A stretch of DNA of 62,860 nucleotides from a virus: positions 1 to 62,860 of the IMG/VR virus record IMGVR_UViG_3300009419_001029; one strand, given 5' to 3'. The number at the start of each line of letters is the position of its first letter. Position 1 is the stretch's first letter. The position numbers and the translations under genes are program-made. This document shows, piece after piece, positions 1-62,860 of this stretch. Under the pieces are notes generated by a model that did not search any database, was not told where the DNA came from, and saw only the letters and a list, made by a program, of their open reading frames with translations.

Positions 1-1
1 A

Positions 2-1051
2 CAATTGGCGGAAGCCTCTTATATGTCAGTAGATGATTACAAAAACAATTTGCAGAAGGCACTACCGTCTATAATAGAGTACTACCAAGATGAACTAGGT
101 TTTACACCTAGTAAAGAACAATTAGCTTCAGCCGTTAAAGCCGCTCACGCCACAATGGAAAGAACAGGTGACACTGAACAAGCTGGAGAGTCGTTAGATG
201 CAGTACTAGATTCGTTTGTCCCTAGCAATTCTAGTAATAAAAACTCACCAAAAATAGATTTTAAAAAGAACCTGTTACAAGTCTTACAACAAAAGTATCC
301 AGATGCTGAATTCAAAATAGGACCTGACAGAGTAGAAAGTACCGACGGTCAGTTGTCTGTAATAGCTGACACTGCACAAGAAGGTAGATATGTAGGTTGT
401 TTCATGTGGGATGTTACTACCGGCCCGTATAAAGGTGCTCTTGGTCTAGCTGTTAAGCAAACAACAGATCAATTATTACGAGCAAATCCAGGTAAAAAGC
501 CTGCATTGTTTATCGGTGGTGATAATCAAAACCCCGAAGCATGGTCACACATTGCTAAAAAACTGAAATACAAACTTATCACAGATGAAGATGAGTTAGA
601 GGAAGGCTCCCTGAATGAATTTGCAGTTGATGGATTCGGGGACAATGGTGACCATCGTAGTAAACTTCTTGCTAGTGTAGGTCGTTTATTTGACGCTGGT
701 AACAAAGTTGATTGGCGTGTTCCTGGACAAATGGGGCATGTCACAAGAGTACAAGATGATGGCATTACTATGAAGAAATGGAAAAAACCACACAGTAGAA
801 TGTCGTTTTTCTTGCCTATGACTGATGATAGTAGAGACAGCAAATATACAATCAAAATGGTTGCTCCTAAACACTACGCAGTTGTTAGCGCAGAACAAGG
901 TGTGTCAGAAGAAATCGGTGGAGTAGGCGGCGGGTTTGGTACAAACTATCCAGGCACTTACGAACAAGAAAACGGACCATTCACCCATAAGGGCGGATTA
1001 AAACTTACATCTCTTACTACAGAGAGCGTAGATTACTTAGACGAACAATAA
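2..1051 (+). CDS. Modular phage protein, 5' end outside window
   Basis: The frame is open to the left edge, so the true start lies upstream. The first in-frame TTG at base 5 falls inside a motif reading QLAEA, which matches the T4 prohead-protease rule (Leu-x-Glu, cut before Ala). A second site-like motif, QGVSEE, lies at bases 896-913, and its DNA resembles the GVAEG repeat seen in later genes. The middle part (FIGGDNQNPEAWSHIAKKL) looks like the end of a GNAT acetyltransferase fold, but this is weak. The C-terminus is Gly-rich and then acidic. I infer a processed, head-packaged modular protein like those at 3.5-6 kb and 31-33 kb. The biochemical function is not recognised. Confidence 0.6.
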   Translation, partial: QLAEASYMSVDDYKNNLQKALPSIIEYYQDELGFTPSKEQLASAVKAAHATMERTGDTEQAGESLDAVLDSFVPSNSSNKNSPKIDFKKNLLQVLQQKYPDAEFKIGPDRVESTDGQLSVIADTAQEGRYVGCFMWDVTTGPYKGALGLAVKQTTDQLLRANPGKKPALFIGGDNQNPEAWSHIAKKLKYKLITDEDELEEGSLNEFAVDGFGDNGDHRSKLLASVGRLFDAGNKVDWRVPGQMGHVTRVQDDGITMKKWKKPHSRMSFFLPMTDDSRDSKYTIKMVAPKHYAVVSAEQGVSEEIGGVGGGFGTNYPGTYEQENGPFTHKGGLKLTSLTTESVDYLDEQ

Positions 1052-1058
1052 AAATATT

Positions 1059-1102
1059 TTGACCCCTCTTAACTAGTGTAAATATTTACATCATTTAAGA
1101 GG
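1059..1102 (+). promoter_or_regulatory. Promoter with a long dyad covering the ribosome site
   Basis: A sigma70-like promoter (TTGACC at 1059-1064, 17 bp spacer, ATATTT at 1082-1087) lies inside a symmetric element. The outer arms are CCTCTTAA (1065-1072) and TTAAGAGG (1095-1102). The core GTAAATATTTAC (1078-1089) has the same centre, 1083.5. The right arm contains the AAGAGG ribosome-binding site of the next gene. It could be an operator or a translation-controlling hairpin. The core also contains a late-promoter-like TGTAAATA. Confidence 0.5.
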
Positions 1103-1107
1103 ACCAA

Positions 1108-2016
1108 ATGGCAACTAAAAAAACCAAAGCAACTACTGAAGCAAAAACTGTACCTGTAGAGAAGGTACAAGAAATAGCCGCACAAGCGGCAGCAAATCCA
1201 CCAGAAGCCCCGGCAGCAGGACAAGTACAAGTTAACGTAGATTTTCTACGTACAACCCGTGTACACATCGCAATGCCATGTTATGGTGGTATGTTGACTG
1301 AATCAACATTTATGTCATTCATCAAGTGGGCTAATACTGCCCGTCAACTCGGTATTGATTGGACATTAGAAACAATGGTTAATGAATCACTAATTAGCCG
1401 AGCACGAAATACATTGACTGCTAAGTTCTTAGATATGCCAGATGCAACACACTTGTTCTTTGTTGACGCTGACATTGGTTGGGAGCCATGGCACTTGTTA
1501 GTATTACTAAACCGTGACGTTGATGTTATTGGTGGACTATACCCAATGAAGACTATGCCTATCAAGTGGGTAGTTAATGGATTTGAAGGTGCTGAAGAAG
1601 GACCAGATGGATTACAAGAAGTATCTAAAGCTGGTACAGGTTTCTTATTAATGAAGAAGCATGTATTTGAAAAGCTTAAGTCTCATCCAGCAGTTAAGCA
1701 GTATAAGAATGACATTGGATTAGATCCAAAGTTTGACCAACACTTGAAGACCTACTTTGATACAGCAGTTCGCCAGAATCGTTACTACAGTGAAGACTGG
1801 ACATTCTGTGAAAACTGGCGTGACATGGGCGGTAAGATTTGGATGGACAAGCGTGTATTATTACGACACTCTGGATCATATGTATTCTGCATGGAAAATC
1901 AACAACACTTGATGAACACAATCGGACCTATGTATGTCGAAGAACAGAAACAAAAGTCAGCACAGCAACCTGTTGTACCGGATGCTACTGGAAATGTTAC
2001 ATTGAGTATTACTTAA
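1108..2016 (+). CDS. GT-A type glycosyltransferase-like protein
   Basis: A 302-residue protein with a charged Ala/Lys-rich N-terminus (about 45 residues) followed by a GT-A-like domain. The motif FFVDADIGWEP carries a DxD-type metal and nucleotide-sugar site, and the following segments (IGGLYPMK, SEDWTFCENWRDMGGKIW) fit phage family 2-like transferases. It probably moves a sugar to phage DNA, virion or host surface; the substrate is unknown. The start ATG follows AAGAGG. The gene stands alone between a dyad-type promoter and a strong terminator. GT-A family membership is likely; a specific role is not shown. Confidence 0.65.
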   Translation: MATKKTKATTEAKTVPVEKVQEIAAQAAANPPEAPAAGQVQVNVDFLRTTRVHIAMPCYGGMLTESTFMSFIKWANTARQLGIDWTLETMVNESLISRARNTLTAKFLDMPDATHLFFVDADIGWEPWHLLVLLNRDVDVIGGLYPMKTMPIKWVVNGFEGAEEGPDGLQEVSKAGTGFLLMKKHVFEKLKSHPAVKQYKNDIGLDPKFDQHLKTYFDTAVRQNRYYSEDWTFCENWRDMGGKIWMDKRVLLRHSGSYVFCMENQQHLMNTIGPMYVEEQKQKSAQQPVVPDATGNVTLSIT

Positions 2017-2021
2017 AAACT

Positions 2022-2041
2022 AGCCCCGAAAGGGGCTTTTT
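2022..2041 (+). terminator. Rho-independent terminator
   Basis: A perfect 6-bp stem AGCCCC/GGGGCT with a GAAA tetraloop is followed by five T residues, six bases after the stop codon of the glycosyltransferase-like gene. Confidence 0.9.
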
Positions 2042-2050
2042 AACGGCTAT

Positions 2051-2058
2051 AATAAATA
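2051..2058 (+). promoter_or_regulatory. T4-type late promoter
   Basis: AATAAATA close to the T4 late consensus TATAAATA, about 20 bases before a small gene with an AAGGAG ribosome site. Confidence 0.5.
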
Positions 2059-2077
2059 CAATAAAGGAGACAACACT

Positions 2078-2170
2078 ATGTCTTGGTTCAGACACAAACC
2101 CCCAAAGTACCCACCGCACAGAGAGCCCGCTAAAGAGCACATCCCACAAAACAATCAGCCTACTAAGTAA
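2078..2170 (+). CDS. Small Pro/His-rich protein, 30 residues
   Basis: Begins MSWFRHKPPKYPPHREP and is rich in Pro, His, Lys and Arg. It has an AAGGAG ribosome site at the right spacing and a late promoter just upstream, which supports real coding despite the size. Short MSWFKHKP-like proteins also occur in other T4-like phages of water bacteria (from memory, not searched). Function unknown; late expression suggests a virion or assembly role. Confidence 0.6.
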   Translation: MSWFRHKPPKYPPHREPAKEHIPQNNQPTK

Positions 2171-2175
2171 GTATT

Positions 2176-2183
2176 GATAAATA
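2176..2183 (+). promoter_or_regulatory. T4-type late promoter, leaderless
   Basis: GATAAATA ends only four bases before the start codon at 2188, so transcription should start at or next to the ATG. No Shine-Dalgarno sequence is possible. Confidence 0.7.
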
Positions 2184-2187
2184 CTTA

Positions 2188-3456
2188 ATGAAATTACAAG
2201 AGCTTGATTCCTTCAAAATATCCGACGCCGTCACTTTCCATGACAAGCTAAATCCTGCATTGTGGGCAGGTACTAAATTGCGTCCTGAAGTTAAAAATCA
2301 ACTAGAAGAAATAGCAAAAGACTTCTTGGAAGAAATGGGAATTCACGACTTAGATGTAAGAGATATTACTATATCCGGGTCTAATGCCGCATACAGTTAT
2401 ACAAAACACAGTGACTTAGATTTACACATCTTGGTCAATATCAATGATTTACCTAACAATGAAATTTACCGTGAATTCTTTGACGCTAAAAAGTCATTAT
2501 ATAATGATTCACATAACATAACTATTCACGGTGTTCCGGTAGAGTTATATGTACAAGATGCCGCACAACCATCTATAACATTGGGTGAGTATAGCGTAAT
2601 GAATGACAAGTGGTTGCGTATTCCTACAAAGCGTAGAGCTAACTTTGACCAATCAGCTACTAGATTGAAGTATGAAAAATTACTTGACATTGTAGAAAGA
2701 GCATTAGATTCAAAGAACTTAACTAAAATTCAAAAAGTATTAAAGAAGATTAAGCAATATCGTCACGCCGGCTTAGATAAAGGCGGAGAGTTTGGTTCTG
2801 AGAATCTAGCATTCAAAGCATTACGCAGTCAGGGATATATTACTAAGTTATATGCATTGCGTGACAAGTTACATAGTGAACATTTAACTATTGAAACTAT
2901 GTATCAAGATCCTGCAAAGATAATTGAAGATAATTTAGAAGAAGAATTGTCAAAAGAATTTGAAGATTACAATCCAAATGGTAAGCCACCTGGGCCTGAG
3001 TTTAAACCTACAATGCCAAAGGGAACTGTTAAAGTAAAAGTTAGTGATGTATATGACTGGTATAAGCTAGGTCAGCACATTAGTGATCTTGACGGATTAG
3101 GTAAACATGATTTTGGTCAAGGTCCTCCTAGTACTATTCTTTCGTTTGGGGATGAAGATACTGAGCATGAGTATATTAACAATTTAGAAAAGACTGGACT
3201 TGAACTAGTTGATATCGATCCAGTCGATCCTAATCAACCTAAGAATATGCCAAAGCTTAAAACTGATCCTACATATAATGTTAGTGAAGCTAGTGGCTAT
3301 ATTCCTAGTAATGCACAAAGAAATGACCCACGTTTTAAGACAGCATTGACTGTGGATGTTAAACCTGACAGTATCAAAAAGAATGCAAAAGCGTTTAGCT
3401 GGCTCACTAGTAGAGCCGGAATCCCACCAATAGCGAAGCCCTCAGGCAAAATCTGA
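2188..3456 (+). CDS. Nucleotidyltransferase-fold modular protein
   Basis: A 422-residue protein. Residues about 50-130 hold a DNA polymerase beta-type nucleotidyltransferase motif (ISGSNAAYSYTKHSDLDLHIL: Gly-Ser then Asp-x-Asp for two metals). A helical region follows (about 160-235), then an acidic linker, and a C-terminal block (GYIPSNAQRNDPRFKTALTV) of a kind I recall from other T4-like phage modular proteins. Such folds transfer a nucleotide to RNA, protein or antibiotic; the target here is unknown. The N-terminus MKLQELDSF is a weak match to the capsid-targeting pattern. Driven by its own late promoter. Confidence 0.6.
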   Translation: MKLQELDSFKISDAVTFHDKLNPALWAGTKLRPEVKNQLEEIAKDFLEEMGIHDLDVRDITISGSNAAYSYTKHSDLDLHILVNINDLPNNEIYREFFDAKKSLYNDSHNITIHGVPVELYVQDAAQPSITLGEYSVMNDKWLRIPTKRRANFDQSATRLKYEKLLDIVERALDSKNLTKIQKVLKKIKQYRHAGLDKGGEFGSENLAFKALRSQGYITKLYALRDKLHSEHLTIETMYQDPAKIIEDNLEEELSKEFEDYNPNGKPPGPEFKPTMPKGTVKVKVSDVYDWYKLGQHISDLDGLGKHDFGQGPPSTILSFGDEDTEHEYINNLEKTGLELVDIDPVDPNQPKNMPKLKTDPTYNVSEASGYIPSNAQRNDPRFKTALTVDVKPDSIKKNAKAFSWLTSRAGIPPIAKPSGKI

Positions 3457-3470
3457 TTATGTAGTATTTT

Positions 3471-3478
3471 GATAAATA
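3471..3478 (+). promoter_or_regulatory. T4-type late promoter
   Basis: GATAAATA, 22 bases before the ATG at 3501; probably drives the modular genes to about 6.4 kb. Confidence 0.65.
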
Positions 3479-3500
3479 CTATATTACTTTGGAATTCGCT

Positions 3501-4430
3501 ATGAAAATTAATCAAATCGTACAAGAAACTACTACTTCAGGTTCAGTTGCACCGGTAGAACATGGTTTTGTCAAAATGCAAACTCGCAATCCTGGCGTTT
3601 ATGGAAATACTAAAGCAGGGTCACTATTCAAGGGTAAGAAAACTAAAGCCCCATACGCTAACAGTATCAACGAAGGTGCAATGAAGCAATTATCATCTGA
3701 CTTAAAAGGTGGACCTGATGGATTGAGCGATCAAGAATTTCAAAAGAAATACAAGATGAGTAAGCAAGCTGCCCGTCAAGAGTTAGCTTCCAACAGAAAA
3801 CAATCTAAACCAGAACCAGTCAGCGAAGCAGAACTAGCAGAAGACGATATCATTTTAGTTCCCGGTCAAGGCCGTAAAATGAAAACTGGATTTGTACCAC
3901 ACGGTAAGAGTCGTGTTGACCATGAAGTTGAAATGGCGCGCAGCGATTTAATCAGTGCTGCAAAGAATGCCGAATCAATTTATCAAATGATTGAGTCTAC
4001 AAGTGAAGATGAAGGTCTACAAGGTTGGGTACAAGAAAAGATTATCAAAGCCAATGACTATCTAAACAGTGTGCGTGAATACTTAGAAGGTAAACAGGCT
4101 CAAGGTGTGGCGGAAGGCAAAGACGACAAAATTGCTCAACTAAAGAAAGACCATGACACAGCAGTGCATTGGAGCAAGAATGAAACAAGCCCGCAAAAGC
4201 GTGAGGCTGCTCGTCAAAAGGCTGAGAAGATCAAAGCACACCTAGAGAAACAATATAAGCAAGGTGTGGCGGAAGATAAAGGTATGACACAATACAACGC
4301 ATTTAAGCGTGAGTGGCGTGCTAAACACGGTGCCGATGCAAAAGTCCCTGGTTATGACAGCAAAGAATATACATCATATGTTTATCGTCAGAATGATAAA
4401 AAGCAGGCTGCGGAAGGAAAATCAAAATGA
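3501..4430 (+). CDS. Modular protein with GVAEG linkers, probably head-packaged
   Basis: A 309-residue protein. I place the start at ATG 3501 (a TTG lies 12 bases upstream) because it gives MKINQIVQE, a capsid-targeting-like N-terminus. Modules: a basic Gly/Asn-rich part (10-110), a helical part (140-197, with LQGWVQEKIIKANDYLNSV), then linker QGVAEG at 201-206, a charged helix (207-253), linker QGVAED at 254-259, and a last helix (260-300) ending in the degenerate copy QAAEG. A further protease-like motif, ELAED, is at 111-115. No enzyme motif is seen. I infer a precursor cut into small helical pieces by the prohead protease. It shares an ATGA overlap with the next gene. Confidence 0.6.
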   Translation: MKINQIVQETTTSGSVAPVEHGFVKMQTRNPGVYGNTKAGSLFKGKKTKAPYANSINEGAMKQLSSDLKGGPDGLSDQEFQKKYKMSKQAARQELASNRKQSKPEPVSEAELAEDDIILVPGQGRKMKTGFVPHGKSRVDHEVEMARSDLISAAKNAESIYQMIESTSEDEGLQGWVQEKIIKANDYLNSVREYLEGKQAQGVAEGKDDKIAQLKKDHDTAVHWSKNETSPQKREAARQKAEKIKAHLEKQYKQGVAEDKGMTQYNAFKREWRAKHGADAKVPGYDSKEYTSYVYRQNDKKQAAEGKSK

Positions 4431-5620
4431 GCAATATTTTAAAAGGACTACACGAATCAAGAAGTGACTGGGATAACAACATGTCTGGTTACCGAGGTGA
4501 TTACGGCGGCGCTGAAAATTGGGATAGTGGTAAAAAAGCATTCAGAAGACAAGAAGCTGACCAAGAATGGGAACGTGAGCAAGAGTATACTCGTCAGCGT
4601 GAACAACAGCAAGCAGAACTAGCTCAATATAATGCGACTGGTAAGTTCTGGTTAAAGTTAAAAGACTCACAACGCCATCTTCCTGCAGGACCTTTTATTG
4701 GTAAGCAAACTGCGAACAAAGCGGCAGTTGATCTACTACAGAAACAACCTGAATTAAAAGGTAATTTAGTTATTACAGCGTATGGTCCTGACGAACAAGT
4801 CAATGAGTTGAGCAACAACACATTAGCAAGTTACAAAAAGAAAGCAGGAGCAGATGCATCTGCAGCCGACAAAGCAGGTGACTATAAGCGCGGCGATAAG
4901 CGTTTTAGTGGCATTGTCAAAGCAACTAAAAAAGAGTTTGACAATGATGCTAAAGGTGTTGATGAAGGCATAATGAATAAAATTGCCAACAAAGTAATGG
5001 GCGCCGCACCAGAACAACCGCAGTACAAAGTTGGACAACGAGTCAAATATGAAACAAGCCCACATCAACCTGATTGGGCTGATGGCGGCAGTGGTGTTGG
5101 TGTTATCACTGCTTATAAGAACGGTCACTATATGATTAACGGCAATCCAGTTAATCACTTTGAGATTAAAGGTGTTGTAGAGCAAGGTGTAGCGGAAGGC
5201 TCGGGCACAACTCCCAAGATTACATTCGCTCAACAAACACCGGGTAGTTGGACTCGTATTGATATTTTAGTAGACGGAGATGTAAAGTTCCAAGCAGTTA
5301 AAACTATGGGCCCAGGACATTGGACTATTCACGATCAAGACGGTGAAGTTATCGGCGACGGTGGCAACAAGACAGAACTTAAAGCGTCCGTACTCAATTA
5401 CTTGTCAAAGCAAGGTGTGGCGGAAGGCTCTGAACAGATTTATAACATATTAGCACTTGACAAAGGCAACGCACTAAAGAAGCCAACAAAACTAAAATGG
5501 AAAGCCAGTTCTTTAGAAGATATATTTGATGCTTTAGCGGCTCAGGATTGGTATCCCTTAGAAATCAATGGTGTTGAAGTCATTGCTGGTAAGCGTCTAA
5601 AGCAAGGCGTGGCGGAAGGC
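4101..5620 (+). repeat. Five in-frame copies of the GVAEG-coding repeat
   Basis: Copies at 4101-4118, 4260-4277, 5183-5200, 5411-5428 and 5603-5620 read CAAGGTGTGGCGGAAGGC or differ by one to three bases. All encode QGVAEG or QGVAED in the reading frame of the two modular genes. Ala is always GCG and Glu always GAA, so the DNA itself is conserved, not only the peptide. Degenerate relatives encode QAAEG near 4404 and GVDEG near 4954. Confidence 0.85.
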
Positions 5621-5980
5621 CCAGAGTTTGATAAATGGGCAGATGAAAGAGCGGCATCACAACTACACAAACTAAAACCCGCTACACTATGGGAAGTTAG
5701 TTTCGACTACGGTCCACACCAGTCCGACTCTGTAAAGGTCAATGCAAGGTCAGCGCAAGAAGCTGTTGATAAAGTAGAAACTGCGGCAGAGAAAAAAGGT
5801 CGTAGCATAATGGTTAACTGGGCGAGACCAGCAGAACAAGGTATTGAAGAAGAAAAACAACGCTTAGATCCTAGTTGCTGGAAAGGCTATAAAAAGCAAG
5901 GCACTAAGATGAAGGGTGACACAAGAGTAAATAATTGTGTTCCTGTAAAGGAATCAGCTATTATGAAGGGTCTTAAATAA
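4427..5980 (+). CDS. Large modular protein with three GVAEG linkers
   Basis: A 517-residue protein starting MSNILKGLHES, with a Leu-x-Glu site inside the first ten residues. An N-terminal Gln/Glu/Arg-rich helical part is followed by separate small modules: an SH3-like beta module (VGQRVKYET...GVGVITAYKNGHY), then modules bounded by QGVAEG at residues 253-258, 329-334 and 393-398, and a last part ending QGIEEE. The C-terminus has a Cys-containing tail (DPSCWKGYKKQGTKM...NNC) like those of other phage basic proteins. No catalytic motif was found. I infer a head-packaged polyprotein. It overlaps the gene before by ATGA and abuts dps. Confidence 0.6.
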   Translation: MSNILKGLHESRSDWDNNMSGYRGDYGGAENWDSGKKAFRRQEADQEWEREQEYTRQREQQQAELAQYNATGKFWLKLKDSQRHLPAGPFIGKQTANKAAVDLLQKQPELKGNLVITAYGPDEQVNELSNNTLASYKKKAGADASAADKAGDYKRGDKRFSGIVKATKKEFDNDAKGVDEGIMNKIANKVMGAAPEQPQYKVGQRVKYETSPHQPDWADGGSGVGVITAYKNGHYMINGNPVNHFEIKGVVEQGVAEGSGTTPKITFAQQTPGSWTRIDILVDGDVKFQAVKTMGPGHWTIHDQDGEVIGDGGNKTELKASVLNYLSKQGVAEGSEQIYNILALDKGNALKKPTKLKWKASSLEDIFDALAAQDWYPLEINGVEVIAGKRLKQGVAEGPEFDKWADERAASQLHKLKPATLWEVSFDYGPHQSDSVKVNARSAQEAVDKVETAAEKKGRSIMVNWARPAEQGIEEEKQRLDPSCWKGYKKQGTKMKGDTRVNNCVPVKESAIMKGLK

Positions 5981-6420
5981 TGTTATCAGATAACCTAAAA
6001 GTATTATTAGCAAGCACACAAAGTTTTGCTATCAAAAGTCAAAACTTTCATTGGAATGTTGAAGGTAGTAACTTCCCGCAGTATCATGAATTCTTTGATA
6101 CATTGTACAATGATGTAAGTGATACAATTGACCGCATCGCTGAGTATATCAGAATCTTAGGTCACTATACCCCTGGCAGCTTAACACGATATGCAGAGTT
6201 ATCAATTATTCAAGACCAAACTAAAATTCCACGTGCTGAGTTAATGTTTCAAGAATCTCTACAAGACTGTGAAACAATGATCCAATTAGTTGTTGCTATG
6301 TTTGAAGAAGCGGCAAACGAAAATCAACACGGTATCGAAAACTATATGGCTGAACTACAAGACTTGTATGGTAAGAAAGCGTGGTTTATTCGTTCAATAC
6401 TAAAGAGAGAGCGTGAGTAA
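5980..6420 (+). CDS. dps: Dps/ferritin-like DNA protection protein
   Basis: A 146-residue four-helix protein with the Dps ferroxidase signature (NFHWNVEGSNF, then HEFFDTLYNDVSDTIDRIAE). Dps oxidises Fe(II) at the dimer interface and mineralises it, protecting DNA from Fenton chemistry. No long DNA-binding tail is present. The gene starts on the last base of the modular gene's stop codon, so it should be translated with it under late control. Together with SOD at 30.4-30.9 kb it suggests oxidative protection of incoming or packaged DNA. Family assignment is firm; role in the phage is inferred. Confidence 0.88.
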   Translation: MLSDNLKVLLASTQSFAIKSQNFHWNVEGSNFPQYHEFFDTLYNDVSDTIDRIAEYIRILGHYTPGSLTRYAELSIIQDQTKIPRAELMFQESLQDCETMIQLVVAMFEEAANENQHGIENYMAELQDLYGKKAWFIRSILKRERE

Positions 6421-6611
6421 TGAAAGCGAAGGAAGTATATAAGGGTTTCAAAACTTATTCTGCTAAGATATTAGTAAAGAACCCTAATTATTCCGTTCAC
6501 ATGGATGCCATCGTAAACGCTAAAGATATAACGCAAGCAAGATACCTTATCAAACTACAATACAATGTAGACGATGGCAGAATAGGTACAATCAAAGAAA
6601 TCAACCAATGA
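6420..6611 (+). CDS. Hypothetical protein, 63 residues
   Basis: Starts MKAKEVYKGFKTY and overlaps dps by one base. Alternating strands and a helix (DITQARYLIKLQYNV) suggest a small alpha/beta fold similar to the family of short phage proteins that follow structural genes. No known motif. Its place in a tight run (dps, this gene, nuclease) argues that it is expressed. Confidence 0.55.
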   Translation: MKAKEVYKGFKTYSAKILVKNPNYSVHMDAIVNAKDITQARYLIKLQYNVDDGRIGTIKEINQ

Positions 6612-7045
6612 AAAAAATATTAATAACAATATTACTAGCAATTTCCACAGTAGCAGTAGCACAAAAAACACCAGTTGGAGCGACATACGATGCAAATATA
6701 GTGAGAGTTAGCGATGGTGACACTATTGTAATTGCGGCGCCATTCTTACCACAACCTTTAAAACCAGAGTTAGCTGTTCGTATATACGGGGTTGATACTC
6801 CTGAAAAAGGATTTAGAGCAAAATGCCCAGCCGAAGATGCTAAAGGACAAGCCGCAAGCAAGTTTACTAAAGATGCAGTAGCAGCCGCACAAAAGCGTCA
6901 AGTAACACTATATGCTTGGGATAAGTTTGGTGGCAGAGTTTTAGGTGATATATTATTGAATGGACAAAGCCTTCGTGCTATGTTGATTCAAAATGGATTT
7001 GCAAGAGAATACTACGGAGAAGCTAAAACTTCTTGGTGTAACTAA
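6608..7045 (+). CDS. Secreted thermonuclease-like (SNase) nuclease
   Basis: A 145-residue protein with a signal peptide (MKKILITILLAISTVAVA, likely cut before QK). The staphylococcal nuclease core is present: VSDGDTIVI, VRIYGVDTPE and an Arg-containing GGRVLGDILLNGQSL segment. The family cuts DNA and RNA with calcium. A signal sequence sends it to the periplasm, where it could degrade competing or host nucleic acid. It ends in a Cys (SWCN). It overlaps the gene before by four bases. Confidence 0.85.
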   Translation: MKKILITILLAISTVAVAQKTPVGATYDANIVRVSDGDTIVIAAPFLPQPLKPELAVRIYGVDTPEKGFRAKCPAEDAKGQAASKFTKDAVAAAQKRQVTLYAWDKFGGRVLGDILLNGQSLRAMLIQNGFAREYYGEAKTSWCN

Positions 7046-7060
7046 CCCCACCTTAGGGCA

Positions 7061-7121
7061 CGTTGTCGTCAACGGTTAATGGCGTCAAATAGGCGGCTGC
7101 TGCCTAAAACTATACTACGCC
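7061..7121. other. Structured intergenic RNA candidate
   Basis: The gap after the nuclease gene holds a 5-bp hairpin (CGTTG/CAACG, 7061-7074) and nested stems GGCGT/ACGCC (7081-7085, 7117-7121) around TAGGC/GCCTA (7090-7094, 7102-7106). There is no U-run, so it is not a typical terminator. It could be a processed end or a small RNA. Confidence 0.3.
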
Positions 7122-7140
7122 AGGTATTGATTAAAGTGAG

Positions 7141-7148
7141 CATAAATA
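7141..7148 (+). promoter_or_regulatory. T4-type late promoter, leaderless
   Basis: CATAAATA ends five bases before the ATG at 7154, leaving no room for a ribosome-binding site. Confidence 0.65.
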
Positions 7149-7153
7149 CTAAT

Positions 7154-7726
7154 ATGAGATCAACAGAACTATACGAATCAGCCGTAAAACAACTAGCAAA
7201 AAAATTGCCTAGTTTAGAAAAACACGACTATTCTACCATTGATAGACTAATGAGAACAGTGGCTAAACAGCATAGTATTACTGGTAAAGCATTACATGAT
7301 TTATTTGTTCGTAAATTTCATCTAACTCCCGACGACTGGATTAAAAACAAATTAGACGAGAGTGATGTTGATACAGAATTACAACAGGAAGTTGACAAAT
7401 TCTGTGAATGGGCATGTAACAAACTATCTATTAAAGACAAACCTCATATTGAGTTGAGTATGGATACTGAAGAAGCACAAACTAATCATCATACCGGCGG
7501 CCACATAATGGGTGATGATAAGATTTGGGTGTATGCTAAGAACCGTAACTTAGTTGACATATTACGCACTGTATTCCATGAATTGGTTCATGTCCGTCAA
7601 GGAGAACTAGATATGATTAACCCAGGTGATAGCTATCCGGGTAGCCCAATTGAAGCAATGGCTGACCTATTGGCTGGAAAGTATATTAAGATATACGGCG
7701 AAAAGAACCATCATATCTTTCAATAA
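7154..7726 (+). CDS. Zinc metallopeptidase-like protein (HExxH)
   Basis: A 190-residue protein. I choose ATG 7154 over the in-frame ATG at 7079 because it follows a late promoter and gives MRSTELYES, a capsid-targeting-like start with a Leu-x-Glu site. The N-terminal helical part (about 1-75) precedes a zincin-like domain with TVFHELVHVRQGELD (His-Glu-x-x-His) and a downstream Glu (PIEAMADLLAGKY) that could be the third zinc ligand. It may cut host or virion proteins. I infer that it is packaged in the head; substrate unknown. Confidence 0.65.
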   Translation: MRSTELYESAVKQLAKKLPSLEKHDYSTIDRLMRTVAKQHSITGKALHDLFVRKFHLTPDDWIKNKLDESDVDTELQQEVDKFCEWACNKLSIKDKPHIELSMDTEEAQTNHHTGGHIMGDDKIWVYAKNRNLVDILRTVFHELVHVRQGELDMINPGDSYPGSPIEAMADLLAGKYIKIYGEKNHHIFQ

Positions 7727-7753
7727 TAATCAATCTATGCTATAATGCATAGA
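7718..7753 (+). promoter_or_regulatory. Sigma70 promoter with palindrome over the -10 box
   Basis: TTTCAA (7718-7723), 17 bp, TATAAT (7741-7746) with an extended TGC. The -10 box is flanked by perfect 7-bp arms TCTATGC and GCATAGA (7734-7740, 7747-7753). The start codon begins at 7753, so the transcript would be leaderless. Confidence 0.6.
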
Positions 7754-8349
7754 TGATTAAGCTTACCGTTCCCTTACCCAAACAAGTCACAGTCGCATGT
7801 AGCGGTGGCGTAGATAGTATGGCTATTGTTGATTTTCTTAAACGAAAACACGATGTAACGATTGCCCATTTTAATCACAGGACGGAACACGGGGAAAAAG
7901 CCAGTGAGTTTGTTTCCAGATATTGCGGTGATAATAATATTGTTATGTTATACGGGTCACCTCGAAGTATGCGTGGATCAAAAGAATCAATGGAAGAATA
8001 CTGGCGTAGAGAACGCTATACTTTCCTTGAAGAATTGGGGCCAGTCATCACATGTCATCATTTAGATGATTGTGTTGAAACATATATTTGGTCAAGTTTA
8101 CACGGCACACCCAAAGTTATTCCATTAACTCGCAATAATGTATTGCGCCCATTCTTAACTACTCGCAAAAGTGAATTTATTCGTTGGTGTGAGCAACACA
8201 ATGTTCCATGGATTGAGGATCACTCAAATATGGATACCAAATATACAAGAAACTACATTCGCAATGAAATGATGCCGCATGTACTGAAGGTAAATCCGGG
8301 CATTCATACTTTGGTAAAGAAGATTGTAGAAAATAAGCAAAATACTTGA
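7753..8349 (+). CDS. tilS: TilS-like tRNA(Ile) lysidine synthase, catalytic domain
   Basis: A 198-residue PP-loop ATPase. The nucleotide loop SGGVDSM is at residues 18-24, followed by the TilS signatures HHLDDCVET and RPFLTTRKSEFIRWCEQHNVPWIEDHSN with YTRNYIRNEMMP. TilS attaches lysine to C34 of tRNA(Ile) so that it reads AUA. The bacterial enzyme is about 430 residues; this one has only the N-terminal domain, so tRNA recognition may differ. QueC is also a PP-loop enzyme, but the PW-ED-SN block favours TilS. It has its own promoter and points into the replication genes. Confidence 0.8.
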   Translation: MIKLTVPLPKQVTVACSGGVDSMAIVDFLKRKHDVTIAHFNHRTEHGEKASEFVSRYCGDNNIVMLYGSPRSMRGSKESMEEYWRRERYTFLEELGPVITCHHLDDCVETYIWSSLHGTPKVIPLTRNNVLRPFLTTRKSEFIRWCEQHNVPWIEDHSNMDTKYTRNYIRNEMMPHVLKVNPGIHTLVKKIVENKQNT

Positions 8350-8374
8350 CTTCTTTACTGAGTCCAAGTACACT
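8346..8374 (+). promoter_or_regulatory. Sigma70 promoter
   Basis: TTGACT (8346-8351), 17 bp, TACACT (8369-8374), followed by AAGGAG before the ATG at 8398. Drives the polymerase pair. Confidence 0.6.
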
Positions 8375-8397
8375 AACTAATTATTTAAGGAGAACCT

Positions 8398-8664
8398 ATG
8401 TCAGACTATAACCGCACTTTTAATGGTGACGCAAAGATTAAACTAACACAACTTATCAACGAGGGCATGAGTGTCATGCATGAGATTGATACATTGCAAG
8501 GTGGATTGAATGACACAATCAAAGCGATTGGTGAGGAATTAGAAATTAAACCAAGCACTTTGAAAAAAGCAATTAAGATTGCCCATAAAGCAAGTCTCGG
8601 TCAAACTAACAAGGATCACGATGAACTCAACACTATCTTGGAAACAGTGGGCAAAACTCTATGA
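8398..8664 (+). CDS. Small helical protein, possibly DsbA-like dsDNA-binding
   Basis: 88 residues, all-helical by pattern, with LQGGLNDTIKAIGEELEIKPSTLKKAIKIAHK, which resembles the small double-stranded DNA-binding protein DsbA of T4-like phages in layout. The match is by eye only. It has a good AAGGAG ribosome site and overlaps the polymerase gene by ATGA, so the two are made together. Confidence 0.5.
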   Translation: MSDYNRTFNGDAKIKLTQLINEGMSVMHEIDTLQGGLNDTIKAIGEELEIKPSTLKKAIKIAHKASLGQTNKDHDELNTILETVGKTL

Positions 8665-11378
8665 GTTATGTGGATGCAATACATTCACGTGATGAAGATA
8701 GAATATATGTGGTTGAGAGGGATAAAGACGGCAAGCGTCAATATAAAGAATATCCTACAAACTATGTATTGTATTACCCTGACCCTAAGGGTAAACAACG
8801 TAGTATCTATGGCAATCCGGTCAGTCGTTTCAGTACACGCAAACGCACAGAGTTTGAAAAAGAAAAACGTATTCATTCAGGTAAGAAATTATTTGAAAGT
8901 GATGTGCCTGTAGTCTTTCGCTGCCTAAGTGAAAACTATCTAGGTGTTGATGCTCCTAAGCTTCACACATGCTTTTTCGACATTGAAGTAGACTTTGATC
9001 CTGTTAAAGGATTCAGTCCCACAAGTGATCCATTCAATCCTGTAACTGCTATCAGTTGTTACTTAGATTGGCTTGACCAATGTATTACTCTTGTCATTGC
9101 TCCTAAGCATATGACAAGTGAGACAGCAAATGAGATTGTAAATGAATTTGAAAACACAATGCTTTTCAAAACTGAGAAGGAAATGTTTGATGTTTTCTTT
9201 CAACTCATTGAAGACGCAGATGTATTGACTGGCTGGAACAGTGAAGGCTATGATATTCCCTACATGGTCAATCGTGTTACTAGAGTAATGAGTAAAGATG
9301 ACACACGCAAGTTTTGCTTGATGGGTCAACTGCCTAAGCCACGAGAATACGAACGATTCGGTAAGAGTGAAACAACTTATGACTTAGTAGGTCGTATTCA
9401 CTTGGACTATCTACAGTTGTACAAGAAGTATAACTATGAATCACGACACAGTTACAAACTTGACTCTATCGGTGAGATGGAAGTCGGTGAAAACAAAACA
9501 CAATATGAAGGTACTCTTGACCAATTGTATAATAAAGACTTTAAAAAGTTCATTGAATACAACAGGCAAGATACAATGTTGTTGGTGAAGATTCACAATA
9601 AACTTAAGTTTTTAGAATTAGCTAATCAACTTGCACATGAGAATACAGTACTGCTTACAACAGTTATGGGTTCAGTGGCAATGATTGAGATGGCAATTTT
9701 TAATGAGGCTCACGCTCGTGGGCTTGTTGTTCCAGATAAAAAACGAAAGGTTGAAAATGCAGAAGAAGTCCAGCAGGCAGCAGGTGCCTTCGTTGCTACT
9801 CCAAAAAGAGGGATGCACGAATATGTCGGCGCAGTTGACATCAACTCGCTCTATCCCTCGGTTATTCGTGCCCTCAACATGGGCGGAGAAACAATCGTTG
9901 CACAAGTCAGACAAACACTCACAGACCAGTACATGAAAGAGAAAGGCTTACGCCTTGCTATGGAAAAGAAACGCTACAAAGATGGCGATGATGATGTAAC
10001 TGGTGCTATCTTGTGGGAAGGGTTATTCAGTTGTTTAGAATACACTGCAATCATGTCACAAGAACGCGGTACTATGCTTACAGTAGACTACGAAGATGGT
10101 CGAAGTGAAGAAATGAGTGCAGCGGAGATATGGAAGATGATCTTTGATAGTCATAAGCCTTGGATGCTAAGTGCTAATGGTACTATCTTTACTTATGAAA
10201 AAGAAGGTGTTGTTCCTGGTCTGTTAACCCGCTGGTACTCAGAGCGTAAAGAAACACAGAAACTTGCTAAAGAAGCATATGGTACTGATAAGTTTGAATA
10301 CTATGATAAACGACAACTTGTTCGTAAGATTTTATTGAACTCGGCATATGGTGCATTGTTGAATGAACATTGTCGCTTCTATGATAAGCGTATCGGTCAG
10401 AGTGTTACATTGAGTGGTCGTCAGATTGTTAAACATATGATGAGTCAAATCAATCAGACTGTTGCAGGTGAATATACACATGAAGGTGAAGCGATTGTGT
10501 ATGGTGATACTGACTCATGCTATTTTTCAGCATATTCTACATTGAAGCCTCAGATTGACAAAGGTGAATTGCATTGGGATAAAGATTTGTGTATTGGTCT
10601 ATACGATAGTATAGCTGACGAAGCAAACAATAGTTTCCCTCAGTTTATGGAAAAAGCATTTCATGCTCCTCGCAAGAATGGTGAAATCATTAAAGCTGGT
10701 CGTGAACTTATCGGTGATCGTGCTATCTTTATGGTCAAGAAGCGTTATGCTATTAACATCTTTGATAAAGAAGGTAAGCGTAAAGACAAAGACGGACAAT
10801 TAGGCGATATCAAAGCTATGGGTCTTGACTTGAAACGTGCCGACACACCTAAGTATGTACAAGAATTCTTAATGAATGTACTACAGATGGTTCTTCAACA
10901 AGGTAAAGGTCGTGAAGAAGTAATTGAGACTATCAAAGACTTCAAACGAATACTAACTGCACAAGATAGTTGGACAAAAGGTTCACCTAAAGGTGTAAAC
11001 AAACTTACATACTATGGTGACTTGGAATCAAAGGCTGCAACAGGTCGTGCTAATATGCCCGGTCACGTAAGAGCCGCACTTAATTACAATTACTTGCGTA
11101 GAGTAAACAGTGACCAATATAGTCAAAAGATTGTTGACGGTATGAAAGTTATTGTTTGTAAACTCAAATCAAATGCTTTGGGCTTTACGAGTATTGCTTA
11201 TCCTGTTGATGAATTACGACTACCCAAATGGTTTATAGAGTTACCATTCGATGATGCGGCAATGGAACAAACATTGGTCGATGAAAAGATTGATAACTTA
11301 TTGGGCGTACTAGATTGGGATATTCGTAGCAATACAGATACTAATAGCACATTCAATGATTTATTTACATTCGGGTGA
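8661..11378 (+). CDS. 43: DNA polymerase, family B, T4 gp43-like
   Basis: 905 residues, nearly the length of T4 gp43 (898). The proofreading exonuclease has FFDIEVDFD (Asp107 and Glu109), NSEGYDIPYMVNR and YNRQDTMLLV. The polymerase palm has DINSLYPSVIRALNM (Asp393), motif B KILLNSAYGALLNE, and YGDTDS (Asp616, Asp618). All catalytic acids for both activities are present, so the enzyme should be active. It is the replicative polymerase and works with the clamp encoded next. The start overlaps the previous stop (ATGA). Confidence 0.97.
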   Translation: MSYVDAIHSRDEDRIYVVERDKDGKRQYKEYPTNYVLYYPDPKGKQRSIYGNPVSRFSTRKRTEFEKEKRIHSGKKLFESDVPVVFRCLSENYLGVDAPKLHTCFFDIEVDFDPVKGFSPTSDPFNPVTAISCYLDWLDQCITLVIAPKHMTSETANEIVNEFENTMLFKTEKEMFDVFFQLIEDADVLTGWNSEGYDIPYMVNRVTRVMSKDDTRKFCLMGQLPKPREYERFGKSETTYDLVGRIHLDYLQLYKKYNYESRHSYKLDSIGEMEVGENKTQYEGTLDQLYNKDFKKFIEYNRQDTMLLVKIHNKLKFLELANQLAHENTVLLTTVMGSVAMIEMAIFNEAHARGLVVPDKKRKVENAEEVQQAAGAFVATPKRGMHEYVGAVDINSLYPSVIRALNMGGETIVAQVRQTLTDQYMKEKGLRLAMEKKRYKDGDDDVTGAILWEGLFSCLEYTAIMSQERGTMLTVDYEDGRSEEMSAAEIWKMIFDSHKPWMLSANGTIFTYEKEGVVPGLLTRWYSERKETQKLAKEAYGTDKFEYYDKRQLVRKILLNSAYGALLNEHCRFYDKRIGQSVTLSGRQIVKHMMSQINQTVAGEYTHEGEAIVYGDTDSCYFSAYSTLKPQIDKGELHWDKDLCIGLYDSIADEANNSFPQFMEKAFHAPRKNGEIIKAGRELIGDRAIFMVKKRYAINIFDKEGKRKDKDGQLGDIKAMGLDLKRADTPKYVQEFLMNVLQMVLQQGKGREEVIETIKDFKRILTAQDSWTKGSPKGVNKLTYYGDLESKAATGRANMPGHVRAALNYNYLRRVNSDQYSQKIVDGMKVIVCKLKSNALGFTSIAYPVDELRLPKWFIELPFDDAAMEQTLVDEKIDNLLGVLDWDIRSNTDTNSTFNDLFTFG

Positions 11379-11385
11379 ATTGCTA

Positions 11386-11414
11386 TTGTAATACGCAAAG
11401 AAATCTACTATAAT
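11386..11414 (+). promoter_or_regulatory. Sigma70 promoter for the clamp gene
   Basis: TTGTAA (11386-11391), 17 bp, TATAAT (11409-11414), 41 bases before the clamp start. Confidence 0.6.
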
Positions 11415-11455
11415 AGATAACATAAACTGCCTAAATAGGTATACAAAGGAAAAAC

Positions 11456-12187
11456 ATGAAAGATAATTTACAAGATTTAATTCAACACACACATGGTCTC
11501 GGTAACGTAGACCTTATCAAAGTATCCGGTACTGATACAGAGACACAGATTAACGCAGTAGCAGAAGATAAAACTGTTATCGTGTCTGGTACATTAAATA
11601 GTCCAATTGCAGACTTTATCGGAGTCTTTGGTATGCCTAACTTAGGTAAACTAAAAACAATTCTAGGCTTTGATGACTATGATACTGATGCTAAAATTAG
11701 TGTAGCAACTACTAGCCGTGATGGTGTTGATACCCCAACGACAATTCACTTTGAGACAAAAGATGGTTCATTTGTTAATGACTATCGACTAATGAGCAAA
11801 GCAATCGTTGAAGAAAAAGTTAAGAGTGTTACATTCAAGGGTACTACTTGGAACGTTGAATTTCAGCCTAGCATTGCAGGTATTCAGCGATTAAAGAAGC
11901 AAGCAAGTGCTAACAGTGAACAAGAGCATTTCACTATGACTACTGTTAATGGTGACTTGAAGATTAACTTTGGTGACCCATCAACTCACAGTGGTAACTT
12001 TGTGTTTCAACCAACTGTTGGTGGAACATTGAGTAAGACATGGCACTGGCCCGTAAAAGTGTTTCAAGCTATCTTAGATTTGCCCGGTGACAAGACAATT
12101 AGAATTGCAGATGCAGGAGCAACTGAAATTACAGTTGACAGTGGTCTAGCATCATATCGTTACTTACTCCCAGCTAACGCAAAATGA
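11456..12187 (+). CDS. 45: Sliding clamp, T4 gp45-like
   Basis: 243 residues with the two-domain layout of T4-like DNA clamps: an N-terminal beta-rich part with an early loop (GTLNSPIADFIGVFGMPNLGKLKTIL) and a C-terminal part ending in the typical sensor-like strand (TEITVDSGLASYRYLLPA). The clamp holds the polymerase on DNA and, in T4, also activates late transcription with gp33 and gp55, which fits the many late promoters here. It has its own promoter and lies directly after the polymerase, as expected for replication genes. Confidence 0.8.
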   Translation: MKDNLQDLIQHTHGLGNVDLIKVSGTDTETQINAVAEDKTVIVSGTLNSPIADFIGVFGMPNLGKLKTILGFDDYDTDAKISVATTSRDGVDTPTTIHFETKDGSFVNDYRLMSKAIVEEKVKSVTFKGTTWNVEFQPSIAGIQRLKKQASANSEQEHFTMTTVNGDLKINFGDPSTHSGNFVFQPTVGGTLSKTWHWPVKVFQAILDLPGDKTIRIADAGATEITVDSGLASYRYLLPANAK

Positions 12188-12561
12188 TTGACTATGTAGT
12201 TGGTGGTGAGTTCATGAATGTGACTAGTAGTAAGGGAGCAGTCCCTTACTTGAATTCTAATCCTAATCCTATGACAGGTTCGTTAGCATTTGATTCATCT
12301 ACACAAAGCATGAAAGTATTTGATGGTAATAATTGGCAAACTGTTGGTGGCGGCAGTGCAGTGGTAAATCTAACACCTAACGCTATCAGCATACTCAAGT
12401 GGGCAGAAAAGAAGATGTTTGAAGAACAAGAGCTACAAGCATTGTGTGACAAACATCCTGCTATCAAAGACATTGTTGGTGAAATGAGAATAAGCATGGA
12501 CAACTATATCAATAAGATTGAAATGGTTAAAGCTCTAATACAAGAAGAAGTAAAAGTTTAA
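12184..12561 (+). CDS. Hypothetical protein, 125 residues
   Basis: The N-terminal half contains a beta motif (GSLAFDSSTQSMKVFDGNNWQTV) common in phage structural and fibre-like proteins. The C-terminal half is a long helix (ILKWAEKKMFEEQELQAL then DNYINKIEMVKALI). It overlaps the clamp and the next gene by four and one bases. Function unknown; could be a small virion or chaperone protein. Confidence 0.6.
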   Translation: MIDYVVGGEFMNVTSSKGAVPYLNSNPNPMTGSLAFDSSTQSMKVFDGNNWQTVGGGSAVVNLTPNAISILKWAEKKMFEEQELQALCDKHPAIKDIVGEMRISMDNYINKIEMVKALIQEEVKV

Positions 12562-14114
12562 TGGAACAAGTAAATCTATCAGCAAGTCACAACAACAATT
12601 GGGCATTGTTCTTACCCGCAGTCAGTAGTTTTTATATCTCTGGCTTAGGTAAGCAACGAAAGGGTGAACAGTACTTTGATCCTGCCCGTATTCCTGCACA
12701 ATTCAATGGTGACGTTGAAAAACTAAACTTTCTTAATAGTAAAGAAGGTCTCTACTACTACAAGTGGGGCTTGTACAGTGCTGGTCATGCTAACTTAGAT
12801 ACAACAGTTAACGATCCTAGTGAGAGTATCATTAGAGAACGGGAAGCTGGGACATTTATGTTGGGTGACTCTGGTGGATTTCAGATTCTAAAAGCTCAGT
12901 GGCCAGCAGACTGGAAAGACCCTAACTGCCCACGTGCTATGGTCAAGCGTAAAGCTGTATTGAACTGGATGGATACATACATGGACTATGGTATGTGTCT
13001 TGATATTCCATCACAATCTCTATCTACATTTCATATCAAAGATCCTAAGACAGGTAAAAGTGCTCACGGCATCAGTACGATTGAAGAAGCTATCACTGCA
13101 ACTCACATCAATAACGAATACTTTATTAAGAATCGTAACGGCAATTGTAAGTTCTTAAATGTATTGCAAGGTCGTAATCACAAACAAAGTGATGACTGGT
13201 ATGAAGAAATGAAAAAGTATTGTGATCCAAATATCTACCCAGATAATCACTTTAATGGTTGGGCATTCGGAGGTCAGAATAAAATCGATGTACACTTGAT
13301 GTTGCGTAGACTCGTTAACATCATTCATGATGGGTTACTAGTTGAAGGTAAGCATGATTTGGTTCACTGTTTGGGTGTATCTATCTTAGAGTACGCTGTA
13401 CTCTTCACCGACATTCAAAAAGCTATTCGCAAGTATCACAATCCAAATCTACAGATTACCTTTGATTGTGCAAGCCCATTCTTTAGTGCGGCTAAAGGTC
13501 TAGCATACTTTAATAACAGTATTGAACATAATAAGAAGTGGTCATACAGTATGGAAAAGACTGCTGAGAAAAAGAGTTATGCCAATGACAATCGTAAGTA
13601 CAGTGATGGTGTATTAGCTGATGGTATACACAAAATATTTACTGATAGTCCTGTAACTAACCTTATGACTATGAAGGACCTTTGTTATCGTGGTCAAGGT
13701 TTTATCGGTCAACATGGTAAAGAAACTAAAACAAGTTGGGATACACTTAGTTACACCTTACTACAAAGTCATAATGTTTATCAGCACATGACTGCCGTAC
13801 AAGAAGCCAATCGTAGATATGAAACAGGCATTATGCCTAAGATGGTTATGAATCAGTTTGATGACCAGCATTTCGGTGAAATTGTAGATAAGATATTTGC
13901 ACAAAATGATAGACAAAAGAGTCTAGATATGATAGAATCACATAGTAGCTTCTGGATGCAAATGAAGTCAGGTAGTCAGGGCTTTAGTGGTAAGAAAGCA
14001 ATGAATGCTATGACAATGTTTGACCAATTGTTTGAAGTAAATAATAGTGAGCCAGAAGTTGATGAAGTCATTGAGGACAGTGATGACGCAATCAATGAAG
14101 TTTTAGGAGAATGA
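12561..14114 (+). CDS. dpdA: DpdA-like 7-deazaguanine DNA transglycosylase (TGT family)
   Basis: 517 residues with the TIM-barrel signatures of the tRNA-guanine transglycosylase superfamily: MLGDSGGFQIL (substrate loop), LDIPSQS, LNVLQGRN, GWAFGGQNK, HCLGVS and TFDCASP, where Asp fits the nucleophile. DpdA relatives in phages exchange guanine in DNA for a 7-deazaguanine. folE, queD and queE, all in this window, make the precursor. No Cys3-His zinc site typical of the tRNA enzymes was clear. A DNA role is inferred from context and divergence; a tRNA role is the alternative. Confidence 0.72.
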   Translation: MEQVNLSASHNNNWALFLPAVSSFYISGLGKQRKGEQYFDPARIPAQFNGDVEKLNFLNSKEGLYYYKWGLYSAGHANLDTTVNDPSESIIREREAGTFMLGDSGGFQILKAQWPADWKDPNCPRAMVKRKAVLNWMDTYMDYGMCLDIPSQSLSTFHIKDPKTGKSAHGISTIEEAITATHINNEYFIKNRNGNCKFLNVLQGRNHKQSDDWYEEMKKYCDPNIYPDNHFNGWAFGGQNKIDVHLMLRRLVNIIHDGLLVEGKHDLVHCLGVSILEYAVLFTDIQKAIRKYHNPNLQITFDCASPFFSAAKGLAYFNNSIEHNKKWSYSMEKTAEKKSYANDNRKYSDGVLADGIHKIFTDSPVTNLMTMKDLCYRGQGFIGQHGKETKTSWDTLSYTLLQSHNVYQHMTAVQEANRRYETGIMPKMVMNQFDDQHFGEIVDKIFAQNDRQKSLDMIESHSSFWMQMKSGSQGFSGKKAMNAMTMFDQLFEVNNSEPEVDEVIEDSDDAINEVLGE

Positions 14115-14115
14115 T

Positions 14116-14328
14116 ATGCCATATAAAAATCGTATTAAAACACTAGAAGAATCAATTAGATTATTAGACAATCAAATCTTTCAATTACAAAAAGCAGGTA
14201 GTGCTGATATTAATAAAGTGAAAACATTGATAGAAACAAAAGACAAATATATGTCTGAATTGCGTACAATGATTAGAGCGCAATGGGATAATGACCATGA
14301 ACGAGTAGACTTAGATGACGACCGATGA
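14116..14328 (+). CDS. Small coiled-coil protein, 70 residues
   Basis: Almost entirely a charged coiled coil (RIKTLEESIRLLDNQIFQLQKA) with an acidic tail DDDR. It follows the transglycosylase by one base and overlaps the oxygenase gene by 14 bases. Function unknown; may be a small partner of a neighbouring enzyme. Confidence 0.6.
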   Translation: MPYKNRIKTLEESIRLLDNQIFQLQKAGSADINKVKTLIETKDKYMSELRTMIRAQWDNDHERVDLDDDR

Positions 14329-14893
14329 TTTTAAATTAATACCCAATCTACCTAAACCAGAAGTAGAGTGGGATATTAATAAGAGGGTTATAGTTGTTGA
14401 TAACGTAATTAGCTCGGATATGTGCGATAATATTGTTGATCTTGTATCCAACAAGGTATCAAAAGGCATCAATAAATATCCACATGCGTTTGGCATCAGT
14501 TTTCATTCATGTACATTGTCATTGGAACATGAGATTCATAATTTGCTGCAACCAGTATGGAATCAAGCAATTAGTCAATTAGGATTTAATATTGAGTTTG
14601 TAGAACCGTATGAGGTAAAGAAGTATACTTCTAACGATTTCTTTGGAAAACATGTAGATAATTATTATAGTCTGTCCAAAGATATAGACAGAAAGATTAC
14701 AATGAGTGTACAATTGACTGATAGTTCAGAATACACAGGTGGTGATTTGTTAGTATTGGGTAGAAACATAGGTGGTAAATCTAAAGGTAGCGTCACTTTG
14801 TTTCCTAGCACATTTGCACACGAAGTGACACTAGTTAAATCTGGTGTTAGATGGTCATTAATTGGATGGGCATGGGGCCCTTATTGGAGATAA
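14315..14893 (+). CDS. 2-oxoglutarate/Fe(II) dioxygenase (P4H-like)
   Basis: 192 residues with the double-stranded beta-helix iron site: GKHVDNYY (His-x-Asp), then FAHEVTLVKSGVRWSLIGW, giving the distal His and the Arg that binds 2-oxoglutarate. Family members hydroxylate proteins, nucleobases or small molecules. Its position next to the DNA transglycosylase and a T-fold protein makes a base-modification role attractive but unproven; prolyl hydroxylation of a virion protein is also possible. Confidence 0.8.
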   Translation: MTTDDFKLIPNLPKPEVEWDINKRVIVVDNVISSDMCDNIVDLVSNKVSKGINKYPHAFGISFHSCTLSLEHEIHNLLQPVWNQAISQLGFNIEFVEPYEVKKYTSNDFFGKHVDNYYSLSKDIDRKITMSVQLTDSSEYTGGDLLVLGRNIGGKSKGSVTLFPSTFAHEVTLVKSGVRWSLIGWAWGPYWR

Positions 14894-14895
14894 TT

Positions 14896-15324
14896 ATGGA
14901 ACAACAAATACAAACATTGGCTGAAAAACGTCAACGCATTAAACAACATGCAATTCGCACAATCTTTGTGCGTTTTCAAAAAGAAGGTATTCATAAATAC
15001 CCAGCGGCAGCAACAGATCCAGCACTTGCAACAGGTGACGAGTATGATGTTAGCTTTCTCGCAACCCCACATCGTCACATCTTTCACTTTGAAGTGACGA
15101 TTGAAGTAGAACACTCGGACCGAGCCATTGAATTCATTCAATTCAAAAGATGGCTAGAAAATCTGTACAAAGGTGGGACATTAGCACTTGACTATAAAAG
15201 TTGCGAAATGATTGCTGAGGACCTTTATGAAGTAATTGCTACACGCTATCCTGATAGAACAATTCATATTGAGGTTAGTGAAGACAACGAAAACGGAGCA
15301 AGATTAACATTCACTGCTTCATAA
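14896..15324 (+). CDS. T-fold (QueD-like) protein, probably non-catalytic
   Basis: 142 residues from ATG 14896. The order of motifs follows 6-carboxytetrahydropterin synthase: HRHIFHFEVTIEV, EFIQFKRWLENL (like the DFxxLK segment), LALDYKSCEMIAEDLYEVI (like LDHxxLN...EN) and HIEVSEDNENGARL (like the Glu-Thr end). The usual Cys and zinc His set is incomplete, so it may bind a pterin or nucleotide without QueD chemistry. A true QueD is encoded at 22.2 kb. The assignment is by motif order only. Its 3' end overlaps the minus-strand HNH gene by 61 bases. Confidence 0.5.
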   Translation: MEQQIQTLAEKRQRIKQHAIRTIFVRFQKEGIHKYPAAATDPALATGDEYDVSFLATPHRHIFHFEVTIEVEHSDRAIEFIQFKRWLENLYKGGTLALDYKSCEMIAEDLYEVIATRYPDRTIHIEVSEDNENGARLTFTAS

Positions 15325-16034
15325 AGTTCATGTATTGAAATAGAACATTTAGTTCGTTTAGTTCTGTTTGCTTGCTTCGGTAACAATTCTAAATTAGTAT
15401 AATGTCCTATTACTTCAGGAGGAATTCCTTGGATAAATCCTTCAGTTTTACTAAACTTATGATCTAGTTCATACAAGTCTCCTCGTATGAGATTGTTTGG
15501 ATTGATTAGATTATGATGATGCTTCCAGCTTAAATTAGTATAGTTAGTGACTTGTTCCTGATACAATTCCCATTGAGACTTTGATTCTTTTGGGATTGCT
15601 AATCCTAGCTTAATTTTAGTGTCAGATGCTTGTTTATATGACTCTGGATTTCTTTTTTTGGCCTTTTCTGTTTGCAACTGTTTAGCTAAATCAGTATGAG
15701 ATTTATTGAACATTGGATTGTTATTACCGTAATGTCCGCCACGCTCTTTTACTTTTTTAGAAATCTTTTCCCCTTTAGCTCTAACCCACTCAGAATCAGC
15801 ATGTAGTTCCTTCAATTTTTTATTACCAGACTCACTCATTTTTTTCATATGTTTTATACGGTCTTCCGCAGTGGTGCGTTGTTTTCTACTATTTTCTGCT
15901 TTTTCAATAAAACCGGAACATTGAGTAATTTTCTCAGTACAACGGGTAATCTTAGTATTAACACTTATCCAATTAGCTTGCTTACCGCAATAAAAACATA
16001 TATCATTACATGTGGGGTTGAATATTTTAGGCAT
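15264..16034 (-). CDS. Free-standing HNH-type homing endonuclease
   Basis: 256 residues. The N-terminus has a Cys pair (CFYCGKQ, then CTEKITQCSGF), the middle a NUMOD3-like motif (GNNNPMFNKSHT) that binds DNA, and the C-terminus an HNH-like block (YELDHKFSKTEGF, then HYTNLELLPKQANRTKRTKCS). Such genes spread by cutting genomes that lack them. It is the only minus-strand gene in an 11-kb plus-strand region, has its own late promoter, and overlaps the end of the T-fold gene, all signs of insertion. Confidence 0.75.
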   Translation of the reverse strand: MPKIFNPTCNDICFYCGKQANWISVNTKITRCTEKITQCSGFIEKAENSRKQRTTAEDRIKHMKKMSESGNKKLKELHADSEWVRAKGEKISKKVKERGGHYGNNNPMFNKSHTDLAKQLQTEKAKKRNPESYKQASDTKIKLGLAIPKESKSQWELYQEQVTNYTNLSWKHHHNLINPNNLIRGDLYELDHKFSKTEGFIQGIPPEVIGHYTNLELLPKQANRTKRTKCSISIHELYEAVNVNLAPFSLSSLTSI

Positions 16035-16057
16035 AGTTCAATCTCTCTTTCATCATG

Positions 16058-16065
16058 TATTTATG
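16058..16065 (-). promoter_or_regulatory. T4-type late promoter (minus strand)
   Basis: CATAAATA on the minus strand, 23 bases before the start of the HNH gene. Confidence 0.55.
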
Positions 16066-16116
16066 CCGAAACAACAAATTTTTATCAATCACTCGCTATT
16101 TAAAGGAATTAATAAA

Positions 16117-16323
16117 ATGGCAAAACAACAATATCAATCTAACCCGCGTGTTAATCAAATTTTTGAGGACCTTGAAAACTACTTGACATTCTGTCAGGAC
16201 TATGGGTACAAGTTTGACGAATCAACATTGTACGATATGCGTAGTTTCGCATTTCGCCAGCATCAAAAACAATTAGCCGGTAAATGGGCTAAGGATCAAT
16301 GGGCAGAGGATATGCGTCCATGA
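16117..16323 (+). CDS. Small conserved-type phage protein, 68 residues
   Basis: Starts at ATG 16117 after TAAAGGAA. Helical, with RVNQIFEDLENYLTFCQDYGYKFDE and AKDQWAEDMRP. No known domain. It shares an ATGA overlap with the nucleotidyltransferase gene, so the two are probably co-translated. Confidence 0.65.
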   Translation: MAKQQYQSNPRVNQIFEDLENYLTFCQDYGYKFDESTLYDMRSFAFRQHQKQLAGKWAKDQWAEDMRP

Positions 16324-17078
16324 AAGTTGTGCTAGTCACCGGTGGCTTTGACCCTCTGCACAGCGGCCATATTGAATACTTCAAGGCTGCAAAAGCATTG
16401 GGTTTCTTACTAATAGTAGGAGTTAATAGTGACGCATGGTTGATCCGTAAAAAAGGTCAACCTTTTATGCCTATGCAGGAACGTAAATCAATCATTGAAA
16501 ATTTATATCAAGTACATAAGGTAATAGAGTTTGATGATAGTGATGATACAGCAATTGATGCTATCAAACAAGTTAAAAATTTACATCCAAAAGCAAAACT
16601 TATATTTGCCAACGGTGGCGACAGAACTAAAGACAATATTCCAGAGATGGTATTTGATGATGTTGAGTTTGCATTCGGTGTAGGTGGAGAAGATAAAAAG
16701 AATAGTAGTAGTTGGCTATTAGAAGAATGGAAAACACCTAAAACATTGAGGCAATGGGGATACTATCGTATACTGCATGATGTACAAGGTTGTAAAGTAA
16801 AAGAACTAACAGTAGATTCGGGTAAAAGTTTAAGTATGCAACGGCATTTCAAACGACATGAATTCTGGCATGTTACAGAAGGTAAGTGTATACTTGATAT
16901 GAAATTACCTAGTGGATATAGTTTGCCTCCTATGGATCTAACAACCTTTAGTCAGGTACAAATTCCACAGGGTGATTGGCATAGACTAAGTAATCCATAT
17001 AGTGTGCCTTGTCGTATAGTAGAAATACAATATGGTGAAGAATGTGATGAACTAGATATAGAAAGAGAAAATGCATAA
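16320..17078 (+). CDS. Cytidylyltransferase-type domain fused to a sugar-isomerase cupin
   Basis: 252 residues from ATG 16320, chosen for the ATGA overlap. The N-terminal half is a nucleotidyltransferase of the HldE/TagD type (GGFDPLHSGHIEYFKAA: HxGH, then GVNSDAWLIRKKG). The C-terminal half (about 160-245) is a cupin like type II mannose-6-phosphate isomerase (QRHFKRHEFWHVTEGKCIL, then QIPQGDWHRLSNP). Together they suggest activation of a phosphosugar to an NDP-sugar and its isomerisation. The product could feed the glycosyltransferases nearby. The fusion is clear; the sugar is unknown. Confidence 0.8.
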   Translation: MKVVLVTGGFDPLHSGHIEYFKAAKALGFLLIVGVNSDAWLIRKKGQPFMPMQERKSIIENLYQVHKVIEFDDSDDTAIDAIKQVKNLHPKAKLIFANGGDRTKDNIPEMVFDDVEFAFGVGGEDKKNSSSWLLEEWKTPKTLRQWGYYRILHDVQGCKVKELTVDSGKSLSMQRHFKRHEFWHVTEGKCILDMKLPSGYSLPPMDLTTFSQVQIPQGDWHRLSNPYSVPCRIVEIQYGEECDELDIERENA

Positions 17079-18270
17079 ACTATTTTATTGCGGCCTCGAG
17101 CCGTACAAAGCAAGGTATACTCTACAGTTACAAGACTGGAATGAAAGTGTATTCAAACGCAGAGGCATCAACTATGTTATTGTCCCAGGTGAAACACTAA
17201 GTAATGACCAAGCTATTGTAACTGGTCAAGTATTAGATGCACATGGAAGAACATACTTTGGTATGAGTCAACTAATGAATCTAGTTAAGATGATGAAACA
17301 GGGCGATGTAGGCGCAGGTGATATAGTTTATTTTGAAGATATGTTTCAGCCGGGAATTGAATCATTACCCTACATTATGAAACAGATTCCAATCACAAGT
17401 CGTCCTAAGATTTATGTTCGTTGTCTAGCACAAAGTATTGACCCTGATGACTTTGTTCATGTCTGGGGCATGAGCGAATTCATGGGTCACTATGAAAAGA
17501 TGGTTGACTCATTCGTTGATGGTGTACTTGCTAGTAACGAAGAAATGGTTATGCATATGAAGATTGCAGGCTGGAAGGCACCAATCTACAATATCTCAGG
17601 TCTTGCATTTGGTAAAGAAGAAGTACGTGGTCGTATCAACAATAACATCAAGCCGTTTAATGAACGACCAATGCGTATTGCATTCAGTGCTCGTTGGGAT
17701 CAAGAAAAGCAACCTGACTTTTATATGGATGTGATTGAAGAATTCTACAACCGGTATGGTATGAAGGATCGTCATGGTGTATATCGTGGTGTAGAATTCT
17801 GCGTATTCAGTGGTAGTAAATTGAAAAGCAATAACGACAGTTATATGAAGCGTACAGAAGATATGCAAAAACGTGGGTTGTTAAAGATTCACGAAGACCT
17901 AGATAAAAATGCATACTATGAGTTATTGAATGATACTAGAGTATTGTTCAACTGTGCATTACAAGATTGGGTTAGTAATACAGTTAGTGAAGCAGACGCA
18001 TTAGGTTGTAATGTATTATATCCAGCATATCGCAGTTTCCCAGAAACATTTGCGAATGATTATACAAGAATGTATGCGCCCTGGAGTGTTGAAGATGCAG
18101 CAATTAAGTTGTATAATATGTTACATCAGCCGCATATGAATCAAGGTAAGATAAGTGATTGGACTGATGGTACAATCGATAGAATTTGTGATATTTTAGA
18201 AGGCAACGGACAACAATGGTTGCGTATGGATTCTGATTATCGCAAACACACTAGAGAAAGCAAATACTAA
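17071..18270 (+). CDS. Glycosyltransferase, GT-B (GT4-like)
   Basis: 399 residues. The C-terminal half has the GT-B nucleotide-sugar domain: MRIAFSARWDQEKQPDFYMDVI, a beta-alpha region with FCVFSGSK, and VSNTVSEADALGCNVLYPAYRSFPE, which places the family's donor-binding acid. It probably uses the NDP-sugar from the gene before, with which it overlaps by eight bases. Targets could be modified DNA bases, virion proteins or a host glycan; not determined. Confidence 0.75.
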   Translation: MHKLFYCGLEPYKARYTLQLQDWNESVFKRRGINYVIVPGETLSNDQAIVTGQVLDAHGRTYFGMSQLMNLVKMMKQGDVGAGDIVYFEDMFQPGIESLPYIMKQIPITSRPKIYVRCLAQSIDPDDFVHVWGMSEFMGHYEKMVDSFVDGVLASNEEMVMHMKIAGWKAPIYNISGLAFGKEEVRGRINNNIKPFNERPMRIAFSARWDQEKQPDFYMDVIEEFYNRYGMKDRHGVYRGVEFCVFSGSKLKSNNDSYMKRTEDMQKRGLLKIHEDLDKNAYYELLNDTRVLFNCALQDWVSNTVSEADALGCNVLYPAYRSFPETFANDYTRMYAPWSVEDAAIKLYNMLHQPHMNQGKISDWTDGTIDRICDILEGNGQQWLRMDSDYRKHTRESKY

Positions 18271-18271
18271 A

Positions 18272-18688
18272 ATGACAACATGGACATTAAAAACATTGCA
18301 CAAAAAGAGTGCAGTTGAAAAACAGTTCTGGCATAAAGATAGTGTAACTATCATCCGTTATGAAGGTTATCGTTGGTGCGAATTCTATTGCGAAAGTGAC
18401 GAACAACCTGATATTGATTTAGATAACCCTGACGGATACAATCTAAGCGATAGCGACTATGATTGGGAATTAGTAAGTATGGACGACGGATGTTGGGCTG
18501 AATGGGAATATCCAGATAGCGTAACAGAAGAAGAACAAGAAGAAATTGAAAATGCCTGGGAAGAAGATTTCTTTGAGGGCATGGAAGAATTAGGATGGAG
18601 TAATAATGATACAGAATACATCTTACAAGGTCCGTTAGAATTATCAGATGAAGATGGTAATGTAGTAGAGTCTGGTAACACAGATTAA
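18272..18688 (+). CDS. Very acidic protein, 138 residues
   Basis: Rich in Asp, Glu and Trp, with SVTEEEQEEIENAWEEDFF. The C-terminal part resembles the protein at 46133-46759 (TEEEKEQIENYWNDG), so the two are probable paralogues. Strong negative charge is typical of DNA-mimic or protein-binding phage inhibitors, but no function is shown. It follows the glycosyltransferase by one base. Confidence 0.65.
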   Translation: MTTWTLKTLHKKSAVEKQFWHKDSVTIIRYEGYRWCEFYCESDEQPDIDLDNPDGYNLSDSDYDWELVSMDDGCWAEWEYPDSVTEEEQEEIENAWEEDFFEGMEELGWSNNDTEYILQGPLELSDEDGNVVESGNTD

Positions 18689-18712
18689 TGTTCATTTCAA
18701 AAGGAGAATATA

Positions 18713-18907
18713 ATGAGCGCACATAATGATATCGAAACACAATTGGCAGCATACAATGCTGAGAACACTAAGTTTGTTGCAGGTAACGCGGCTGCAGGCA
18801 CACGTGCCCGTAAAGCACTTGCAGAACTAGCCAAAGCAGTTAAGGCTCGCCGTAATGAGATTACAGCAGAAAAAGCCGCACGTGCAGAAGCAAAAACTAA
18901 GGCTTAA
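18713..18907 (+). CDS. Small basic Ala/Lys-rich protein, histone H1-like
   Basis: 64 residues, helical, with TRARKALAELAKAVKARRNEI, which resembles the repeat of bacterial histone H1-like (Hc1) proteins. It likely binds DNA. It has a good AAGGAG ribosome site. Confidence 0.6.
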   Translation: MSAHNDIETQLAAYNAENTKFVAGNAAAGTRARKALAELAKAVKARRNEITAEKAARAEAKTKA

Positions 18908-18909
18908 TT

Positions 18910-19137
18910 ATGGCTCGCAAGAAAATTCAACTTGCAGAAGTGAGTTCATTGCCGGACCTAGTACAAAAGGGTAGTCACTTAACTGTGACTACTTATCCTG
19001 ATGGTCGCACTGAATTAGAATGGGATGATGCTGCCCTATTGAATGATGTAAGAGAAGCGATTAAAAGTGCTGAACTTACAAACATGAAGCCTGCAGTTAA
19101 GGCTAAATCAAAAAAATCAGTTGCTAAAGCAAAGTGA
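18910..19137 (+). CDS. Hypothetical protein with basic tail, 75 residues
   Basis: An acidic-to-neutral N-terminal part (LTVTTYPDGRTELEWDDAALLNDV) and a Lys/Ala/Ser tail (KAKSKKSVAKAK) suited to nucleic acid binding. Two bases after the histone-like gene, so probably co-expressed. Function unknown. Confidence 0.55.
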   Translation: MARKKIQLAEVSSLPDLVQKGSHLTVTTYPDGRTELEWDDAALLNDVREAIKSAELTNMKPAVKAKSKKSVAKAK

Positions 19138-19168
19138 TAAATACTTGTGTTACACAACGGTAACACAA
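19136..19168 (+). promoter_or_regulatory. Late promoter followed by a stem-loop at the transcript start
   Basis: GATAAATA (19136-19143) is followed at once by TTGTGTTAC (19145-19153), a 6-base loop, and GTAACACAA (19160-19168), a perfect 9-bp stem. The stem would form the very 5' end of the folE mRNA. The same layout occurs at 43486 and 61995. Confidence 0.65.
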
Positions 19169-19203
19169 TGTCAAAATAAAACCATCACAAAGGAAGGTTA
19201 TCT

Positions 19204-19884
19204 ATGAGTTATAATAAAACAAAAACTAGTCCTGAGTTAGGATTAAAAGTACACGAACATTTAGTTAAAATGGGAGTTGAAACTCCCACAAAACCTAATA
19301 GCTTAGACCGTAAAGAAAAGATTGATATAATTGAAGGTCATTTTCAAAAGATTATGGAAACATTAGGACTAGACCTAAGTGACGATAGTTTAGAGGAAAC
19401 ACCCAAGCGTTGGGCAAAGATGGCTGTAAACGAAATTTTTTGGGGATTAGACTATGAAGCATTCCCTAAATGTACAACAGTTGACAACAAGATGCAATAT
19501 AACGAAATGGTTGTAGAGCGTAATGTTAATGTTCAATCTAACTGCGAACATCATTTTGTAGTAATCGATGGATTGGCTACTGTAGCTTATGTCCCTAAAC
19601 AAAAAGTTTTAGGGCTTAGTAAGATTAACAGAATAGTAGAATATTTTAGCAAAAGACCTCAGATTCAAGAGAGGTTAACAGAGCAAATTTTTCACACCTT
19701 ACAGTTCATCCTTGATACAGAAGATGTTGCAGTTATGATTGATGCCAAACATTATTGTGTGGCCGCACGTGGGGTAGAAGATACGGGATCTAGTACTGTT
19801 ACATGTCGTTTAGGTGGTGGTTTCAAAACTGATCCAGCGGCACGTAGTGAGTTCTTACAAATCGCTAACAAAGGTTGCAAATGA
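19204..19884 (+). CDS. folE: GTP cyclohydrolase I
   Basis: 226 residues. The zinc site is Cys114, His117 (NCEHHF) and Cys185 ([12 protein letters not shown]); the GTP-binding signature and STVTCRLGG end are intact. FolE converts GTP to dihydroneopterin triphosphate, the first step of both folate and 7-deazaguanine synthesis. With queD and queE nearby, feeding the preQ0 route is likely. The adjacent DfrB-type gene leaves folate as a second use. Late promoter with a 5' stem-loop; AAGGAAGG ribosome site. Confidence 0.95.
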
Positions 19885-20075
19885 AATTTAAACTAGGTGA
19901 TATGGTTAAAAAAGTGTCTGGTTCACAATGGCACGGAAAAGTAGTAGGTACATATTCAACTGAATTAACCCCGGAGGGGTATGCAGTTGAGAGTCATACA
20001 GAAAAAGGTTCTGTGCAAATATATCCAGCAAAGGCTCTTGAACTTTGGGATGGAGCTAATGATGGGATTTCGTAA
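19881..20075 (+). CDS. dfrB: R67-type (DfrB) dihydrofolate reductase homologue
   Basis: 64 residues from ATG 19881 (ATGA overlap with folE). The SH3-like barrel matches plasmid R67 DHFR along its core: [18 protein letters not shown], then [10 protein letters not shown] and [13 protein letters not shown]. The active-site set is kept: Lys11 (R67 Lys32) and Val45-Gln46-Ile47-Tyr48 (R67 VQIY). R67 enzymes act as tetramers around one pore and are not blocked by trimethoprim. The missing long N-terminus of R67 is dispensable in that family. Function as DHFR is inferred; a structural SH3 role is possible. Confidence 0.72.
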
Positions 20076-20298
20076 ACAAATGGACTACAACAGTGTGCAT
20101 CATCAAATCTATATGTCAGGTGTAGAACTACATAGTAACTACAATGACGGTTTCAATCAGTTTGAAATCAAAAAAGATTTACATCGCATCAAGTGGTTGA
20201 TTGACGAAATTATGTCTGATGCACCCTCATTTGCAGGTGAGGATGAATTCTTAAAAGAACATGATCAGGTAAAGATGTGGCGTACTCTAACGAAATAA
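20062..20298 (+). CDS. Hypothetical protein, 78 residues
   Basis: Best start is ATG 20062, preceded by GGAG; earlier in-frame ATGs exist at 20050 and 20059. Helical with [19 protein letters not shown]. Overlaps the end of the DfrB-type gene and the start of the next. No motif recognised. Confidence 0.5.
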
Positions 20299-20567
20299 CA
20301 GCAATGCAGGCCTATGCGGAGGAACTTAAGAATAATCCAGTGAAGCTTAGAGCGTTTATGCGTTCGGTTATGGGCCCTGCAAAACGTCTATTAGAAGGTC
20401 ATGAACGTGAACACATGATAACTGTGTTTAGATTATTAGAACCAATGGGCACTAACAATAATCAACGTTCATTTACAGAAGAATATGAACATGCAGGGAA
20501 GAAATACGATGTTACATACTTTGAAGATGAAGTGATAGTAGAAGAAATATTAAAAGATGATATTTAA
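20277..20567 (+). CDS. Hypothetical protein, 96 residues
   Basis: Starts at GTG 20277 (AGGTAAAG upstream) or ATG 20304. Contains MGPAKRLLEGHEREHMITVFRLLE and an acidic end (EVIVEEILKDDI). Overlaps neighbours on both sides, typical of the compact gene run here. Function unknown. Confidence 0.5.
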   Translation: MAYSNEITAMQAYAEELKNNPVKLRAFMRSVMGPAKRLLEGHEREHMITVFRLLEPMGTNNNQRSFTEEYEHAGKKYDVTYFEDEVIVEEILKDDI

Positions 20568-21027
20568 CCATGTTAAAAAACTTAAACAAGAAGGCAAGAG
20601 GATTGGTATCACGTTCTCAACATTCGACATGCTCCACGCAGGACATATCGCAATGCTCAGTGAAGCAAGAAACCATTGCGATTACCTCATTTGTGGACTT
20701 CAAAGCGATCCTACAATTGATCGTCCTGACACTAAAAACAAGCCTGTTCAAAGTATTGTGGAACGTCAAATCCAGTTGGCGGCGTGTCGTTATGTCGATG
20801 AAGTTGTTGTGTACAGCACAGAACAAGACCTCGTTGACCTCTTACTTATACTCCCAGTGGATGTCAGAATTCTTGGTGTCGAATATGCCGATAAGGAATT
20901 CACAGGTAAAAGTGAATGTGAACTCAGATCCATCAGTATTGTCTTTAACGGTAGAGATCACTCCTTTAGTTCCAGTAGCCTACGTAAACGTGTCTATGAT
21001 AGTGAAACCAAAAAGCGAGGTCAATGA
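20557..21027 (+). CDS. Cytidylyltransferase (TagD-like)
   Basis: 156 residues: ITFSTFDMLHAGHIAMLSEA gives the HxGH nucleotide site, LQSDPTIDR follows, and SSSLRKRVYD ends the domain near the expected ISTTxI-type motif. TagD-type enzymes join CTP to glycerol-3-phosphate or related phosphates to give a CDP-activated donor. Third such fold in the window (others at 16320 and in 21323-22117), pointing to an elaborate activated-sugar or polyol pathway. Substrate unknown. Confidence 0.78.
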   Translation: MIFNHVKKLKQEGKRIGITFSTFDMLHAGHIAMLSEARNHCDYLICGLQSDPTIDRPDTKNKPVQSIVERQIQLAACRYVDEVVVYSTEQDLVDLLLILPVDVRILGVEYADKEFTGKSECELRSISIVFNGRDHSFSSSSLRKRVYDSETKKRGQ

Positions 21028-21326
21028 TGAATAATTATAATGACTTTATAAATAGGTTCGGTGTTAAGAATGTTCACGCATCCCGAGATCGTGATTATAG
21101 AACTTTTAACTACCATTATAATCAAACTGCTAGTTATTACGCTGACCGTGAAGAAATTATTGAAATGGAACTTACACGTGATGGGTTTGAACATTTAGTT
21201 AAGTTAGACCGTGAGTATGATCTACTGTGGCAAGGCCAGCGCCATGAAGCACATATGCGTAGACAACACCCAGCAATTGCCGAAGCATATAGTAAATATT
21301 TAATGTTAATGGAGTTATACAGATGA
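21024..21326 (+). CDS. Hypothetical protein, 100 residues
   Basis: Rich in Tyr, His, Asn and Arg (NYHYNQTASYYADREEIIEMEL). ATGA overlaps on both sides place it in the sugar-activation run. No known motif; translational coupling suggests a role with the enzymes beside it. Confidence 0.5.
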   Translation: MMNNYNDFINRFGVKNVHASRDRDYRTFNYHYNQTASYYADREEIIEMELTRDGFEHLVKLDREYDLLWQGQRHEAHMRRQHPAIAEAYSKYLMLMELYR

Positions 21327-22117
21327 AGCGAATTTTAATTATGGGCTTACCCGGATCGGGTAAAACTTATCTAGCACAGTATGTACTAGAACATTTACAA
21401 AATGAAAAGAAACGTGTAGGTTGGCTAAATGCTGATGATGTGCGTAAGAAATACAATGATTGGGATTTTAGTGAGGCGGGACGTATTCGACAAAGTTTAC
21501 GGATGCGTGAACTAGCAGATAACATGACAGATTGTGACTATGTAATATGTGACTTTGTTGCCCCACTGGTTGAAATGCGTAACAACTTCAAAGCAGATTG
21601 GACTGTGTGGGTTGATACAATTGACAAAGGTCGTTACGAAGATACTAACAAAGCATTCATTCCGCCGGATGTATACGACTTTAGGATTACAGAACAACAC
21701 GGTGAAAAATGGGGCGAGTTCATTGCCGCACACATTTATGACAACCGTCGTAGACCAGTGTTTAATTGGCAGAAAGAAACAGTTCAAATGTTGGGACGTT
21801 GGCAACCATGGCATGCAGGACATCGTAAGTTGTTTGAACGTGCAGTTGCTAAGACAGGACAAGTCGTTATTCAAATTAGAGATTGTCAAGGCTGGCAAGA
21901 AAGTAATCCATTTGCTATTGACCAAGTAAAAAGTTTTATCAAGCGTGATTTAGATATGTTGTATCAAGGTCAATATGAAATACAAATTGTCCCAAACATT
22001 GTAAATATTACATATGGACGTGATGTTGGATATAAGATTGAACAAGAAACGTTTGACGATGCAACCCATGCTATATCTGCCACAAAAATCCGAAAAAGTT
22101 TAGGATTTGGTAAATAA
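21323..22117 (+). CDS. P-loop kinase fused to a nucleotidyltransferase
   Basis: 264 residues. The N-terminal part is an adenylylsulfate-kinase-like P-loop enzyme (MGLPGSGKT at about 7-15, WLNADDVRKKYNDWDFS, DFVAPLVEMR). The C-terminal part (from about 155) is a cytidylyltransferase fold (MLGRWQPWHAGHRKLFERA, HxGH; then IRDCQGW and SATKIRKSLG). The fusion suggests phosphorylation and nucleotidyl activation of one small molecule by one protein. It closes a coupled run that begins at 20557. Confidence 0.78.
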   Translation: MKRILIMGLPGSGKTYLAQYVLEHLQNEKKRVGWLNADDVRKKYNDWDFSEAGRIRQSLRMRELADNMTDCDYVICDFVAPLVEMRNNFKADWTVWVDTIDKGRYEDTNKAFIPPDVYDFRITEQHGEKWGEFIAAHIYDNRRRPVFNWQKETVQMLGRWQPWHAGHRKLFERAVAKTGQVVIQIRDCQGWQESNPFAIDQVKSFIKRDLDMLYQGQYEIQIVPNIVNITYGRDVGYKIEQETFDDATHAISATKIRKSLGFGK

Positions 22118-22143
22118 AGATAGCGGTCTTAGGCTCATCCCGC

Positions 22144-22182
22144 TTTACAAACTCTGCTGCCTATGCTATAATATAACATAGG
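22144..22182 (+). promoter_or_regulatory. Sigma70 promoter with inverted repeat over the -10 box
   Basis: TTTACA (22144-22149), 17 bp, TATAAT (22167-22172) with extended TGC. CCTATG (22160-22165) and CATAGG (22177-22182) flank the -10 box symmetrically, as at the tilS promoter. Confidence 0.65.
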
Positions 22183-22190
22183 AGAAAATC

Positions 22191-22673
22191 ATGGCAAACA
22201 AAAAATTCTTTTCAACAAAAACATACAGACAAATAGGTCCTGTAGCATATCGTCAATGGCGTGCTGACAGTCATTGTAACTTAATTCATGGCTATGCTAT
22301 GAGTTTTCACTTTGAGTTTGAAGCTGACACATTAGATGCCCGTAACTGGGTAACTGACTTCGGTGGATTACGCCCACTTAAAGATAAACTAGAAGAATGG
22401 TTTGACCATACATTACTAGTTGCACAAGACGACCCTATGCGTGAACATCTACTAGAATTAGGTCGATTGAAGCTAGCAAAGATTACAGAAGTAGAACGCA
22501 CAGGCTGTGAAGGTATTGCTGACTTTTTGTATGAATATGTTAACACAATCTTCTTGCCTAATTGCGGTAGTGAGGAAGCAAAGCGTGTATGGTGTTGCAA
22601 AGTAGAAGTCCGTGAGACTGATAGTAATATGGCAGGACGTGGTGGTCATAGAGAAGATAGAGAGTTTGCATAA
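22191..22673 (+). CDS. queD: 6-carboxytetrahydropterin synthase
   Basis: 160 residues. SHCNLIHGYAMSFHFEF carries the Cys and zinc region, WVTDFGGLRPLKDKLEEWFDHTLLV matches the DFxxLK...LDH block, and CKVEVRETDSNMA gives the Glu near the pterin. The usual HGH is HGY here, so one zinc ligand must come from elsewhere (the SFHF His is a candidate). It turns dihydroneopterin triphosphate into CPH4, the substrate of QueE. First gene behind its own promoter. Confidence 0.85.
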   Translation: MANKKFFSTKTYRQIGPVAYRQWRADSHCNLIHGYAMSFHFEFEADTLDARNWVTDFGGLRPLKDKLEEWFDHTLLVAQDDPMREHLLELGRLKLAKITEVERTGCEGIADFLYEYVNTIFLPNCGSEEAKRVWCCKVEVRETDSNMAGRGGHREDREFA

Positions 22674-23296
22674 TGTTAGAAACAATTTGCGATACTCTAG
22701 TCGAGGCATATAAACGCAATTGGATTACTAGTCGTGATGGCAATGTAAGTATTCGTCATCACGACCGTGACCATTTTTATATCACTCCAAGTGGTGTGCG
22801 TAAGCAGACGATGCAACCCGATCAGTTTAAAAAAATCAGTATTCACGGCTTACTCTGGCAAGAAGAATTCTATACTGATATCAGTGCTAAACTAAAGCCT
22901 AGTGGAGAGATTCCACTACACTTCGGTTTACAAAGAGCAATGGGTCAGCATAGTAATGACGTTAGAGTAGTAGTTCATTTGCACCCTACCTATTGTGTTG
23001 CGGCTATGCATCGTGGTATTGAGTTAAGTAGGCTTGCTGATGACTTTCCTGAACTAAGTCGCTACACTAGTGTAGCACCTAATGTAGGAGATGTACCACC
23101 TATCAGTCAAGAACTTGCTGACCGTTGTCACGAAAATCTCAAGTTAGATGACTATGGCAACATTGCTTATGACATTGTGGGCATTAAAGGCCACGGTGTC
23201 GTAGCTATAGATACTAGCCCATGGAGGGCTTTTGAACACATTGAACGATTAGAACATATTTGTCAAATCGTATTAGCATCAGGAAAATATGAATAG
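22673..23296 (+). CDS. Class II aldolase/adducin family protein
   Basis: 207 residues with the family's zinc and substrate motifs: ITSRDGNVSIRHHDRDHFYITPSGV, PSGEIPLHFGLQRA, VVHLHPTYCVAAMH (zinc His pair) and GIKGHGVVAID. Relatives cleave or epimerise phosphosugars such as fuculose- or ribulose-phosphate, or are methylthioribulose-phosphate dehydratases. It starts on the last base of queD, so it shares its promoter. Probably supplies the sugar pathway; substrate not determined. Confidence 0.82.
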   Translation: MLETICDTLVEAYKRNWITSRDGNVSIRHHDRDHFYITPSGVRKQTMQPDQFKKISIHGLLWQEEFYTDISAKLKPSGEIPLHFGLQRAMGQHSNDVRVVVHLHPTYCVAAMHRGIELSRLADDFPELSRYTSVAPNVGDVPPISQELADRCHENLKLDDYGNIAYDIVGIKGHGVVAIDTSPWRAFEHIERLEHICQIVLASGKYE

Positions 23297-23480
23297 CTTA
23301 GAAAAAATCTGGGCTAGGGCAACCGGTCATCTAATGGGTAACACAGATGATGACAGGCCTGATGTTCCCATTCTCACATTGCGTGAAGCAAAAATTGCAT
23401 TGTTCCTAAAGACTTTCTGGGTGGTGCTACATGTGATAACATGTTGTTTTATTATAGCAAATACAATTAGACATTGGTAA
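23289..23480 (+). CDS. Small single-pass membrane protein, 63 residues
   Basis: One hydrophobic segment near the C-terminus (IALFLKTFWVVLHVITCCFIIA) after a charged N-terminus. Overlaps the aldolase gene by eight bases. Could act on the host inner membrane; nothing more can be said. Confidence 0.55.
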   Translation: MNSLEKIWARATGHLMGNTDDDRPDVPILTLREAKIALFLKTFWVVLHVITCCFIIANTIRHW

Positions 23481-23483
23481 AAT

Positions 23484-23675
23484 ATGAATAAAAAAATTAA
23501 AGAACTATGGGAGCAATCTGCTCAACGAGATGACATAATGGATGAAGAGCGTTATGAACATTTTGCAGAGTTATTAATTAGAGAATGTGCTAAACCAGTC
23601 AATCATCTTTTTAAACAAGGTGGCGGAACTTGGGGCGAAGTTATTCTTAAACATTTTGATGTAAAGATCAAATGA
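23484..23675 (+). CDS. Small repeated-family protein (MNxxIKEL type)
   Basis: 63 residues: MNKKIKELWEQSAQRDD, then EHFAELLIRECAKPV and LKHFDVKIK. Member of the family found five more times at 45.8-49.5 kb, and the only one outside that cluster. Function unknown. Confidence 0.6.
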   Translation: MNKKIKELWEQSAQRDDIMDEERYEHFAELLIRECAKPVNHLFKQGGGTWGEVILKHFDVKIK

Positions 23676-23681
23676 TAAATA
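23674..23681 (+). promoter_or_regulatory. T4-type late promoter
   Basis: GATAAATA overlapping the previous stop codon, 75 bases before the HNH gene. Confidence 0.5.
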
Positions 23682-23756
23682 ATAAAGGGTGAACGGATTG
23701 ATCCTCCTTCTGTGCCAATACACAGATAGCCCATCTATTACTTATTGGAGTATCTT

Positions 23757-24527
23757 ATGTTGAAGCAAACACTAATTGAAAAGTCCACGGTACCTAATAT
23801 CAGGTATATAGACAGATATATTTCATACATTGAAAAATGTAAACTTATACCAATCTTTGTTTCTTTTGAAAAGCATCATATATTACCTAAATCGTTTGGT
23901 GGTAACAATATTAATAACTTAATAAAACTATCACCGAGACACCACTATATTGCCCATGTTTTACTAGCAAAAGCAACCGGATCTCCTAAAATGATTAAAG
24001 CATTACATAAAATGATGTATTCTAGAACAGGTGATGTTAAAAGAGATTATAAGATTTCTAGTAGAATGTATGAGTATTTGAGAATTGAACATGCTAAAGT
24101 GGTAAGTGCTTATAGTAAAAATACAGTTACTGCTAAACATATGTTTACTAACGAAGTAAAGCGTATACCAAAAAAACTGTTTGACAAGTATAATGGAGTG
24201 TTATATGAGGCAATGGCTAAGGGTAGGAAAGATTCACAAGTGACAATAGAACTTAAAAGAATTGCTAGTAAAAAACCCAGAAAAGTTATACAAGGCACTA
24301 GTGTAAGAAGTTTGGCTGCGTCAAAGTATTCATATATAACACCCAAAGGGTATTGTGAAAATAGCAATGATCTGCTAAACTTATATAGCACTTTTACTAA
24401 AAACACATTAACTGTATTAGAAGATGAGTTTGTGATTAGTCACAAATTCGCCAGTATACACAATGAATTTAAAGATTGTGTGGGTAAAAAATTAAAAGAC
24501 ATTGGATTTACAAGAAAGATAAAATGA
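23757..24527 (+). CDS. HNH endonuclease, probably homing
   Basis: 256 residues from ATG 23757 (TTGGAG upstream). The HNH core is EKHHILPKSFGGNNINNLIKLSPRHHYIAHVLL near the N-terminus. The rest is basic with a region (KHMFTNEVKRIPKKLF, SYITPKGYCEN) like the target-reading domains of phage homing enzymes. It lies between a small gene and queE and has its own late promoter, so it probably arrived as a mobile insertion. ATGA overlap with queE. Confidence 0.75.
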   Translation: MLKQTLIEKSTVPNIRYIDRYISYIEKCKLIPIFVSFEKHHILPKSFGGNNINNLIKLSPRHHYIAHVLLAKATGSPKMIKALHKMMYSRTGDVKRDYKISSRMYEYLRIEHAKVVSAYSKNTVTAKHMFTNEVKRIPKKLFDKYNGVLYEAMAKGRKDSQVTIELKRIASKKPRKVIQGTSVRSLAASKYSYITPKGYCENSNDLLNLYSTFTKNTLTVLEDEFVISHKFASIHNEFKDCVGKKLKDIGFTRKIK

Positions 24528-25378
24528 GCAAGTTACATTATACAGAATTATTCTATAGCATTCAAGGTGAGGGTAGATATACCGGTGTTCCATCCGTGTT
24601 CTTACGAACATTTGGATGTAACTTTAAATGCCGAAATTTTGGCAGAGATAAAGATGATACTTCCGATAATCAAGAAGTAATGAACATTATACAAAATATT
24701 GACAAATATGAAACATTCAAGAGTCTCCCGCTGGTTAGCACAGGGTGCGACAGCTATAGCTCAGTGTATCCTCAATTCAAATCTTTTGTTACTCATTCTG
24801 ATACCGATTCTATTGTTGACAGTATTATGGATATACTTCCTCACAAGCGTTGGATGGATGAACACCTTGTTATTACAGGTGGTGAACCTTTGCTTGGATG
24901 GCAAAGAGCGTATCCTGACTTACTTTCAAACTCGAAAATGACTGCACTGAAAGAGATTACATTTGAAACTAATGGTACACAAGAATTGAGTACAGAGTTC
25001 AAAGAGTTTCTAAACAAATGGAAGATGCATCGTGAAAAGAATGCATTGACATTCAGTGTCAGTCCTAAATTAAGTATCAGTGGTGAGAAGTGGAGTGAAG
25101 CAATTTGTCCTGAAATCATTCGTCAATATGAAAGTATTGGTTTTGTCTATCTTAAGTTTGTTGTAGCAAGTGAAGAAGATGTACAAGAAGCAGAGAAAGC
25201 AGTTAAAGAATTTCGCGCCGGTGGATTCAGAGGTCCTGTATACTTGATGCCATGCGGTGGTGTTGAATCATTGTATAACATGAACGCAAAAAATGTAGCA
25301 ATTGCGGCAATGAATCGTGGCTGGCGTTATAGTGACAGATTACAAGTACCATTGTTTAAAAACGAGTGGGGCACTTGA
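24524..25378 (+). CDS. queE: 7-carboxy-7-deazaguanine synthase (radical SAM)
   Basis: 284 residues: YSIQGEGRYTGVPSVFLR is the QueE N-terminal signature; VITGGEPLLG and ITFETNGTQ are SAM-binding strands; FSVSPKLS follows. The cluster Cys spacing is unusual: GCNFKC gives Cys32 and Cys36, but position 39 is Phe. The third Cys is probably Cys75 in GCDSYSS, after an insert of about 35 residues, since CDS is the normal ending of the CxxxCxxC motif. QueE makes CDG, the step before preQ0. No QueC is in the window. Confidence 0.88.
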   Translation: MSKLHYTELFYSIQGEGRYTGVPSVFLRTFGCNFKCRNFGRDKDDTSDNQEVMNIIQNIDKYETFKSLPLVSTGCDSYSSVYPQFKSFVTHSDTDSIVDSIMDILPHKRWMDEHLVITGGEPLLGWQRAYPDLLSNSKMTALKEITFETNGTQELSTEFKEFLNKWKMHREKNALTFSVSPKLSISGEKWSEAICPEIIRQYESIGFVYLKFVVASEEDVQEAEKAVKEFRAGGFRGPVYLMPCGGVESLYNMNAKNVAIAAMNRGWRYSDRLQVPLFKNEWGT

Positions 25379-25596
25379 TGCCTCAGACGCAGGTACATGA
25401 TTCATTTTACAGATGGTCATTAGGAGCCGAACTTAAATTTGCTTGGCTCCCCGAGACTTGCTATATATCAGGTAAACGCATTTGGTTAACGTATGGATAC
25501 CGATTGACTAGACTAATCACTGGTCCCGGGGATACAATATTTGAACACAGATGGCACGATAAGAATGCCCATATTATTTGGAAATTAAAACAATGA
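25378..25596 (+). CDS. Hypothetical protein, 72 residues
   Basis: Starts at ATG 25378, overlapping the queE stop. Trp/His/Tyr-rich (FYRWSLGAELKFAWLPETCYISGKRIWL), beta-like pattern ending HIIWKLKQ. Similar short proteins are known in large phages but I assign no function. Overlaps the next glycosyltransferase by ATGA. Confidence 0.55.
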   Translation: MPQTQVHDSFYRWSLGAELKFAWLPETCYISGKRIWLTYGYRLTRLITGPGDTIFEHRWHDKNAHIIWKLKQ

Positions 25597-26921
25597 GAAC
25601 GTATAGTAAACGAATTGGCTTTTTGGTAAGCTATCAGACATTAATACCCCATGGTGGTATCGGACAATTTACAAAAAGCTTTTGTGAGTTGATGGATAGT
25701 CTCAATATCAAAGTTGATATTATTACTGACAAAGAACCGCAAGATAATGAATTCGTTAAATCTATTCCTGCAAATGTAATTGCCCCTATTGAATCACTTA
25801 AGTATACCGATCATTCAAATATCTTTATGTACGGCGATACATTTTGCTATGAGCGTATGGCTAACTTTCGTAATGCTATCGTAGAAGCACTAGAACATAA
25901 TTTATATGATGCACTGATATGCAACACATATGAAACAGTGCAAGTAGCTAGTACAATGGGATTAGAAGATGTAATTCAAATCATTGCTTATACTCATTTA
26001 GAAAGTCAGATATTCAAAGACACTAAGAATCCCTTCTTGTTCAACACTAATGTAGCAATGCGTCAGCAATTAAATTTATCAAATATTGATGTAGGGACAC
26101 AAAGTAAATTCAATCAACTACATTTAGATGAATCATCTTATCATCTTCCTATACCTATCACTGAGAAAGATTTACTCACAGAATATACAGGTGAGCGTGA
26201 AGGTATACTGTTTGTTGGCCGATGGGAAGAAGGTAAAAATCCTGAATTGTTTATTGACTTGATTGAACAAACTAAACTTCCTGCTAAGGTAATGACTAGC
26301 CCAAATGGCGTCAAGAAATTTGAAGATAAACTCTCAAAGCTAGGTGTAAAGTATGATGTTCGTGCAAGTATCGTTGGACAAGAGAAAGTAGATTTTATTA
26401 AGTCAAGTAGAATCGCATTCAATCCTAGTGTAGTTGAGAGTTATGGTATGGCATTCTACGAACAACATATTCAACTCCCTACACTTGTATTAGAAAATCA
26501 GCGTTGGACTAAGAATTTCAATGAAGACTATTTCTATACATGCACTAAGAAGACTATGGCTCAACGAGCAATAGAGTTGTATGATAGTTTTGAAAAAGCA
26601 GAGACCTGGTATAATTTAGAATCACTGAAACATGCTAACCAACAAGAAGCAAATGTGTTTCACAAGTGGAATGAATGCTTTAATGAATTCAACTCAAAAG
26701 AATCTAATACAAACACAGCTAAAATCTGTAGTGAGAACATAGTTAAATTGCAAGATTACATCAAGGATTTAGGTCGTAAAGTTATTTGTATTGATGACAT
26801 TCGCAGTGTGTTGACTAACAAACATAAATTTAGAATTATCTATACTGATAAAGATACCTATCTAACAAAAGACCCATCATTTGAACCACAAACACAAGAA
26901 GAAAGTTTATTTTCATGGTAA
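25593..26921 (+). CDS. Glycosyltransferase, GT-B (GT4-like)
   Basis: 442 residues from ATG 25593 (a TTG start 15 bases upstream is possible). N-terminal GT-B loop IPHGGIGQFTKSFCELMDSL, C-terminal domain start EGILFVGRWEEGKNPELFIDLIEQT, and the donor-binding acid in AFNPSVVESYGMAFYEQHIQLP (Glu-x7-Glu pattern). It resembles bacterial LPS or capsule enzymes. It overlaps the epimerase gene and probably uses a sugar made by it. Confidence 0.8.
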   Translation: MRTYSKRIGFLVSYQTLIPHGGIGQFTKSFCELMDSLNIKVDIITDKEPQDNEFVKSIPANVIAPIESLKYTDHSNIFMYGDTFCYERMANFRNAIVEALEHNLYDALICNTYETVQVASTMGLEDVIQIIAYTHLESQIFKDTKNPFLFNTNVAMRQQLNLSNIDVGTQSKFNQLHLDESSYHLPIPITEKDLLTEYTGEREGILFVGRWEEGKNPELFIDLIEQTKLPAKVMTSPNGVKKFEDKLSKLGVKYDVRASIVGQEKVDFIKSSRIAFNPSVVESYGMAFYEQHIQLPTLVLENQRWTKNFNEDYFYTCTKKTMAQRAIELYDSFEKAETWYNLESLKHANQQEANVFHKWNECFNEFNSKESNTNTAKICSENIVKLQDYIKDLGRKVICIDDIRSVLTNKHKFRIIYTDKDTYLTKDPSFEPQTQEESLFSW

Positions 26922-27742
26922 AAAAAGTTTTAATCACAGGTAGCTCAGGCTACATCGGCTCACATCTATGCAAGATGTTAGAAAATGACTATGATGTTCA
27001 CGGGCTGGATATTTGTATGCCACAAGTTCCAGTAAAGAAATTCCATCAAGTTAGCATTAATCAGCCATTCAATATTGAAGAAGAATATGATTGTGTAATT
27101 CATTTAGCCGCATTAGTTCGTGTTGCTGAAAGTGAGCAAATGCCTATCAAATATTATATCACTAACTTGAATGGCACGATGAATGTAGTGAACAAAATTA
27201 AAACAAAAAACTTTATCTTTGCTAGTACAGGTGCCGCACAAGATTGTAGTAGTGCATATGGCATCAGTAAACGTGCGGCAGAAGATGTTGTGCATGAGTT
27301 CTACACACAGCATAGACCTACACCATATACTATCTTTAGATTTTACAATGTAATAGGAAGTACAGTAGTAGCGCCCACTAACCCTGACGGACTAATGTAC
27401 AATCTAGTGAAAGCACATGAGACCGGTGAGTTTACTATCTATGGTACAGACTATGAGAGGACAAGTGATGGAACTTGTGTCAGAGACTATGTACATGTAA
27501 ACGAGATATGCGATGCCATAAAGCAAGCAATTGAGAAACCTTCTAATCAAATAGAATCATTAGGACATGGTGTTGGTTATACGGTTAAAGAGATTGTTGA
27601 TTTGTTTCAGAAAGTCAATGATACTGATTTTGAAGTAAAATACGGATCAAGAAGAAAGGGTGACATTGATGTTTCTGTATTAGAAGAGGTGTCACCCTAT
27701 ATGAAGAACTTATATACTTTGGTACAGTTGCTAAAAGTTTAA
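26915..27742 (+). CDS. NAD-dependent sugar epimerase/dehydratase (GalE-like)
   Basis: 275 residues, extended SDR: TGSSGYIGSH binds NAD near the N-terminus, DCVIHLAALVRVAESE follows, the active site is YGISKRAAE (Tyr-x-x-x-Lys), and CVRDYVHVNEICDAI is typical of UDP-sugar 4-epimerases. It interconverts NDP-hexoses in the cytoplasm. Shorter than GalE (about 338), as in many phage forms. Its end overlaps the 3' end of the convergent minus-strand block by four bases. Confidence 0.85.
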   Translation: MVKKVLITGSSGYIGSHLCKMLENDYDVHGLDICMPQVPVKKFHQVSINQPFNIEEEYDCVIHLAALVRVAESEQMPIKYYITNLNGTMNVVNKIKTKNFIFASTGAAQDCSSAYGISKRAAEDVVHEFYTQHRPTPYTIFRFYNVIGSTVVAPTNPDGLMYNLVKAHETGEFTIYGTDYERTSDGTCVRDYVHVNEICDAIKQAIEKPSNQIESLGHGVGYTVKEIVDLFQKVNDTDFEVKYGSRRKGDIDVSVLEEVSPYMKNLYTLVQLLKV

Positions 27743-29526
27743 CGACTATAGTATTGGTTCAACACATTACTATTAAACCCGACATCAATGATGACGGGTT
27801 TGCCTTGATACAATCCCCAATTGGCCGGTCTATGAAAATCGGCCAACTCAACATCAAACGAACTTTTTAATTCTGCTAGTCTATTAACATATTCTAAGAA
27901 TGTATCCGCGTCTTGTTCACTAGAACCAAAATGGTCATTCTTGTCAATAATATCATTTAATATAGCTCTAGACCTAGTACCATATTCATTAAGTTGCGCT
28001 TGTGCCGCTCTGATTAAATCATTAAGTGACTGGCACTTCATTAAACTACACAATTGCTTTTCGTTTGCTTTTTGTGCTAGTTCAGTATGAACCCAACTTG
28101 GTTCACGATTCTGTTCATCATAATCAATGATAGGGATTAGTATACCCATTTGACTAGCGTAGCCATCACTAAGAATATCAGCTTCAACACTGTTCTGTGC
28201 TAGCCCTTTAGCATTCTTTGCTATTTTAAGAACAGTAGGACGACCTTGATATTCAATAGTTGTAGCAACACGACTAGAACCAGTGCCCAACTTCTTTGCT
28301 CTTTCTAAAGCATAGGCAAGCCTTGACTTGAATGTAGTACCTTGCTGACGCATCTGTTGAGGATCCCAGTCTGCCGGAAGAGGCATTTCATCAAGTACTT
28401 CTTCATCTACTTGTTTAGGTGCAACCAGTGTAAAGAATTCATCTTTTTGCGTCATGGTCCAGTTGGGTAGCAGACGTTTCACCATCCTAGCATACAGACC
28501 CTGACGTGAATCTTCTTTGGCACTGAATGTCAGTACTTGTATCTTGTCTTTGTATTTTTCCAAGAATGCTCGCATGATATCAACCACTGTGCTCATGACT
28601 TCTGCTGAGTTACCAGTACCAGTTAGTCCGAACTTTTGCATTCTATCTAATTTGTTGCCGTGTCGTTTAAACTCTGCTTCCCATTCACCATCGGCACCGT
28701 AAGCATGGAACATATAAGGTACTTTGCCTATTTGGAACACTGCAACCGCTTCTTCACTGCCTTGAAAACTCCACTTCCAATCTTTTCCAGGTTGAAAGAG
28801 TTCGTCTAGCTTTTCTTCGTCAGTATTATCTAGATCAGCTAAATCAATATAATTAATAGGCACACCCTTGATTGCTGCCGCCAATGCACGATGATTTCCG
28901 TCAATGATTCTGTTTCCTGATAGAACGATTACTTTATTTGATAGCGCAGGATCATCTATATATGATTGTACTAGTTCTTTCCTATCATCATCTAACATAT
29001 CTGTTATTTCATCGATGTGTTCGGCACAATATTGACCAAGCAACATGAACATTACTTTGTGTTTCTGTAATGTTTGCATAGTTAACGGTGTGTTAAGTTC
29101 ACTTGAACTAACATAGTCCCAAAAAGTTTCATCACGTTCAGGGTAGTTACCATTATATAGGTTATTTAATGTAGTAGTGTTACTCGCATCTTCCCAAACA
29201 TACTCATCTTCACCACGATGTTTGTCCCAGAAGCCTGCGCCAGCTTTAGTTTGGTCATGGCTTCTATTAATGATATATCCTGCACTCTTTAGATAGTCAT
29301 ACATTGACTTAGCAACACCTCTGTTGCGATAGTCGTCATTTACCCAGAGATCCTGTGGATATAATTCTTTGCCTTCTCTAACAAACTTAACATACGCTAG
29401 TGGATTTCTAGTAATAGGATCAAACGCCTTCATAACTAATGCGCTATTATTGAATGCGTACTTTAAAATCAAGCCATTGATCTTGGCAGACTTAGATTCT
29501 TCAGTTATAAATTCATTTGCTCTCAT
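27739..29526 (-). CDS. Multi-domain packaged effector: GNAT, ParB-like and kinase-like
   Basis: 595 residues starting MRANEFITE, close to T4's capsid-targeting sequence. Domains: GNAT acetyltransferase (about 15-105; LWVNDDYRNRGVAKSMYDYL binds acetyl-CoA); ParB/sulfiredoxin-like (about 195-235; VLSGNRIIDGNHRALAAA); a second GNAT-like part (245-370; TGTGNSAEVMSTVVDIMRAFL); and a kinase-like part (425-595) with Lys434 (VLKIAK), Glu448, a catalytic-loop-like DFHRPANWG (563-571) and IIDVGF (Asp581). Leu-x-Glu sites (KLDEL near 241, VLDEM near 380) separate the parts. I infer an injected precursor acting on host proteins. Kinase activity is unproven. Confidence 0.68.
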   Translation of the reverse strand: MRANEFITEESKSAKINGLILKYAFNNSALVMKAFDPITRNPLAYVKFVREGKELYPQDLWVNDDYRNRGVAKSMYDYLKSAGYIINRSHDQTKAGAGFWDKHRGEDEYVWEDASNTTTLNNLYNGNYPERDETFWDYVSSSELNTPLTMQTLQKHKVMFMLLGQYCAEHIDEITDMLDDDRKELVQSYIDDPALSNKVIVLSGNRIIDGNHRALAAAIKGVPINYIDLADLDNTDEEKLDELFQPGKDWKWSFQGSEEAVAVFQIGKVPYMFHAYGADGEWEAEFKRHGNKLDRMQKFGLTGTGNSAEVMSTVVDIMRAFLEKYKDKIQVLTFSAKEDSRQGLYARMVKRLLPNWTMTQKDEFFTLVAPKQVDEEVLDEMPLPADWDPQQMRQQGTTFKSRLAYALERAKKLGTGSSRVATTIEYQGRPTVLKIAKNAKGLAQNSVEADILSDGYASQMGILIPIIDYDEQNREPSWVHTELAQKANEKQLCSLMKCQSLNDLIRAAQAQLNEYGTRSRAILNDIIDKNDHFGSSEQDADTFLEYVNRLAELKSSFDVELADFHRPANWGLYQGKPVIIDVGFNSNVLNQYYSR

Positions 29527-30383
29527 TATGCTTGTCCAGTCCAGATAGCGTACAAGCCAGTAGATGAATTGTAGTTGCCGTATACTTTGCTTAGTTTTGT
29601 ATCAACATACGCTTCTAGTTCTGTACCTGTTGTATTTGGTTTAACATCAAACGCAAAGAATTCTTCATCAAATAGGCCAGTACCAATGTGTTGTCCACCT
29701 AATTCACCCATGATAGTATCAATATTCTTGTTGGCCTTTGCAGGTGTAGTCATACTGTATGGACTTGGTCTAGTGTCTAAGTCGTCTTCATCAAAACTAA
29801 TGTAACCCTTCATTTGTACTCCGGGGATGCTAGCAAGACTGACCCAGTTTCTACGACCACCGGGAGTTTGGCTACTTCCTGCAAGCAATGGACGCTTCAT
29901 AATAGTTAGTACAATACCATACAATGCTTTAGCGATACCGCCACCGCGATAATCTTCATCTACTGTGATAGTATCAACTTGAACTGCACCTTTAAGCGGG
30001 AATCCGTGAACAGTACTAACTGACAATTTGCCTATCAATTGTCCCGGAGTATTTAAGTCTCGTTGTGCTCTTTGCCAATCCCAAAGTCTACGGTCGTACA
30101 CGAAGCGTGACTCTCCTCGGCCACGAACTGGTTTGGGTTGAACACCTCTTTCTTTTTGAGCAAGAAAGTCTTTACCGTTTGGATCCCAGAGTTTGATATC
30201 AGTGCCACCGAACCTACCTTCACTAGTAGAGTAAAGTAATCCACTACCACCGGGGAGTTTCTTTAGTTGCTTACCAATCTGTTTGTCATACAAGGCGTAC
30301 TTGCCGCCCTCATAGTCATCCGGACGCAATCTTTCAATCTCGTCTAGTTCTTGTGTTTCGTTTATAAATTCATTTGCTCTCAT
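29526..30383 (-). CDS. Packaged GNAT acetyltransferase-like protein
   Basis: 285 residues starting MRANEFINE, nearly the same capsid-targeting-like peptide as the next gene. The acetyl-CoA motif TITVDEDYRGGGIAKALYGIVL is at about 138-158. An N-terminal part (YALYDKQIGKQLKKL) and a C-terminal ADP-ribosyl or acetyl target region are not recognised. It overlaps the downstream gene by one base and the SOD gene by four. Likely delivered with DNA; substrate unknown. Confidence 0.65.
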   Translation of the reverse strand: MRANEFINETQELDEIERLRPDDYEGGKYALYDKQIGKQLKKLPGGSGLLYSTSEGRFGGTDIKLWDPNGKDFLAQKERGVQPKPVRGRGESRFVYDRRLWDWQRAQRDLNTPGQLIGKLSVSTVHGFPLKGAVQVDTITVDEDYRGGGIAKALYGIVLTIMKRPLLAGSSQTPGGRRNWVSLASIPGVQMKGYISFDEDDLDTRPSPYSMTTPAKANKNIDTIMGELGGQHIGTGLFDEEFFAFDVKPNTTGTELEAYVDTKLSKVYGNYNSSTGLYAIWTGQA

Positions 30384-30934
30384 AGACTCTTACCCCAACG
30401 TGTATTGATTACATTCCAATTGATAATCTTCCACTGCTCTTTTAAATACTTCTTCTTGTCACTACCGTAATCTAGTATCCAAGCATGTTCCCACCAGTCA
30501 ATCAATAACAATATATCATTGCGAACTTGATGATTGGGTATTGTTTTAATCTTACCATCAGTTGCTAAGTATATCCAACCACTACCTTGTATCTTCATAG
30601 CTTCAACTTCAAACTTATCTTTCATACTATCGTATGACCCATAGTGTTTGTTGATAAAGCCCACCATAGGACCGTTTGGTTTGTTACTGTTTCTTACTTC
30701 ACGAAACTGAGGGAACAATGTATTATGCAAGAATGCACCTGCATAATTAAAGTCTCTATCGCCCTCTTTCTTGTTGTATCGTTCAGCATAACCATGCGCT
30801 AACTTGCCATAGTGTAAGTCCAATGTATCTTTTGATAATACAGGACTTACTTCTTTTGGCTCGAAGTTTAGAGCGATGATTTCTATATCTTGAGGCTTAC
30901 TCTTATCCTCAAGTAACTGAATGATATCACGCAT
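30380..30934 (-). CDS. Fe/Mn superoxide dismutase with capsid-targeting-like N-terminus
   Basis: 184 residues. The metal ligands line up with the Fe/Mn SOD family: His41 (DLHYGK), His70 (AFLHNTLF), Asp146 and His150 (DWWEHAW); GSGWIYLA and YLKEQWKIINW complete the fold. It converts superoxide to peroxide and oxygen. The first nine residues, MRDIIQLLE, add a Leu-x-Glu cleavage-type site absent from bacterial SODs, and the gene sits inside the late block of packaged proteins. So I infer that SOD is carried in the head. Fe or Mn specificity cannot be read here. Confidence 0.85.
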   Translation of the reverse strand: MRDIIQLLEDKSKPQDIEIIALNFEPKEVSPVLSKDTLDLHYGKLAHGYAERYNKKEGDRDFNYAGAFLHNTLFPQFREVRNSNKPNGPMVGFINKHYGSYDSMKDKFEVEAMKIQGSGWIYLATDGKIKTIPNHQVRNDILLLIDWWEHAWILDYGSDKKKYLKEQWKIINWNVINTRWGKSL

Positions 30935-30935
30935 T

Positions 30936-33311
30936 TTAGTGTTTCAATAGTAATGTAGACAATACACCCGGATCGTTAGCACTAACATCTCCTTCGCCGC
31001 CCATAACAATGACGTTGTATTTCATGCCGGATGGTATTTTATTGCGTTTTTCCATATACTCATCATAGCTCAATATAGAGTTAGCACTTAACCCATACTC
31101 ACTAGCCAATCTTTGTTTTAATTCAGATAGTTTTCCAGGTTGTAATTGCCATTGACCTTGTGAACCTTTAACTAAATTTTTCTTTTCATCTCTTGCTAAT
31201 AAGTCTTGGAAAACAACTTCAGGAACAATACGACTATTCTTTGTTGAAGATAATGTTGGATCTTGTGCCTTGACTTGTTTCTCTTGTGAAGTGTGTGCGC
31301 CCTCACTCCAGTTGATAATAAAGTTAGATGGCTTTTGCGCTAATGCGGCAGCTGCCATCTTAGTGTAGGCATAGAATTTATTTTCAGGATGCTTTGCAGC
31401 CAGTTTTAATGCCATATCCAAATATTCTGGACTGAAGAAATCCCCCGAGTCATGCCAACGAATAGTTACATTGTAACCACCCTTCTTGCCTAATTTTTCT
31501 TCTTTAGTTATTTCATTACTTAGTTGATTAAAGAAGCCATCTGGATCATTTAATAGATATGTTAATATTCTACCATCATTTAACCATGGACCCTCAAATT
31601 GAATCTTACCTCCTTGGTGTATCACAAAGCAATCTACTTTACATGAGCCAGCGCCGGGACATGTATTGACAATGATTAATTTTCCAGTCTGTTCGTCAAC
31701 CGCAATACCAGTTAATGCCGCAAAGCCAATATTAAAGAATTGTTCCTGTTCACCATTACTATGTCGCATCTTTTCATTCTGTTTTAGTAATGATTTAGGA
31801 CGTTGGTTTAATGCCGCAATTATTTTTTCTTCACTGTATGTTTGTCCATCTGGTCCTATATATTGAACTGCACTATTTCTATGGATATATGGCAGTTTGT
31901 ATTTGTCAGATTTAGTTTTACCAGATATATATTTGTCTTTTCCCGGAACAACTTCACCCTTTTTAGTGACTCTATCTTTTTGTTTCTTTACTTCACCGGT
32001 CTTCTTGTCAATGTCAGGAGTACCAACTATGCGCTTCATGTAATCTTGAAACTCATCGCTACCAAACTCGCGGCTACTTGCTGGTAATGTTGTTGCCTCA
32101 GCTAAACCAGATAGTTTACGAATTCTTGCTAAGTGTTCGTCTGCCTCAGGTAATACACCCTGTGGACCACCACGCATATGTGACTGACTGCTCATCTTCA
32201 TTTGATCCATACGGCTTTTAGTTAGTGTGCCTTTCTTACCGGCCTTGTCTGTCTTATACAGATGTTCTGGTCCAGCTAAATCTCTACCGCCAAGAGAATC
32301 GTAGTTGTGTGATTTGCCACCGCCTCTGCGGGCAATAAATGTGCCACGTAGAGCCTTCATTGCATCACCTATTGAGTTGAATGTGCCACTGATGTCGCCG
32401 CCATACTCACCGGACTTGTCTTCAAAGTCAATAGTAATTTCGCCAGTCTGTGAATTGTGCCGAACAACGCCATCTGCATAATACCCTCCTTCACGATCAT
32501 CAAAGTAGAAAACTTCTTGACCTTCGTCATCTCTTTCTTGATACCAGCCACCTAGTGTATCCATTGCCTTAGCAAAGTTACCTACGCCTTCCGCCACACC
32601 TTTGATAGTATAGTCTGGACGACTGCGACCTGTTTCTTGATGTAGGTCTCGGAGTGCTTCTATGGCTTCTTCTCTACTGTCGATAAAATCATATCCACGG
32701 TCTGCACGATAATGAAAGGCGCCCCAACTATTACCATCTTGGTAAATCTCACCAATTGGCTTGCCATTTTTTGACTTGATTACTTCTGCGTTGGGGTAGA
32801 TAGTATCGTTCGAGCCTTCCGCCACACCTTGCTCTGCTACTTTAACAAACCCAATACCAGCACACTTGCCACATTTGTATTTCTTGGCATCTGGACGATT
32901 CATTGGATGAGTTTCACCGTCTGGTGTTTTGTAAACATAGCCCTTACCATGGCATCTTTTGCAACCAGTTTGCGTTCTTTTTATAGTAGGACCCGGCATG
33001 TGATCTACGTCCGGAATAGCTTCCGCCACACCTTCCTGACCTTTTCTTTGCGTAGCAGCCCAGTCTCCTCGACTTAGTGGTTTTTTACCTTGTGCTTCTT
33101 GATTGCGTCTGTATTCGTCGTATTTTTTATTTTGTTCTTGACGATGTATATGTCTTGATTTATACTCGCCCTCCGCCACACCTTCCTCTGATTCTTCACC
33201 GGGCATATCACCAGCTTTAGCAACGAATTGCTGAGGTGTCATAATTTGGATACCACCGGGAGAGCCGGGCATCTTTGGCTCTGCGCCTTCCATTAATTCT
33301 TTAAAGTTCAT
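30936..33311 (-). CDS. Mosaic packaged protein with four GVAEG linkers and a Gp88-like domain
   Basis: 791 residues starting MNFKELMEG. Linkers at 43-48, 93-98, 161-166 and 237-242 divide it into a basic helical module, a DnaJ-like zinc module (CKRCHGKG and CGKCAGIG, 117-154), an alpha/beta module (167-236) and a beta module (243-330). A LAEA site at 403-406 precedes the large C-terminal domain, which has Cys551, Cys557 and Cys561 (NTCPGAGSCKVDC), RWHDSGDFFSPEYLD (618-632) and VIVMGGEGDVS, like the phage Gp88 family, possibly radical-SAM related. I infer a head-packaged precursor cut into parts. Confidence 0.68.
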   Translation of the reverse strand: MNFKELMEGAEPKMPGSPGGIQIMTPQQFVAKAGDMPGEESEEGVAEGEYKSRHIHRQEQNKKYDEYRRNQEAQGKKPLSRGDWAATQRKGQEGVAEAIPDVDHMPGPTIKRTQTGCKRCHGKGYVYKTPDGETHPMNRPDAKKYKCGKCAGIGFVKVAEQGVAEGSNDTIYPNAEVIKSKNGKPIGEIYQDGNSWGAFHYRADRGYDFIDSREEAIEALRDLHQETGRSRPDYTIKGVAEGVGNFAKAMDTLGGWYQERDDEGQEVFYFDDREGGYYADGVVRHNSQTGEITIDFEDKSGEYGGDISGTFNSIGDAMKALRGTFIARRGGGKSHNYDSLGGRDLAGPEHLYKTDKAGKKGTLTKSRMDQMKMSSQSHMRGGPQGVLPEADEHLARIRKLSGLAEATTLPASSREFGSDEFQDYMKRIVGTPDIDKKTGEVKKQKDRVTKKGEVVPGKDKYISGKTKSDKYKLPYIHRNSAVQYIGPDGQTYSEEKIIAALNQRPKSLLKQNEKMRHSNGEQEQFFNIGFAALTGIAVDEQTGKLIIVNTCPGAGSCKVDCFVIHQGGKIQFEGPWLNDGRILTYLLNDPDGFFNQLSNEITKEEKLGKKGGYNVTIRWHDSGDFFSPEYLDMALKLAAKHPENKFYAYTKMAAAALAQKPSNFIINWSEGAHTSQEKQVKAQDPTLSSTKNSRIVPEVVFQDLLARDEKKNLVKGSQGQWQLQPGKLSELKQRLASEYGLSANSILSYDEYMEKRNKIPSGMKYNVIVMGGEGDVSANDPGVLSTLLLKH
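32586..33185 (-). repeat. Four in-frame copies of the GVAEG-coding repeat (minus strand)
   Basis: Copies at 32586-32603, 32814-32831, 33018-33035 and 33168-33185 match the plus-strand copies at 4.1-5.6 kb and, like them, are in the coding sense and frame (KGVAEG, QGVAEG, EGVAEA, EGVAEG). The shared core is GGTGTGGCGGA. The copies share no sequence on either side. Confidence 0.85.
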
Positions 33312-33676
33312 AATACTTCTTTCTTGTGTTTAGCAACTAGTTGTTCAGCTAACACAACTAATTCTTGTAATTGTTCGATTGATTCACAGTTCCATCTACG
33401 CAATGCTTTGTTGATTGGGCTGTCCGGATCTCGTTTAGTCTTAGCACTTGCATGTGCCTTCTTCATGCCACTCATACGAGCGCAGAATGATTTACGGCGT
33501 TTGGCACTTTTACTACCCTTTTTTAACTTACTAGGCTTAGTAGTTACAGCAGTCTTTAACTTACTACCCGGATTCTCTCTACGATAGGCTTTAACAGCCT
33601 TGCCGCTCATGCCATCAGTCTTGTCTTTCTTATTGACTTTCTGCCAATCTTCATTGATAAATTCAGTTGCTTTCAT
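33308..33676 (-). CDS. Basic packaged DNA-binding-type protein, 122 residues
   Basis: Starts MKATEFINE, the clearest match to T4's MKTYQEFIAE. The body is strongly basic (KAVKAYRRENPGSKLKTAV, KLKKGSKSAKRRKSFCARM, KKAHASAKTKRDPDSPINKALRRW), a conserved phage domain I recall from other T4-like genomes. Charge and peptide suggest an internal head protein that binds packaged DNA. First gene of the minus-strand late block; four-base overlap with the next. Confidence 0.72.
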   Translation of the reverse strand: MKATEFINEDWQKVNKKDKTDGMSGKAVKAYRRENPGSKLKTAVTTKPSKLKKGSKSAKRRKSFCARMSGMKKAHASAKTKRDPDSPINKALRRWNCESIEQLQELVVLAEQLVAKHKKEVL

Positions 33677-33694
33677 TGTAGTTTCCGTAAATAG

Positions 33695-33723
33695 TTGACT
33701 TTAATGCGTAGGTATGCTACACT
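33695..33723 (+). promoter_or_regulatory. Sigma70 promoter for uvsE
   Basis: TTGACT (33695-33700), 17 bp, TACACT (33718-33723). It lies face to face with the minus-strand late promoter at 33732, giving a divergent early/late control region. Confidence 0.6.
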
Positions 33724-33731
33724 ACATGTAT

Positions 33732-33739
33732 TATTTATC
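33732..33739 (-). promoter_or_regulatory. T4-type late promoter (minus strand)
   Basis: GATAAATA on the minus strand, 55 bases before the first gene of the block 33676-27739. Confidence 0.7.
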
Positions 33740-33753
33740 ATTTTGGTCTATCT

Positions 33754-34785
33754 ATGTATACAAATCAGTCAGTCAAACGCATTGGATTTGCGTGTAAATG
33801 GGCAGAAATCAATAAGAAAGGTGAGATTGTTTGAGCCGAAGGTCTTAACACGGGTGGCACTACCCAAGCATGGGCAAAGCGTAATAAGCGTGATTTAGTA
33901 GAAGAAAAGATTATGGATGTTGCTAAACGCAATATTCTCAATACACATGCACTAGTTAAGAAAGTTGCAACACTTAATCCACAATTGCGTATGTTGCGTC
34001 TTACTAGTGATATGTTTTCATTTTATACCATGGATGGATACAAAGATTTCTGGCATAGTACCGATGTACAGAATAGCTTAGAACGTTGGATGGCACCTAT
34101 CGGTGAAACTGCACGTGCCAATGATGTTCGTCTAAGTTTTCACCCCGATCAGTTTGTAGTTTTAGCGAGTGACCGTGAAGAAGTAGTAAATAAGAGTATA
34201 GAAGAATTTGAATATCATTGTGACATGGCTCGATGGATGGGTTATGGGCAAAAGTTTCAAGATATGAAAATCAATGTACATATCTCAGGACGTAGAGGCC
34301 CACAAGGCATTAGAGATGTATACAACAGATTGTCGCCAGAAGCGAGAAACACACTAACACTAGAAAATGAGGAATACACACATGGACTTACTGACTGCTT
34401 ATCATTATCTGATCTCGTCCCTACGGTCATGGACATCCATCATAATTGGATTAGAGAAGGAAGTTATATTAATTGTAATGATGACCTTGTTAAAAAGGTT
34501 ATTGATAGTTGGCGCGGTGTTCGCCCTACTCTCCATTACAGTGTTAGCCGCGAAGATGTACTCGTCGGCCATTCCGGATCACAGTTACCCGATCATGATG
34601 CGTTGATTGAAGCGGGATACAGTAAACAGAAGCTTCGGGCACATAGTGATTACTATTGGAACGAAGCGGTGAACGATTGGGCATTGACATTCAGTGAGAA
34701 CTTTGATATGATGTGTGAATCAAAGGCAAAGAATCTTGCCAGCTTTAAATTATTTGAAAGAGCAAAACAAAATGGGATTATTTGA
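33754..34785 (+). pseudogene. uvsE: UV damage endonuclease (UvsE/UVDE), one in-frame stop
   Basis: From ATG 33754 the frame reads MYTNQSVKRIGFACKW, the usual UVDE N-terminus, then meets TGA at 33832-33834 (codon 27) and continues in the same frame (AEGLNTGGTTQAWAKRN) without further stops to 34785. The body has the TIM-barrel metal sites: LSFHPDQFVV, KINVHISGRRG, LTLENEEYTHGL, VMDIHHNW and a final LRAHSDYYW. UVDE nicks DNA next to UV lesions. An internal ATG at 33913 gives 290 residues but loses the first strand. The stop is a real nonsense change, a sequencing error or recoded. Confidence 0.82.
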
Positions 34786-35215
34786 TAGATTATTTGGCAA
34801 GAAGGAAACTATTCCTGAACCTGTTGCGCCGGAAATTCCGAAGCTTAAGAAGCCACGCAAGCCTAAGGAGAAGAAGGTTGCACCTGAACTTACTGCTAAA
34901 GAAAAAGCAACACAGGCAGGTGAGCCTTATGTTAACATCATTAAGATGGAAGTAGATCCCAAGGACCTGAACAGCGGTCACATAGAACTTGACTTTAACG
35001 ATAAGTTTGTATTGAATTTGATTCGTGCAGGTTACAAAATGAAAGAGACCGATACAGATAATGATATCGTGGATCGGTGGTGGACTAATTTGTGCAGAGC
35101 AACAGTTTTAGAGACCTTTGAACAGGAAATTGCTGATCCAGACAAAAGATCACCCGGAGATGTACGCAATGTAGTCACTCGGGATTTAGGAAACGGTCGT
35201 ACTGAGGTAAGTTAA
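34772..35215 (+). CDS. Hypothetical protein with basic linker, 147 residues
   Basis: Start ATG 34772. N-terminus MGLFDRLFGKKE, then a Pro/Lys-rich linker (KLKKPRKPKEKKV) and a folded part with VDPKDLNSGHIELDFNDKFV and DIVDRWWTNLCRATVLETFEQE. Similar small proteins occur in large phages of water bacteria (from memory). Overlaps the uvsE end by 14 bases. Function unknown. Confidence 0.6.
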   Translation: MGLFDRLFGKKETIPEPVAPEIPKLKKPRKPKEKKVAPELTAKEKATQAGEPYVNIIKMEVDPKDLNSGHIELDFNDKFVLNLIRAGYKMKETDTDNDIVDRWWTNLCRATVLETFEQEIADPDKRSPGDVRNVVTRDLGNGRTEVS

Positions 35216-35605
35216 ATGACAACATTAGGTTATTTAAAATGTTCTATCCCAAGTTGTTCCAACACCGTAGGACAACATAGTAAAACAAAAAATACTAACA
35301 AGCAAGTTTGTTCAGCCCATAGAACACACCGAAAAGCAGAAGTAGATAAATGGAAAACTAATCAAGGGTGTGCTAATAAGGATGGTCATTATGGATTTCC
35401 TTGTGTATGCACATCTATACTAGATCCATGTACACTTGACATTAATCATATTGACGGTGACAACGGCAATAGAAATTCTAGCAATATTGAAGTTTTGTGT
35501 AAGATGTGCCACTCAGTGGTTACTATCAGAAATGAGCATCACAAACAGGCTCGGCCTGATCGTAGATTAAAGATAGTAAACACCGGTTTATTTGAGTTTG
35601 GATAA
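35216..35605 (+). CDS. HNH endonuclease, small
   Basis: 129 residues: an N-terminal Cys pair (CSIPSCSN), a Cys/His region (CSAHRTHRK) and an HNH core, INHIDGDNGNRNSSNIEVLCKMCH. Small HNH proteins of this shape are homing or packaging-linked nucleases in phages. It follows the gene before without a gap and ends before a strong promoter. Confidence 0.75.
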   Translation: MTTLGYLKCSIPSCSNTVGQHSKTKNTNKQVCSAHRTHRKAEVDKWKTNQGCANKDGHYGFPCVCTSILDPCTLDINHIDGDNGNRNSSNIEVLCKMCHSVVTIRNEHHKQARPDRRLKIVNTGLFEFG

Positions 35606-35638
35606 TACTAAAGTGTTGTAAAAACAACAAGTTACTAG

Positions 35639-35667
35639 TTGACAATAAATGAGATATATGCTATAAT
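35639..35667 (+). promoter_or_regulatory. Strong sigma70 promoter
   Basis: TTGACA (35639-35644), 17 bp, TATAAT (35662-35667). TTGACA is followed by ATAAAT, as at 36491, 44533 and 44845. Confidence 0.85.
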
Positions 35668-35697
35668 AAATGTATTCAATCGAATAACGGATTAATT

Positions 35698-36489
35698 ATG
35701 GCAGCCATCTCATTCAATCTTTTTAAGAACTCGTGTGAGGAACGCGGCTATACGGAACGTGTTTACGAAGAACAAACTAATTGTGTACTTTATACTAACA
35801 ATGGTGTAAAGTGTGAGATTAAAAAGAACCACTATACTATAGGTTGGCTTGCACGTCCAGAAGATGTTGCGGAGATGCGTAATCAACTTTTAGCACAAGG
35901 TTTTACTGAGAAAATTGGTAAGCGTTCCGAAAAGCGCAAAGATGCAAAAGACTTTATGAATATTCCTTTTGACGGGGATGTGCTTGAGAACTTTTGGATT
36001 ATTGTTGGCACCATTGAAGCTATCACGACCATTGTACGCAAGGTGCGTGGACAAGCTATCAAGCCTATTCCGCGTGAAGTATCCGAACGTAATATCTTTG
36101 AAAAGATTGCCAAGCGTTTCAAATACTTTATCGACAGTGAAGATGGTTTTGGTCTAGAGAATACCCGAGCATTGCTTGAGGGTGATAGTATCGATCACCT
36201 AATTACAATTGGTGAATCGGTAAAGCGTAATAAAGAAAACACATATCGGGAACACATTGTTCCCTGCATTATGATTTACAATCAAGCGGTTACTATGACT
36301 ATAGAAAAACGTAGTGTAACCGAAATAGCACAAATGATTAAAAACAATTTGGCTATTGTATTGATTACAAACGAAGAAGCCGAATTACTAGACAATGAAT
36401 TGGACATGCAAACAAGTATGCCCGAAAACTGGAAGTTTGGTGATAGCGTTTTTGCTAGGCTTGACGTTGCTAGCATTAAATTAAAATAA
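35698..36489 (+). CDS. Hypothetical protein, 263 residues
   Basis: Mixed alpha/beta protein beginning MAAISFNLFKNSCEERGY with no motif I recognise. Its own consensus promoter suggests early expression at high level, and it is followed by the helicase-HNH gene under a sister promoter, so the two may belong to one early takeover or defence-related set. Function unknown. Confidence 0.65.
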   Translation: MAAISFNLFKNSCEERGYTERVYEEQTNCVLYTNNGVKCEIKKNHYTIGWLARPEDVAEMRNQLLAQGFTEKIGKRSEKRKDAKDFMNIPFDGDVLENFWIIVGTIEAITTIVRKVRGQAIKPIPREVSERNIFEKIAKRFKYFIDSEDGFGLENTRALLEGDSIDHLITIGESVKRNKENTYREHIVPCIMIYNQAVTMTIEKRSVTEIAQMIKNNLAIVLITNEEAELLDNELDMQTSMPENWKFGDSVFARLDVASIKLK

Positions 36490-36490
36490 T

Positions 36491-36519
36491 TTGACAATAA
36501 ATCTAAAATACGTTATAAT
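36491..36519 (+). promoter_or_regulatory. Strong sigma70 promoter
   Basis: TTGACA (36491-36496), 17 bp, TATAAT (36514-36519); consensus in both boxes, with a GAGGAA ribosome site further on. Confidence 0.85.
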
Positions 36520-36545
36520 ACAATTTTACACACTGAGGAACTAAC

Positions 36546-38467
36546 ATGAGTCATTTGCGCCCAAATACATTTAAACTATCCAGTGCAACAAAACAAATTG
36601 ATCTGTCATTCATGCGCCCGTTGCAATTGCAATACTTGCATGACAATGTTTTTAAATCCATTGCTGAATCTAACCTGGCAAATGATCCTCGCATTGCGAT
36701 TGTTCCTGCAGGTACTAACGCAGGTAAGTCTACAGTCATTACTAAGATTACGATCCCTAATACTGTTTATCTTGATTCGTCAGTTAACTGTATTGTATTT
36801 ACTTCCCCTGATAGCGGTTGCGTTGATGGTCCTTATCACAAGTTTCATGCTGAGTGGAACGGTAAGCGTATTCAATGCATTGACGGTACTATCAAACGAT
36901 TCCGTGCCCGTCGCAAAGATGATATCAGACTGTCATGGTTGCTAGGTGAAGTTACACCTGACGATGTTGTTGACGTTTGGTTTGTGTCTACACAATGGCT
37001 ACGTCAAATTTGGTGTGAGTACAGCGAACCTCTGTTGCCCAAGACTATTGGTGTCCCGCAATATATCTTTGTCGATGAAATTCATTTCGGCATGGGTACT
37101 ATTGACGCTACTACAATCTTTGAAGATCAGGGTCGCAACAACAAGAACTTTGATCCCAAATGGTTGCCTACTATCTATGGTATGGCAGTTGCAGGCTCAC
37201 GTGTTATAGGTTACACTGGCACTGCTACTAAGAGCCAACAAGGTGGAACTGTTTTAGGTGGTACTGTGTTCAAGACACTTGAACGAATGCCTGAGAACAA
37301 GAACACTAGTGTGTTCGCCGATGTTTTGCCCCTGCAAACTGACTTACTTTCATACTCATATCGTGGTGAACTATTGAACACTTATGATTTGTCTAAGTTG
37401 ACTTACGAATTGACTGTTGATAAGTGTTATAAGTTTTTCAGTAAAATTGATGAGGACACCTGGCAAAAAGCAATGGACATTGACATTGTGCAAATCATGC
37501 CGGGAGCATTCTTCAAGTTTGGTCGTGAGGATGCTACTAAGTCAATTCCATTGTATAGTTCTCGAGGTCGGAGAAATGATTTTATGACTTTCGGTGGGGA
37601 CATTAATGCGATATCGGCATTGTCACTAGTGACGAGAAGAAGTATCTAAAGCCAAAGTTTGGTCGTGTATACAAAGACGCATATTCTATTGTGCGAAATG
37701 CTAATGATTCGGATAACATTGTTAATCCGTTTTTGCTAGGAGTAATTATGCAAGGTAACATGGGTTGGGATATCCCTCGCTTGAAGCAAATTTCATTCTT
37801 GGGTTATCCTAGCGCAAAGAATGTTTATCTCATGCAAATGCAAACAATGGCACGTGCAAAGCGTTTGGTATGTGGTGTCTATGACCATAATGACAAAGCA
37901 CGACAAATTGCTGAATTGGATGTTTCTACTGAACAGAAAATTCTGTTGGCTGAGTATGTTGTGTTTATGAATACAGTTAATATTGTTATTCCCAATGATG
38001 CACATTTGTTAGATAGTGCGTATAGTGAGTTCCGTCAGAACATGTACACACCTAATGAAGGTTTGGACTTGTATTTGAATATCATTGCAACACATGTGCC
38101 TGTTAAGAAAAAGAGCAACGTGTCCAAATTTACGAAGCCTCACTTTCACATGGGTTACAATCCCGGTTCACAGAATCAAGCAAACAAGAAAGATTATTGC
38201 GAACACTGTACTGACTTGGGATTAGTTAATGACAAAGGTGTTACATTCTGTGAAATTATCGGACGAGTACAAGCAGAGGATGAGGCAGGCCGTAAATTGA
38301 CCGACGCTGAATTCAAAGTGTATTGGAAAGGTCAATTAAAGGTAGATCACCTTAACGGTAAACGTGATGACAATCGCCCGGAAAATTTACGCACACGTGA
38401 TGGTATCAGCGATGGGTTGAAAACCTTAATCCATAAGGATTATTTGAATAGCTACAAAGTGGCTTGA
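36546..38467 (+). pseudogene. Superfamily 2 helicase-HNH protein, split by a frameshift
   Basis: The first frame (36546-37649, 367 residues) has a Walker A variant GTNAGKST (56-63), DEIH (177-180) and GYTGTATKS (motif III-like). The second frame, one base back, is open from 37607 to 38467 and continues the fold (GIVTSDEKKYLK, then GVIMQGNMGWDIPRLKQIS and MQMQTMARAKRL, motifs V-VI). It ends in a Cys pair (YCEHC) plus an HNH-like block (KVDHLNGKRDDNRPENL). The shift must lie between 37607 and 37646. Joined length is about 640 residues. A helicase-nuclease fusion would suit DNA degradation or exclusion. Decay, error or frameshifting is not settled. Confidence 0.72.
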
Positions 38468-38492
38468 CAAAAAATAAATAGTAGTATATAAT
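38464..38492 (+). promoter_or_regulatory. Strong sigma70 promoter, leaderless
   Basis: TTGACA (38464-38469), 17 bp, TATAAT (38487-38492). The ATG at 38499 is at the expected transcription start. Confidence 0.8.
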
Positions 38493-38498
38493 AGACAC

Positions 38499-39518
38499 AT
38501 GACACACAAAACTTACGCCCTCATCGATACTGCAAATACCTTTTTCCGCGCAAGGCATGTTGCTTCACGCAACAGCACACCGGAAGAGAAGATAGGCATG
38601 GCATTGCATCTAACATTAGCTAGCGTTAATCAAGCAGTAAAACGTTACGGCATTGACCACTGCGTATTCTGTTTAGAAGGCAGGTCGTTCAGAAAAGATA
38701 TGTATGCTCCATACAAAAGGAATCGTGTGGTTGATGCTATGTCTATTACTGAGGAAGAAGCCGAAGAGTCAAAACTTTTTTGGGACACGTATGAGAAATT
38801 TACAACTTACATTCGTGAGAAGACTAACGTAACTGTATTGCGGCATGAACGTGCTGAGGCAGATGACATGATCGCCCGATTCCTTCACTTGCATCCCATG
38901 GATACACATTACATCATCAGTACAGATGGCGACTACGCACAGTTGATTAGTAAAAACGTGATGCAATATAATGGGGTGACTGGTGAACTTATCACTTTAG
39001 CAGGATATCTCAAAGAAAATGGGAAGCCCGTCATTGACAAGAAAACTAAAGAACCTAAATTGTTAGAAGATCCCGAGTACGGATTATTCAAAAAAATTTG
39101 CAGGGGAGATGCCGGCGACAACGTATTCAGTGCTTACCCCGGCGTCAGAGAAAAAGGTACTAAGAACAAAGTAGGTATCATTGAAGCATACGAGGATCGC
39201 AATAAACAAGGTTTTAATTACAACAATTTTATGTTGCAACGTTATACCGACCACGAGGGTAATGAAGTACGTGTTAAAGATGCATTTGAACGCAATCGAC
39301 AATTAATTGACCTCACTGCACAGCCGCAAGAAATCAAGGATGCAGTTGACCAACGTATTCGTGAAAGTGTCCGTGTGACAACTATTCCTCAAGTGGGCAT
39401 TCATTTTCTAAAATTTACAGGCAAGTATGAACTTACGAAAATCTCTGAGCAAGCTGAAACTTATAGCCGGTGGCTTAATGCACCGTATCAAGGGAACGTA
39501 CATGAACGATCTAATTGA
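38499..39518 (+). CDS. rnh: 5'-3' exonuclease/RNase H, FEN family
   Basis: 339 residues. N-terminal acid in YALIDTANTFFRA, the arch region RKDMYAPYKRNR, then AEADDMIARF, STDGDYAQLI and GDAGDNVFSAYPGV supply the metal-binding Asp cluster of FEN-type nucleases, matching T4 RNase H and Pol I 5' nuclease. It removes RNA primers on the lagging strand, working with the polymerase and ligase in this window. A leaderless transcript is predicted. Confidence 0.88.
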   Translation: MTHKTYALIDTANTFFRARHVASRNSTPEEKIGMALHLTLASVNQAVKRYGIDHCVFCLEGRSFRKDMYAPYKRNRVVDAMSITEEEAEESKLFWDTYEKFTTYIREKTNVTVLRHERAEADDMIARFLHLHPMDTHYIISTDGDYAQLISKNVMQYNGVTGELITLAGYLKENGKPVIDKKTKEPKLLEDPEYGLFKKICRGDAGDNVFSAYPGVREKGTKNKVGIIEAYEDRNKQGFNYNNFMLQRYTDHEGNEVRVKDAFERNRQLIDLTAQPQEIKDAVDQRIRESVRVTTIPQVGIHFLKFTGKYELTKISEQAETYSRWLNAPYQGNVHERSN

Positions 39519-39738
39519 AAAACAATTATACATGGGTATAGTTGCGGTTCTCAAGGATGACAAACTCTATTACGAATCTAGAGTAAGTACTAAGGGCGAG
39601 TATAATCATTTCAAAGACGGTGGACATGAGGCTCTATTAAGATACATTGACCAAATGGCTCCGTTGATTCTAGCAAATGAGCGTGAGAAAATTGACAAAC
39701 GTGCCAAGCAAATGATGTGGGAAGAACTGAAAAAATGA
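39502..39738 (+). CDS. Hypothetical protein, 78 residues
   Basis: From ATG 39502: MNDLIEKQLYMGIVAVLKDDKLYYESR and a helical end. Overlaps the end of rnh by 17 bases and the next gene by ATGA. No known motif. Confidence 0.55.
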   Translation: MNDLIEKQLYMGIVAVLKDDKLYYESRVSTKGEYNHFKDGGHEALLRYIDQMAPLILANEREKIDKRAKQMMWEELKK

Positions 39739-39962
39739 CATTCACTGTACAAGAAAATCGGTTCAAAGAAATCAAACGTGATGACGAACACTTTATGATG
39801 ACTGATGGTTTCAAATTGGTACCACGTGCAGGAATTGAGATTTCAAATCAATGCCCGCGTGAATATAAATTGATTCTAGCCGATTGTATTGACAGGGGTT
39901 GGGTCAAACCAGTAGCATACATAAAGACTAAAGAATTATTTTGGGAAGTGTTAGGAGATTGA
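39735..39962 (+). CDS. Hypothetical protein, 75 residues
   Basis: From ATG 39735: MTFTVQENRFKEIKRDDEHF, with ECPREY-like QCPREYKLILADCIDRGW. Probably a small alpha/beta protein. Tight coupling on both sides supports coding. Confidence 0.55.
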   Translation: MTFTVQENRFKEIKRDDEHFMMTDGFKLVPRAGIEISNQCPREYKLILADCIDRGWVKPVAYIKTKELFWEVLGD

Positions 39963-39963
39963 T

Positions 39964-40197
39964 ATGAACGATAAAGACATGAATAACATTCTGTTTATCT
40001 TGAACCGCACCCAAGAAGAATTAGAAATTTGGTGGCACAGCATGGATGAAGAGGATCAAGAATATGCTATGTGGATCATCAAAGCATATCGTGAAGAACT
40101 GGTACGTATGCAAGACGCATATGAAGAACTGTGTCCAATGGATAAGGTAGAAGATTATTCTATTGCAAAAAATTACTTGAAGAAGTTTCAACTATGA
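39964..40197 (+). CDS. Acidic helical protein, 77 residues
   Basis: Acidic, helical (EELEIWWHSMDEEDQEYAMWI). Preceded by GGAG and overlapping the next gene by ATGA. Function unknown. Confidence 0.55.
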   Translation: MNDKDMNNILFILNRTQEELEIWWHSMDEEDQEYAMWIIKAYREELVRMQDAYEELCPMDKVEDYSIAKNYLKKFQL

Positions 40198-40658
40198 AGA
40201 AAGTTTATTATGAAAAAATTGGACGTAGATATCATCCTGTGGCTGAGTATGATAATGATCTTTTGGACAGTTTCTCTAAAGGTAATCACTTGGTCATGTG
40301 TTACCCGGGAGGCACCAGCCGTAGGTTTAACGTGGAACCTAATCATGCCGCGATGATCGCCGCAGGTAGAGTAGCAGAAGATGCCATCTGTCGTGCTATC
40401 AGCAAAGCTTCAGAGCTACGTCCAAAGAATACTCCTATCACTGAAGCACAACAAAAGGCATGGAAAAAGTTAGCCAAAGAAATGGGTGATGAATTATGTA
40501 CCTTGTATGGGCTTAGTGTGCGTGACTGTGCTGAAGCCGGGGTAAAGGCTATGATAGAAGAGGCTGAACAACTTATGTCAAACCCTGCAGTAAAGAAAGC
40601 GTATGAACACTTTCAATTAGTTTGTGAATTGACAAAGGAACAGCATGAACCTAGCTGA
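40194..40658 (+). CDS. Hypothetical phage protein, 154 residues
   Basis: N-terminus MKKVYYEKIGRRYHPVAEYD and a helical body (ITEAQQKAWKKLAKEMGDEL). This type is frequent in large phages of water bacteria (from memory); role unknown. Ends inside the next gene. Confidence 0.6.
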   Translation: MKKVYYEKIGRRYHPVAEYDNDLLDSFSKGNHLVMCYPGGTSRRFNVEPNHAAMIAAGRVAEDAICRAISKASELRPKNTPITEAQQKAWKKLAKEMGDELCTLYGLSVRDCAEAGVKAMIEEAEQLMSNPAVKKAYEHFQLVCELTKEQHEPS

Positions 40659-40917
40659 TTACTTTGCAAAGAATCGTTACAAGCCTAAATATGAGTTTAT
40701 GGCTAGAGTAACTGGTATGTATGGTAAAATCAGATGGATCGGTAGTGTAGGTAATGATACTGTTATTAGTGAACAGCGAGGACCTGAACTACATATTCAT
40801 TTGGATTTACCATTAAAGATTGACGGAAAGTATACTAGTGTGTTAGTATGTACACACAAGGGCGTAACACGATTAACTAATTTTGATGACGAACCTTCAA
40901 CAAAGAAAAAGAAATAA
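40645..40917 (+). CDS. Hypothetical protein, 90 residues
   Basis: Beta-rich with MARVTGMYGKIRWIGSVGNDTV and a Lys-rich tail (STKKKK). Possibly a small OB- or SH3-like nucleic acid binder by pattern only. Overlaps the previous gene by 14 bases. Confidence 0.5.
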   Translation: MNLADYFAKNRYKPKYEFMARVTGMYGKIRWIGSVGNDTVISEQRGPELHIHLDLPLKIDGKYTSVLVCTHKGVTRLTNFDDEPSTKKKK

Positions 40918-40919
40918 CT

Positions 40920-41387
40920 ATGACTGATAAATCACTAATTGCAAAACCTGTAGTTAAAAATCAATTTTGGATTGTTACTGACGGAAATGAAAAAGTTGGT
41001 AATGTATTAGCAGACGGCTCAGGCTTTGAAGTGAAACTAAACGGTAGTAAATCACATTACAAAAACACTAAAGCCATTGAACGCATTACTAACATTAAGT
41101 TTGAGAATGTAGGTAAGTTTAAAACTACTGTAAAAGATTTGCCATTCAGTGAATATCCTACAACTGCAAAGATATATAACAGTATGCTGGATGTAAAGCG
41201 TAAACTACATTTGTTTACAAAAGCAGTTAACAGCAAGTGCTATTATGCCGCAGGATGGTTTACAGTTAAGCAAGGTGCAGAAAGTAAAGCAATTTTTTGC
41301 CCTAAATACATCTTTATTCAGCGTTATGAGTACACCGGGCCATATAAAACTAAGGCAGAGGTAGAAAATGTGCTAAATAGTATATGA
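40920..41387 (+). CDS. Hypothetical protein, 155 residues
   Basis: Beta-rich with DGNEKVGNVLADGSGFEVKL and a C-terminal part (GWFTVKQGAESKAIFCPKYIF). Lys-rich throughout, so a nucleic acid contact is possible. No recognised domain. Confidence 0.55.
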   Translation: MTDKSLIAKPVVKNQFWIVTDGNEKVGNVLADGSGFEVKLNGSKSHYKNTKAIERITNIKFENVGKFKTTVKDLPFSEYPTTAKIYNSMLDVKRKLHLFTKAVNSKCYYAAGWFTVKQGAESKAIFCPKYIFIQRYEYTGPYKTKAEVENVLNSI

Positions 41388-41593
41388 TTATAATAAAACG
41401 TTTTATTGACAGGGTATCGGCTAGTGAAGGAAAGACTGGAACAAATGTGATTCTCCCTATGGAAGAGGCAAGAATGTTGCGTGATGAACTAGCAAAACTA
41501 CTGTCGGATAATTACGATTTATTAAACAACAAAAAGGAATCCATTGACAATTCTGTAATACAGGTAGAAGTCAATGGTGGTAAATGGTCATGA
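41384..41593 (+). CDS. Hypothetical protein, 69 residues
   Basis: MIIIKRFIDRVSASEGKTGTNVILP and a helix (EARMLRDELAKLLSDNYDLL). ATGA overlaps on both sides. Confidence 0.5.
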   Translation: MIIIKRFIDRVSASEGKTGTNVILPMEEARMLRDELAKLLSDNYDLLNNKKESIDNSVIQVEVNGGKWS

Positions 41594-41883
41594 GTAGAAC
41601 ACAACCTAAATTATTATTAGAGATTGTAGATAAAGTTACATATAAATGCGACCAGATCGTAGAAGCCGCAGGCATATGGGCTGTGTTTTATGAGAATCAA
41701 CCGATCAATCTAAAATCACAGCACTATCAGGATCCTGATGCTACGCCTAAGTATAAAAAGACTAGCTTCAGTAATCCAGGTCACGCTAGAAATCTTTGCC
41801 GTAAACTCAATGCTCAATTCAAAACAGACAAATTCACGGTTGTCTTTATGAATCAAGGTACTTGTGTTTATCCAGATGAGTGA
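41590..41883 (+). CDS. Hypothetical protein, 97 residues
   Basis: From ATG 41590 (ATGA overlap). MSRTQPKLLLEIVDKVTYKC, with a basic middle (KYKKTSFSNPGHARNLCRKL). Unknown. Confidence 0.5.
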   Translation: MSRTQPKLLLEIVDKVTYKCDQIVEAAGIWAVFYENQPINLKSQHYQDPDATPKYKKTSFSNPGHARNLCRKLNAQFKTDKFTVVFMNQGTCVYPDE

Positions 41884-42283
41884 CAGAAAATCTTTAAAAC
41901 AAATCATTACTGAAGCTGTGGCAAAAGAGTTGCCACACGAATTGAACGAAGAAAAGTCTACACCCGCAGATGACTTATTATTTAAGTGGTGGCAGACCGG
42001 TAGGGGTGAGGGACTTAGATTAACCGACTACGGTGATCTAGCATTCAGAATGGCTGAGATAGAATTCTATCAATACGACCTAGCAACAAGACCAGCTGAT
42101 GGATACTATTCATGGGTAATGGAACTCAACAAGAAAATCAAATGCCCCTATTACATGGGGGTAAATAAAGACGGAAAGAAAAGCAAACCCTTCATTAGAT
42201 TTTATGATAGCAAAATCGCTATGATGGTGAGTCTATATGGAAATGTGAATGAATACTTAGATTCAATAAAGGTAAGAAAATGA
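41876..42283 (+). CDS. Hypothetical protein, 135 residues
   Basis: From ATG 41876: MSDRKSLKQIITEAVAKELP, then PADDLLFKWWQTGRGEG. Small conserved-type protein with aromatic residues; no motif recognised. Overlaps neighbours on both sides. Confidence 0.55.
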   Translation: MSDRKSLKQIITEAVAKELPHELNEEKSTPADDLLFKWWQTGRGEGLRLTDYGDLAFRMAEIEFYQYDLATRPADGYYSWVMELNKKIKCPYYMGVNKDGKKSKPFIRFYDSKIAMMVSLYGNVNEYLDSIKVRK

Positions 42284-42447
42284 CAGAAGAAAAGAAAAGC
42301 CCAAATCCATTTATCAATATGGCTAACGAAGCTAAAAAGAAAAATGCACCAATGATTACTGGCAAGAAAAGTGAGCAAAAAGCTCCTAAGCCTAGCAAGG
42401 GTTTTGGTGGTGCGTCAGTAGTTCGTAGAACCGGACGTGGTGGTTAA
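42280..42447 (+). CDS. Small basic protein, 55 residues
   Basis: MTEEKKSPNPFINMANEAKKK, then a Lys/Gly/Arg-rich end (GFGGASVVRRTGRGG). ATGA overlap with the gene before. Disordered and basic; may bind nucleic acid. Its end overlaps the convergent minus-strand gene by four bases. Confidence 0.6.
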   Translation: MTEEKKSPNPFINMANEAKKKNAPMITGKKSEQKAPKPSKGFGGASVVRRTGRGG

Positions 42448-42935
42448 TACCAAACACCCTCATTACGCATTCGTCGGATAGTGTATAGGTAAGTGCTACA
42501 TATAGCATAGCATCGTACATTTACCATACTGAGTAAACTGCGGTCATTTATCTCCGGTAAAAACATAACACTATTTGCGTTGATAGGTACTGTGCCCGGA
42601 GTAATTAATTTGCCATTGCTAGCAGTAGCATATGGTGGAGGTGGAGTGGATGCGTCAAAATGAAAATAGTTTGGATATAAATTACTAGGCTGAGTAGCGA
42701 TCCAAGTTTGCATATCTGTGTTAACTGCATTAATCCAAAATCTATTACCTTGTATATACCTTTCAGTGACTTCAATTAGAGGCTGACCGTTCCCTACATA
42801 TAGTTTGTTGTTTAATCTCCAAACATCAATTAAACAGGAAAACCCCTTTTGTTGGGCTTTACTTATTTGGGACGGGGTGTTAGCATCCTCATAGTTTGAA
42901 CCATCATAGATTCCTTGATAAGATATATAGAACAT
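42444..42935 (-). CDS. Glycerophosphodiesterase-like domain protein, degenerate
   Basis: 163 residues with the order of a GDPD TIM barrel: FYISYQGIYDGSNYEDANTPSQI (normally HRGxxxxxxENT), GFSCLIDVWRLNNKLYVGN (EIDVxxxxDxxxVxxH) and FWINAVNTDMQTWI. The catalytic His are missing (SYQG for xHRG, GNGQ for xHD), so activity is doubtful. It may bind a phospholipid or glycan. Single late gene on the minus strand with a leaderless-type start. Confidence 0.55.
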   Translation of the reverse strand: MFYISYQGIYDGSNYEDANTPSQISKAQQKGFSCLIDVWRLNNKLYVGNGQPLIEVTERYIQGNRFWINAVNTDMQTWIATQPSNLYPNYFHFDASTPPPPYATASNGKLITPGTVPINANSVMFLPEINDRSLLSMVNVRCYAICSTYLYTIRRMRNEGVWY

Positions 42936-42939
42936 ATTG

Positions 42940-42947
42940 TATTTATG
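42940..42947 (-). promoter_or_regulatory. T4-type late promoter, leaderless (minus strand)
   Basis: CATAAATA on the minus strand ends four bases before the start codon of the gene ending at 42444. A TTGACA overlaps it upstream. Confidence 0.65.
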
Positions 42948-43024
42948 TCAACGGAATCAATAGTTGCCGCGTTATATATATGTAGACATTGAAATCTACT
43001 TCATTAACTTAAAGGAAACTTAAA

Positions 43025-43288
43025 ATGAAAACATTAGCAATCGCCCTTATCGCTACATTATCCGTAGCAACAGCAATGGCTCAGGCAACGGCCCCTGCCG
43101 CAAAACCAGCAACAACTGCTACAGCACCGGCTGCACCTGCTAAGGCAGAAGCACCAAAAGAAGAAATGAAGTTGGCTAAGAAAAAGGAAGACAAAAAGGC
43201 AGACGCCACTAAAAGCCCTACCCCTGCCAAGACAGCAAAGGCGCCTGCAACAACTGCTCCTAAGGCAGACGCCAAGCCAGCTAAGTGA
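43025..43288 (+). CDS. Secreted Ala/Lys/Pro-rich protein, 87 residues
   Basis: Signal peptide (MKTLAIALIATLSVATAMA, cut before QA) then a low-complexity Ala/Lys/Pro/Thr region without fold. It goes to the periplasm; such basic disordered proteins may coat DNA or bind the envelope. The sequence alone gives no more. Confidence 0.7.
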   Translation: MKTLAIALIATLSVATAMAQATAPAAKPATTATAPAAPAKAEAPKEEMKLAKKKEDKKADATKSPTPAKTAKAPATTAPKADAKPAK

Positions 43289-43472
43289 AGTAGATGATGA
43301 CGATAACTACGAGATAGTTGATTTAGACTTACATCGTAGTTATGTTCGCCCAAAGCTAATAAAAGCTAAAAATCTATGGGATGATGATCAGGAATTACCC
43401 AAACATATCACTGATAGACTAGCTACGATTAGAGAGAAGGCTCTACAAAAATATAGAGAAGTTATGTTATAA
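43287..43472 (+). CDS. Open frame without a clear start, about 60 residues
   Basis: A frame open through 43287-43472 reads like protein: EIVDLDLHRSYVRPKL, then NLWDDDQELPKHITDRLA and EKALQKYREVML. I see no ATG, GTG or TTG in a sensible place, and an ATG pair in another frame (43294) meets a stop after seven codons. A lost start or a frameshift just after the secreted-protein gene would explain it. Coordinates mark the well-formed part only. Confidence 0.45.
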   Translation, partial: EVDDDDNYEIVDLDLHRSYVRPKLIKAKNLWDDDQELPKHITDRLATIREKALQKYREVML

Positions 43473-43485
43473 TGTCTCTACAAGT

Positions 43486-43493
43486 GATAAATA
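43486..43493 (+). promoter_or_regulatory. T4-type late promoter
   Basis: GATAAATA followed by CTTGTG, as at 19136; weak TGAAG/CTTCA stem downstream. It lies 63 bases before the ATG at 43557. A TATAAT (43468-43473) just upstream may add a sigma70 start. Confidence 0.65.
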
Positions 43494-43556
43494 CTTGTGA
43501 AGTTAAGGGTTCTTCATAAAAACTCAACACTTAAACACACACATAGGAGATATAAA

Positions 43557-43832
43557 ATGTTTAACACAGCAACTCACGCCTTAATCGACGGCGTTTCGGA
43601 ATTCAAAAAGAAAGTCGTAGAACAAACAGTTCAGCACGAAGGCATCAAAACAGCAATGAATTCATTCGTTGATGCACAAACCAAATATACCAAATCAGCC
43701 GCAGATGCAGGAATGCAATCAATGATGGCTTTGGGTATGATTTTTAGTAGCAAAGATTTCTACACACAATTAGCTGACCAGTATAAAGCAATGGTTCCAG
43801 CTTTCAATACAAACAAAACTAAGGCTAAGTAA
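43557..43832 (+). CDS. Phasin-like helical protein, 91 residues
   Basis: From ATG 43557, preceded by AGGAG. Helical throughout: HALIDGVSEFKKKVVEQTV, then FVDAQTKYTKSAADAGMQSM. The layout resembles bacterial phasins (coat proteins of storage granules), but the match is general. Late promoter with a leader of about 55 bases. Function unknown. Confidence 0.6.
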   Translation: MFNTATHALIDGVSEFKKKVVEQTVQHEGIKTAMNSFVDAQTKYTKSAADAGMQSMMALGMIFSSKDFYTQLADQYKAMVPAFNTNKTKAK

Positions 43833-43834
43833 TT

Positions 43835-43999
43835 ATGAAACTTTTAGGAATGCTTATAGCGTTCCTAGGTTTCTCTACAGACACCTACGGAACAGAGCTA
43901 GAAAAATACATTGTCGGTCACAATCCACAAGATGCAGGTGATGTGGAGCGATTGACTTACGAGTTCCATCGCAAACAATCAGATTGGAGATTTCTATGA
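43835..43999 (+). CDS. Small protein, 54 residues
   Basis: MKLLGMLIAFLGFSTDTYGTELEKYI, then GHNPQDAGDVERLTYEFHR. The NPQDxxDVERL motif recurs in small proteins of several large phages (from memory). The hydrophobic N-terminus may be a membrane anchor. ATGA overlap with the next gene. Confidence 0.6.
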   Translation: MKLLGMLIAFLGFSTDTYGTELEKYIVGHNPQDAGDVERLTYEFHRKQSDWRFL

Positions 44000-44079
44000 A
44001 CAAAATTAAACAATTCTTATATAGTATACTTGAAGCCATTCAATCTTTTAAAAAATACAAAGCGAGTAAATTAAAATGA
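43996..44079 (+). CDS. Very small basic peptide, 27 residues
   Basis: MNKIKQFLYSILEAIQSFKK and a Lys-rich end; overlaps both neighbours by ATGA, which is the main support for coding. Confidence 0.4.
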   Translation: MNKIKQFLYSILEAIQSFKKYKASKLK

Positions 44080-44177
44080 ATCAATGGCAACCGATGACCG
44101 ATGAAGATTGGGAATGGGTTAATCATGGTGCATTACCAAAACCCGTTGACATTCCAGTCAAACCAAACTACAATTAA
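44076..44177 (+). CDS. Very small Trp-rich peptide, 33 residues
   Basis: MNQWQPMTDEDWEWVNHGALP; ATGA overlap upstream. Coupling supports translation; function unknown. Confidence 0.4.
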   Translation: MNQWQPMTDEDWEWVNHGALPKPVDIPVKPNYN

Positions 44178-44204
44178 CACACATACACTTTTTAAGGAAA
44201 TAAA

Positions 44205-44477
44205 ATGACAGACTTTACACCAAAATTGCCCGAAGTTAAATTTAACAAGAATGGCTATGAATTACGCACAGATATCTTGGCTATGGCTAAAGATATGGTT
44301 CAGAATGAATACAGCATGAAATTTCATGGTTGGGAAATGAGTGCCGAGCGTGACCCAAAGACTAATCAAATTGTATCTACTGTTAAAATGCCCGAGTTTC
44401 CGGGACTAGACAAGATCCTTGAAACTGCTGAAAAAATGTATGGATTTGTGAATCAAAGCACACAGTCTAAAAAGTAA
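44205..44477 (+). CDS. Hypothetical protein, 90 residues
   Basis: Helical with LRTDILAMAKDMVQNEYSMK and an end (LDKILETAEKMYGFVNQS). AAGGAA ribosome site, terminator directly after. It closes the late transcript that begins at 43486. Unknown. Confidence 0.6.
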   Translation: MTDFTPKLPEVKFNKNGYELRTDILAMAKDMVQNEYSMKFHGWEMSAERDPKTNQIVSTVKMPEFPGLDKILETAEKMYGFVNQSTQSKK

Positions 44478-44493
44478 TACTTTTAGTTCTAAT

Positions 44494-44521
44494 AAAAAGC
44501 CCCGAATATTGGGGCTTTTTT
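44494..44521 (+). terminator. Rho-independent terminator
   Basis: Stem AAAAAGCCCC/GGGGCTTTTT with a 7-base loop and a T run; separates the late genes from the early promoter at 44533. Confidence 0.92.
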
Positions 44522-44532
44522 GTGCCTAAAAT

Positions 44533-44561
44533 TTGACAATAAATGGGTAATAGCGTATAAT
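44533..44561 (+). promoter_or_regulatory. Strong sigma70 promoter
   Basis: TTGACA (44533-44538), 17 bp, TATAAT (44556-44561); ATAAAT after TTGACA as at 35639, 36491 and 44845. Confidence 0.88.
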
Positions 44562-44592
44562 CTATTCATAGATTGAAACAAAGGAGTTCGAA

Positions 44593-44841
44593 ATGAAATT
44601 TAAAATTCTGTACACTAGCCCAGTTTTCAAAAACGCTGATGGTTCTGGTCGTCAATTCATGATTCCCTTGAACGCAATCAAAACATATGCAAAGCGTGAC
44701 GCCGCACTGTTGGCGATGGTTGAACTGGGCGGTATCCATGCTACCCCTACTCTTGAATTCATGGCACATCGCAAGGCTATGATGTCCGCAAAACGCAAGA
44801 TTGAGCGTGAAGGTTGGTTCTGCGAAACAGTGCCGGCCTAA
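44593..44841 (+). CDS. Hypothetical early protein, 82 residues
   Basis: Basic (KFKILYTSPVFKNADGSGRQ, AHRKAMMSAKRKIEREGW). AAGGAG ribosome site and consensus promoter, so strongly made early. Probably a host-takeover protein. No motif. Confidence 0.65.
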   Translation: MKFKILYTSPVFKNADGSGRQFMIPLNAIKTYAKRDAALLAMVELGGIHATPTLEFMAHRKAMMSAKRKIEREGWFCETVPA

Positions 44842-44844
44842 AGG

Positions 44845-44873
44845 TTGACAATAAATCACTTTGGGTATATAAT
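44845..44873 (+). promoter_or_regulatory. Strong sigma70 promoter
   Basis: TTGACA (44845-44850), 17 bp, TATAAT (44868-44873); second consensus promoter within about 310 bases. Confidence 0.88.
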
Positions 44874-44907
44874 AGAATCTTAAACAGTCAAGCAACAGGA
44901 GTTACAA

Positions 44908-45165
44908 ATGAAGGCATTGCAAGCATACATCGACCAAAAGAACAAATGGAACGCTATCTTCAAGGGTCGTCAATATGAAATCAAAACTGCCAAAGGTCGT
45001 CAGGAAGTTGCTGACTGTTTGGATGCTGATTTGAGTCCTGAGAATTTGACTTGTGATGGTGAACTGTCACGCAGTCAGGTTCAGGCCCGCTATCGTACAT
45101 TGACTAGTGCGGCACGTGATTTGCAAAAGTTGGATCCATCTGTTAAGTTCTACGAATTCGCTTAA
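44908..45165 (+). CDS. Hypothetical early protein, 85 residues
   Basis: Helical, mixed charge (MKALQAYIDQKNKWNAIFKG, DLSPENLTCDGELSR). CAGGAG ribosome site. Leads the early run to the ligase. Unknown. Confidence 0.65.
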   Translation: MKALQAYIDQKNKWNAIFKGRQYEIKTAKGRQEVADCLDADLSPENLTCDGELSRSQVQARYRTLTSAARDLQKLDPSVKFYEFA

Positions 45166-45174
45166 GGAATAGTC

Positions 45175-45834
45175 ATGGCTCGCTATCAGAAACCTGTAGT
45201 CAATTACAATGCCGATGATGTTTGGGGTGCGGCAGTTGCGGCACAACGCATCAATGGTAAGTATGTCAAACTGAGCATGATCTCCGAATCTGATCCTGCT
45301 ATCAATCAACAATCTAACCGACAGATTGTTAACAGTTTGTTGGCTGATCCATTCACTATCACAGACGAGGATCGTGAACAGGGGAAACAGGTTCGTACTT
45401 TCTTTCAAGCATTCACTTTCAAAATCTTGCAGGGCAAGGCACTGAACGAATTCAACAATACCGCAATGTTGATTGCCAATCGTGATGTGATTACCAGTGA
45501 CTATGATGTAGCAGTCATTACAAGTCTGCCATCAAGCTATGAGCGTGGTGTTAAACAACAAACTGTTGACCAGCGTATCAATTTTGCACGTGGTGGTTAT
45601 GTCGGTACAGTTGGTAATAAAATTCAACTTGCCAATGTCGAAGTATTGAAATGTGTATATTCAGAAAAGTGGGGAACACATTTTGCTACCTGTATCACTG
45701 GTGAAGACCAAGTGTTGTTCTTTGCTATTAAAAATAAATTAGAAGTTGGTAATACAATTTCTATTCAAGGCACTGTAAAATCACAGCGCAACCCTAATAC
45801 AACCCAACTCAATCGTGTAAAGGTTATTGTATGA
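45175..45834 (+). CDS. OB-fold protein, possibly ssDNA-binding
   Basis: 219 residues. An N-terminal helical part, then an OB-like beta barrel (YVGTVGNKIQLANVEVLKC, WGTHFATCITGEDQVLFFAI, ISIQGTVKSQRNPNTTQLNRV) with the strand order of OB domains. Such domains bind single strands or act as ligase/SSB parts. Its place in the ligase operon supports a DNA role. Alternative: a general nucleic acid binder. Confidence 0.5.
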   Translation: MARYQKPVVNYNADDVWGAAVAAQRINGKYVKLSMISESDPAINQQSNRQIVNSLLADPFTITDEDREQGKQVRTFFQAFTFKILQGKALNEFNNTAMLIANRDVITSDYDVAVITSLPSSYERGVKQQTVDQRINFARGGYVGTVGNKIQLANVEVLKCVYSEKWGTHFATCITGEDQVLFFAIKNKLEVGNTISIQGTVKSQRNPNTTQLNRVKVIV

Positions 45835-46136
45835 ACCAACGAATTCAAGAACTTGCTGAACAGGCTCATTCCTATGCTTGCAAATATGCCCAGCAACCAG
45901 ATTACAATCCGCATAATCCTTACAATCAAGGCATGTATAAACAGCGATACGATTCAAAGTTCGCCGAGTTGATTGTGGCGGAATGTTTGTCGATGTGTGA
46001 CGAAACACAAGCCGTTTATTACAAACATCGCCTAGCATCTCTAAATTTTACTGACAAGAACAGGTACGCCGCAGGCGAAACAGCCGCTGATACAATATAC
46101 ACTAAGATTAAACTACATTTCGGAGTTGAAGAATGA
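45831..46136 (+). CDS. Small repeated-family protein (MNxxIxEL type)
   Basis: 101 residues: MNQRIQELAEQAHSYACKYA, FAELIVAECLSMC, and an end KLHFGVEE. First of five clustered copies. The shared core (FAELIVxEC) and end (HFGVEE) are conserved while the middle varies. Overlaps both neighbours by ATGA. Confidence 0.65.
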   Translation: MNQRIQELAEQAHSYACKYAQQPDYNPHNPYNQGMYKQRYDSKFAELIVAECLSMCDETQAVYYKHRLASLNFTDKNRYAAGETAADTIYTKIKLHFGVEE

Positions 46137-46759
46137 CCGACAATATCAAAGCTGGAAGTGACATTCACGCAGGTGATGGTGGCTACAGTATAGGCACACA
46201 AGAAAAGTATGACGAATTTGTAAAGATTCGTAATCAATCATTGGGCAAGATGCAAATTCAAGAACTAAGGAAACATATGACAATACTATATCGTATTAAA
46301 CCAACTGACAAAAAATCAATAGAAGCATTCTATGATGTTTACAGCAAAGATGAACAAGGTAATATCCGTAGTTGGAGTGTTACTGAACTATATCGGTGGG
46401 GTCAAGGATTTGTTGAGGATGTAATTGATTTACCTTACAGTGATGACAAAGAACATTCAGTTGATCCTCAAATTGGTTGGGGCTGTGAACTTGAGGACCT
46501 TTGTGCAGTAGACTTTGAGTTTGATGATAGTTTTACTGAAGAAGAAAAAGAACAAATTGAAAACTATTGGAATGACGGCGATCCAAATGATGAATATGAA
46601 AGATCGGGCGTAGCCTGGTTATATGACGGTGACCATAATTGGCAAGTTGATTATGATAGTGTTACTATTTACGGACCTTTCACGGTTGACAAAATAGACG
46701 AAAACGTGTATAATGAGTCTATTGAAGTGATTGAATTGAAACCCCGGCCCCCCTTTTGA
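46133..46759 (+). CDS. Acidic protein, 208 residues
   Basis: Acidic, Trp/Tyr/Asp-rich; DDSFTEEEKEQIENYWNDG matches the acidic protein at 18272-18688. Could be a DNA mimic or binding partner; not shown. It overlaps the family gene before it. A strong promoter lies within its last 75 bases. Confidence 0.6.
   Translation: MTDNIKAGSDIHAGDGGYSIGTQEKYDEFVKIRNQSLGKMQIQELRKHMTILYRIKPTDKKSIEAFYDVYSKDEQGNIRSWSVTELYRWGQGFVEDVIDLPYSDDKEHSVDPQIGWGCELEDLCAVDFEFDDSFTEEEKEQIENYWNDGDPNDEYERSGVAWLYDGDHNWQVDYDSVTIYGPFTVDKIDENVYNESIEVIELKPRPPF
46686..46714 (+). promoter_or_regulatory. Strong sigma70 promoter inside a coding region
   Basis: TTGACA (46686-46691), 17 bp, TATAAT (46709-46714) within the end of the acidic gene; leads into the ligase operon. 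Confidence 0.75.
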
Positions 46760-46793
46760 AGCAACAACAGCGTGGCCATTCTCAGGATAAAAT

Positions 46794-47051
46794 ATGAACG
46801 AACGAATTAAAGAACTTCATATGCAGGCGCAACAAGAGGCTTTCAATGAACCAATTGATATTGAAAATTGTGCAGTAGCAGATATAAAAGGATTCAGTCA
46901 ACAAGTTTACGAAAAGTTTGCTGAGTTGATTGTGCGGGAATGTATGGCACAATGCACTAAGGTCGAAGAAGATGACGAATTGTGTGGTGTAAGCGATGGT
47001 GCTTTATTGTGTCGTGAAGAAATCAAAGAACATTTTGGAGTTGAAAAATGA
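46794..47051 (+). CDS. Small repeated-family protein (MNERIKEL type)
   Basis: 85 residues: MNERIKELHMQAQQEAFNE, KFAELIVRECMAQC, and KEHFGVEK. Overlaps the ligase gene by ATGA. Second clustered copy. Confidence 0.65.
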   Translation: MNERIKELHMQAQQEAFNEPIDIENCAVADIKGFSQQVYEKFAELIVRECMAQCTKVEEDDELCGVSDGALLCREEIKEHFGVEK

Positions 47052-48397
47052 GCGCAAGTTGGATTAATAAACTAAACGAATCAGATAGTCGCCTACACAA
47101 GGAAGATGTTATTAAACAGGCACTAGAAGCAAGTGTCCTAGGTAGCACAAACAGTCAAGTGTTTCTAGGCTTTCTCAAAGCCTGCTATAACCCCTATGTA
47201 ACATTTGGTGTCAAGCAAATCCCTGACTCAGTTGGCATCACTGGTGCAGAAAATCCCTGGACTGAATTCAATGAATTGATGCTACAACTAAGTCAGCGTA
47301 AATTGACCGGGCATGCCGCCCGTGATGCTATTCAAGAAATGGCAGAGCGTTTTGACAGTGAAGAATGGAACACGTTCCTTGCCCCTGTATTGCGTAGAGA
47401 TATGCGGGCAGGTATTTCATCTACTACAATCAACAAGATTGTTAAAAAAACAGAATACGAAATTCCAATCTTTGGTTGTCAACTTGCTACAAACAGCGAG
47501 GGTCGCCCTGAAATGAAAGGTACTAAGCGCCTTGAGCCTAAATTAGACGGTGTTCGTGCATTGTTTGTTATTATTCCCGGTGATGATGGTGAGGTAGTTA
47601 GTATCTGTTACAGCCGTAATGGCAAACAGTTTGACAACTTTACACACATTGAGGAACAGATTCGAAATAACTTTCTGACGTTGGTTCGTGCATGTGCAGG
47701 TGTGGATCAAGGTCGTAGTCTTGTTGATGGTTTTGTACTTGACGGTGAAGTGATCGGCAACACATTTCAGGAACTTATGCGCCAGGCACGCCGTAAAAGT
47801 GACGTACAAGCCGATGACAGTGTATTCAATATCTTTGACATTGTTCCACTACAAGACTTCCGTCGAGGTCATTGGAATGCTCAACTGAAAAAGCGTATTG
47901 CTTTGCTTGACAACATGCGCCCTGTTGTTGACACAATGGCAAACGTTGAACTATTACCACACATCATGGTTGATCTTGACACTGCCGCAGGCAAAGACCA
48001 ACTTGAGCGTTATGCCAAAGACAACGTGAATGCAGGCTTTGAGGGTATCATGATTAAGAACATGGATGCACCTTATCTGTGCAAGCGTAGTACTGATTGG
48101 ATGAAGTGGAAGCCAACCTTAACTGTAGACTTGGAGGTCGTGGGTGTTGAAGAAGGTACAGGACGTAATGTCGGGCGTTTGGGAGCACTTGTTTGTGCAG
48201 GGGTAGATGACGGAAAAGAAATCTCAGTCAACGTTGGTAGTGGTTTCAGTGACGGTGACCGAGACGATTATTGGACTAACCGTAATCTGGTCATTGGTCG
48301 AACTTGTGAGGTATTGTGTGATGTGATTACACAGAATCAAGATGGAACTTACAGTTTGCGTTTCCCTCGCTTTGTTCGTTTTAGGGATGACAAATGA
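47048..48397 (+). CDS. 30: ATP-dependent DNA ligase, T4 gp30-like
   Basis: 449 residues. The adenylation motif is EPKLDGVR with Lys165 as the AMP-bound residue; FEGIMIKNMDAPY (motif IV/V-like) and WMKWKP follow. Before it, RKLTGHAARDAIQEM and VLRRDMRAGISSTTINKIV match the helical N-terminal domain of T4 gp30. The C-terminal OB domain starts near VGVEEGTGRNVG. It seals nicks after the FEN nuclease. Preceded by a family gene with ATGA overlap; strong promoter at 46686. Confidence 0.93.
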   Translation: MSASWINKLNESDSRLHKEDVIKQALEASVLGSTNSQVFLGFLKACYNPYVTFGVKQIPDSVGITGAENPWTEFNELMLQLSQRKLTGHAARDAIQEMAERFDSEEWNTFLAPVLRRDMRAGISSTTINKIVKKTEYEIPIFGCQLATNSEGRPEMKGTKRLEPKLDGVRALFVIIPGDDGEVVSICYSRNGKQFDNFTHIEEQIRNNFLTLVRACAGVDQGRSLVDGFVLDGEVIGNTFQELMRQARRKSDVQADDSVFNIFDIVPLQDFRRGHWNAQLKKRIALLDNMRPVVDTMANVELLPHIMVDLDTAAGKDQLERYAKDNVNAGFEGIMIKNMDAPYLCKRSTDWMKWKPTLTVDLEVVGVEEGTGRNVGRLGALVCAGVDDGKEISVNVGSGFSDGDRDDYWTNRNLVIGRTCEVLCDVITQNQDGTYSLRFPRFVRFRDDK

Positions 48398-48654
48398 ACA
48401 AACGAATTAAATCACTTATCGAACGAGCAGAATATCAGGCCAAGAAACAATCAGGTTACGAGGATTGGGAAGTTTATGTTCCACTAGATCCTCAAGTAGT
48501 GTTTGAAAAATTCGCCGAGTTGATTGTGGAGGAATGTGCCGAAGTAATCAACAGGAACATTACCTATCAGGTCGATGGAGGTGTTGTATCCAATGTGTTT
48601 GGTTTGAATCAAGCAAGAGATTTGATTAAAGAACATTTTGGAGTTGAAGAATGA
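48394..48654 (+). CDS. Small repeated-family protein (MNKRIKSL type)
   Basis: 86 residues: MNKRIKSLIERAEYQAKKQ, KFAELIVEECAEV, and KEHFGVEE. Third clustered copy, overlapping ligase and the lipoprotein gene by ATGA. Confidence 0.65.
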   Translation: MNKRIKSLIERAEYQAKKQSGYEDWEVYVPLDPQVVFEKFAELIVEECAEVINRNITYQVDGGVVSNVFGLNQARDLIKEHFGVEE

Positions 48655-48986
48655 AATGGATTGTTCTTGCAGCCGCCGCGTTTCTTGTTGGATGTGCATC
48701 ACCTGATACGGCTATGAAACAGTTTCATATGTATGAGAATCAACATTTTTATCATGAAGCCGGCTCCACTAGAATGACCGTGCAATGGATTCGGGTGAGT
48801 GATGAACGACTCCAGCGAGTTTGTGCATTGACTACTCAGCATCCAGTTAGACCCGGCAGTGTATTTTTGGGTTGCGCAGGTATTGATCTTGCGGGCACTT
48901 GCATAGTCTACACCAGCACCAATACCAGCCATCAAATTTTTGGGCACGAAGTGCGCCATTGTTATCAAGGAAATTTTCACAAATGA
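48651..48986 (+). CDS. Small lipoprotein with HExxH motif
   Basis: 111 residues. A signal peptide with lipobox VGCAS places Cys15 as the lipid anchor. Near the C-terminus IFGHEVRHCYQGNF has His-Glu-Val-Arg-His, a zincin-type motif, and four Cys could form bridges. A lipoprotein peptidase could act on the cell wall or protect against other phages. The motif may also be chance. Confidence 0.6.
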   Translation: MKWIVLAAAAFLVGCASPDTAMKQFHMYENQHFYHEAGSTRMTVQWIRVSDERLQRVCALTTQHPVRPGSVFLGCAGIDLAGTCIVYTSTNTSHQIFGHEVRHCYQGNFHK

Positions 48987-49177
48987 ACGAACGAATTAAA
49001 GAACTAATGTTACATGCAGGCACAGACACAAGTGGCAAATGGATGGGTGTAGAACACGCTGAAAAGTTCGCTGAACTGATTGTCAAGGAATGTATGACTA
49101 TCTGTGAAGATGTTGCAGAAAGAAATGATCCAGCAATCGCTTGTTATTATGAAATTAAAAGAACATTTCGGAGTTGA
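48983..49177 (+). pseudogene. Small repeated-family protein with a frameshifted end
   Basis: 64 residues: MNERIKELMLHAGTDTSGKW and FAELIVKECMTIC match the family, but the end reads IKRTFRS. In the next frame the same DNA gives KEHFGVEE and a stop at 49182-49184, with an ATGA overlap to the next gene like all other copies. One extra A in the run AAAA (49157-49160) explains it. The last eight residues are replaced; effect unknown. Confidence 0.65.
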
Positions 49178-49180
49178 AGA

Positions 49181-49471
49181 ATGAACAAACAACTGATTAG
49201 GGATTTAGCCATCACAGGTGGCATTTATGATTGTATTTGTGATCCATACGACAAGTTAAAGAACGGTGATCCATACAGCAGTGTAATGGTTGATTTGGAG
49301 CGTTTTGCTGAGAAGATTGTGGCGGAATGTATTGAACAACTAAGAGGACAATACGTACCTGTACTGGAAGATACTGAAATGATGAAGGATACACATTGGG
49401 ATGGTTATGTTCAATGCGGTGTTGATAGTGTTGTAGCCATTAGAGAACATTTTTTTGGAGTTAAAGAATGA
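49181..49471 (+). CDS. Small repeated-family protein, divergent copy
   Basis: 96 residues: MNKQLIRDLAITGGIYDCI, RFAEKIVAECIEQLRGQ, and REHFFGVKE, with an extra Phe in the usual HFGV. Fifth clustered copy. ATGA overlap with the membrane gene after it. Confidence 0.6.
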   Translation: MNKQLIRDLAITGGIYDCICDPYDKLKNGDPYSSVMVDLERFAEKIVAECIEQLRGQYVPVLEDTEMMKDTHWDGYVQCGVDSVVAIREHFFGVKE

Positions 49472-49644
49472 TTAAAGTTTTGTTATTTTTTGTATTAATT
49501 TTTGTACTATTCTTTTTGGGTATCAAAACCCTAAGGAATGTTACAGGTAAAGAGGCATTAGCCTTGACAAAAATTGTAGGGTATAGTATAATTTGTGCTG
49601 TAATGACAGTTGCAGTATTAATTTCAATCGTTGTTATTTTTTAA
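49468..49644 (+). CDS. Small two-segment membrane protein, 58 residues
   Basis: Two hydrophobic segments (MIKVLLFFVLIFVLFFLGI and YSIICAVMTVAVLISIVVIF) with a short polar loop. ATGA overlap upstream. A promoter lies within it. Holin-like size and layout, but position among envelope genes gives no firm role. Confidence 0.55.
   Translation: MIKVLLFFVLIFVLFFLGIKTLRNVTGKEALALTKIVGYSIICAVMTVAVLISIVVIF
49564..49592 (+). promoter_or_regulatory. Strong sigma70 promoter inside a coding region
   Basis: TTGACA (49564-49569), 17 bp, TATAAT (49587-49592); drives the small membrane and SPFH genes. Confidence 0.78.
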
Positions 49645-49652
49645 GGAATCAT

Positions 49653-49739
49653 ATGATTAGTGATTTTTGGCTTAGGCCCTTGTATTTTGCATTGGGCTTT
49701 GTTGTTTGTTTTTATCTTTTTTCTACTGGAGTTATCTAA
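49653..49739 (+). CDS. Very small membrane peptide, 28 residues
   Basis: MISDFWLRPLYFALGFVVCF and a short tail; one membrane segment. AAGGAA ribosome site, and it ends directly before the SPFH gene. Confidence 0.45.
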   Translation: MISDFWLRPLYFALGFVVCFYLFSTGVI

Positions 49740-50552
49740 ATGAATCGTTTTATTAAAGTTGGTTTTGTTCTCGCCGCAGTTGCTCTTACTTCTGCATGTA
49801 CTCGAATTGAGACTGGTGAGGTTGGTCTTCGCCGAGACATTAACAAGCAGGTTAATACTACTGAACTGTTGCCTGGCTCTTGGAATCAAACTATCATCGG
49901 TGAGGTTATGACGTTCCCTATCAAAGACGTTAACGTGGTCATCGAAAACATGACTCCTGTTGCTAAAGACAACTCAACAATGAAAGATTTGGACGCTGTG
50001 ATTGTTTATAACGTCAATCAAAGTCAGGTTGCTGAACTATATAATGCTAAGAACAAAAGTTTCCATGCTGATTTCAAGGGCGATACTTATGTGATGTATA
50101 ATTACATTGTACAGAATGCTCGTAATGCAATTTACAAAGCCGCACGTAAGTATGAAGCATTAGACATGGCAGACAATCGCAATGAAATGGAAATCTTCAT
50201 TAAGGAGGAAATTACTCGAAACCTTGCTGAAGAAAAACTAGACGGAAGTATTGGCATTAGCCAAGTTATGGTTCGTAGCGTAGTTCCTTCAGATGTTATT
50301 GTTGCTAGTGCAAATGAGTTGGTTCGTAGTAAGAACGAATTGAAGCAGAAGGAAGTTGAAGTTAAGACTGCCGAAGCAGAAGCCCGACGAATTGCGGCTC
50401 TTGCACAAAACGCAGGTGCTATTCAGTATATGGATGCGCAGGCTCGTATGAAACAAGCCGATGCGGCACTTGAAACAGCTAAGGCTATTGCAACATTCAA
50501 AGGTAACACACTTGTTATTGGTGCTGGTACTAACGTAAACGTAGGTAAATAA
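49740..50552 (+). CDS. SPFH/prohibitin-type lipoprotein
   Basis: 270 residues. Lipobox SACT (Cys20) after a signal sequence anchors it to the membrane. The SPFH part runs through ETGEVGLRRDINKQV, then VIVYNVNQSQVAEL and GISQVMVRSVVPSDV. A long coiled coil follows (KNELKQKEVEVKTAEAEARRIA) and a Gly-rich end. SPFH proteins form rings that organise membranes or hold proteases such as FtsH. A phage copy might protect or remodel the host envelope. Prohibitin family assignment is good; role inferred. Confidence 0.75.
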   Translation: MNRFIKVGFVLAAVALTSACTRIETGEVGLRRDINKQVNTTELLPGSWNQTIIGEVMTFPIKDVNVVIENMTPVAKDNSTMKDLDAVIVYNVNQSQVAELYNAKNKSFHADFKGDTYVMYNYIVQNARNAIYKAARKYEALDMADNRNEMEIFIKEEITRNLAEEKLDGSIGISQVMVRSVVPSDVIVASANELVRSKNELKQKEVEVKTAEAEARRIAALAQNAGAIQYMDAQARMKQADAALETAKAIATFKGNTLVIGAGTNVNVGK

Positions 50553-50554
50553 AT

Positions 50555-50689
50555 ATGATGTCCCTGAATGAATTCAGTATGTTCGTCACTGGAGTATTCT
50601 GGGGCATCTTTATTATCAAACCCCTATATGACATAGGGGCTAAGATTTATAAAAACGCTAGGGAGGCACAAAATGGTAACAATCGTTAA
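50555..50689 (+). CDS. Small membrane protein, 44 residues
   Basis: MMSLNEFSMFVTGVFWGIFI then a charged tail (IGAKIYKNAREAQNGN). Starts two bases after the SPFH gene and overlaps the next by 17 bases. Possibly a partner of the SPFH protein. Confidence 0.5.
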   Translation: MMSLNEFSMFVTGVFWGIFIIKPLYDIGAKIYKNAREAQNGNNR

Positions 50690-52115
50690 ACATGAATGGC
50701 ATCAACATGATCGCCAATATGCAATTGAACTTGATGAAAGTTTGTTGAGTGAAATTTATCCTGACTTGGATGAGGATGAGATTAAACAGAAACTTGCAGA
50801 GATTGAATCAGGTGAAGTTGACTACGAAGAAGTTATCAATGATGCCCATGAGAATGATGTAGAGATTGAGTGGGACTTTCAGTACGATGATTGTTGGACT
50901 GACCGTAAAGGTGGTTACGATGTTACCTACGAACTAGGTGACGAGTCAAGTTGGGTCGCGCCTGAGCCTGTACCTGAGCATACACACAAGTGTACTAAGT
51001 GTAAGTGGGCTGGTCAGCAATATGATGCTGATTGGCAATGGGAAGATAAAGACGGCAACAGATACGATGAAGCCAAGAAAGTCTGCCCTATGTGTGACAG
51101 TGATGTTGAACTAACAGAAGCAGGCATCAAGGATAAACAAGAGTCTGATGAACGTACCGCACGATGGCTTAAAGAAGCGGCAGATGCAGAGGAAGCTGTT
51201 CCTTGTTTCAGTTGCGGTATGATGCATAAAGAAAGTGAATTACCTGAAATCAAAGAGAGCGGTTACTACTGTCCTGATTGTAATGAAGGTTGGGTCATGA
51301 TGGATAGTCGTGAAAAAGAACCAGTTGACGAGGCTGATTTGGAAGCAGACTTGGAAGAACTTAAGCGTGAGTTTGAAGAACTGACAGTAGTAGATAAAAC
51401 TTCTACACACTGGCCCACACCTGATAGTGATTTCGTAGAAACTGCTAAATGGCCCTTTGAAGATGACGAAGATGATGGTTCATTAAAAGAAAGTTATCCG
51501 GAAGATACATATACAATTCGTATCTGGGGTCGTACACGTGAGATTGGTGTACATAAGATTAAGAAAGCACAATACGAACATTGGAGTAGTGAAGAACACG
51601 AAGATGATTTGAGCGATGCCCTTAACGAGAACTATGATTACGATGATAATGAGACTCCTGAGGCAGCACGATTTGATTTGCCTTATTATGAGTATCAGGG
51701 TAAACACTCATTTTGGGGCTTTGACCAAGATGATACTCACATGACTATTGAGAATAGCGAAGGTGAGACAATCTATGATGGTGATTTGGAATCATTCTTT
51801 AGTGACGCACATGGTGAAGAAGATAGTCGTTGGGAAACATCAGAAGAACAAGAAGAACTATATCCAGAACACTTGGGTAAAGGTTATTGGTTGATGTGGA
51901 CTCAAGGTGGTAAAGGTAGTTGTATTCAAACAAGTATTGAGGGTGTATTTGAACCTAAGAAACTTAAAGTATTCAACTGGGATATTCAAGGCACAAGTGT
52001 TGTTACACGATTAGTATATGACGGTGTTGAACTTGATGACGAGGGTATGGATAGTGAACACGACAACTGGCGAGGTCAGTGGTCACAGTTTGATGTGTAT
52101 CACAACACAAAATGA
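50673..52115 (+). CDS. Large acidic zinc-ribbon protein, 480 residues
   Basis: Very rich in Asp, Glu, Trp and Tyr. Two Cys2-Cys2 pairs form ribbons: CTKCKWAG with CPMCDSD (about 107-142) and CFSCGMM with CPDCNEG (about 177-203). The rest is acidic repeats (EHEDDLSDALNENYDYDDNE) with beta strands. Acid charge like DNA mimics plus zinc ribbons suggests a binder of host transcription or repair proteins. Unknown family. GGGAGG ribosome site. Confidence 0.6.
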   Translation: MVTIVKHEWHQHDRQYAIELDESLLSEIYPDLDEDEIKQKLAEIESGEVDYEEVINDAHENDVEIEWDFQYDDCWTDRKGGYDVTYELGDESSWVAPEPVPEHTHKCTKCKWAGQQYDADWQWEDKDGNRYDEAKKVCPMCDSDVELTEAGIKDKQESDERTARWLKEAADAEEAVPCFSCGMMHKESELPEIKESGYYCPDCNEGWVMMDSREKEPVDEADLEADLEELKREFEELTVVDKTSTHWPTPDSDFVETAKWPFEDDEDDGSLKESYPEDTYTIRIWGRTREIGVHKIKKAQYEHWSSEEHEDDLSDALNENYDYDDNETPEAARFDLPYYEYQGKHSFWGFDQDDTHMTIENSEGETIYDGDLESFFSDAHGEEDSRWETSEEQEELYPEHLGKGYWLMWTQGGKGSCIQTSIEGVFEPKKLKVFNWDIQGTSVVTRLVYDGVELDDEGMDSEHDNWRGQWSQFDVYHNTK

Positions 52116-52315
52116 TGACAGAAGAAATGCAACGATGTGTGGGTAAGACCTACACATTCGAAGATGGTAATAGCATCACTGTCATTCAAATCAAGCGCCG
52201 AGACGAAGAACAATACTGGGTCACATATTCGGTGAATACTGGCCCAGGTGTTCCTGCTAAATTTGTTTTAGAGTGGGAACAATTCAAAGAACACTATATT
52301 CACTTATTCCCATAA
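52112..52315 (+). CDS. Hypothetical protein, 67 residues
   Basis: MMTEEMQRCVGKTYTFEDGN, then a beta-rich region (ITVIQIKRRDEEQYWVTYSV). ATGA overlap with the acidic gene. No motif. Confidence 0.55.
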   Translation: MMTEEMQRCVGKTYTFEDGNSITVIQIKRRDEEQYWVTYSVNTGPGVPAKFVLEWEQFKEHYIHLFP

Positions 52316-52353
52316 TATGTAGATTAATAGGTCAACACATAACTAAATATTAG

Positions 52354-54000
52354 ATGCGCCTTAATTTTTTATCATTCTCAAATCTCACACTATTAGTAGC
52401 ACTATCGCTTAGTTCGGTAGCGGCATGGTATAGTATCATCGGCTTAACCGCTATCTTTGCAGGTGCGGTTATTCCTGTTATCATCATGGGTGGTATCCTA
52501 GAAGTAGGAAAGATTACTACAACTGTTTGGCTACGTAAATATTGGCATCGTTGTGGCTTTATGCTCAAACTCTATCTAGTGCCTGCGGTTATTGCACTAG
52601 CACTACTAACCTCTATGGGTATCTTTGGCTTCTTGTCAAAAGCACATATGGAACATGGTATCAGTACTGGTGATAGTCAAGCCAAACTATCCCTCTATGA
52701 TGAAAAGATTAAAACACAACGAGACAACATTGAGTTAGCCCGTAAAGCATTAACTCAAATGGACAATCAAGTTGACCAACGATTAAGTCGTGGTGACAGC
52801 GAGAATAGTGCTGAACGAGCAGTTCAGATTCGTAGACAACAAACAGGCGAACGCACTAAACTACAAAAAGAAATTGGTGATGCTCAAAAAGAAATTGCTA
52901 AACTAAATGAAGAACGAGCACCTATTGCGGCAGAGAATCGTAAGATAGAAGCAGAAGTTGGACCTATCAAGTATATTGCCGCATTGATTTACGGTGACAA
53001 TGCTGATAACAATACATTAGAGTCAGCAGTACGTTGGGTTATTATCCTATTAGTTATTGTATTTGATCCACTAGCTATTGCACTTGTTCTTGCGGCTAAT
53101 GCTAGCAAAGAGTGGGATAAAGAAGAACCTGTTAAAGAAGAAACTGGATATGAACCTGATGATGGGCCACTAACTGACAAACAACTTGAACAGGTAGAAG
53201 AAACTGCTAAGGAAGACTTACCTGATGGTGAGTTGATTACTAAATCAGAGTTGTTTCCGGATGAATCTATCAAGTGTTATAAATGCGGCACACCATTAAT
53301 GGATGCTCCTGGTATCGGACTGTTCTGCCCTAACAAACAATGTGATGTAATAGACAATACTAAAGGTGTAGCGTGGAAATTCATTCCCCCTGAACCAATC
53401 GTAGAGCCTGAAAAGTCTATAGCAGAACTACATCCTTACTTGAATAAACCATTTGAAAACTTAGAACCAATGGTATATAAATCTGAAGTAGCAGAAAAAC
53501 CAACTAAGACAAAAAAGAAACGTGTCAAAAAAGAAGTAAAGCCTAATCCAGAACCAGAGCCTACTGTTGACACCAATGGCATGGATGTAAAACAAGACTT
53601 GCCATTCAAAGAATTACCCGGCGGATATGTTTCATACCAAGGTAAGCATATGAATAAAGATGCATTGTTTAGCCAGCATCCAGAATTCTTAAAATTATCC
53701 GCTGACGCTAGCAAACCTGTTAATAGCAGTTTTGGATCTAAATTTCCGGATGATGCTAACAAGGGCGATGTGTTTACTAGAGTAGATGTATTACCCAATA
53801 AAGTCTTTAAGTATGATGGAAGAAATTGGATTGAGATTAATAAAGAAACATCCAACACATACCTTTATAACACCAAGTACCTTGAGTACCTCATTCAAAT
53901 GATTGACAAGGGTGAATACGATCCTGAGTTATTATCAGACAATGAACGTGCTCAAATTGAAGACCATATAAAACTCAACAAACTTAACCAAAGTCATTGA
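52354..54000 (+). CDS. Multi-pass membrane protein with coiled coil and zinc ribbon
   Basis: 548 residues. Three hydrophobic segments near the N-terminus (about 8-26, 29-50, 70-92), a coiled coil (about 110-195), a fourth segment (225-245), then a cytoplasmic part with an acidic linker and a zinc ribbon (CYKCGTPLMD, CPNKQC), a basic stretch (KPTKTKKKRVKKEVK) and a folded end. No family is recognised. The layout suggests an inner-membrane scaffold or sensor. No obvious ribosome site precedes the ATG. Confidence 0.6.
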   Translation: MRLNFLSFSNLTLLVALSLSSVAAWYSIIGLTAIFAGAVIPVIIMGGILEVGKITTTVWLRKYWHRCGFMLKLYLVPAVIALALLTSMGIFGFLSKAHMEHGISTGDSQAKLSLYDEKIKTQRDNIELARKALTQMDNQVDQRLSRGDSENSAERAVQIRRQQTGERTKLQKEIGDAQKEIAKLNEERAPIAAENRKIEAEVGPIKYIAALIYGDNADNNTLESAVRWVIILLVIVFDPLAIALVLAANASKEWDKEEPVKEETGYEPDDGPLTDKQLEQVEETAKEDLPDGELITKSELFPDESIKCYKCGTPLMDAPGIGLFCPNKQCDVIDNTKGVAWKFIPPEPIVEPEKSIAELHPYLNKPFENLEPMVYKSEVAEKPTKTKKKRVKKEVKPNPEPEPTVDTNGMDVKQDLPFKELPGGYVSYQGKHMNKDALFSQHPEFLKLSADASKPVNSSFGSKFPDDANKGDVFTRVDVLPNKVFKYDGRNWIEINKETSNTYLYNTKYLEYLIQMIDKGEYDPELLSDNERAQIEDHIKLNKLNQSH

Positions 54001-54024
54001 CAACTAGTTCATTTAGTGTATAAT
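53997..54024 (+). promoter_or_regulatory. Sigma70 promoter
   Basis: TTGACA (53997-54002), 16 bp, TATAAT (54019-54024), before the lipoprotein gene at 54056. Confidence 0.75.
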
Positions 54025-54055
54025 AACTCTATCTGTAACTACAATCGGAGTATAT

Positions 54056-54724
54056 ATGAAACTCAAACTTTTAGCAATCTCAGTAGCACTAGTGTTGGCT
54101 GGGTGTTCATCAACTAGCAAAAATGCAAGTGTAGAATCTGCACCCATTACTGCAATCAATGCACAAAAACTTACCTCTAGTTTCAAACGACAAGGTATTA
54201 AGATTGAATGGTCTTGTGCATTTGGTACAGGACTGTTTGGTATGAGTGATGCAATGTGTATTAAGGGCGAGATCCGAGCTATTGAAGTAACAGGCTATGC
54301 AAATAGTTTTGGCAATAGTGAAGCATTACGTGAACGAGCATTTATTGCCGCAGAGATGGATGCTAAAGCACGATTGATTCGTTTTATGAACGAAGGGGTC
54401 GGCTCTAACAACTTTGCTAATACTGTTACAAAGAACGTAGAGAAAGCGCAAGACCGCATCAAGAATCGTATCAAGTCCGACGAGGATGTTGAAATGAGTG
54501 ATACTGATGCAAGCAAGGACACAAACTTTGCTATCCGTGAAAACAACAACGAGGTTGTTCGTACACTGAGCGAAAGCATCCGCAACAATGCTGAAGGTAA
54601 ACTGCGTGGTGCATTACTCAAAGATACTGAAATCGTAGATAGACAAACTGTTAAAGCAGTTATTCGCTGGGATCATAATACTGAACGTGCCGCAACATAC
54701 ATGCGTAAACGCTTTGGTAACTGA
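54056..54724 (+). CDS. Lipoprotein, 222 residues
   Basis: Signal peptide with lipobox LAGCSS (Cys16). The body holds a Cys pair (WSCAFGTGLFGMSDAMCIKG) and a helical region (ALRERAFIAAEMDAKARLIRF), similar in layout to bacterial LPP20/FlgT-type lipoproteins. Predicted periplasmic side of a membrane. It starts one base before the end of the next gene's start, so the two are coupled. Confidence 0.65.
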   Translation: MKLKLLAISVALVLAGCSSTSKNASVESAPITAINAQKLTSSFKRQGIKIEWSCAFGTGLFGMSDAMCIKGEIRAIEVTGYANSFGNSEALRERAFIAAEMDAKARLIRFMNEGVGSNNFANTVTKNVEKAQDRIKNRIKSDEDVEMSDTDASKDTNFAIRENNNEVVRTLSESIRNNAEGKLRGALLKDTEIVDRQTVKAVIRWDHNTERAATYMRKRFGN

Positions 54725-55695
54725 TGAAATACCTGGTAGTACTACTAACTCTTGTTTGTAATATTGCATTAGCACAACCGATACGTGTAGAAGGTATCGG
54801 TAGTACATTACAACAGGCTAAAGATAACGCATTTAAAACTGCGGTGGAATTACAAGTTGGTTCTGTTCTAGTCAATGAACTAGAATCAAAAGACACTAAA
54901 CTCATCCGCAATGACATTATAAATTACAGTGCGGGTTATGTTGATAGTTATAAAATTATCACTACTAACTCATACGATAATAAAGTTATTGTCATTGTTG
55001 ATGTATGGGTGTCTTCTAGTAAGATTGCAAACAGAATTTTAGGAACTAGTACCAATCCTAAAATATTTGACAATCAAACACAAAGCACACGATACGAAAC
55101 TTATATCCAATCAAAACGTAATGGGGATATGTTGTTGCGTAGTGTGTTGAATGATTATCCAAATAAGGCATTTATAGTACAACAAGGTCAACATAAGTTT
55201 GGCGTTGGTACTGACCGTAATCCTTTTATTGAAATAGGATTTACTTTCAGATGGAACTATAATTACATTGAATCATTCAATGAAACACTATCACTAATTG
55301 AAGATGGTAGCAATGGATTGTTTAGAACAAGCCCTGGCAATATCATCACTATGGCAAAAGATCCCAAAGATTATGTCTTAGGAAAAAAGAATCATTACAA
55401 ATTCAATGATGTATTGACCATGCATACTATCATTGATAGGCTTAATAATCACAAGCCTAACATACAATTGATGATACACAATCAAAACAATAGTGTGTTT
55501 TTTAAACAATGCTATACGCCAGAGTCGTTTACGGGAAGAAAGCCTGGATTATATTCTATAGGAGATACCCTTATACTCTATGGTAATCAGATAGAAAACA
55601 ATATAATAAGAATTCGTCTATCAAACATCGGTGATGCATTGAGATTTATAGAACGAATTGAACTTAGTGTCGTTGGACATGAAAGTTGTAAGTGA
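54724..55695 (+). CDS. Secreted periplasmic protein, 323 residues
   Basis: Signal peptide (MKYLVVLLTLVCNIALA, cut before QP), then RVEGIGSTLQQAKDNAFKTAV and YVDSYKII, like the N-terminal domain of FlgT and LPP20-type proteins. The rest is beta-rich. With the lipoprotein it forms an envelope pair, perhaps changing the host cell surface or excluding other phages. No enzyme motif. Confidence 0.62.
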   Translation: MKYLVVLLTLVCNIALAQPIRVEGIGSTLQQAKDNAFKTAVELQVGSVLVNELESKDTKLIRNDIINYSAGYVDSYKIITTNSYDNKVIVIVDVWVSSSKIANRILGTSTNPKIFDNQTQSTRYETYIQSKRNGDMLLRSVLNDYPNKAFIVQQGQHKFGVGTDRNPFIEIGFTFRWNYNYIESFNETLSLIEDGSNGLFRTSPGNIITMAKDPKDYVLGKKNHYKFNDVLTMHTIIDRLNNHKPNIQLMIHNQNNSVFFKQCYTPESFTGRKPGLYSIGDTLILYGNQIENNIIRIRLSNIGDALRFIERIELSVVGHESCK

Positions 55696-55719
55696 ATAAC
55701 AAAACAGATAAGTAGAACT

Positions 55720-56922
55720 ATGTCAACAGAAACAAAACTAAATTATTGCACTTTTTGCGATGCCCACAAGGATAAAGTTAAGAAACTTATTGTAAGTGAG
55801 GATGTTGCAATTTGTAGTGATTGCGTAGACCTATGCAATAAATTGATGTTAGATGAGGAGAGTGAAAAACTTGAACCAGTTGAACACAATGTTTCTTATG
55901 ATCCTGAATCAATCAAAGAATTTTTAGACCAGCATATTATCGGACAAGATAGTGCTAAGAGTGTATTGAGTGTAGCTATTGCTAATCACTATAAACGTAT
56001 TAACAAGCCACCCAAAGACTTAGAAATCTCTAAGGGTAATGTATTATTGATTGGTCCTACTGGTAGCGGTAAAACATTGCTTGCCAAAACTGTAGCGAAA
56101 TACTTGGAAGTTCCCTTCATTGTAGCAGATGCAACAAGTATTACAGAAGCAGGTTATGTAGGTGATGATGTTGAATCAATGATTAGTATGCTAGTGAATG
56201 CCGCAGGTGGTGATCCTAAATTAGCAGAGCGTGGTATTGTGTTTGTTGACGAGATTGACAAGATTGCCCGTCGGGGCGAGAGTGCTAGTATTACCCGCGA
56301 TGTGTCCGGTGAGGGAGTTCAACAAGCATTACTTAAGTTAGTTGAGGGTACCATTTGTCGTATTCCAGCTAGCGGTGGACGTAAGCATCCCGGTGGAGAC
56401 ATGCTTGAGATTAATACAAAAGACATTCTGTTTATTGCAGGTGGTGCGTTTGTAGGATTAAAAGAAATTATTAACAACCGCGAGAATGGTACAAGCATTG
56501 GCTTTGGTGCTGAGATCAAAGACAATCGTAAAGAATCAGAGTTGAATAATGTATCACCTGACGATTTAGTAAGATTTGGTATGATTCCTGAATTCATTGG
56601 GCGTTTCACTACTACTGTAAGTGTGAGCGACTTGACTAAGGATGAACTAATTAAGGTCCTTAAAGAAGTTAAGAACAACTACATTGACCAGTATAAGTAT
56701 TTGCTCAGTTTAGACAATGTTGCGATAGAGTTTACCGAGGATGCATTGGATCAACTAGCAGAAAATTGCTTAAAACTAAAGACAGGTGCACGTGGATTGC
56801 ATACTGAGATTGAACGCACATTAATGCCTCATATGTTTAATACTAAAACATATCGGGAAAACAACGTTACAGAGATAAATATAGACAGAGATTTAGTTTT
56901 GGAGCCAAAATCATTAGTATGA
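55720..56922 (+). CDS. clpX: ClpX, AAA+ unfoldase of ClpXP
   Basis: 400 residues, close to bacterial ClpX (424). Zinc-binding domain: Cys10, Cys13, Cys32 and Cys35. AAA+ parts: Walker A GPTGSGKT (112-119), pore loop GYVG (145-148), Walker B FVDEID (175-180), RKH loop (221-223), the ClpP-docking loop SIGFGAE with IGF at 260-262, and GARGLHTEIE (sensor 2). All are intact, so it should unfold proteins and dock ClpP. It is about 4 kb before clpP and one gene before hsp20/clpS, and overlaps the bS21 gene by ATGA. Confidence 0.97.
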   Translation: MSTETKLNYCTFCDAHKDKVKKLIVSEDVAICSDCVDLCNKLMLDEESEKLEPVEHNVSYDPESIKEFLDQHIIGQDSAKSVLSVAIANHYKRINKPPKDLEISKGNVLLIGPTGSGKTLLAKTVAKYLEVPFIVADATSITEAGYVGDDVESMISMLVNAAGGDPKLAERGIVFVDEIDKIARRGESASITRDVSGEGVQQALLKLVEGTICRIPASGGRKHPGGDMLEINTKDILFIAGGAFVGLKEIINNRENGTSIGFGAEIKDNRKESELNNVSPDDLVRFGMIPEFIGRFTTTVSVSDLTKDELIKVLKEVKNNYIDQYKYLLSLDNVAIEFTEDALDQLAENCLKLKTGARGLHTEIERTLMPHMFNTKTYRENNVTEINIDRDLVLEPKSLV

Positions 56923-57134
56923 GTGGAAGAAAAGTATTAGTGCAAGATGGTAATACAGAAAAGGCATTGCGTAAATTCAAAAAGAAGATTACCGATTCTG
57001 GATTACTACAGGAAGTTAGGGATAGACAACAATATGTCAAGCCCACTATCCAGCGCAAACTTGCAAAAAGCCAGGCGAAAAGACGCTGGCAGAAATACTT
57101 GCGTGACCAAAGTCTTCCTAAAAAAGACTTTTGA
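56919..57134 (+). CDS. rpsU: Ribosomal protein bS21
   Basis: 71 residues matching bS21: VLVQDGNTEKALRKFKKKI, GLLQEVRDRQQYVKPTIQRK and a basic end. bS21 sits on the 30S platform near the anti-Shine-Dalgarno sequence. Phage copies can replace the host protein and shift initiation toward phage mRNAs, which here often look leaderless. Start overlaps the clpX stop. Confidence 0.88.
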   Translation: MSGRKVLVQDGNTEKALRKFKKKITDSGLLQEVRDRQQYVKPTIQRKLAKSQAKRRWQKYLRDQSLPKKDF

Positions 57135-57172
57135 GCTTCAAAATAATAGATTTTTTTGCGTATTTTTATTAG

Positions 57173-57180
57173 AATAAATA
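57173..57180 (+). promoter_or_regulatory. T4-type late promoter
   Basis: AATAAATA, about 60 bases before hsp20, which has a good GGAG ribosome site. Confidence 0.5.
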
Positions 57181-57241
57181 CGTATGTAGGTGCCGATGGT
57201 CGGGTCTACAACAGTCATAACTTGCTTAATAGGAGAAAAAA

Positions 57242-57679
57242 ATGACAAAAACTTTAACCCTTCGTTCCCTCGACATTCCGTCAATCGCTAAATTTGGTAT
57301 CGGTTTCGATAACATGTTTGATGAACTTGCACGAATGAACAGTCAACAATCACTCAACTATCCCCCATATAACATCGTCAAGAATACCGAAGATTCCTTC
57401 GATATTCAAGTAGCTGTTTCTGGCTTTAGTGAAGGTGAAATTCAAGTTAACCTTGATAACCGTGTATTGACTATTAAGGGACAGAAGAATGAGGAACTCA
57501 TTGCTGAGTATCTACATAAAGGTATCAGTACACGTGATTTTGTGCGTGAGTTTACACTAGCAGAACACGTTGAGGTAATCAATGCTTCACAAAAAGATGG
57601 TATTTTGACTATTCAACTAGAACGAATTGTTCCAGAAGAAAAGAAGCCAAAAGCTATTGCTATTAATTACACTAAATAA
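57242..57679 (+). CDS. hsp20: Small heat shock protein (Hsp20/IbpA type)
   Basis: 145 residues. The alpha-crystallin domain is at about 38-130: YNIVKNTEDSFDIQVAVSGFSEGEIQV, VLTIKGQKNEE, HKGISTRDFVREFTLAEHVEV and DGILTIQLERIVPEE. Hsp20 holds unfolded proteins without ATP. T4-like phages of cyanobacteria also carry it. Its end has no clear IxI motif (IAINYTK). Lies between clpX and clpS. Confidence 0.93.
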   Translation: MTKTLTLRSLDIPSIAKFGIGFDNMFDELARMNSQQSLNYPPYNIVKNTEDSFDIQVAVSGFSEGEIQVNLDNRVLTIKGQKNEELIAEYLHKGISTRDFVREFTLAEHVEVINASQKDGILTIQLERIVPEEKKPKAIAINYTK

Positions 57680-57725
57680 TATAATAGTGTTTCATTAAAA
57701 CGAGTGTGCGGGGCAACTCGCACAC
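57657..57725 (+). promoter_or_regulatory. Promoter and leader hairpin of clpS
   Basis: TTGCTA (57657-57662), 17 bp, TATAAT (57680-57685), followed in the leader by a hairpin GTGTGCG/CGCACAC (57704-57710, 57719-57725) with an 8-base loop. The hairpin may stabilise or control the clpS mRNA. Confidence 0.5.
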
Positions 57726-57741
57726 ATTAACAAAGAAAATT

Positions 57742-58047
57742 ATGTCTAAAACTGATACTAAAATTAAAATCAAACCTAATCTTGCTTTAAAAGAGCCTCC
57801 ATTGTATAAAATCATTTATATCAATGATGAAGTGACCAGTATGAATTTTGTTGTGAACAGTTTGATTAGTTATTTTAATTATAACGAAGATACCGCTACA
57901 TCATTAACACATAACATTCATAGTGAAGGTAGTGCCATCGTAGCTGTATTGCCCTATGAGATTGCAGAACAAAAAGGTATTGAAGTTACACTAGACGCAC
58001 GTAGTCAAGGTTTTCCTCTACAAATCAAAGTAGAAGCCGAAGCTTAA
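57742..58047 (+). CDS. clpS: ClpS, N-degron adaptor of the Clp protease
   Basis: 101 residues from ATG 57742. The ClpS fold is clear: PPLYKIIYINDEVTSMNFVV (the IND part binds the N-degron's amino end), ATSLTHNIHSEGSAIVAVLP and PYEIAEQKGIEVTLDARS. The N-terminal tail before PPLY is about 20 residues. ClpS normally feeds ClpA, not ClpX, and no ClpA is in the window. It may redirect host ClpAP or work with the phage ClpX. Confidence 0.92.
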   Translation: MSKTDTKIKIKPNLALKEPPLYKIIYINDEVTSMNFVVNSLISYFNYNEDTATSLTHNIHSEGSAIVAVLPYEIAEQKGIEVTLDARSQGFPLQIKVEAEA

Positions 58048-58751
58048 ATTTCTATATCTATTCGCTTAGGCCAATAGGGCTCTTTGCCGAAACAAGAATT
58101 GTTGATATAATTTATATTGTCTATAGTTGTATCAACAATCTTATCATAACTCCCGTAAACCCAATGACTGACTTTAAATTCAGTATCGCTAAGTAATGTA
58201 TCTTTTAGCGCAAAATACTCTGTTATATTGTGCGGTTCTTCTCCAAAGAACAATTCGGGGCTAGGTGCTGAATGTGTTACTACTAGAATCTTTTTTACAT
58301 CCAAATGTAATTGAAGCTTTTCTAAACTGAGTCCTAGATATTGTATATCTTCCATGTGCTGTGCATGAAGATGGAGTTTTTCTAACTCTGAATCTAGTTC
58401 CATTTCTATCTTATTTACATACCAGCCGTTGCAGCCAAGTATTGCAATTCCGTTGATTATTACAACATGTTTGTGTAGATATGCGACATTTGCTATAGTC
58501 CTACACAATTTGTTTAATTCATCATGGCGATGTTTTACAAAGTGCATAGATTCGTGTTCAGACGAACCTGCTATGTAAAACACCCCTTGATAAAATCTAC
58601 TCAGATGAAGCAGTGTTTGATGTACTACTCGCAAATCATTGCTAATATTACCGGCTATAACTAGGTACAGGCTAGTAGCCTTCCCGTCCCAATTAAATTC
58701 ATCTTCAGCGACCAAATTAAGGTCGCTGATAATATCAAACCCTATTTTCAT
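58044..58751 (-). CDS. Metallophosphoesterase-like protein with altered motifs
   Basis: 235 residues in the order of the calcineurin fold: DIISDLNLVAE (family DxH, here DLN), LVIAGNISND (GDxxD, here AGNISND), YIAGSSEHE (GNHE, here GSSEHE), LVVTHSAPSPELFFG (THxxP) and HWVYGSYDK (GHxH). Several metal ligands differ from the family's His and Asp, so activity is doubtful or the metal site has changed. It overlaps clpS convergently by four bases. Confidence 0.6.
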   Translation of the reverse strand: MKIGFDIISDLNLVAEDEFNWDGKATSLYLVIAGNISNDLRVVHQTLLHLSRFYQGVFYIAGSSEHESMHFVKHRHDELNKLCRTIANVAYLHKHVVIINGIAILGCNGWYVNKIEMELDSELEKLHLHAQHMEDIQYLGLSLEKLQLHLDVKKILVVTHSAPSPELFFGEEPHNITEYFALKDTLLSDTEFKVSHWVYGSYDKIVDTTIDNINYINNSCFGKEPYWPKRIDIEI

Positions 58752-59044
58752 TAAGCCTGAGGCTTAGCCTTAGTTGCTCTTGGCTTTGCCGGAGCTTTTA
58801 CTACTGCCTTAGCCGGGGCTTTAGCTTTTGGGGCAGCTGGACCTCGGGCGGCGGCACCGATTGCCGAGCCTTTTGGCTTAGCTGGTGCTTTTTCAGCAAT
58901 CGGGGCGGGTGTTTCTACAACTAATGGAATCGGTGTAGTAGCTGCCGGCTCCGGTACTTTGTACGGGGCGACCTGATTTGATTCCCATGCTGCCTCGACT
59001 GGTTTAGCTGAAAAGCCGAACAAACGCTTGATAAAGTCTATCAT
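58751..59044 (-). CDS. Ala/Pro/Lys-rich histone-like protein, 97 residues
   Basis: MIDFIKRLFGFSAKPVEAAW, then a low-complexity Ala/Pro/Lys region (KAPAKPKGSAIGAAARGPAA) like the tail of bacterial histone H1-like proteins. Probably DNA-binding and disordered. AGGAG precedes its start. Overlaps the next gene by one base. Confidence 0.65.
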   Translation of the reverse strand: MIDFIKRLFGFSAKPVEAAWESNQVAPYKVPEPAATTPIPLVVETPAPIAEKAPAKPKGSAIGAAARGPAAPKAKAPAKAVVKAPAKPRATKAKPQA

Positions 59045-59131
59045 TTCTATCTCCTAAACATATATTTACTCGGATTCATTCCATAAACTTTTTTTCCTGA
59101 TAACTGTGTAGTTTCTGCGATGGAATAGTAT

Positions 59132-59139
59132 TATAAATA
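59132..59139 (+). promoter_or_regulatory. T4-type late promoter, exact consensus, leaderless
   Basis: TATAAATA ends four bases before the ATG at 59144; the mRNA should begin at or near the start codon. Confidence 0.82.
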
Positions 59140-59143
59140 CATC

Positions 59144-59635
59144 ATGTTCAGAAAAGCTAATCTCGCCGAACTTATGCGTGAGGAGTTACCTCCTATAGCA
59201 TATCAAAAACGTCTTTGTTATAGGACTGACCGTGACGAAGTTGTAGCACTTTATCGTCTGATTAATAAGACAATTTTCAATAATGCATTAGTTATGCCTG
59301 AGATTGAGGTTATGCCCCGTTGTAGAAAATATTGGGGAATGTGTTACGGTGCAACTACTATGCCCACTAAGTCTAAAAGTTATTGTAAAATTAGAATGAT
59401 GGACAAATGGTATTGCCGTCAATGGTTAATTACTATATTAGCACATGAAATGTGTCACCAATATCAGTGGGATGTTGAGGGTCTAAAAAGACTTTATAGA
59501 GGCAAAGAACCTATTATGAGTCATGGACCTAGTTTCTTTATATTCAGAGACAAATTAAAGAAATATGGAATCTGTTTAAAAAGCGCACACAGCAAGCGCA
59601 GATGGTTCCTACATCAAAACTTGTTTAAGTGTTAA
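59144..59635 (+). CDS. SprT-like zinc metalloprotease
   Basis: 163 residues. LLAHEMCHQYQWDV-type motif (ILAHEMCHQYQWD) has the HExxH zinc site, and SHGPSFFIFRDKL holds the third His, as in SprT/SPRTN proteases. A KTIFNNALVMP segment fits the SprT N-terminus. SPRTN relatives remove DNA-protein crosslinks. The small form here lacks other domains. Late, leaderless expression is predicted. Confidence 0.82.
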   Translation: MFRKANLAELMREELPPIAYQKRLCYRTDRDEVVALYRLINKTIFNNALVMPEIEVMPRCRKYWGMCYGATTMPTKSKSYCKIRMMDKWYCRQWLITILAHEMCHQYQWDVEGLKRLYRGKEPIMSHGPSFFIFRDKLKKYGICLKSAHSKRRWFLHQNLFKC

Positions 59636-60739
59636 TTATTTTAAGTTTGGATTGTCTACTACATTGCCAAACTGGTCAACAAGAATAACATCTTTCTTTC
59701 CCGTCTTACCAATACCGCGAGTTAATGTCACACCTAGAGGACGAATACCCGCAATGCCCAATGCGCCTCCGTTACGGGTACTATCATTTCGTAGTAACCA
59801 AACCATCATGTGACTTTCTGGGATCTCAGCGGCATTAGTAATAACAGCATGACATTGAACCGTGACGTTATTATCTACTTGCTTGAAATGCTCTGGCTTG
59901 AATGTTTGAACAACAACACCTCCTTTAGGATTTAAGTCATTACCAAATACAGCACTCAATGCCTCTTGTTCAGTTGGCTCCATGACAATCTCTTTAGATA
60001 ACGCATAAACAGGAACGGTTCCTGACTTCATTTTGCGTTCGCCAACTGGCTGTAATTTTACGATACCATCTTTGATTAGTTTGTCTAATATAGAACGAGC
60101 ACGTTGACCAAACATATTATCAGCACTTTCCCACATATCCGCATCTAGCTTTTTAATACTGATTGGCAAACTGCCTCTTTCACTGGTCAATACCACATCA
60201 GCTTTCTTGCGGTCTGCCGTGTCACGACCGGCAACTTCAACATTTGTACAGTTACGAATAGTCATTTTCTTACCACGTGGATCAACGAATGTAACATTAG
60301 CCGAACCATATTTCTGAATCAATGACTGTAGCAAACTAGCCATTTCTAATTCATTAGCAACACCGGCACTATTATCACCTTGCTTGCCCGTGTCTTTAAC
60401 CACAACTGTAATTGGACTATTACTGAATACAACTCCGCCCAAACTACTGATACCTGGATCAGCACTATATTCTGCGTCTCCTTCGGGAAGTTGTTTTTGT
60501 AAGATTGCTAAAATTTCATTAAGTATGGCAGTACGGAACTCATTTTTCTTTTGGCCAGCTGGGATTTGAACCAATACATTAATCTTGTTTCCGTTTGGTT
60601 TCAAATCTTCATAACCATTCTTACGAAGAATCTGTTCAACTTGACCCTTAGTCACAGGTTGGGGTTGAATATCAACTTTACCAGCGGTTGGTTGGGCGGC
60701 TCTTTCTACCAAAGTTCTTGCAAATTCGTTGTATCTCAT
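59636..60739 (-). CDS. Nuclease-like packaged protein, 367 residues
   Basis: Starts MRYNEFARTLVE, capsid-targeting-like with a Leu-Val-Glu site. The centre has a restriction-nuclease-like layout: GVANELEMASLLQSLIQKYG, then KKADVVLTSERGSLPISIKKLD (Asp ... I-x-x-K-K) suggesting a PD-(D/E)xK fold. The N-terminal part (IPAGQKKNEFRTAILNEIL) and beta-rich C-terminus are unknown. If packaged, it could cut host or competitor DNA on entry. Domain call is tentative; late promoter upstream. Confidence 0.6.
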   Translation of the reverse strand: MRYNEFARTLVERAAQPTAGKVDIQPQPVTKGQVEQILRKNGYEDLKPNGNKINVLVQIPAGQKKNEFRTAILNEILAILQKQLPEGDAEYSADPGISSLGGVVFSNSPITVVVKDTGKQGDNSAGVANELEMASLLQSLIQKYGSANVTFVDPRGKKMTIRNCTNVEVAGRDTADRKKADVVLTSERGSLPISIKKLDADMWESADNMFGQRARSILDKLIKDGIVKLQPVGERKMKSGTVPVYALSKEIVMEPTEQEALSAVFGNDLNPKGGVVVQTFKPEHFKQVDNNVTVQCHAVITNAAEIPESHMMVWLLRNDSTRNGGALGIAGIRPLGVTLTRGIGKTGKKDVILVDQFGNVVDNPNLK

Positions 60740-60789
60740 ATATAATATCTCAAAGAGTTAATGAAGTGATAATTATATCACCGATTCTA

Positions 60790-60797
60790 TATTTATC
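60790..60797 (-). promoter_or_regulatory. T4-type late promoter (minus strand)
   Basis: GATAAATA on the minus strand, 50 bases before the nuclease-like gene. Confidence 0.65.
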
Positions 60798-60820
60798 GAA
60801 AATTTTATAAAAGGAAACTT

Positions 60821-61408
60821 ATGAGTCTAGTCCCAATCGTCATTGAACAAACAGCTAAAGGTGAGCGTAGTTATGACATTTACAGCCGTCTATTGCGTGA
60901 CCGTGTTATTTTGCTTGAGGGCGAAGTGCATGACCAAATGGCGAACTTGATTGTTGCCCAGCTACTGTTCTTGGAATCTGAGGGTGAGAAGGATATCTCA
61001 ATGTACATCAATAGCCCGGGTGGTAGCGTAACTGCTGGCCTGGCCATCTATGATTGTATGCAATTCATTACCCCTGATGTTCAAACAATCGTTATGGGTC
61101 AAGCATGTTCAATGGGAAGTTTGCTTGCACAAGCAGGTGCACCCGGTAAGCGTATGATGTTACCTAATGCACGACACATGATTCACCAACCCAGTGGTGG
61201 TGCCCGCGGTATGCAAAGTGACATTGAAATCAGCTACAAAGAAATCACATACTTGAAAAAGCGATTGACTGATATCTAAGTCAAGCACAACAGTGCAGGA
61301 AAGACATATGAAGAATTTGAAAGAGATATGGATAGAGACCGCTTCATGTCTGCTGAGGAGGCAGTAACTTACGGTCTAATCGACAAAATCATCGATAAAC
61401 GCAATTAA
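60821..61408 (+). pseudogene. clpP: ClpP serine protease, one in-frame stop
   Basis: From ATG 60821 (AAAGGA upstream) the frame encodes a standard Clp[21 protein letters not shown] with Ser97, and MIHQPSGG with His122. TAA at 61277-61279 stops it at 152 residues, where the family has a residue before a Val- or Ala-Leu-His stretch. The same frame then continues ([22 protein letters not shown], with the triad Asp) to TAA at 61408 and matches ClpP to its end. The short form lacks the Asp and the handle helix. It must be read through, mutated or mis-sequenced. Confidence 0.9.
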
Positions 61409-61446
61409 ACACACTTTACCCATCTTATAGTCAGTATTTTATTAAT

Positions 61447-61454
61447 CATAAATA
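61447..61454 (+). promoter_or_regulatory. T4-type late promoter
   Basis: CATAAATA, four bases before an ATG (61459) with a very short frame and 26 bases before the ATG at 61481. Confidence 0.55.
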
Positions 61455-61480
61455 CAGTATGACTAACAGATGGGTAACCC

Positions 61481-61588
61481 ATGGATGAACTAGATCCGCG
61501 TAAATTATACGAACTTTCGGAATCTCTTAACGAACTTACCGGTACAGTAAAATATACCGATGAGGTCCATGCTGGGACCTCAGGCTGA
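61481..61588 (+). CDS. Short frame, possibly the start of the next gene
   Basis: 35 residues: MDELDPRKLYELSESLNELTG, then VKYTDEVHAGTSG. It ends inside the next gene, which is in another frame and lacks its own ribosome site. The two could be one protein split by a frameshift near 61560-61580. A short independent gene is the alternative. Confidence 0.4.
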   Translation: MDELDPRKLYELSESLNELTGTVKYTDEVHAGTSG

Positions 61589-61946
61589 GGCAAACAGGAA
61601 GCTAAAAGAATCCGGCAAAGCTAGAGCCGATGCAGGTGGTATCTTTGATGGTCCCGGTAAGAATTCAGTAATGATAAACAGCAACAGCATGCCGGCAAAC
61701 GATATACTAACTTCATTAAGAGAATCATTTGGTAGTGTGCAGAAGAAGTCAATTGAGAGTGAAGTACCAAAATTAACTAAGTTTAATACAATGTCACCAG
61801 GTGGCAGGGGAGGCTCTAGTAGTAGTTCAATGGACATACTAGAAAGATTTACTGACATTATGGAACAAAAAATGTCTGATGTGATAGATGCCATCTCCGA
61901 TAACAACAATATTAAAGAAGAAATATTGTTATACAGCAAAGTATAA
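61560..61946 (+). CDS. Hypothetical helical protein, 128 residues
   Basis: A Ser/Gly/Asn-rich protein with a helical end (MDILERFTDIMEQKMSDVID) similar to structural or assembly proteins of T4-like phages in layout. Start at ATG 61560 or 61569; no ribosome site is clear. It might be the second half of the frame at 61481. Late promoter upstream. Function unknown. Confidence 0.5.
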   Translation: MRSMLGPQAEANRKLKESGKARADAGGIFDGPGKNSVMINSNSMPANDILTSLRESFGSVQKKSIESEVPKLTKFNTMSPGGRGGSSSSSMDILERFTDIMEQKMSDVIDAISDNNNIKEEILLYSKV

Positions 61947-61966
61947 TTCCTAGCATAGTCACACAA

Positions 61967-62022
61967 TTGTCATCGTACTGTCATATTTCCTGAAGTAAAT
62001 ACTTGTGTAATAAACACACAAG
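61967..62022 (+). promoter_or_regulatory. PhoB box with overlapping late promoter and 5' stem-loop
   Basis: Two direct repeats, TTGTCAT (61967-61973) and CTGTCAT (61978-61984), 11 bp apart, match the PhoB box (CTGTCAT with 4-base spacer). The TAAATA at 61996-62001, about 11 bp on, could serve as the -10 of a PhoB promoter and as the late element (GTAAATA). CTTGTGT (62002-62008) and ACACAAG (62016-62022) form a stem at the expected transcript start. It controls pstS. Confidence 0.78.
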
Positions 62023-62033
62023 GAGACTATTAC

Positions 62034-62860
62034 ATGAAAAAACTAACAGCATTATTAGGTGCATTGTTAATATCAACGGTCGCAGTTAGCGCAGACATTA
62101 CAGGAGCTGGCGCGACTTTTCCATTCCCAATCTATGCCAAGTGGGCTGAAGGCTACAAAAAAGCCACTGGTACTGGCATGAACTATCAAAGCATTGGTAG
62201 CTCAGGTGGAATTAGACAAATCAACGCAAAGACAGTAGACTTTGGTGCAACTGACGCGCCAGTAAGCGGAGAAAACTTGGACAAGATGGGGCAGGTTCAA
62301 TTCCCTGCTATCATTGGCGGAACAGTTCCTGTAATAAACTTAGACGGATTCAGGCCCGGCGAACTACGCATTACTGGTCCAGTCATGGCTGAAGTGTTCT
62401 TGGGTAACATTAATCGTTGGAATGATCCTAAATTAACAGCATTAAATCCAGGTAAGAATTTACCCAACACAGAAATTACCGTTGTACATCGTGCTGATGG
62501 TTCAGGTACAACATTCAATTGGACAGACTATCTTGCTACGGTAAGCCCAGAGTGGCTACAACGAGCAGGTCGTGGTGCCACTATTAAGTGGCCAGCAGCC
62601 AATTCAGTAGGTGGTAAAGGCAATGAAGGTGTTGCAGCCAACGTCAACCGAATCAAAGGCTCGATCGGTTATGTAGAGTATGCTTATGTTAAGAAAAACA
62701 ATATGATTTTCCTGCAACTACAAAACAAGTCAGGCAAGTATGTTAGTCCAGATGACCTAACATTTGCCGCAGCCGCAGATGGCGCTGATTGGTTCTCAGT
62801 CCCGGGTATGGGATTGAGCATTGTGGATCAAAAGAATCCTAATGCTTGGCCAGTAAGTTC
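62034..62860 (+). CDS. pstS: PstS, phosphate-binding protein (3' end outside window)
   Basis: 275 codons to the edge. A signal peptide (MKKLTALLGALLISTVAVSA) sends it to the periplasm. The mature part matches PstS: DITGAGATFPFPIYAKWAEG, then YQSIGSSGGIRQI and FGATDAPVS (phosphate loops), and ITVVHRADGSGTT with Arg, Asp and Ser that bind phosphate. It loads the PstCAB transporter of the host. With a PhoB box it should be switched on in phosphate-starved cells. GGAG ribosome site. Confidence 0.95.
   Translation, partial: MKKLTALLGALLISTVAVSADITGAGATFPFPIYAKWAEGYKKATGTGMNYQSIGSSGGIRQINAKTVDFGATDAPVSGENLDKMGQVQFPAIIGGTVPVINLDGFRPGELRITGPVMAEVFLGNINRWNDPKLTALNPGKNLPNTEITVVHRADGSGTTFNWTDYLATVSPEWLQRAGRGATIKWPAANSVGGKGNEGVAANVNRIKGSIGYVEYAYVKKNNMIFLQLQNKSGKYVSPDDLTFAAAADGADWFSVPGMGLSIVDQKNPNAWPVS

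Follow-up and report, generated by a model that had tools for sequence, protein, structure and literature searches.

What an R67-type dihydrofolate reductase gene is doing in a freshwater phage, directly behind the gene for GTP cyclohydrolase I, is the question raised by the dfrB-like gene of IMG/VR record IMGVR_UViG_3300009419_001029, of which the whole stretch analysed (positions 1 to 62,860) is here called the window. The trimethoprim resistance due to DfrB enzymes is very high; where these enzymes come from and what they naturally do are open questions (PMC9835603, PMC7725336). The window gene is a further member of a known family, for which phage homologues and the resistance phenotype have already been published: the distant DfrB-H homologues include DfrB-H3 of a Pseudomonas phage and DfrB-H4 of a Vibrio phage, a Vibrio phage homologue makes E. 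coli trimethoprim-resistant, activity was seen in some relatives sharing the core (PMC9835603), and eight lytic-phage DfrB candidates have been counted (PMC12466917). Features of the locus are collected in Table 1.

Table 1. Position and assignment of dfrB and of the surrounding features in the window.
Feature	Coordinates	Strand	Basis of assignment
DpdA-like protein, tRNA-guanine-transglycosylase (TGT) fold, 517 aa	12561..14114	+	predicted structure; GDSGGFQ and FDCxSP motifs (alignment)
Second QueD/PTPS-fold (T-fold) protein, 157 aa, possible QueD paralogue	14851..15324	+	phrog_2389 E=0.003; predicted model
folE, GTP cyclohydrolase I	19204..19884	+	PF01227 E=3.2e-60; above NCBIfam FolE equivalog cut-off
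AAAGG, putative Shine-Dalgarno-like	19870..19874	+	6 nt upstream of the dfrB ATG, within the folE end; read in sequence
dfrB-like gene	19881..20075	+	64-aa R67-type (DHFR_2) protein; ATG start, TAA stop
Small gene 3' of dfrB, 78 aa	20062..20298	+	no family; directly after folE in dfrB-minus relatives
queD-like, 6-carboxytetrahydropterin synthase	22191..22673	+	PF01242 E=1.8e-15; phrog_2389 E=6.5e-41; PDB 7v0f profile match; CxxxHGY motif
queE-like, radical SAM 7-carboxy-7-deazaguanine synthase	24524..25378	+	phrog_2076 E=8.9e-51

The dfrB product matched Pfam DHFR_2 (PF06442; E=4.6e-22; positions 24-75 of 78; score 78.1 bits, cut-off 25) and, gap-free over residues 3 to 54, the R67 crystal structures 1VIE and 6NY0 (E=3e-17). 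Against NCBIfam trim_DfrB it scored 87.5 bits (E=4.2e-25), and since this lies under the curated cut-off of 137 the protein is not filed there as a clinical resistance DfrB. Identity to integron and plasmid DfrBs is 67-74% over the core of 52-53 residues. With the type B enzymes the protein shares the 52-residue SH3-like core and, in R67 numbering, K32, W38, Y46, T51, G64, S65, V66, Q67, I68 and Y69, so that all active-site and interface residues of R67 are kept; both the R67-type homologue that the earlier note had recognised at this position and its active-site VQIY strand with the key Lys are thereby confirmed. It differs from R67 in lacking the N-terminal tail (R67 residues 1-21), which leaves a bare core, in carrying Thr in place of W45, and in being encoded by a phage within a pterin/deazaguanine cassette instead of an integron cassette. 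W45 is likewise reported as not conserved in the distant DfrB homologues, and the DfrB-H proteins resemble the window protein in phage origin and core; however, they are 97-463 aa long, have extra domains and are encoded near DNA methyltransferase genes, in contrast to the bare 64-aa core beside folE (PMC9835603).

Residues K32, W38, Y46, T51, V66, Q67 and Y69 were invariant among the 137-138 DfrB family members having a residue at the site, a count biased by search patterns containing GSVQIYP, which favour VQIYP carriers. In 47 close relatives of dfrB, mean pS was 0.65 and mean pN 0.08 (pN/pS about 0.12), because of which dfrB is regarded as a genuine, constrained gene under strong purifying selection. 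R67 itself is a homotetramer with a single central pore that binds NADPH and dihydrofolate. Judged by its identity to R67, the window protein should form a homotetramer with one shared pore as well, and since the active-site residues are kept, the same chemistry is likely.

At the junction, the last 4 bases of folE are the start of dfrB, the TGA stop and the ATG sharing ATGA. The overlap is present as previously described, and it had been taken as coupling of dfrB to folE. RNA structure prediction gave no translational hairpin above shuffles at the junction. Among the relatives, clean "empty sites" were seen, in which the next gene follows immediately after the folE stop when dfrB is missing, and in other relatives unrelated small genes occupy the slot. 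The position after folE is an insertion slot open to many small genes, and because unrelated genes use it too, the ATGA overlap by itself says little about coupling; its strong reading was rejected on the empty-site comparison.

Together, folE, queD, queE and the genes for the second QueD-fold and the DpdA-like proteins are a predicted phage 7-deazaguanine DNA-modification cassette, as read from its gene content, in which QueD and QueE score under the NCBIfam equivalog cut-offs. The protein at 12561-14114 returned no named family match from Pfam, PHROGs, NCBIfam or PDB profile search, and its assignment as a TGT-fold, DpdA-like protein comes from the predicted structure: all PDB matches listed by Foldseek were TGTs (best E=3e-8, TM 0.54 by target). 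For the second QueD-fold protein, in which the CxxxHGY motif is absent, the top Foldseek matches of the model were E. coli QueD (E=8e-5). Its gene lies close downstream of the TGT-fold gene in 75 of 80 loci, and the protein could act on the deazaguanine product. A 2023 paper in NAR reportedly adds to the deazaguanines known from phages and proposes a CDG decarboxylase. Isolated Pseudomonas aeruginosa jumbo phages, e.g. PA5oct, encode distantly related versions of the TGT-fold and QueD-fold proteins near a QueE gene, where they are annotated as hypothetical.

Like the described phage 7-deazaguanine cassettes (FolE, QueD, QueE, QueC, DpdA; PMC6884629), the window has FolE, QueD, QueE and a TGT-fold protein. 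It departs from them in the second QueD-fold protein, in the optional R67-type reductase, in a DpdA-like protein so distant that Pfam and PDB profile searches miss it, and in QueC (PF06508), which was found neither in the window nor in 49 of 50 dfrB-bearing contigs, these contigs being fragments. Family searches of the window found no thyA (PF00303), thyX (PF02511) or folA, and neither folP nor folK was among the window proteins scanned. A folate operon was rejected for the window because queD and queE follow and these five genes were not found.

Several further observations were made on the window and its relatives. In the QueE-like proteins, the presumed cluster motif CxxxC...GCDS has 33-37 residues between its second Cys and its third (26 of 26 checked). 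The TGT-fold (DpdA-like) family has hundreds of relatives in viral contigs and no Pfam, PHROGs or NCBIfam name. Two homing-endonuclease-like ORFs lie in the cassette region, one at 15264-16034 (-) with a weak NUMOD3 match and one at 23745-24527 (+) with an HNH-like pattern seen by eye. Elsewhere, the phage encodes an Fe/Mn superoxide dismutase at 30380-30934 (-; PF02777 E=4e-23) and host-like chaperone and membrane proteins, i.e. SPFH/Band 7 (49740-50552), a ClpX-like AAA protein with a zinc finger (55720-56922) and Hsp20 (57242-57679).

Whether dfrB is tied to this cassette was judged from its relatives. Only about 5% of related cassettes carry the gene: it was present in 5 of 80 loci retrieved by queD and in 4 of 80 retrieved by the DpdA-like gene. 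The cassette therefore does not need dfrB, which is an optional accessory. Its position also differs between relatives. It may directly follow folE, the TGT-fold gene or queD, in the last case with a 4-base overlap, or stand directly before queE. To allow for the openness of the slot, dfrB was compared with other small families of the same regions. Distinct dfrB contexts touched a cassette gene in 19 of 25 cases, against 142 of 561 (25%) for the other families; the Fisher p-value of 3e-7 is indicative only, because the contexts share ancestry and the ORF calls are simple, and the background is itself raised by most of its loci having been fetched with cassette genes. Of the 59 small families listed, none but dfrB adjoins as many as four different cassette genes, namely folE, queD, queE and the dpdA-like gene. 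In the tree, queD- and queE-linked copies mix and folE-linked copies branch among them, which indicates that dfrB has moved and yet remained by the cassette. The excess of cassette contacts over background suggests a real link of dfrB to the supply of reduced pterin. The connection to pterin metabolism that the earlier note had drawn from folE needs correcting in that this folE belongs to a predicted deazaguanine cassette and not to a folate operon.

DfrB domains are common in other phages and prophages, standalone or fused to other domains. By motif patterns, the family was found in at least 160 viral contigs against 25 of 84,980 bacterial and archaeal species genomes, which supports the earlier suggestion of phages as a reservoir, the family being seen mainly in phages within the collections searched. 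In the phylogeny, DfrB2/3/9/10-type proteins from integrons were placed among phage sequences, with weak support from 53 alignment columns. Outside the phage group of the window, folE was not found in 50 dfrB-bearing contigs, and the dfrB neighbours there include integrases, SSB and DNA methylase. FolA was found in none of 50 dfrB-bearing contigs. In one contig (L078:2488-3493), the gene next after a DfrB-like gene encodes an N6/N4 DNA methylase (PF01555), matching the DNA-modification neighbours reported in PMC9835603. In L064 and L066 the DfrB domain looked by eye to be fused to MazG, which Pfam did not confirm.

The explanation proposed, to which a probability of roughly 45% is given, is that an optional R67-type reductase has been gained repeatedly beside 7-deazaguanine cassette genes, where it would supply reduced pterin in infection. 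Four copies of the 64-aa protein would together enclose a single active site shaped as a pore, where NADPH would reduce a 7,8-dihydropterin, either dihydrofolate or a compound close to it. FolE, QueD and QueE with the second QueD-fold protein would make the 7-deazaguanine base, and the DpdA-like protein probably exchanges it into phage DNA. Tetrahydropterin is made by QueD and consumed by QueE, and such pterins oxidise readily to dihydro forms; dihydropterins are the substrate class reduced by R67, and to our knowledge no R67-type enzyme is known to reduce pterins without the folate tail. The benefit could take two forms: DfrB may keep the QueD-to-QueE intermediate, 6-carboxy-tetrahydropterin, reduced, or it may replenish tetrahydrofolate at a time when the shared FolE product is being drawn away from folate by the phage. 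Homology, intact catalytic residues, purifying selection and the repeated cassette placement are observed, and the tetramer, the activity, the substrate and the benefit are inferred; against this reading stand the few cassettes with dfrB, the shared slot, and the other phages that have dfrB without folE.

The main rival is that dfrB encodes a plain dihydrofolate reductase serving phage thymidylate synthesis, its position by folE and queD being incidental in a hotspot of small genes, and this is possible, if on balance doubtful. A direct R67-type link to thymidylate synthesis is seen in another phage, in which dfrB overlaps thyA by 8 bases (L072:9980-11285), and in phiM9 a thyA-like td.2 lies three genes from dfrB if the record ends are joined. 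Moreover, folA is absent from the dfrB-bearing phages that have thyA, and other small genes also enter the slot after folE. The T4-type module of FolA (DHFR) and thyA offers a parallel as a phage-borne reductase proposed for pterin metabolism, although its fold is unrelated and neither thyA nor folA was found in the window. Against a thymidylate role, thyA and thyX were not found in most relatives either, contigs of 101-117 kb included, and dfrB adjoins the four cassette genes more than other small genes of the same regions do.

An unlikely explanation is that the SH3-like fold acts as a module that binds cassette enzymes or nucleic acid or helps in their assembly, the pore being structural and reductase activity a side property. 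Many unrelated fusion partners of the domain occur in other phages, DUF3850/ASCH in L065:522-1196 and others in L050, L068 and L084 among them, and it has been argued that activity arose from a non-catalytic fold (PMC9835603). Such a module is hard to reconcile with K32, Q67 and Y69, which are as invariant as the structural residues in the 138 members, with the reservation that the search motifs favour VQIYP carriers. A preQ0 reductase replacing QueF was also considered; QueC, the maker of preQ0, was not found in the window, though a host QueC could supply the compound. That dfrB is a trimethoprim-resistance gene carried for the host is very improbable in spite of its high similarity to integron DfrBs, as trimethoprim is synthetic while the dfrB copies are diverse and old (mean pS as above), a recent transfer would be expected to leave near-identity to an integron cassette where only 67-74% is seen, and no integron or other resistance gene was among the window proteins scanned.

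Returning to the reductase that would supply reduced pterin, its placement beside deazaguanine cassette genes looks new: no report linking DfrB to FolE, QueD, QueE or DpdA genes was found in a literature search mainly of openly accessible papers. A wider form of the proposal, by which dihydropterin reduction in phage modified-base pathways is the native job of R67-type enzymes, first discovered in resistance plasmids, and phage or prophage genes of this kind are the ancestors of integron DfrB genes, is speculative and rather improbable. The repeated placement of dfrB nevertheless hints at the original job of R67-type enzymes, and it offers a concrete and testable candidate for their native role, namely the reduction of dihydropterins while deazaguanine is being made. 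That a DfrB core of 64 aa, without further domains, is under selection and recurs beside FolE, QueD, QueE and DpdA-like genes points to phages and prophages as a natural reservoir of the family.
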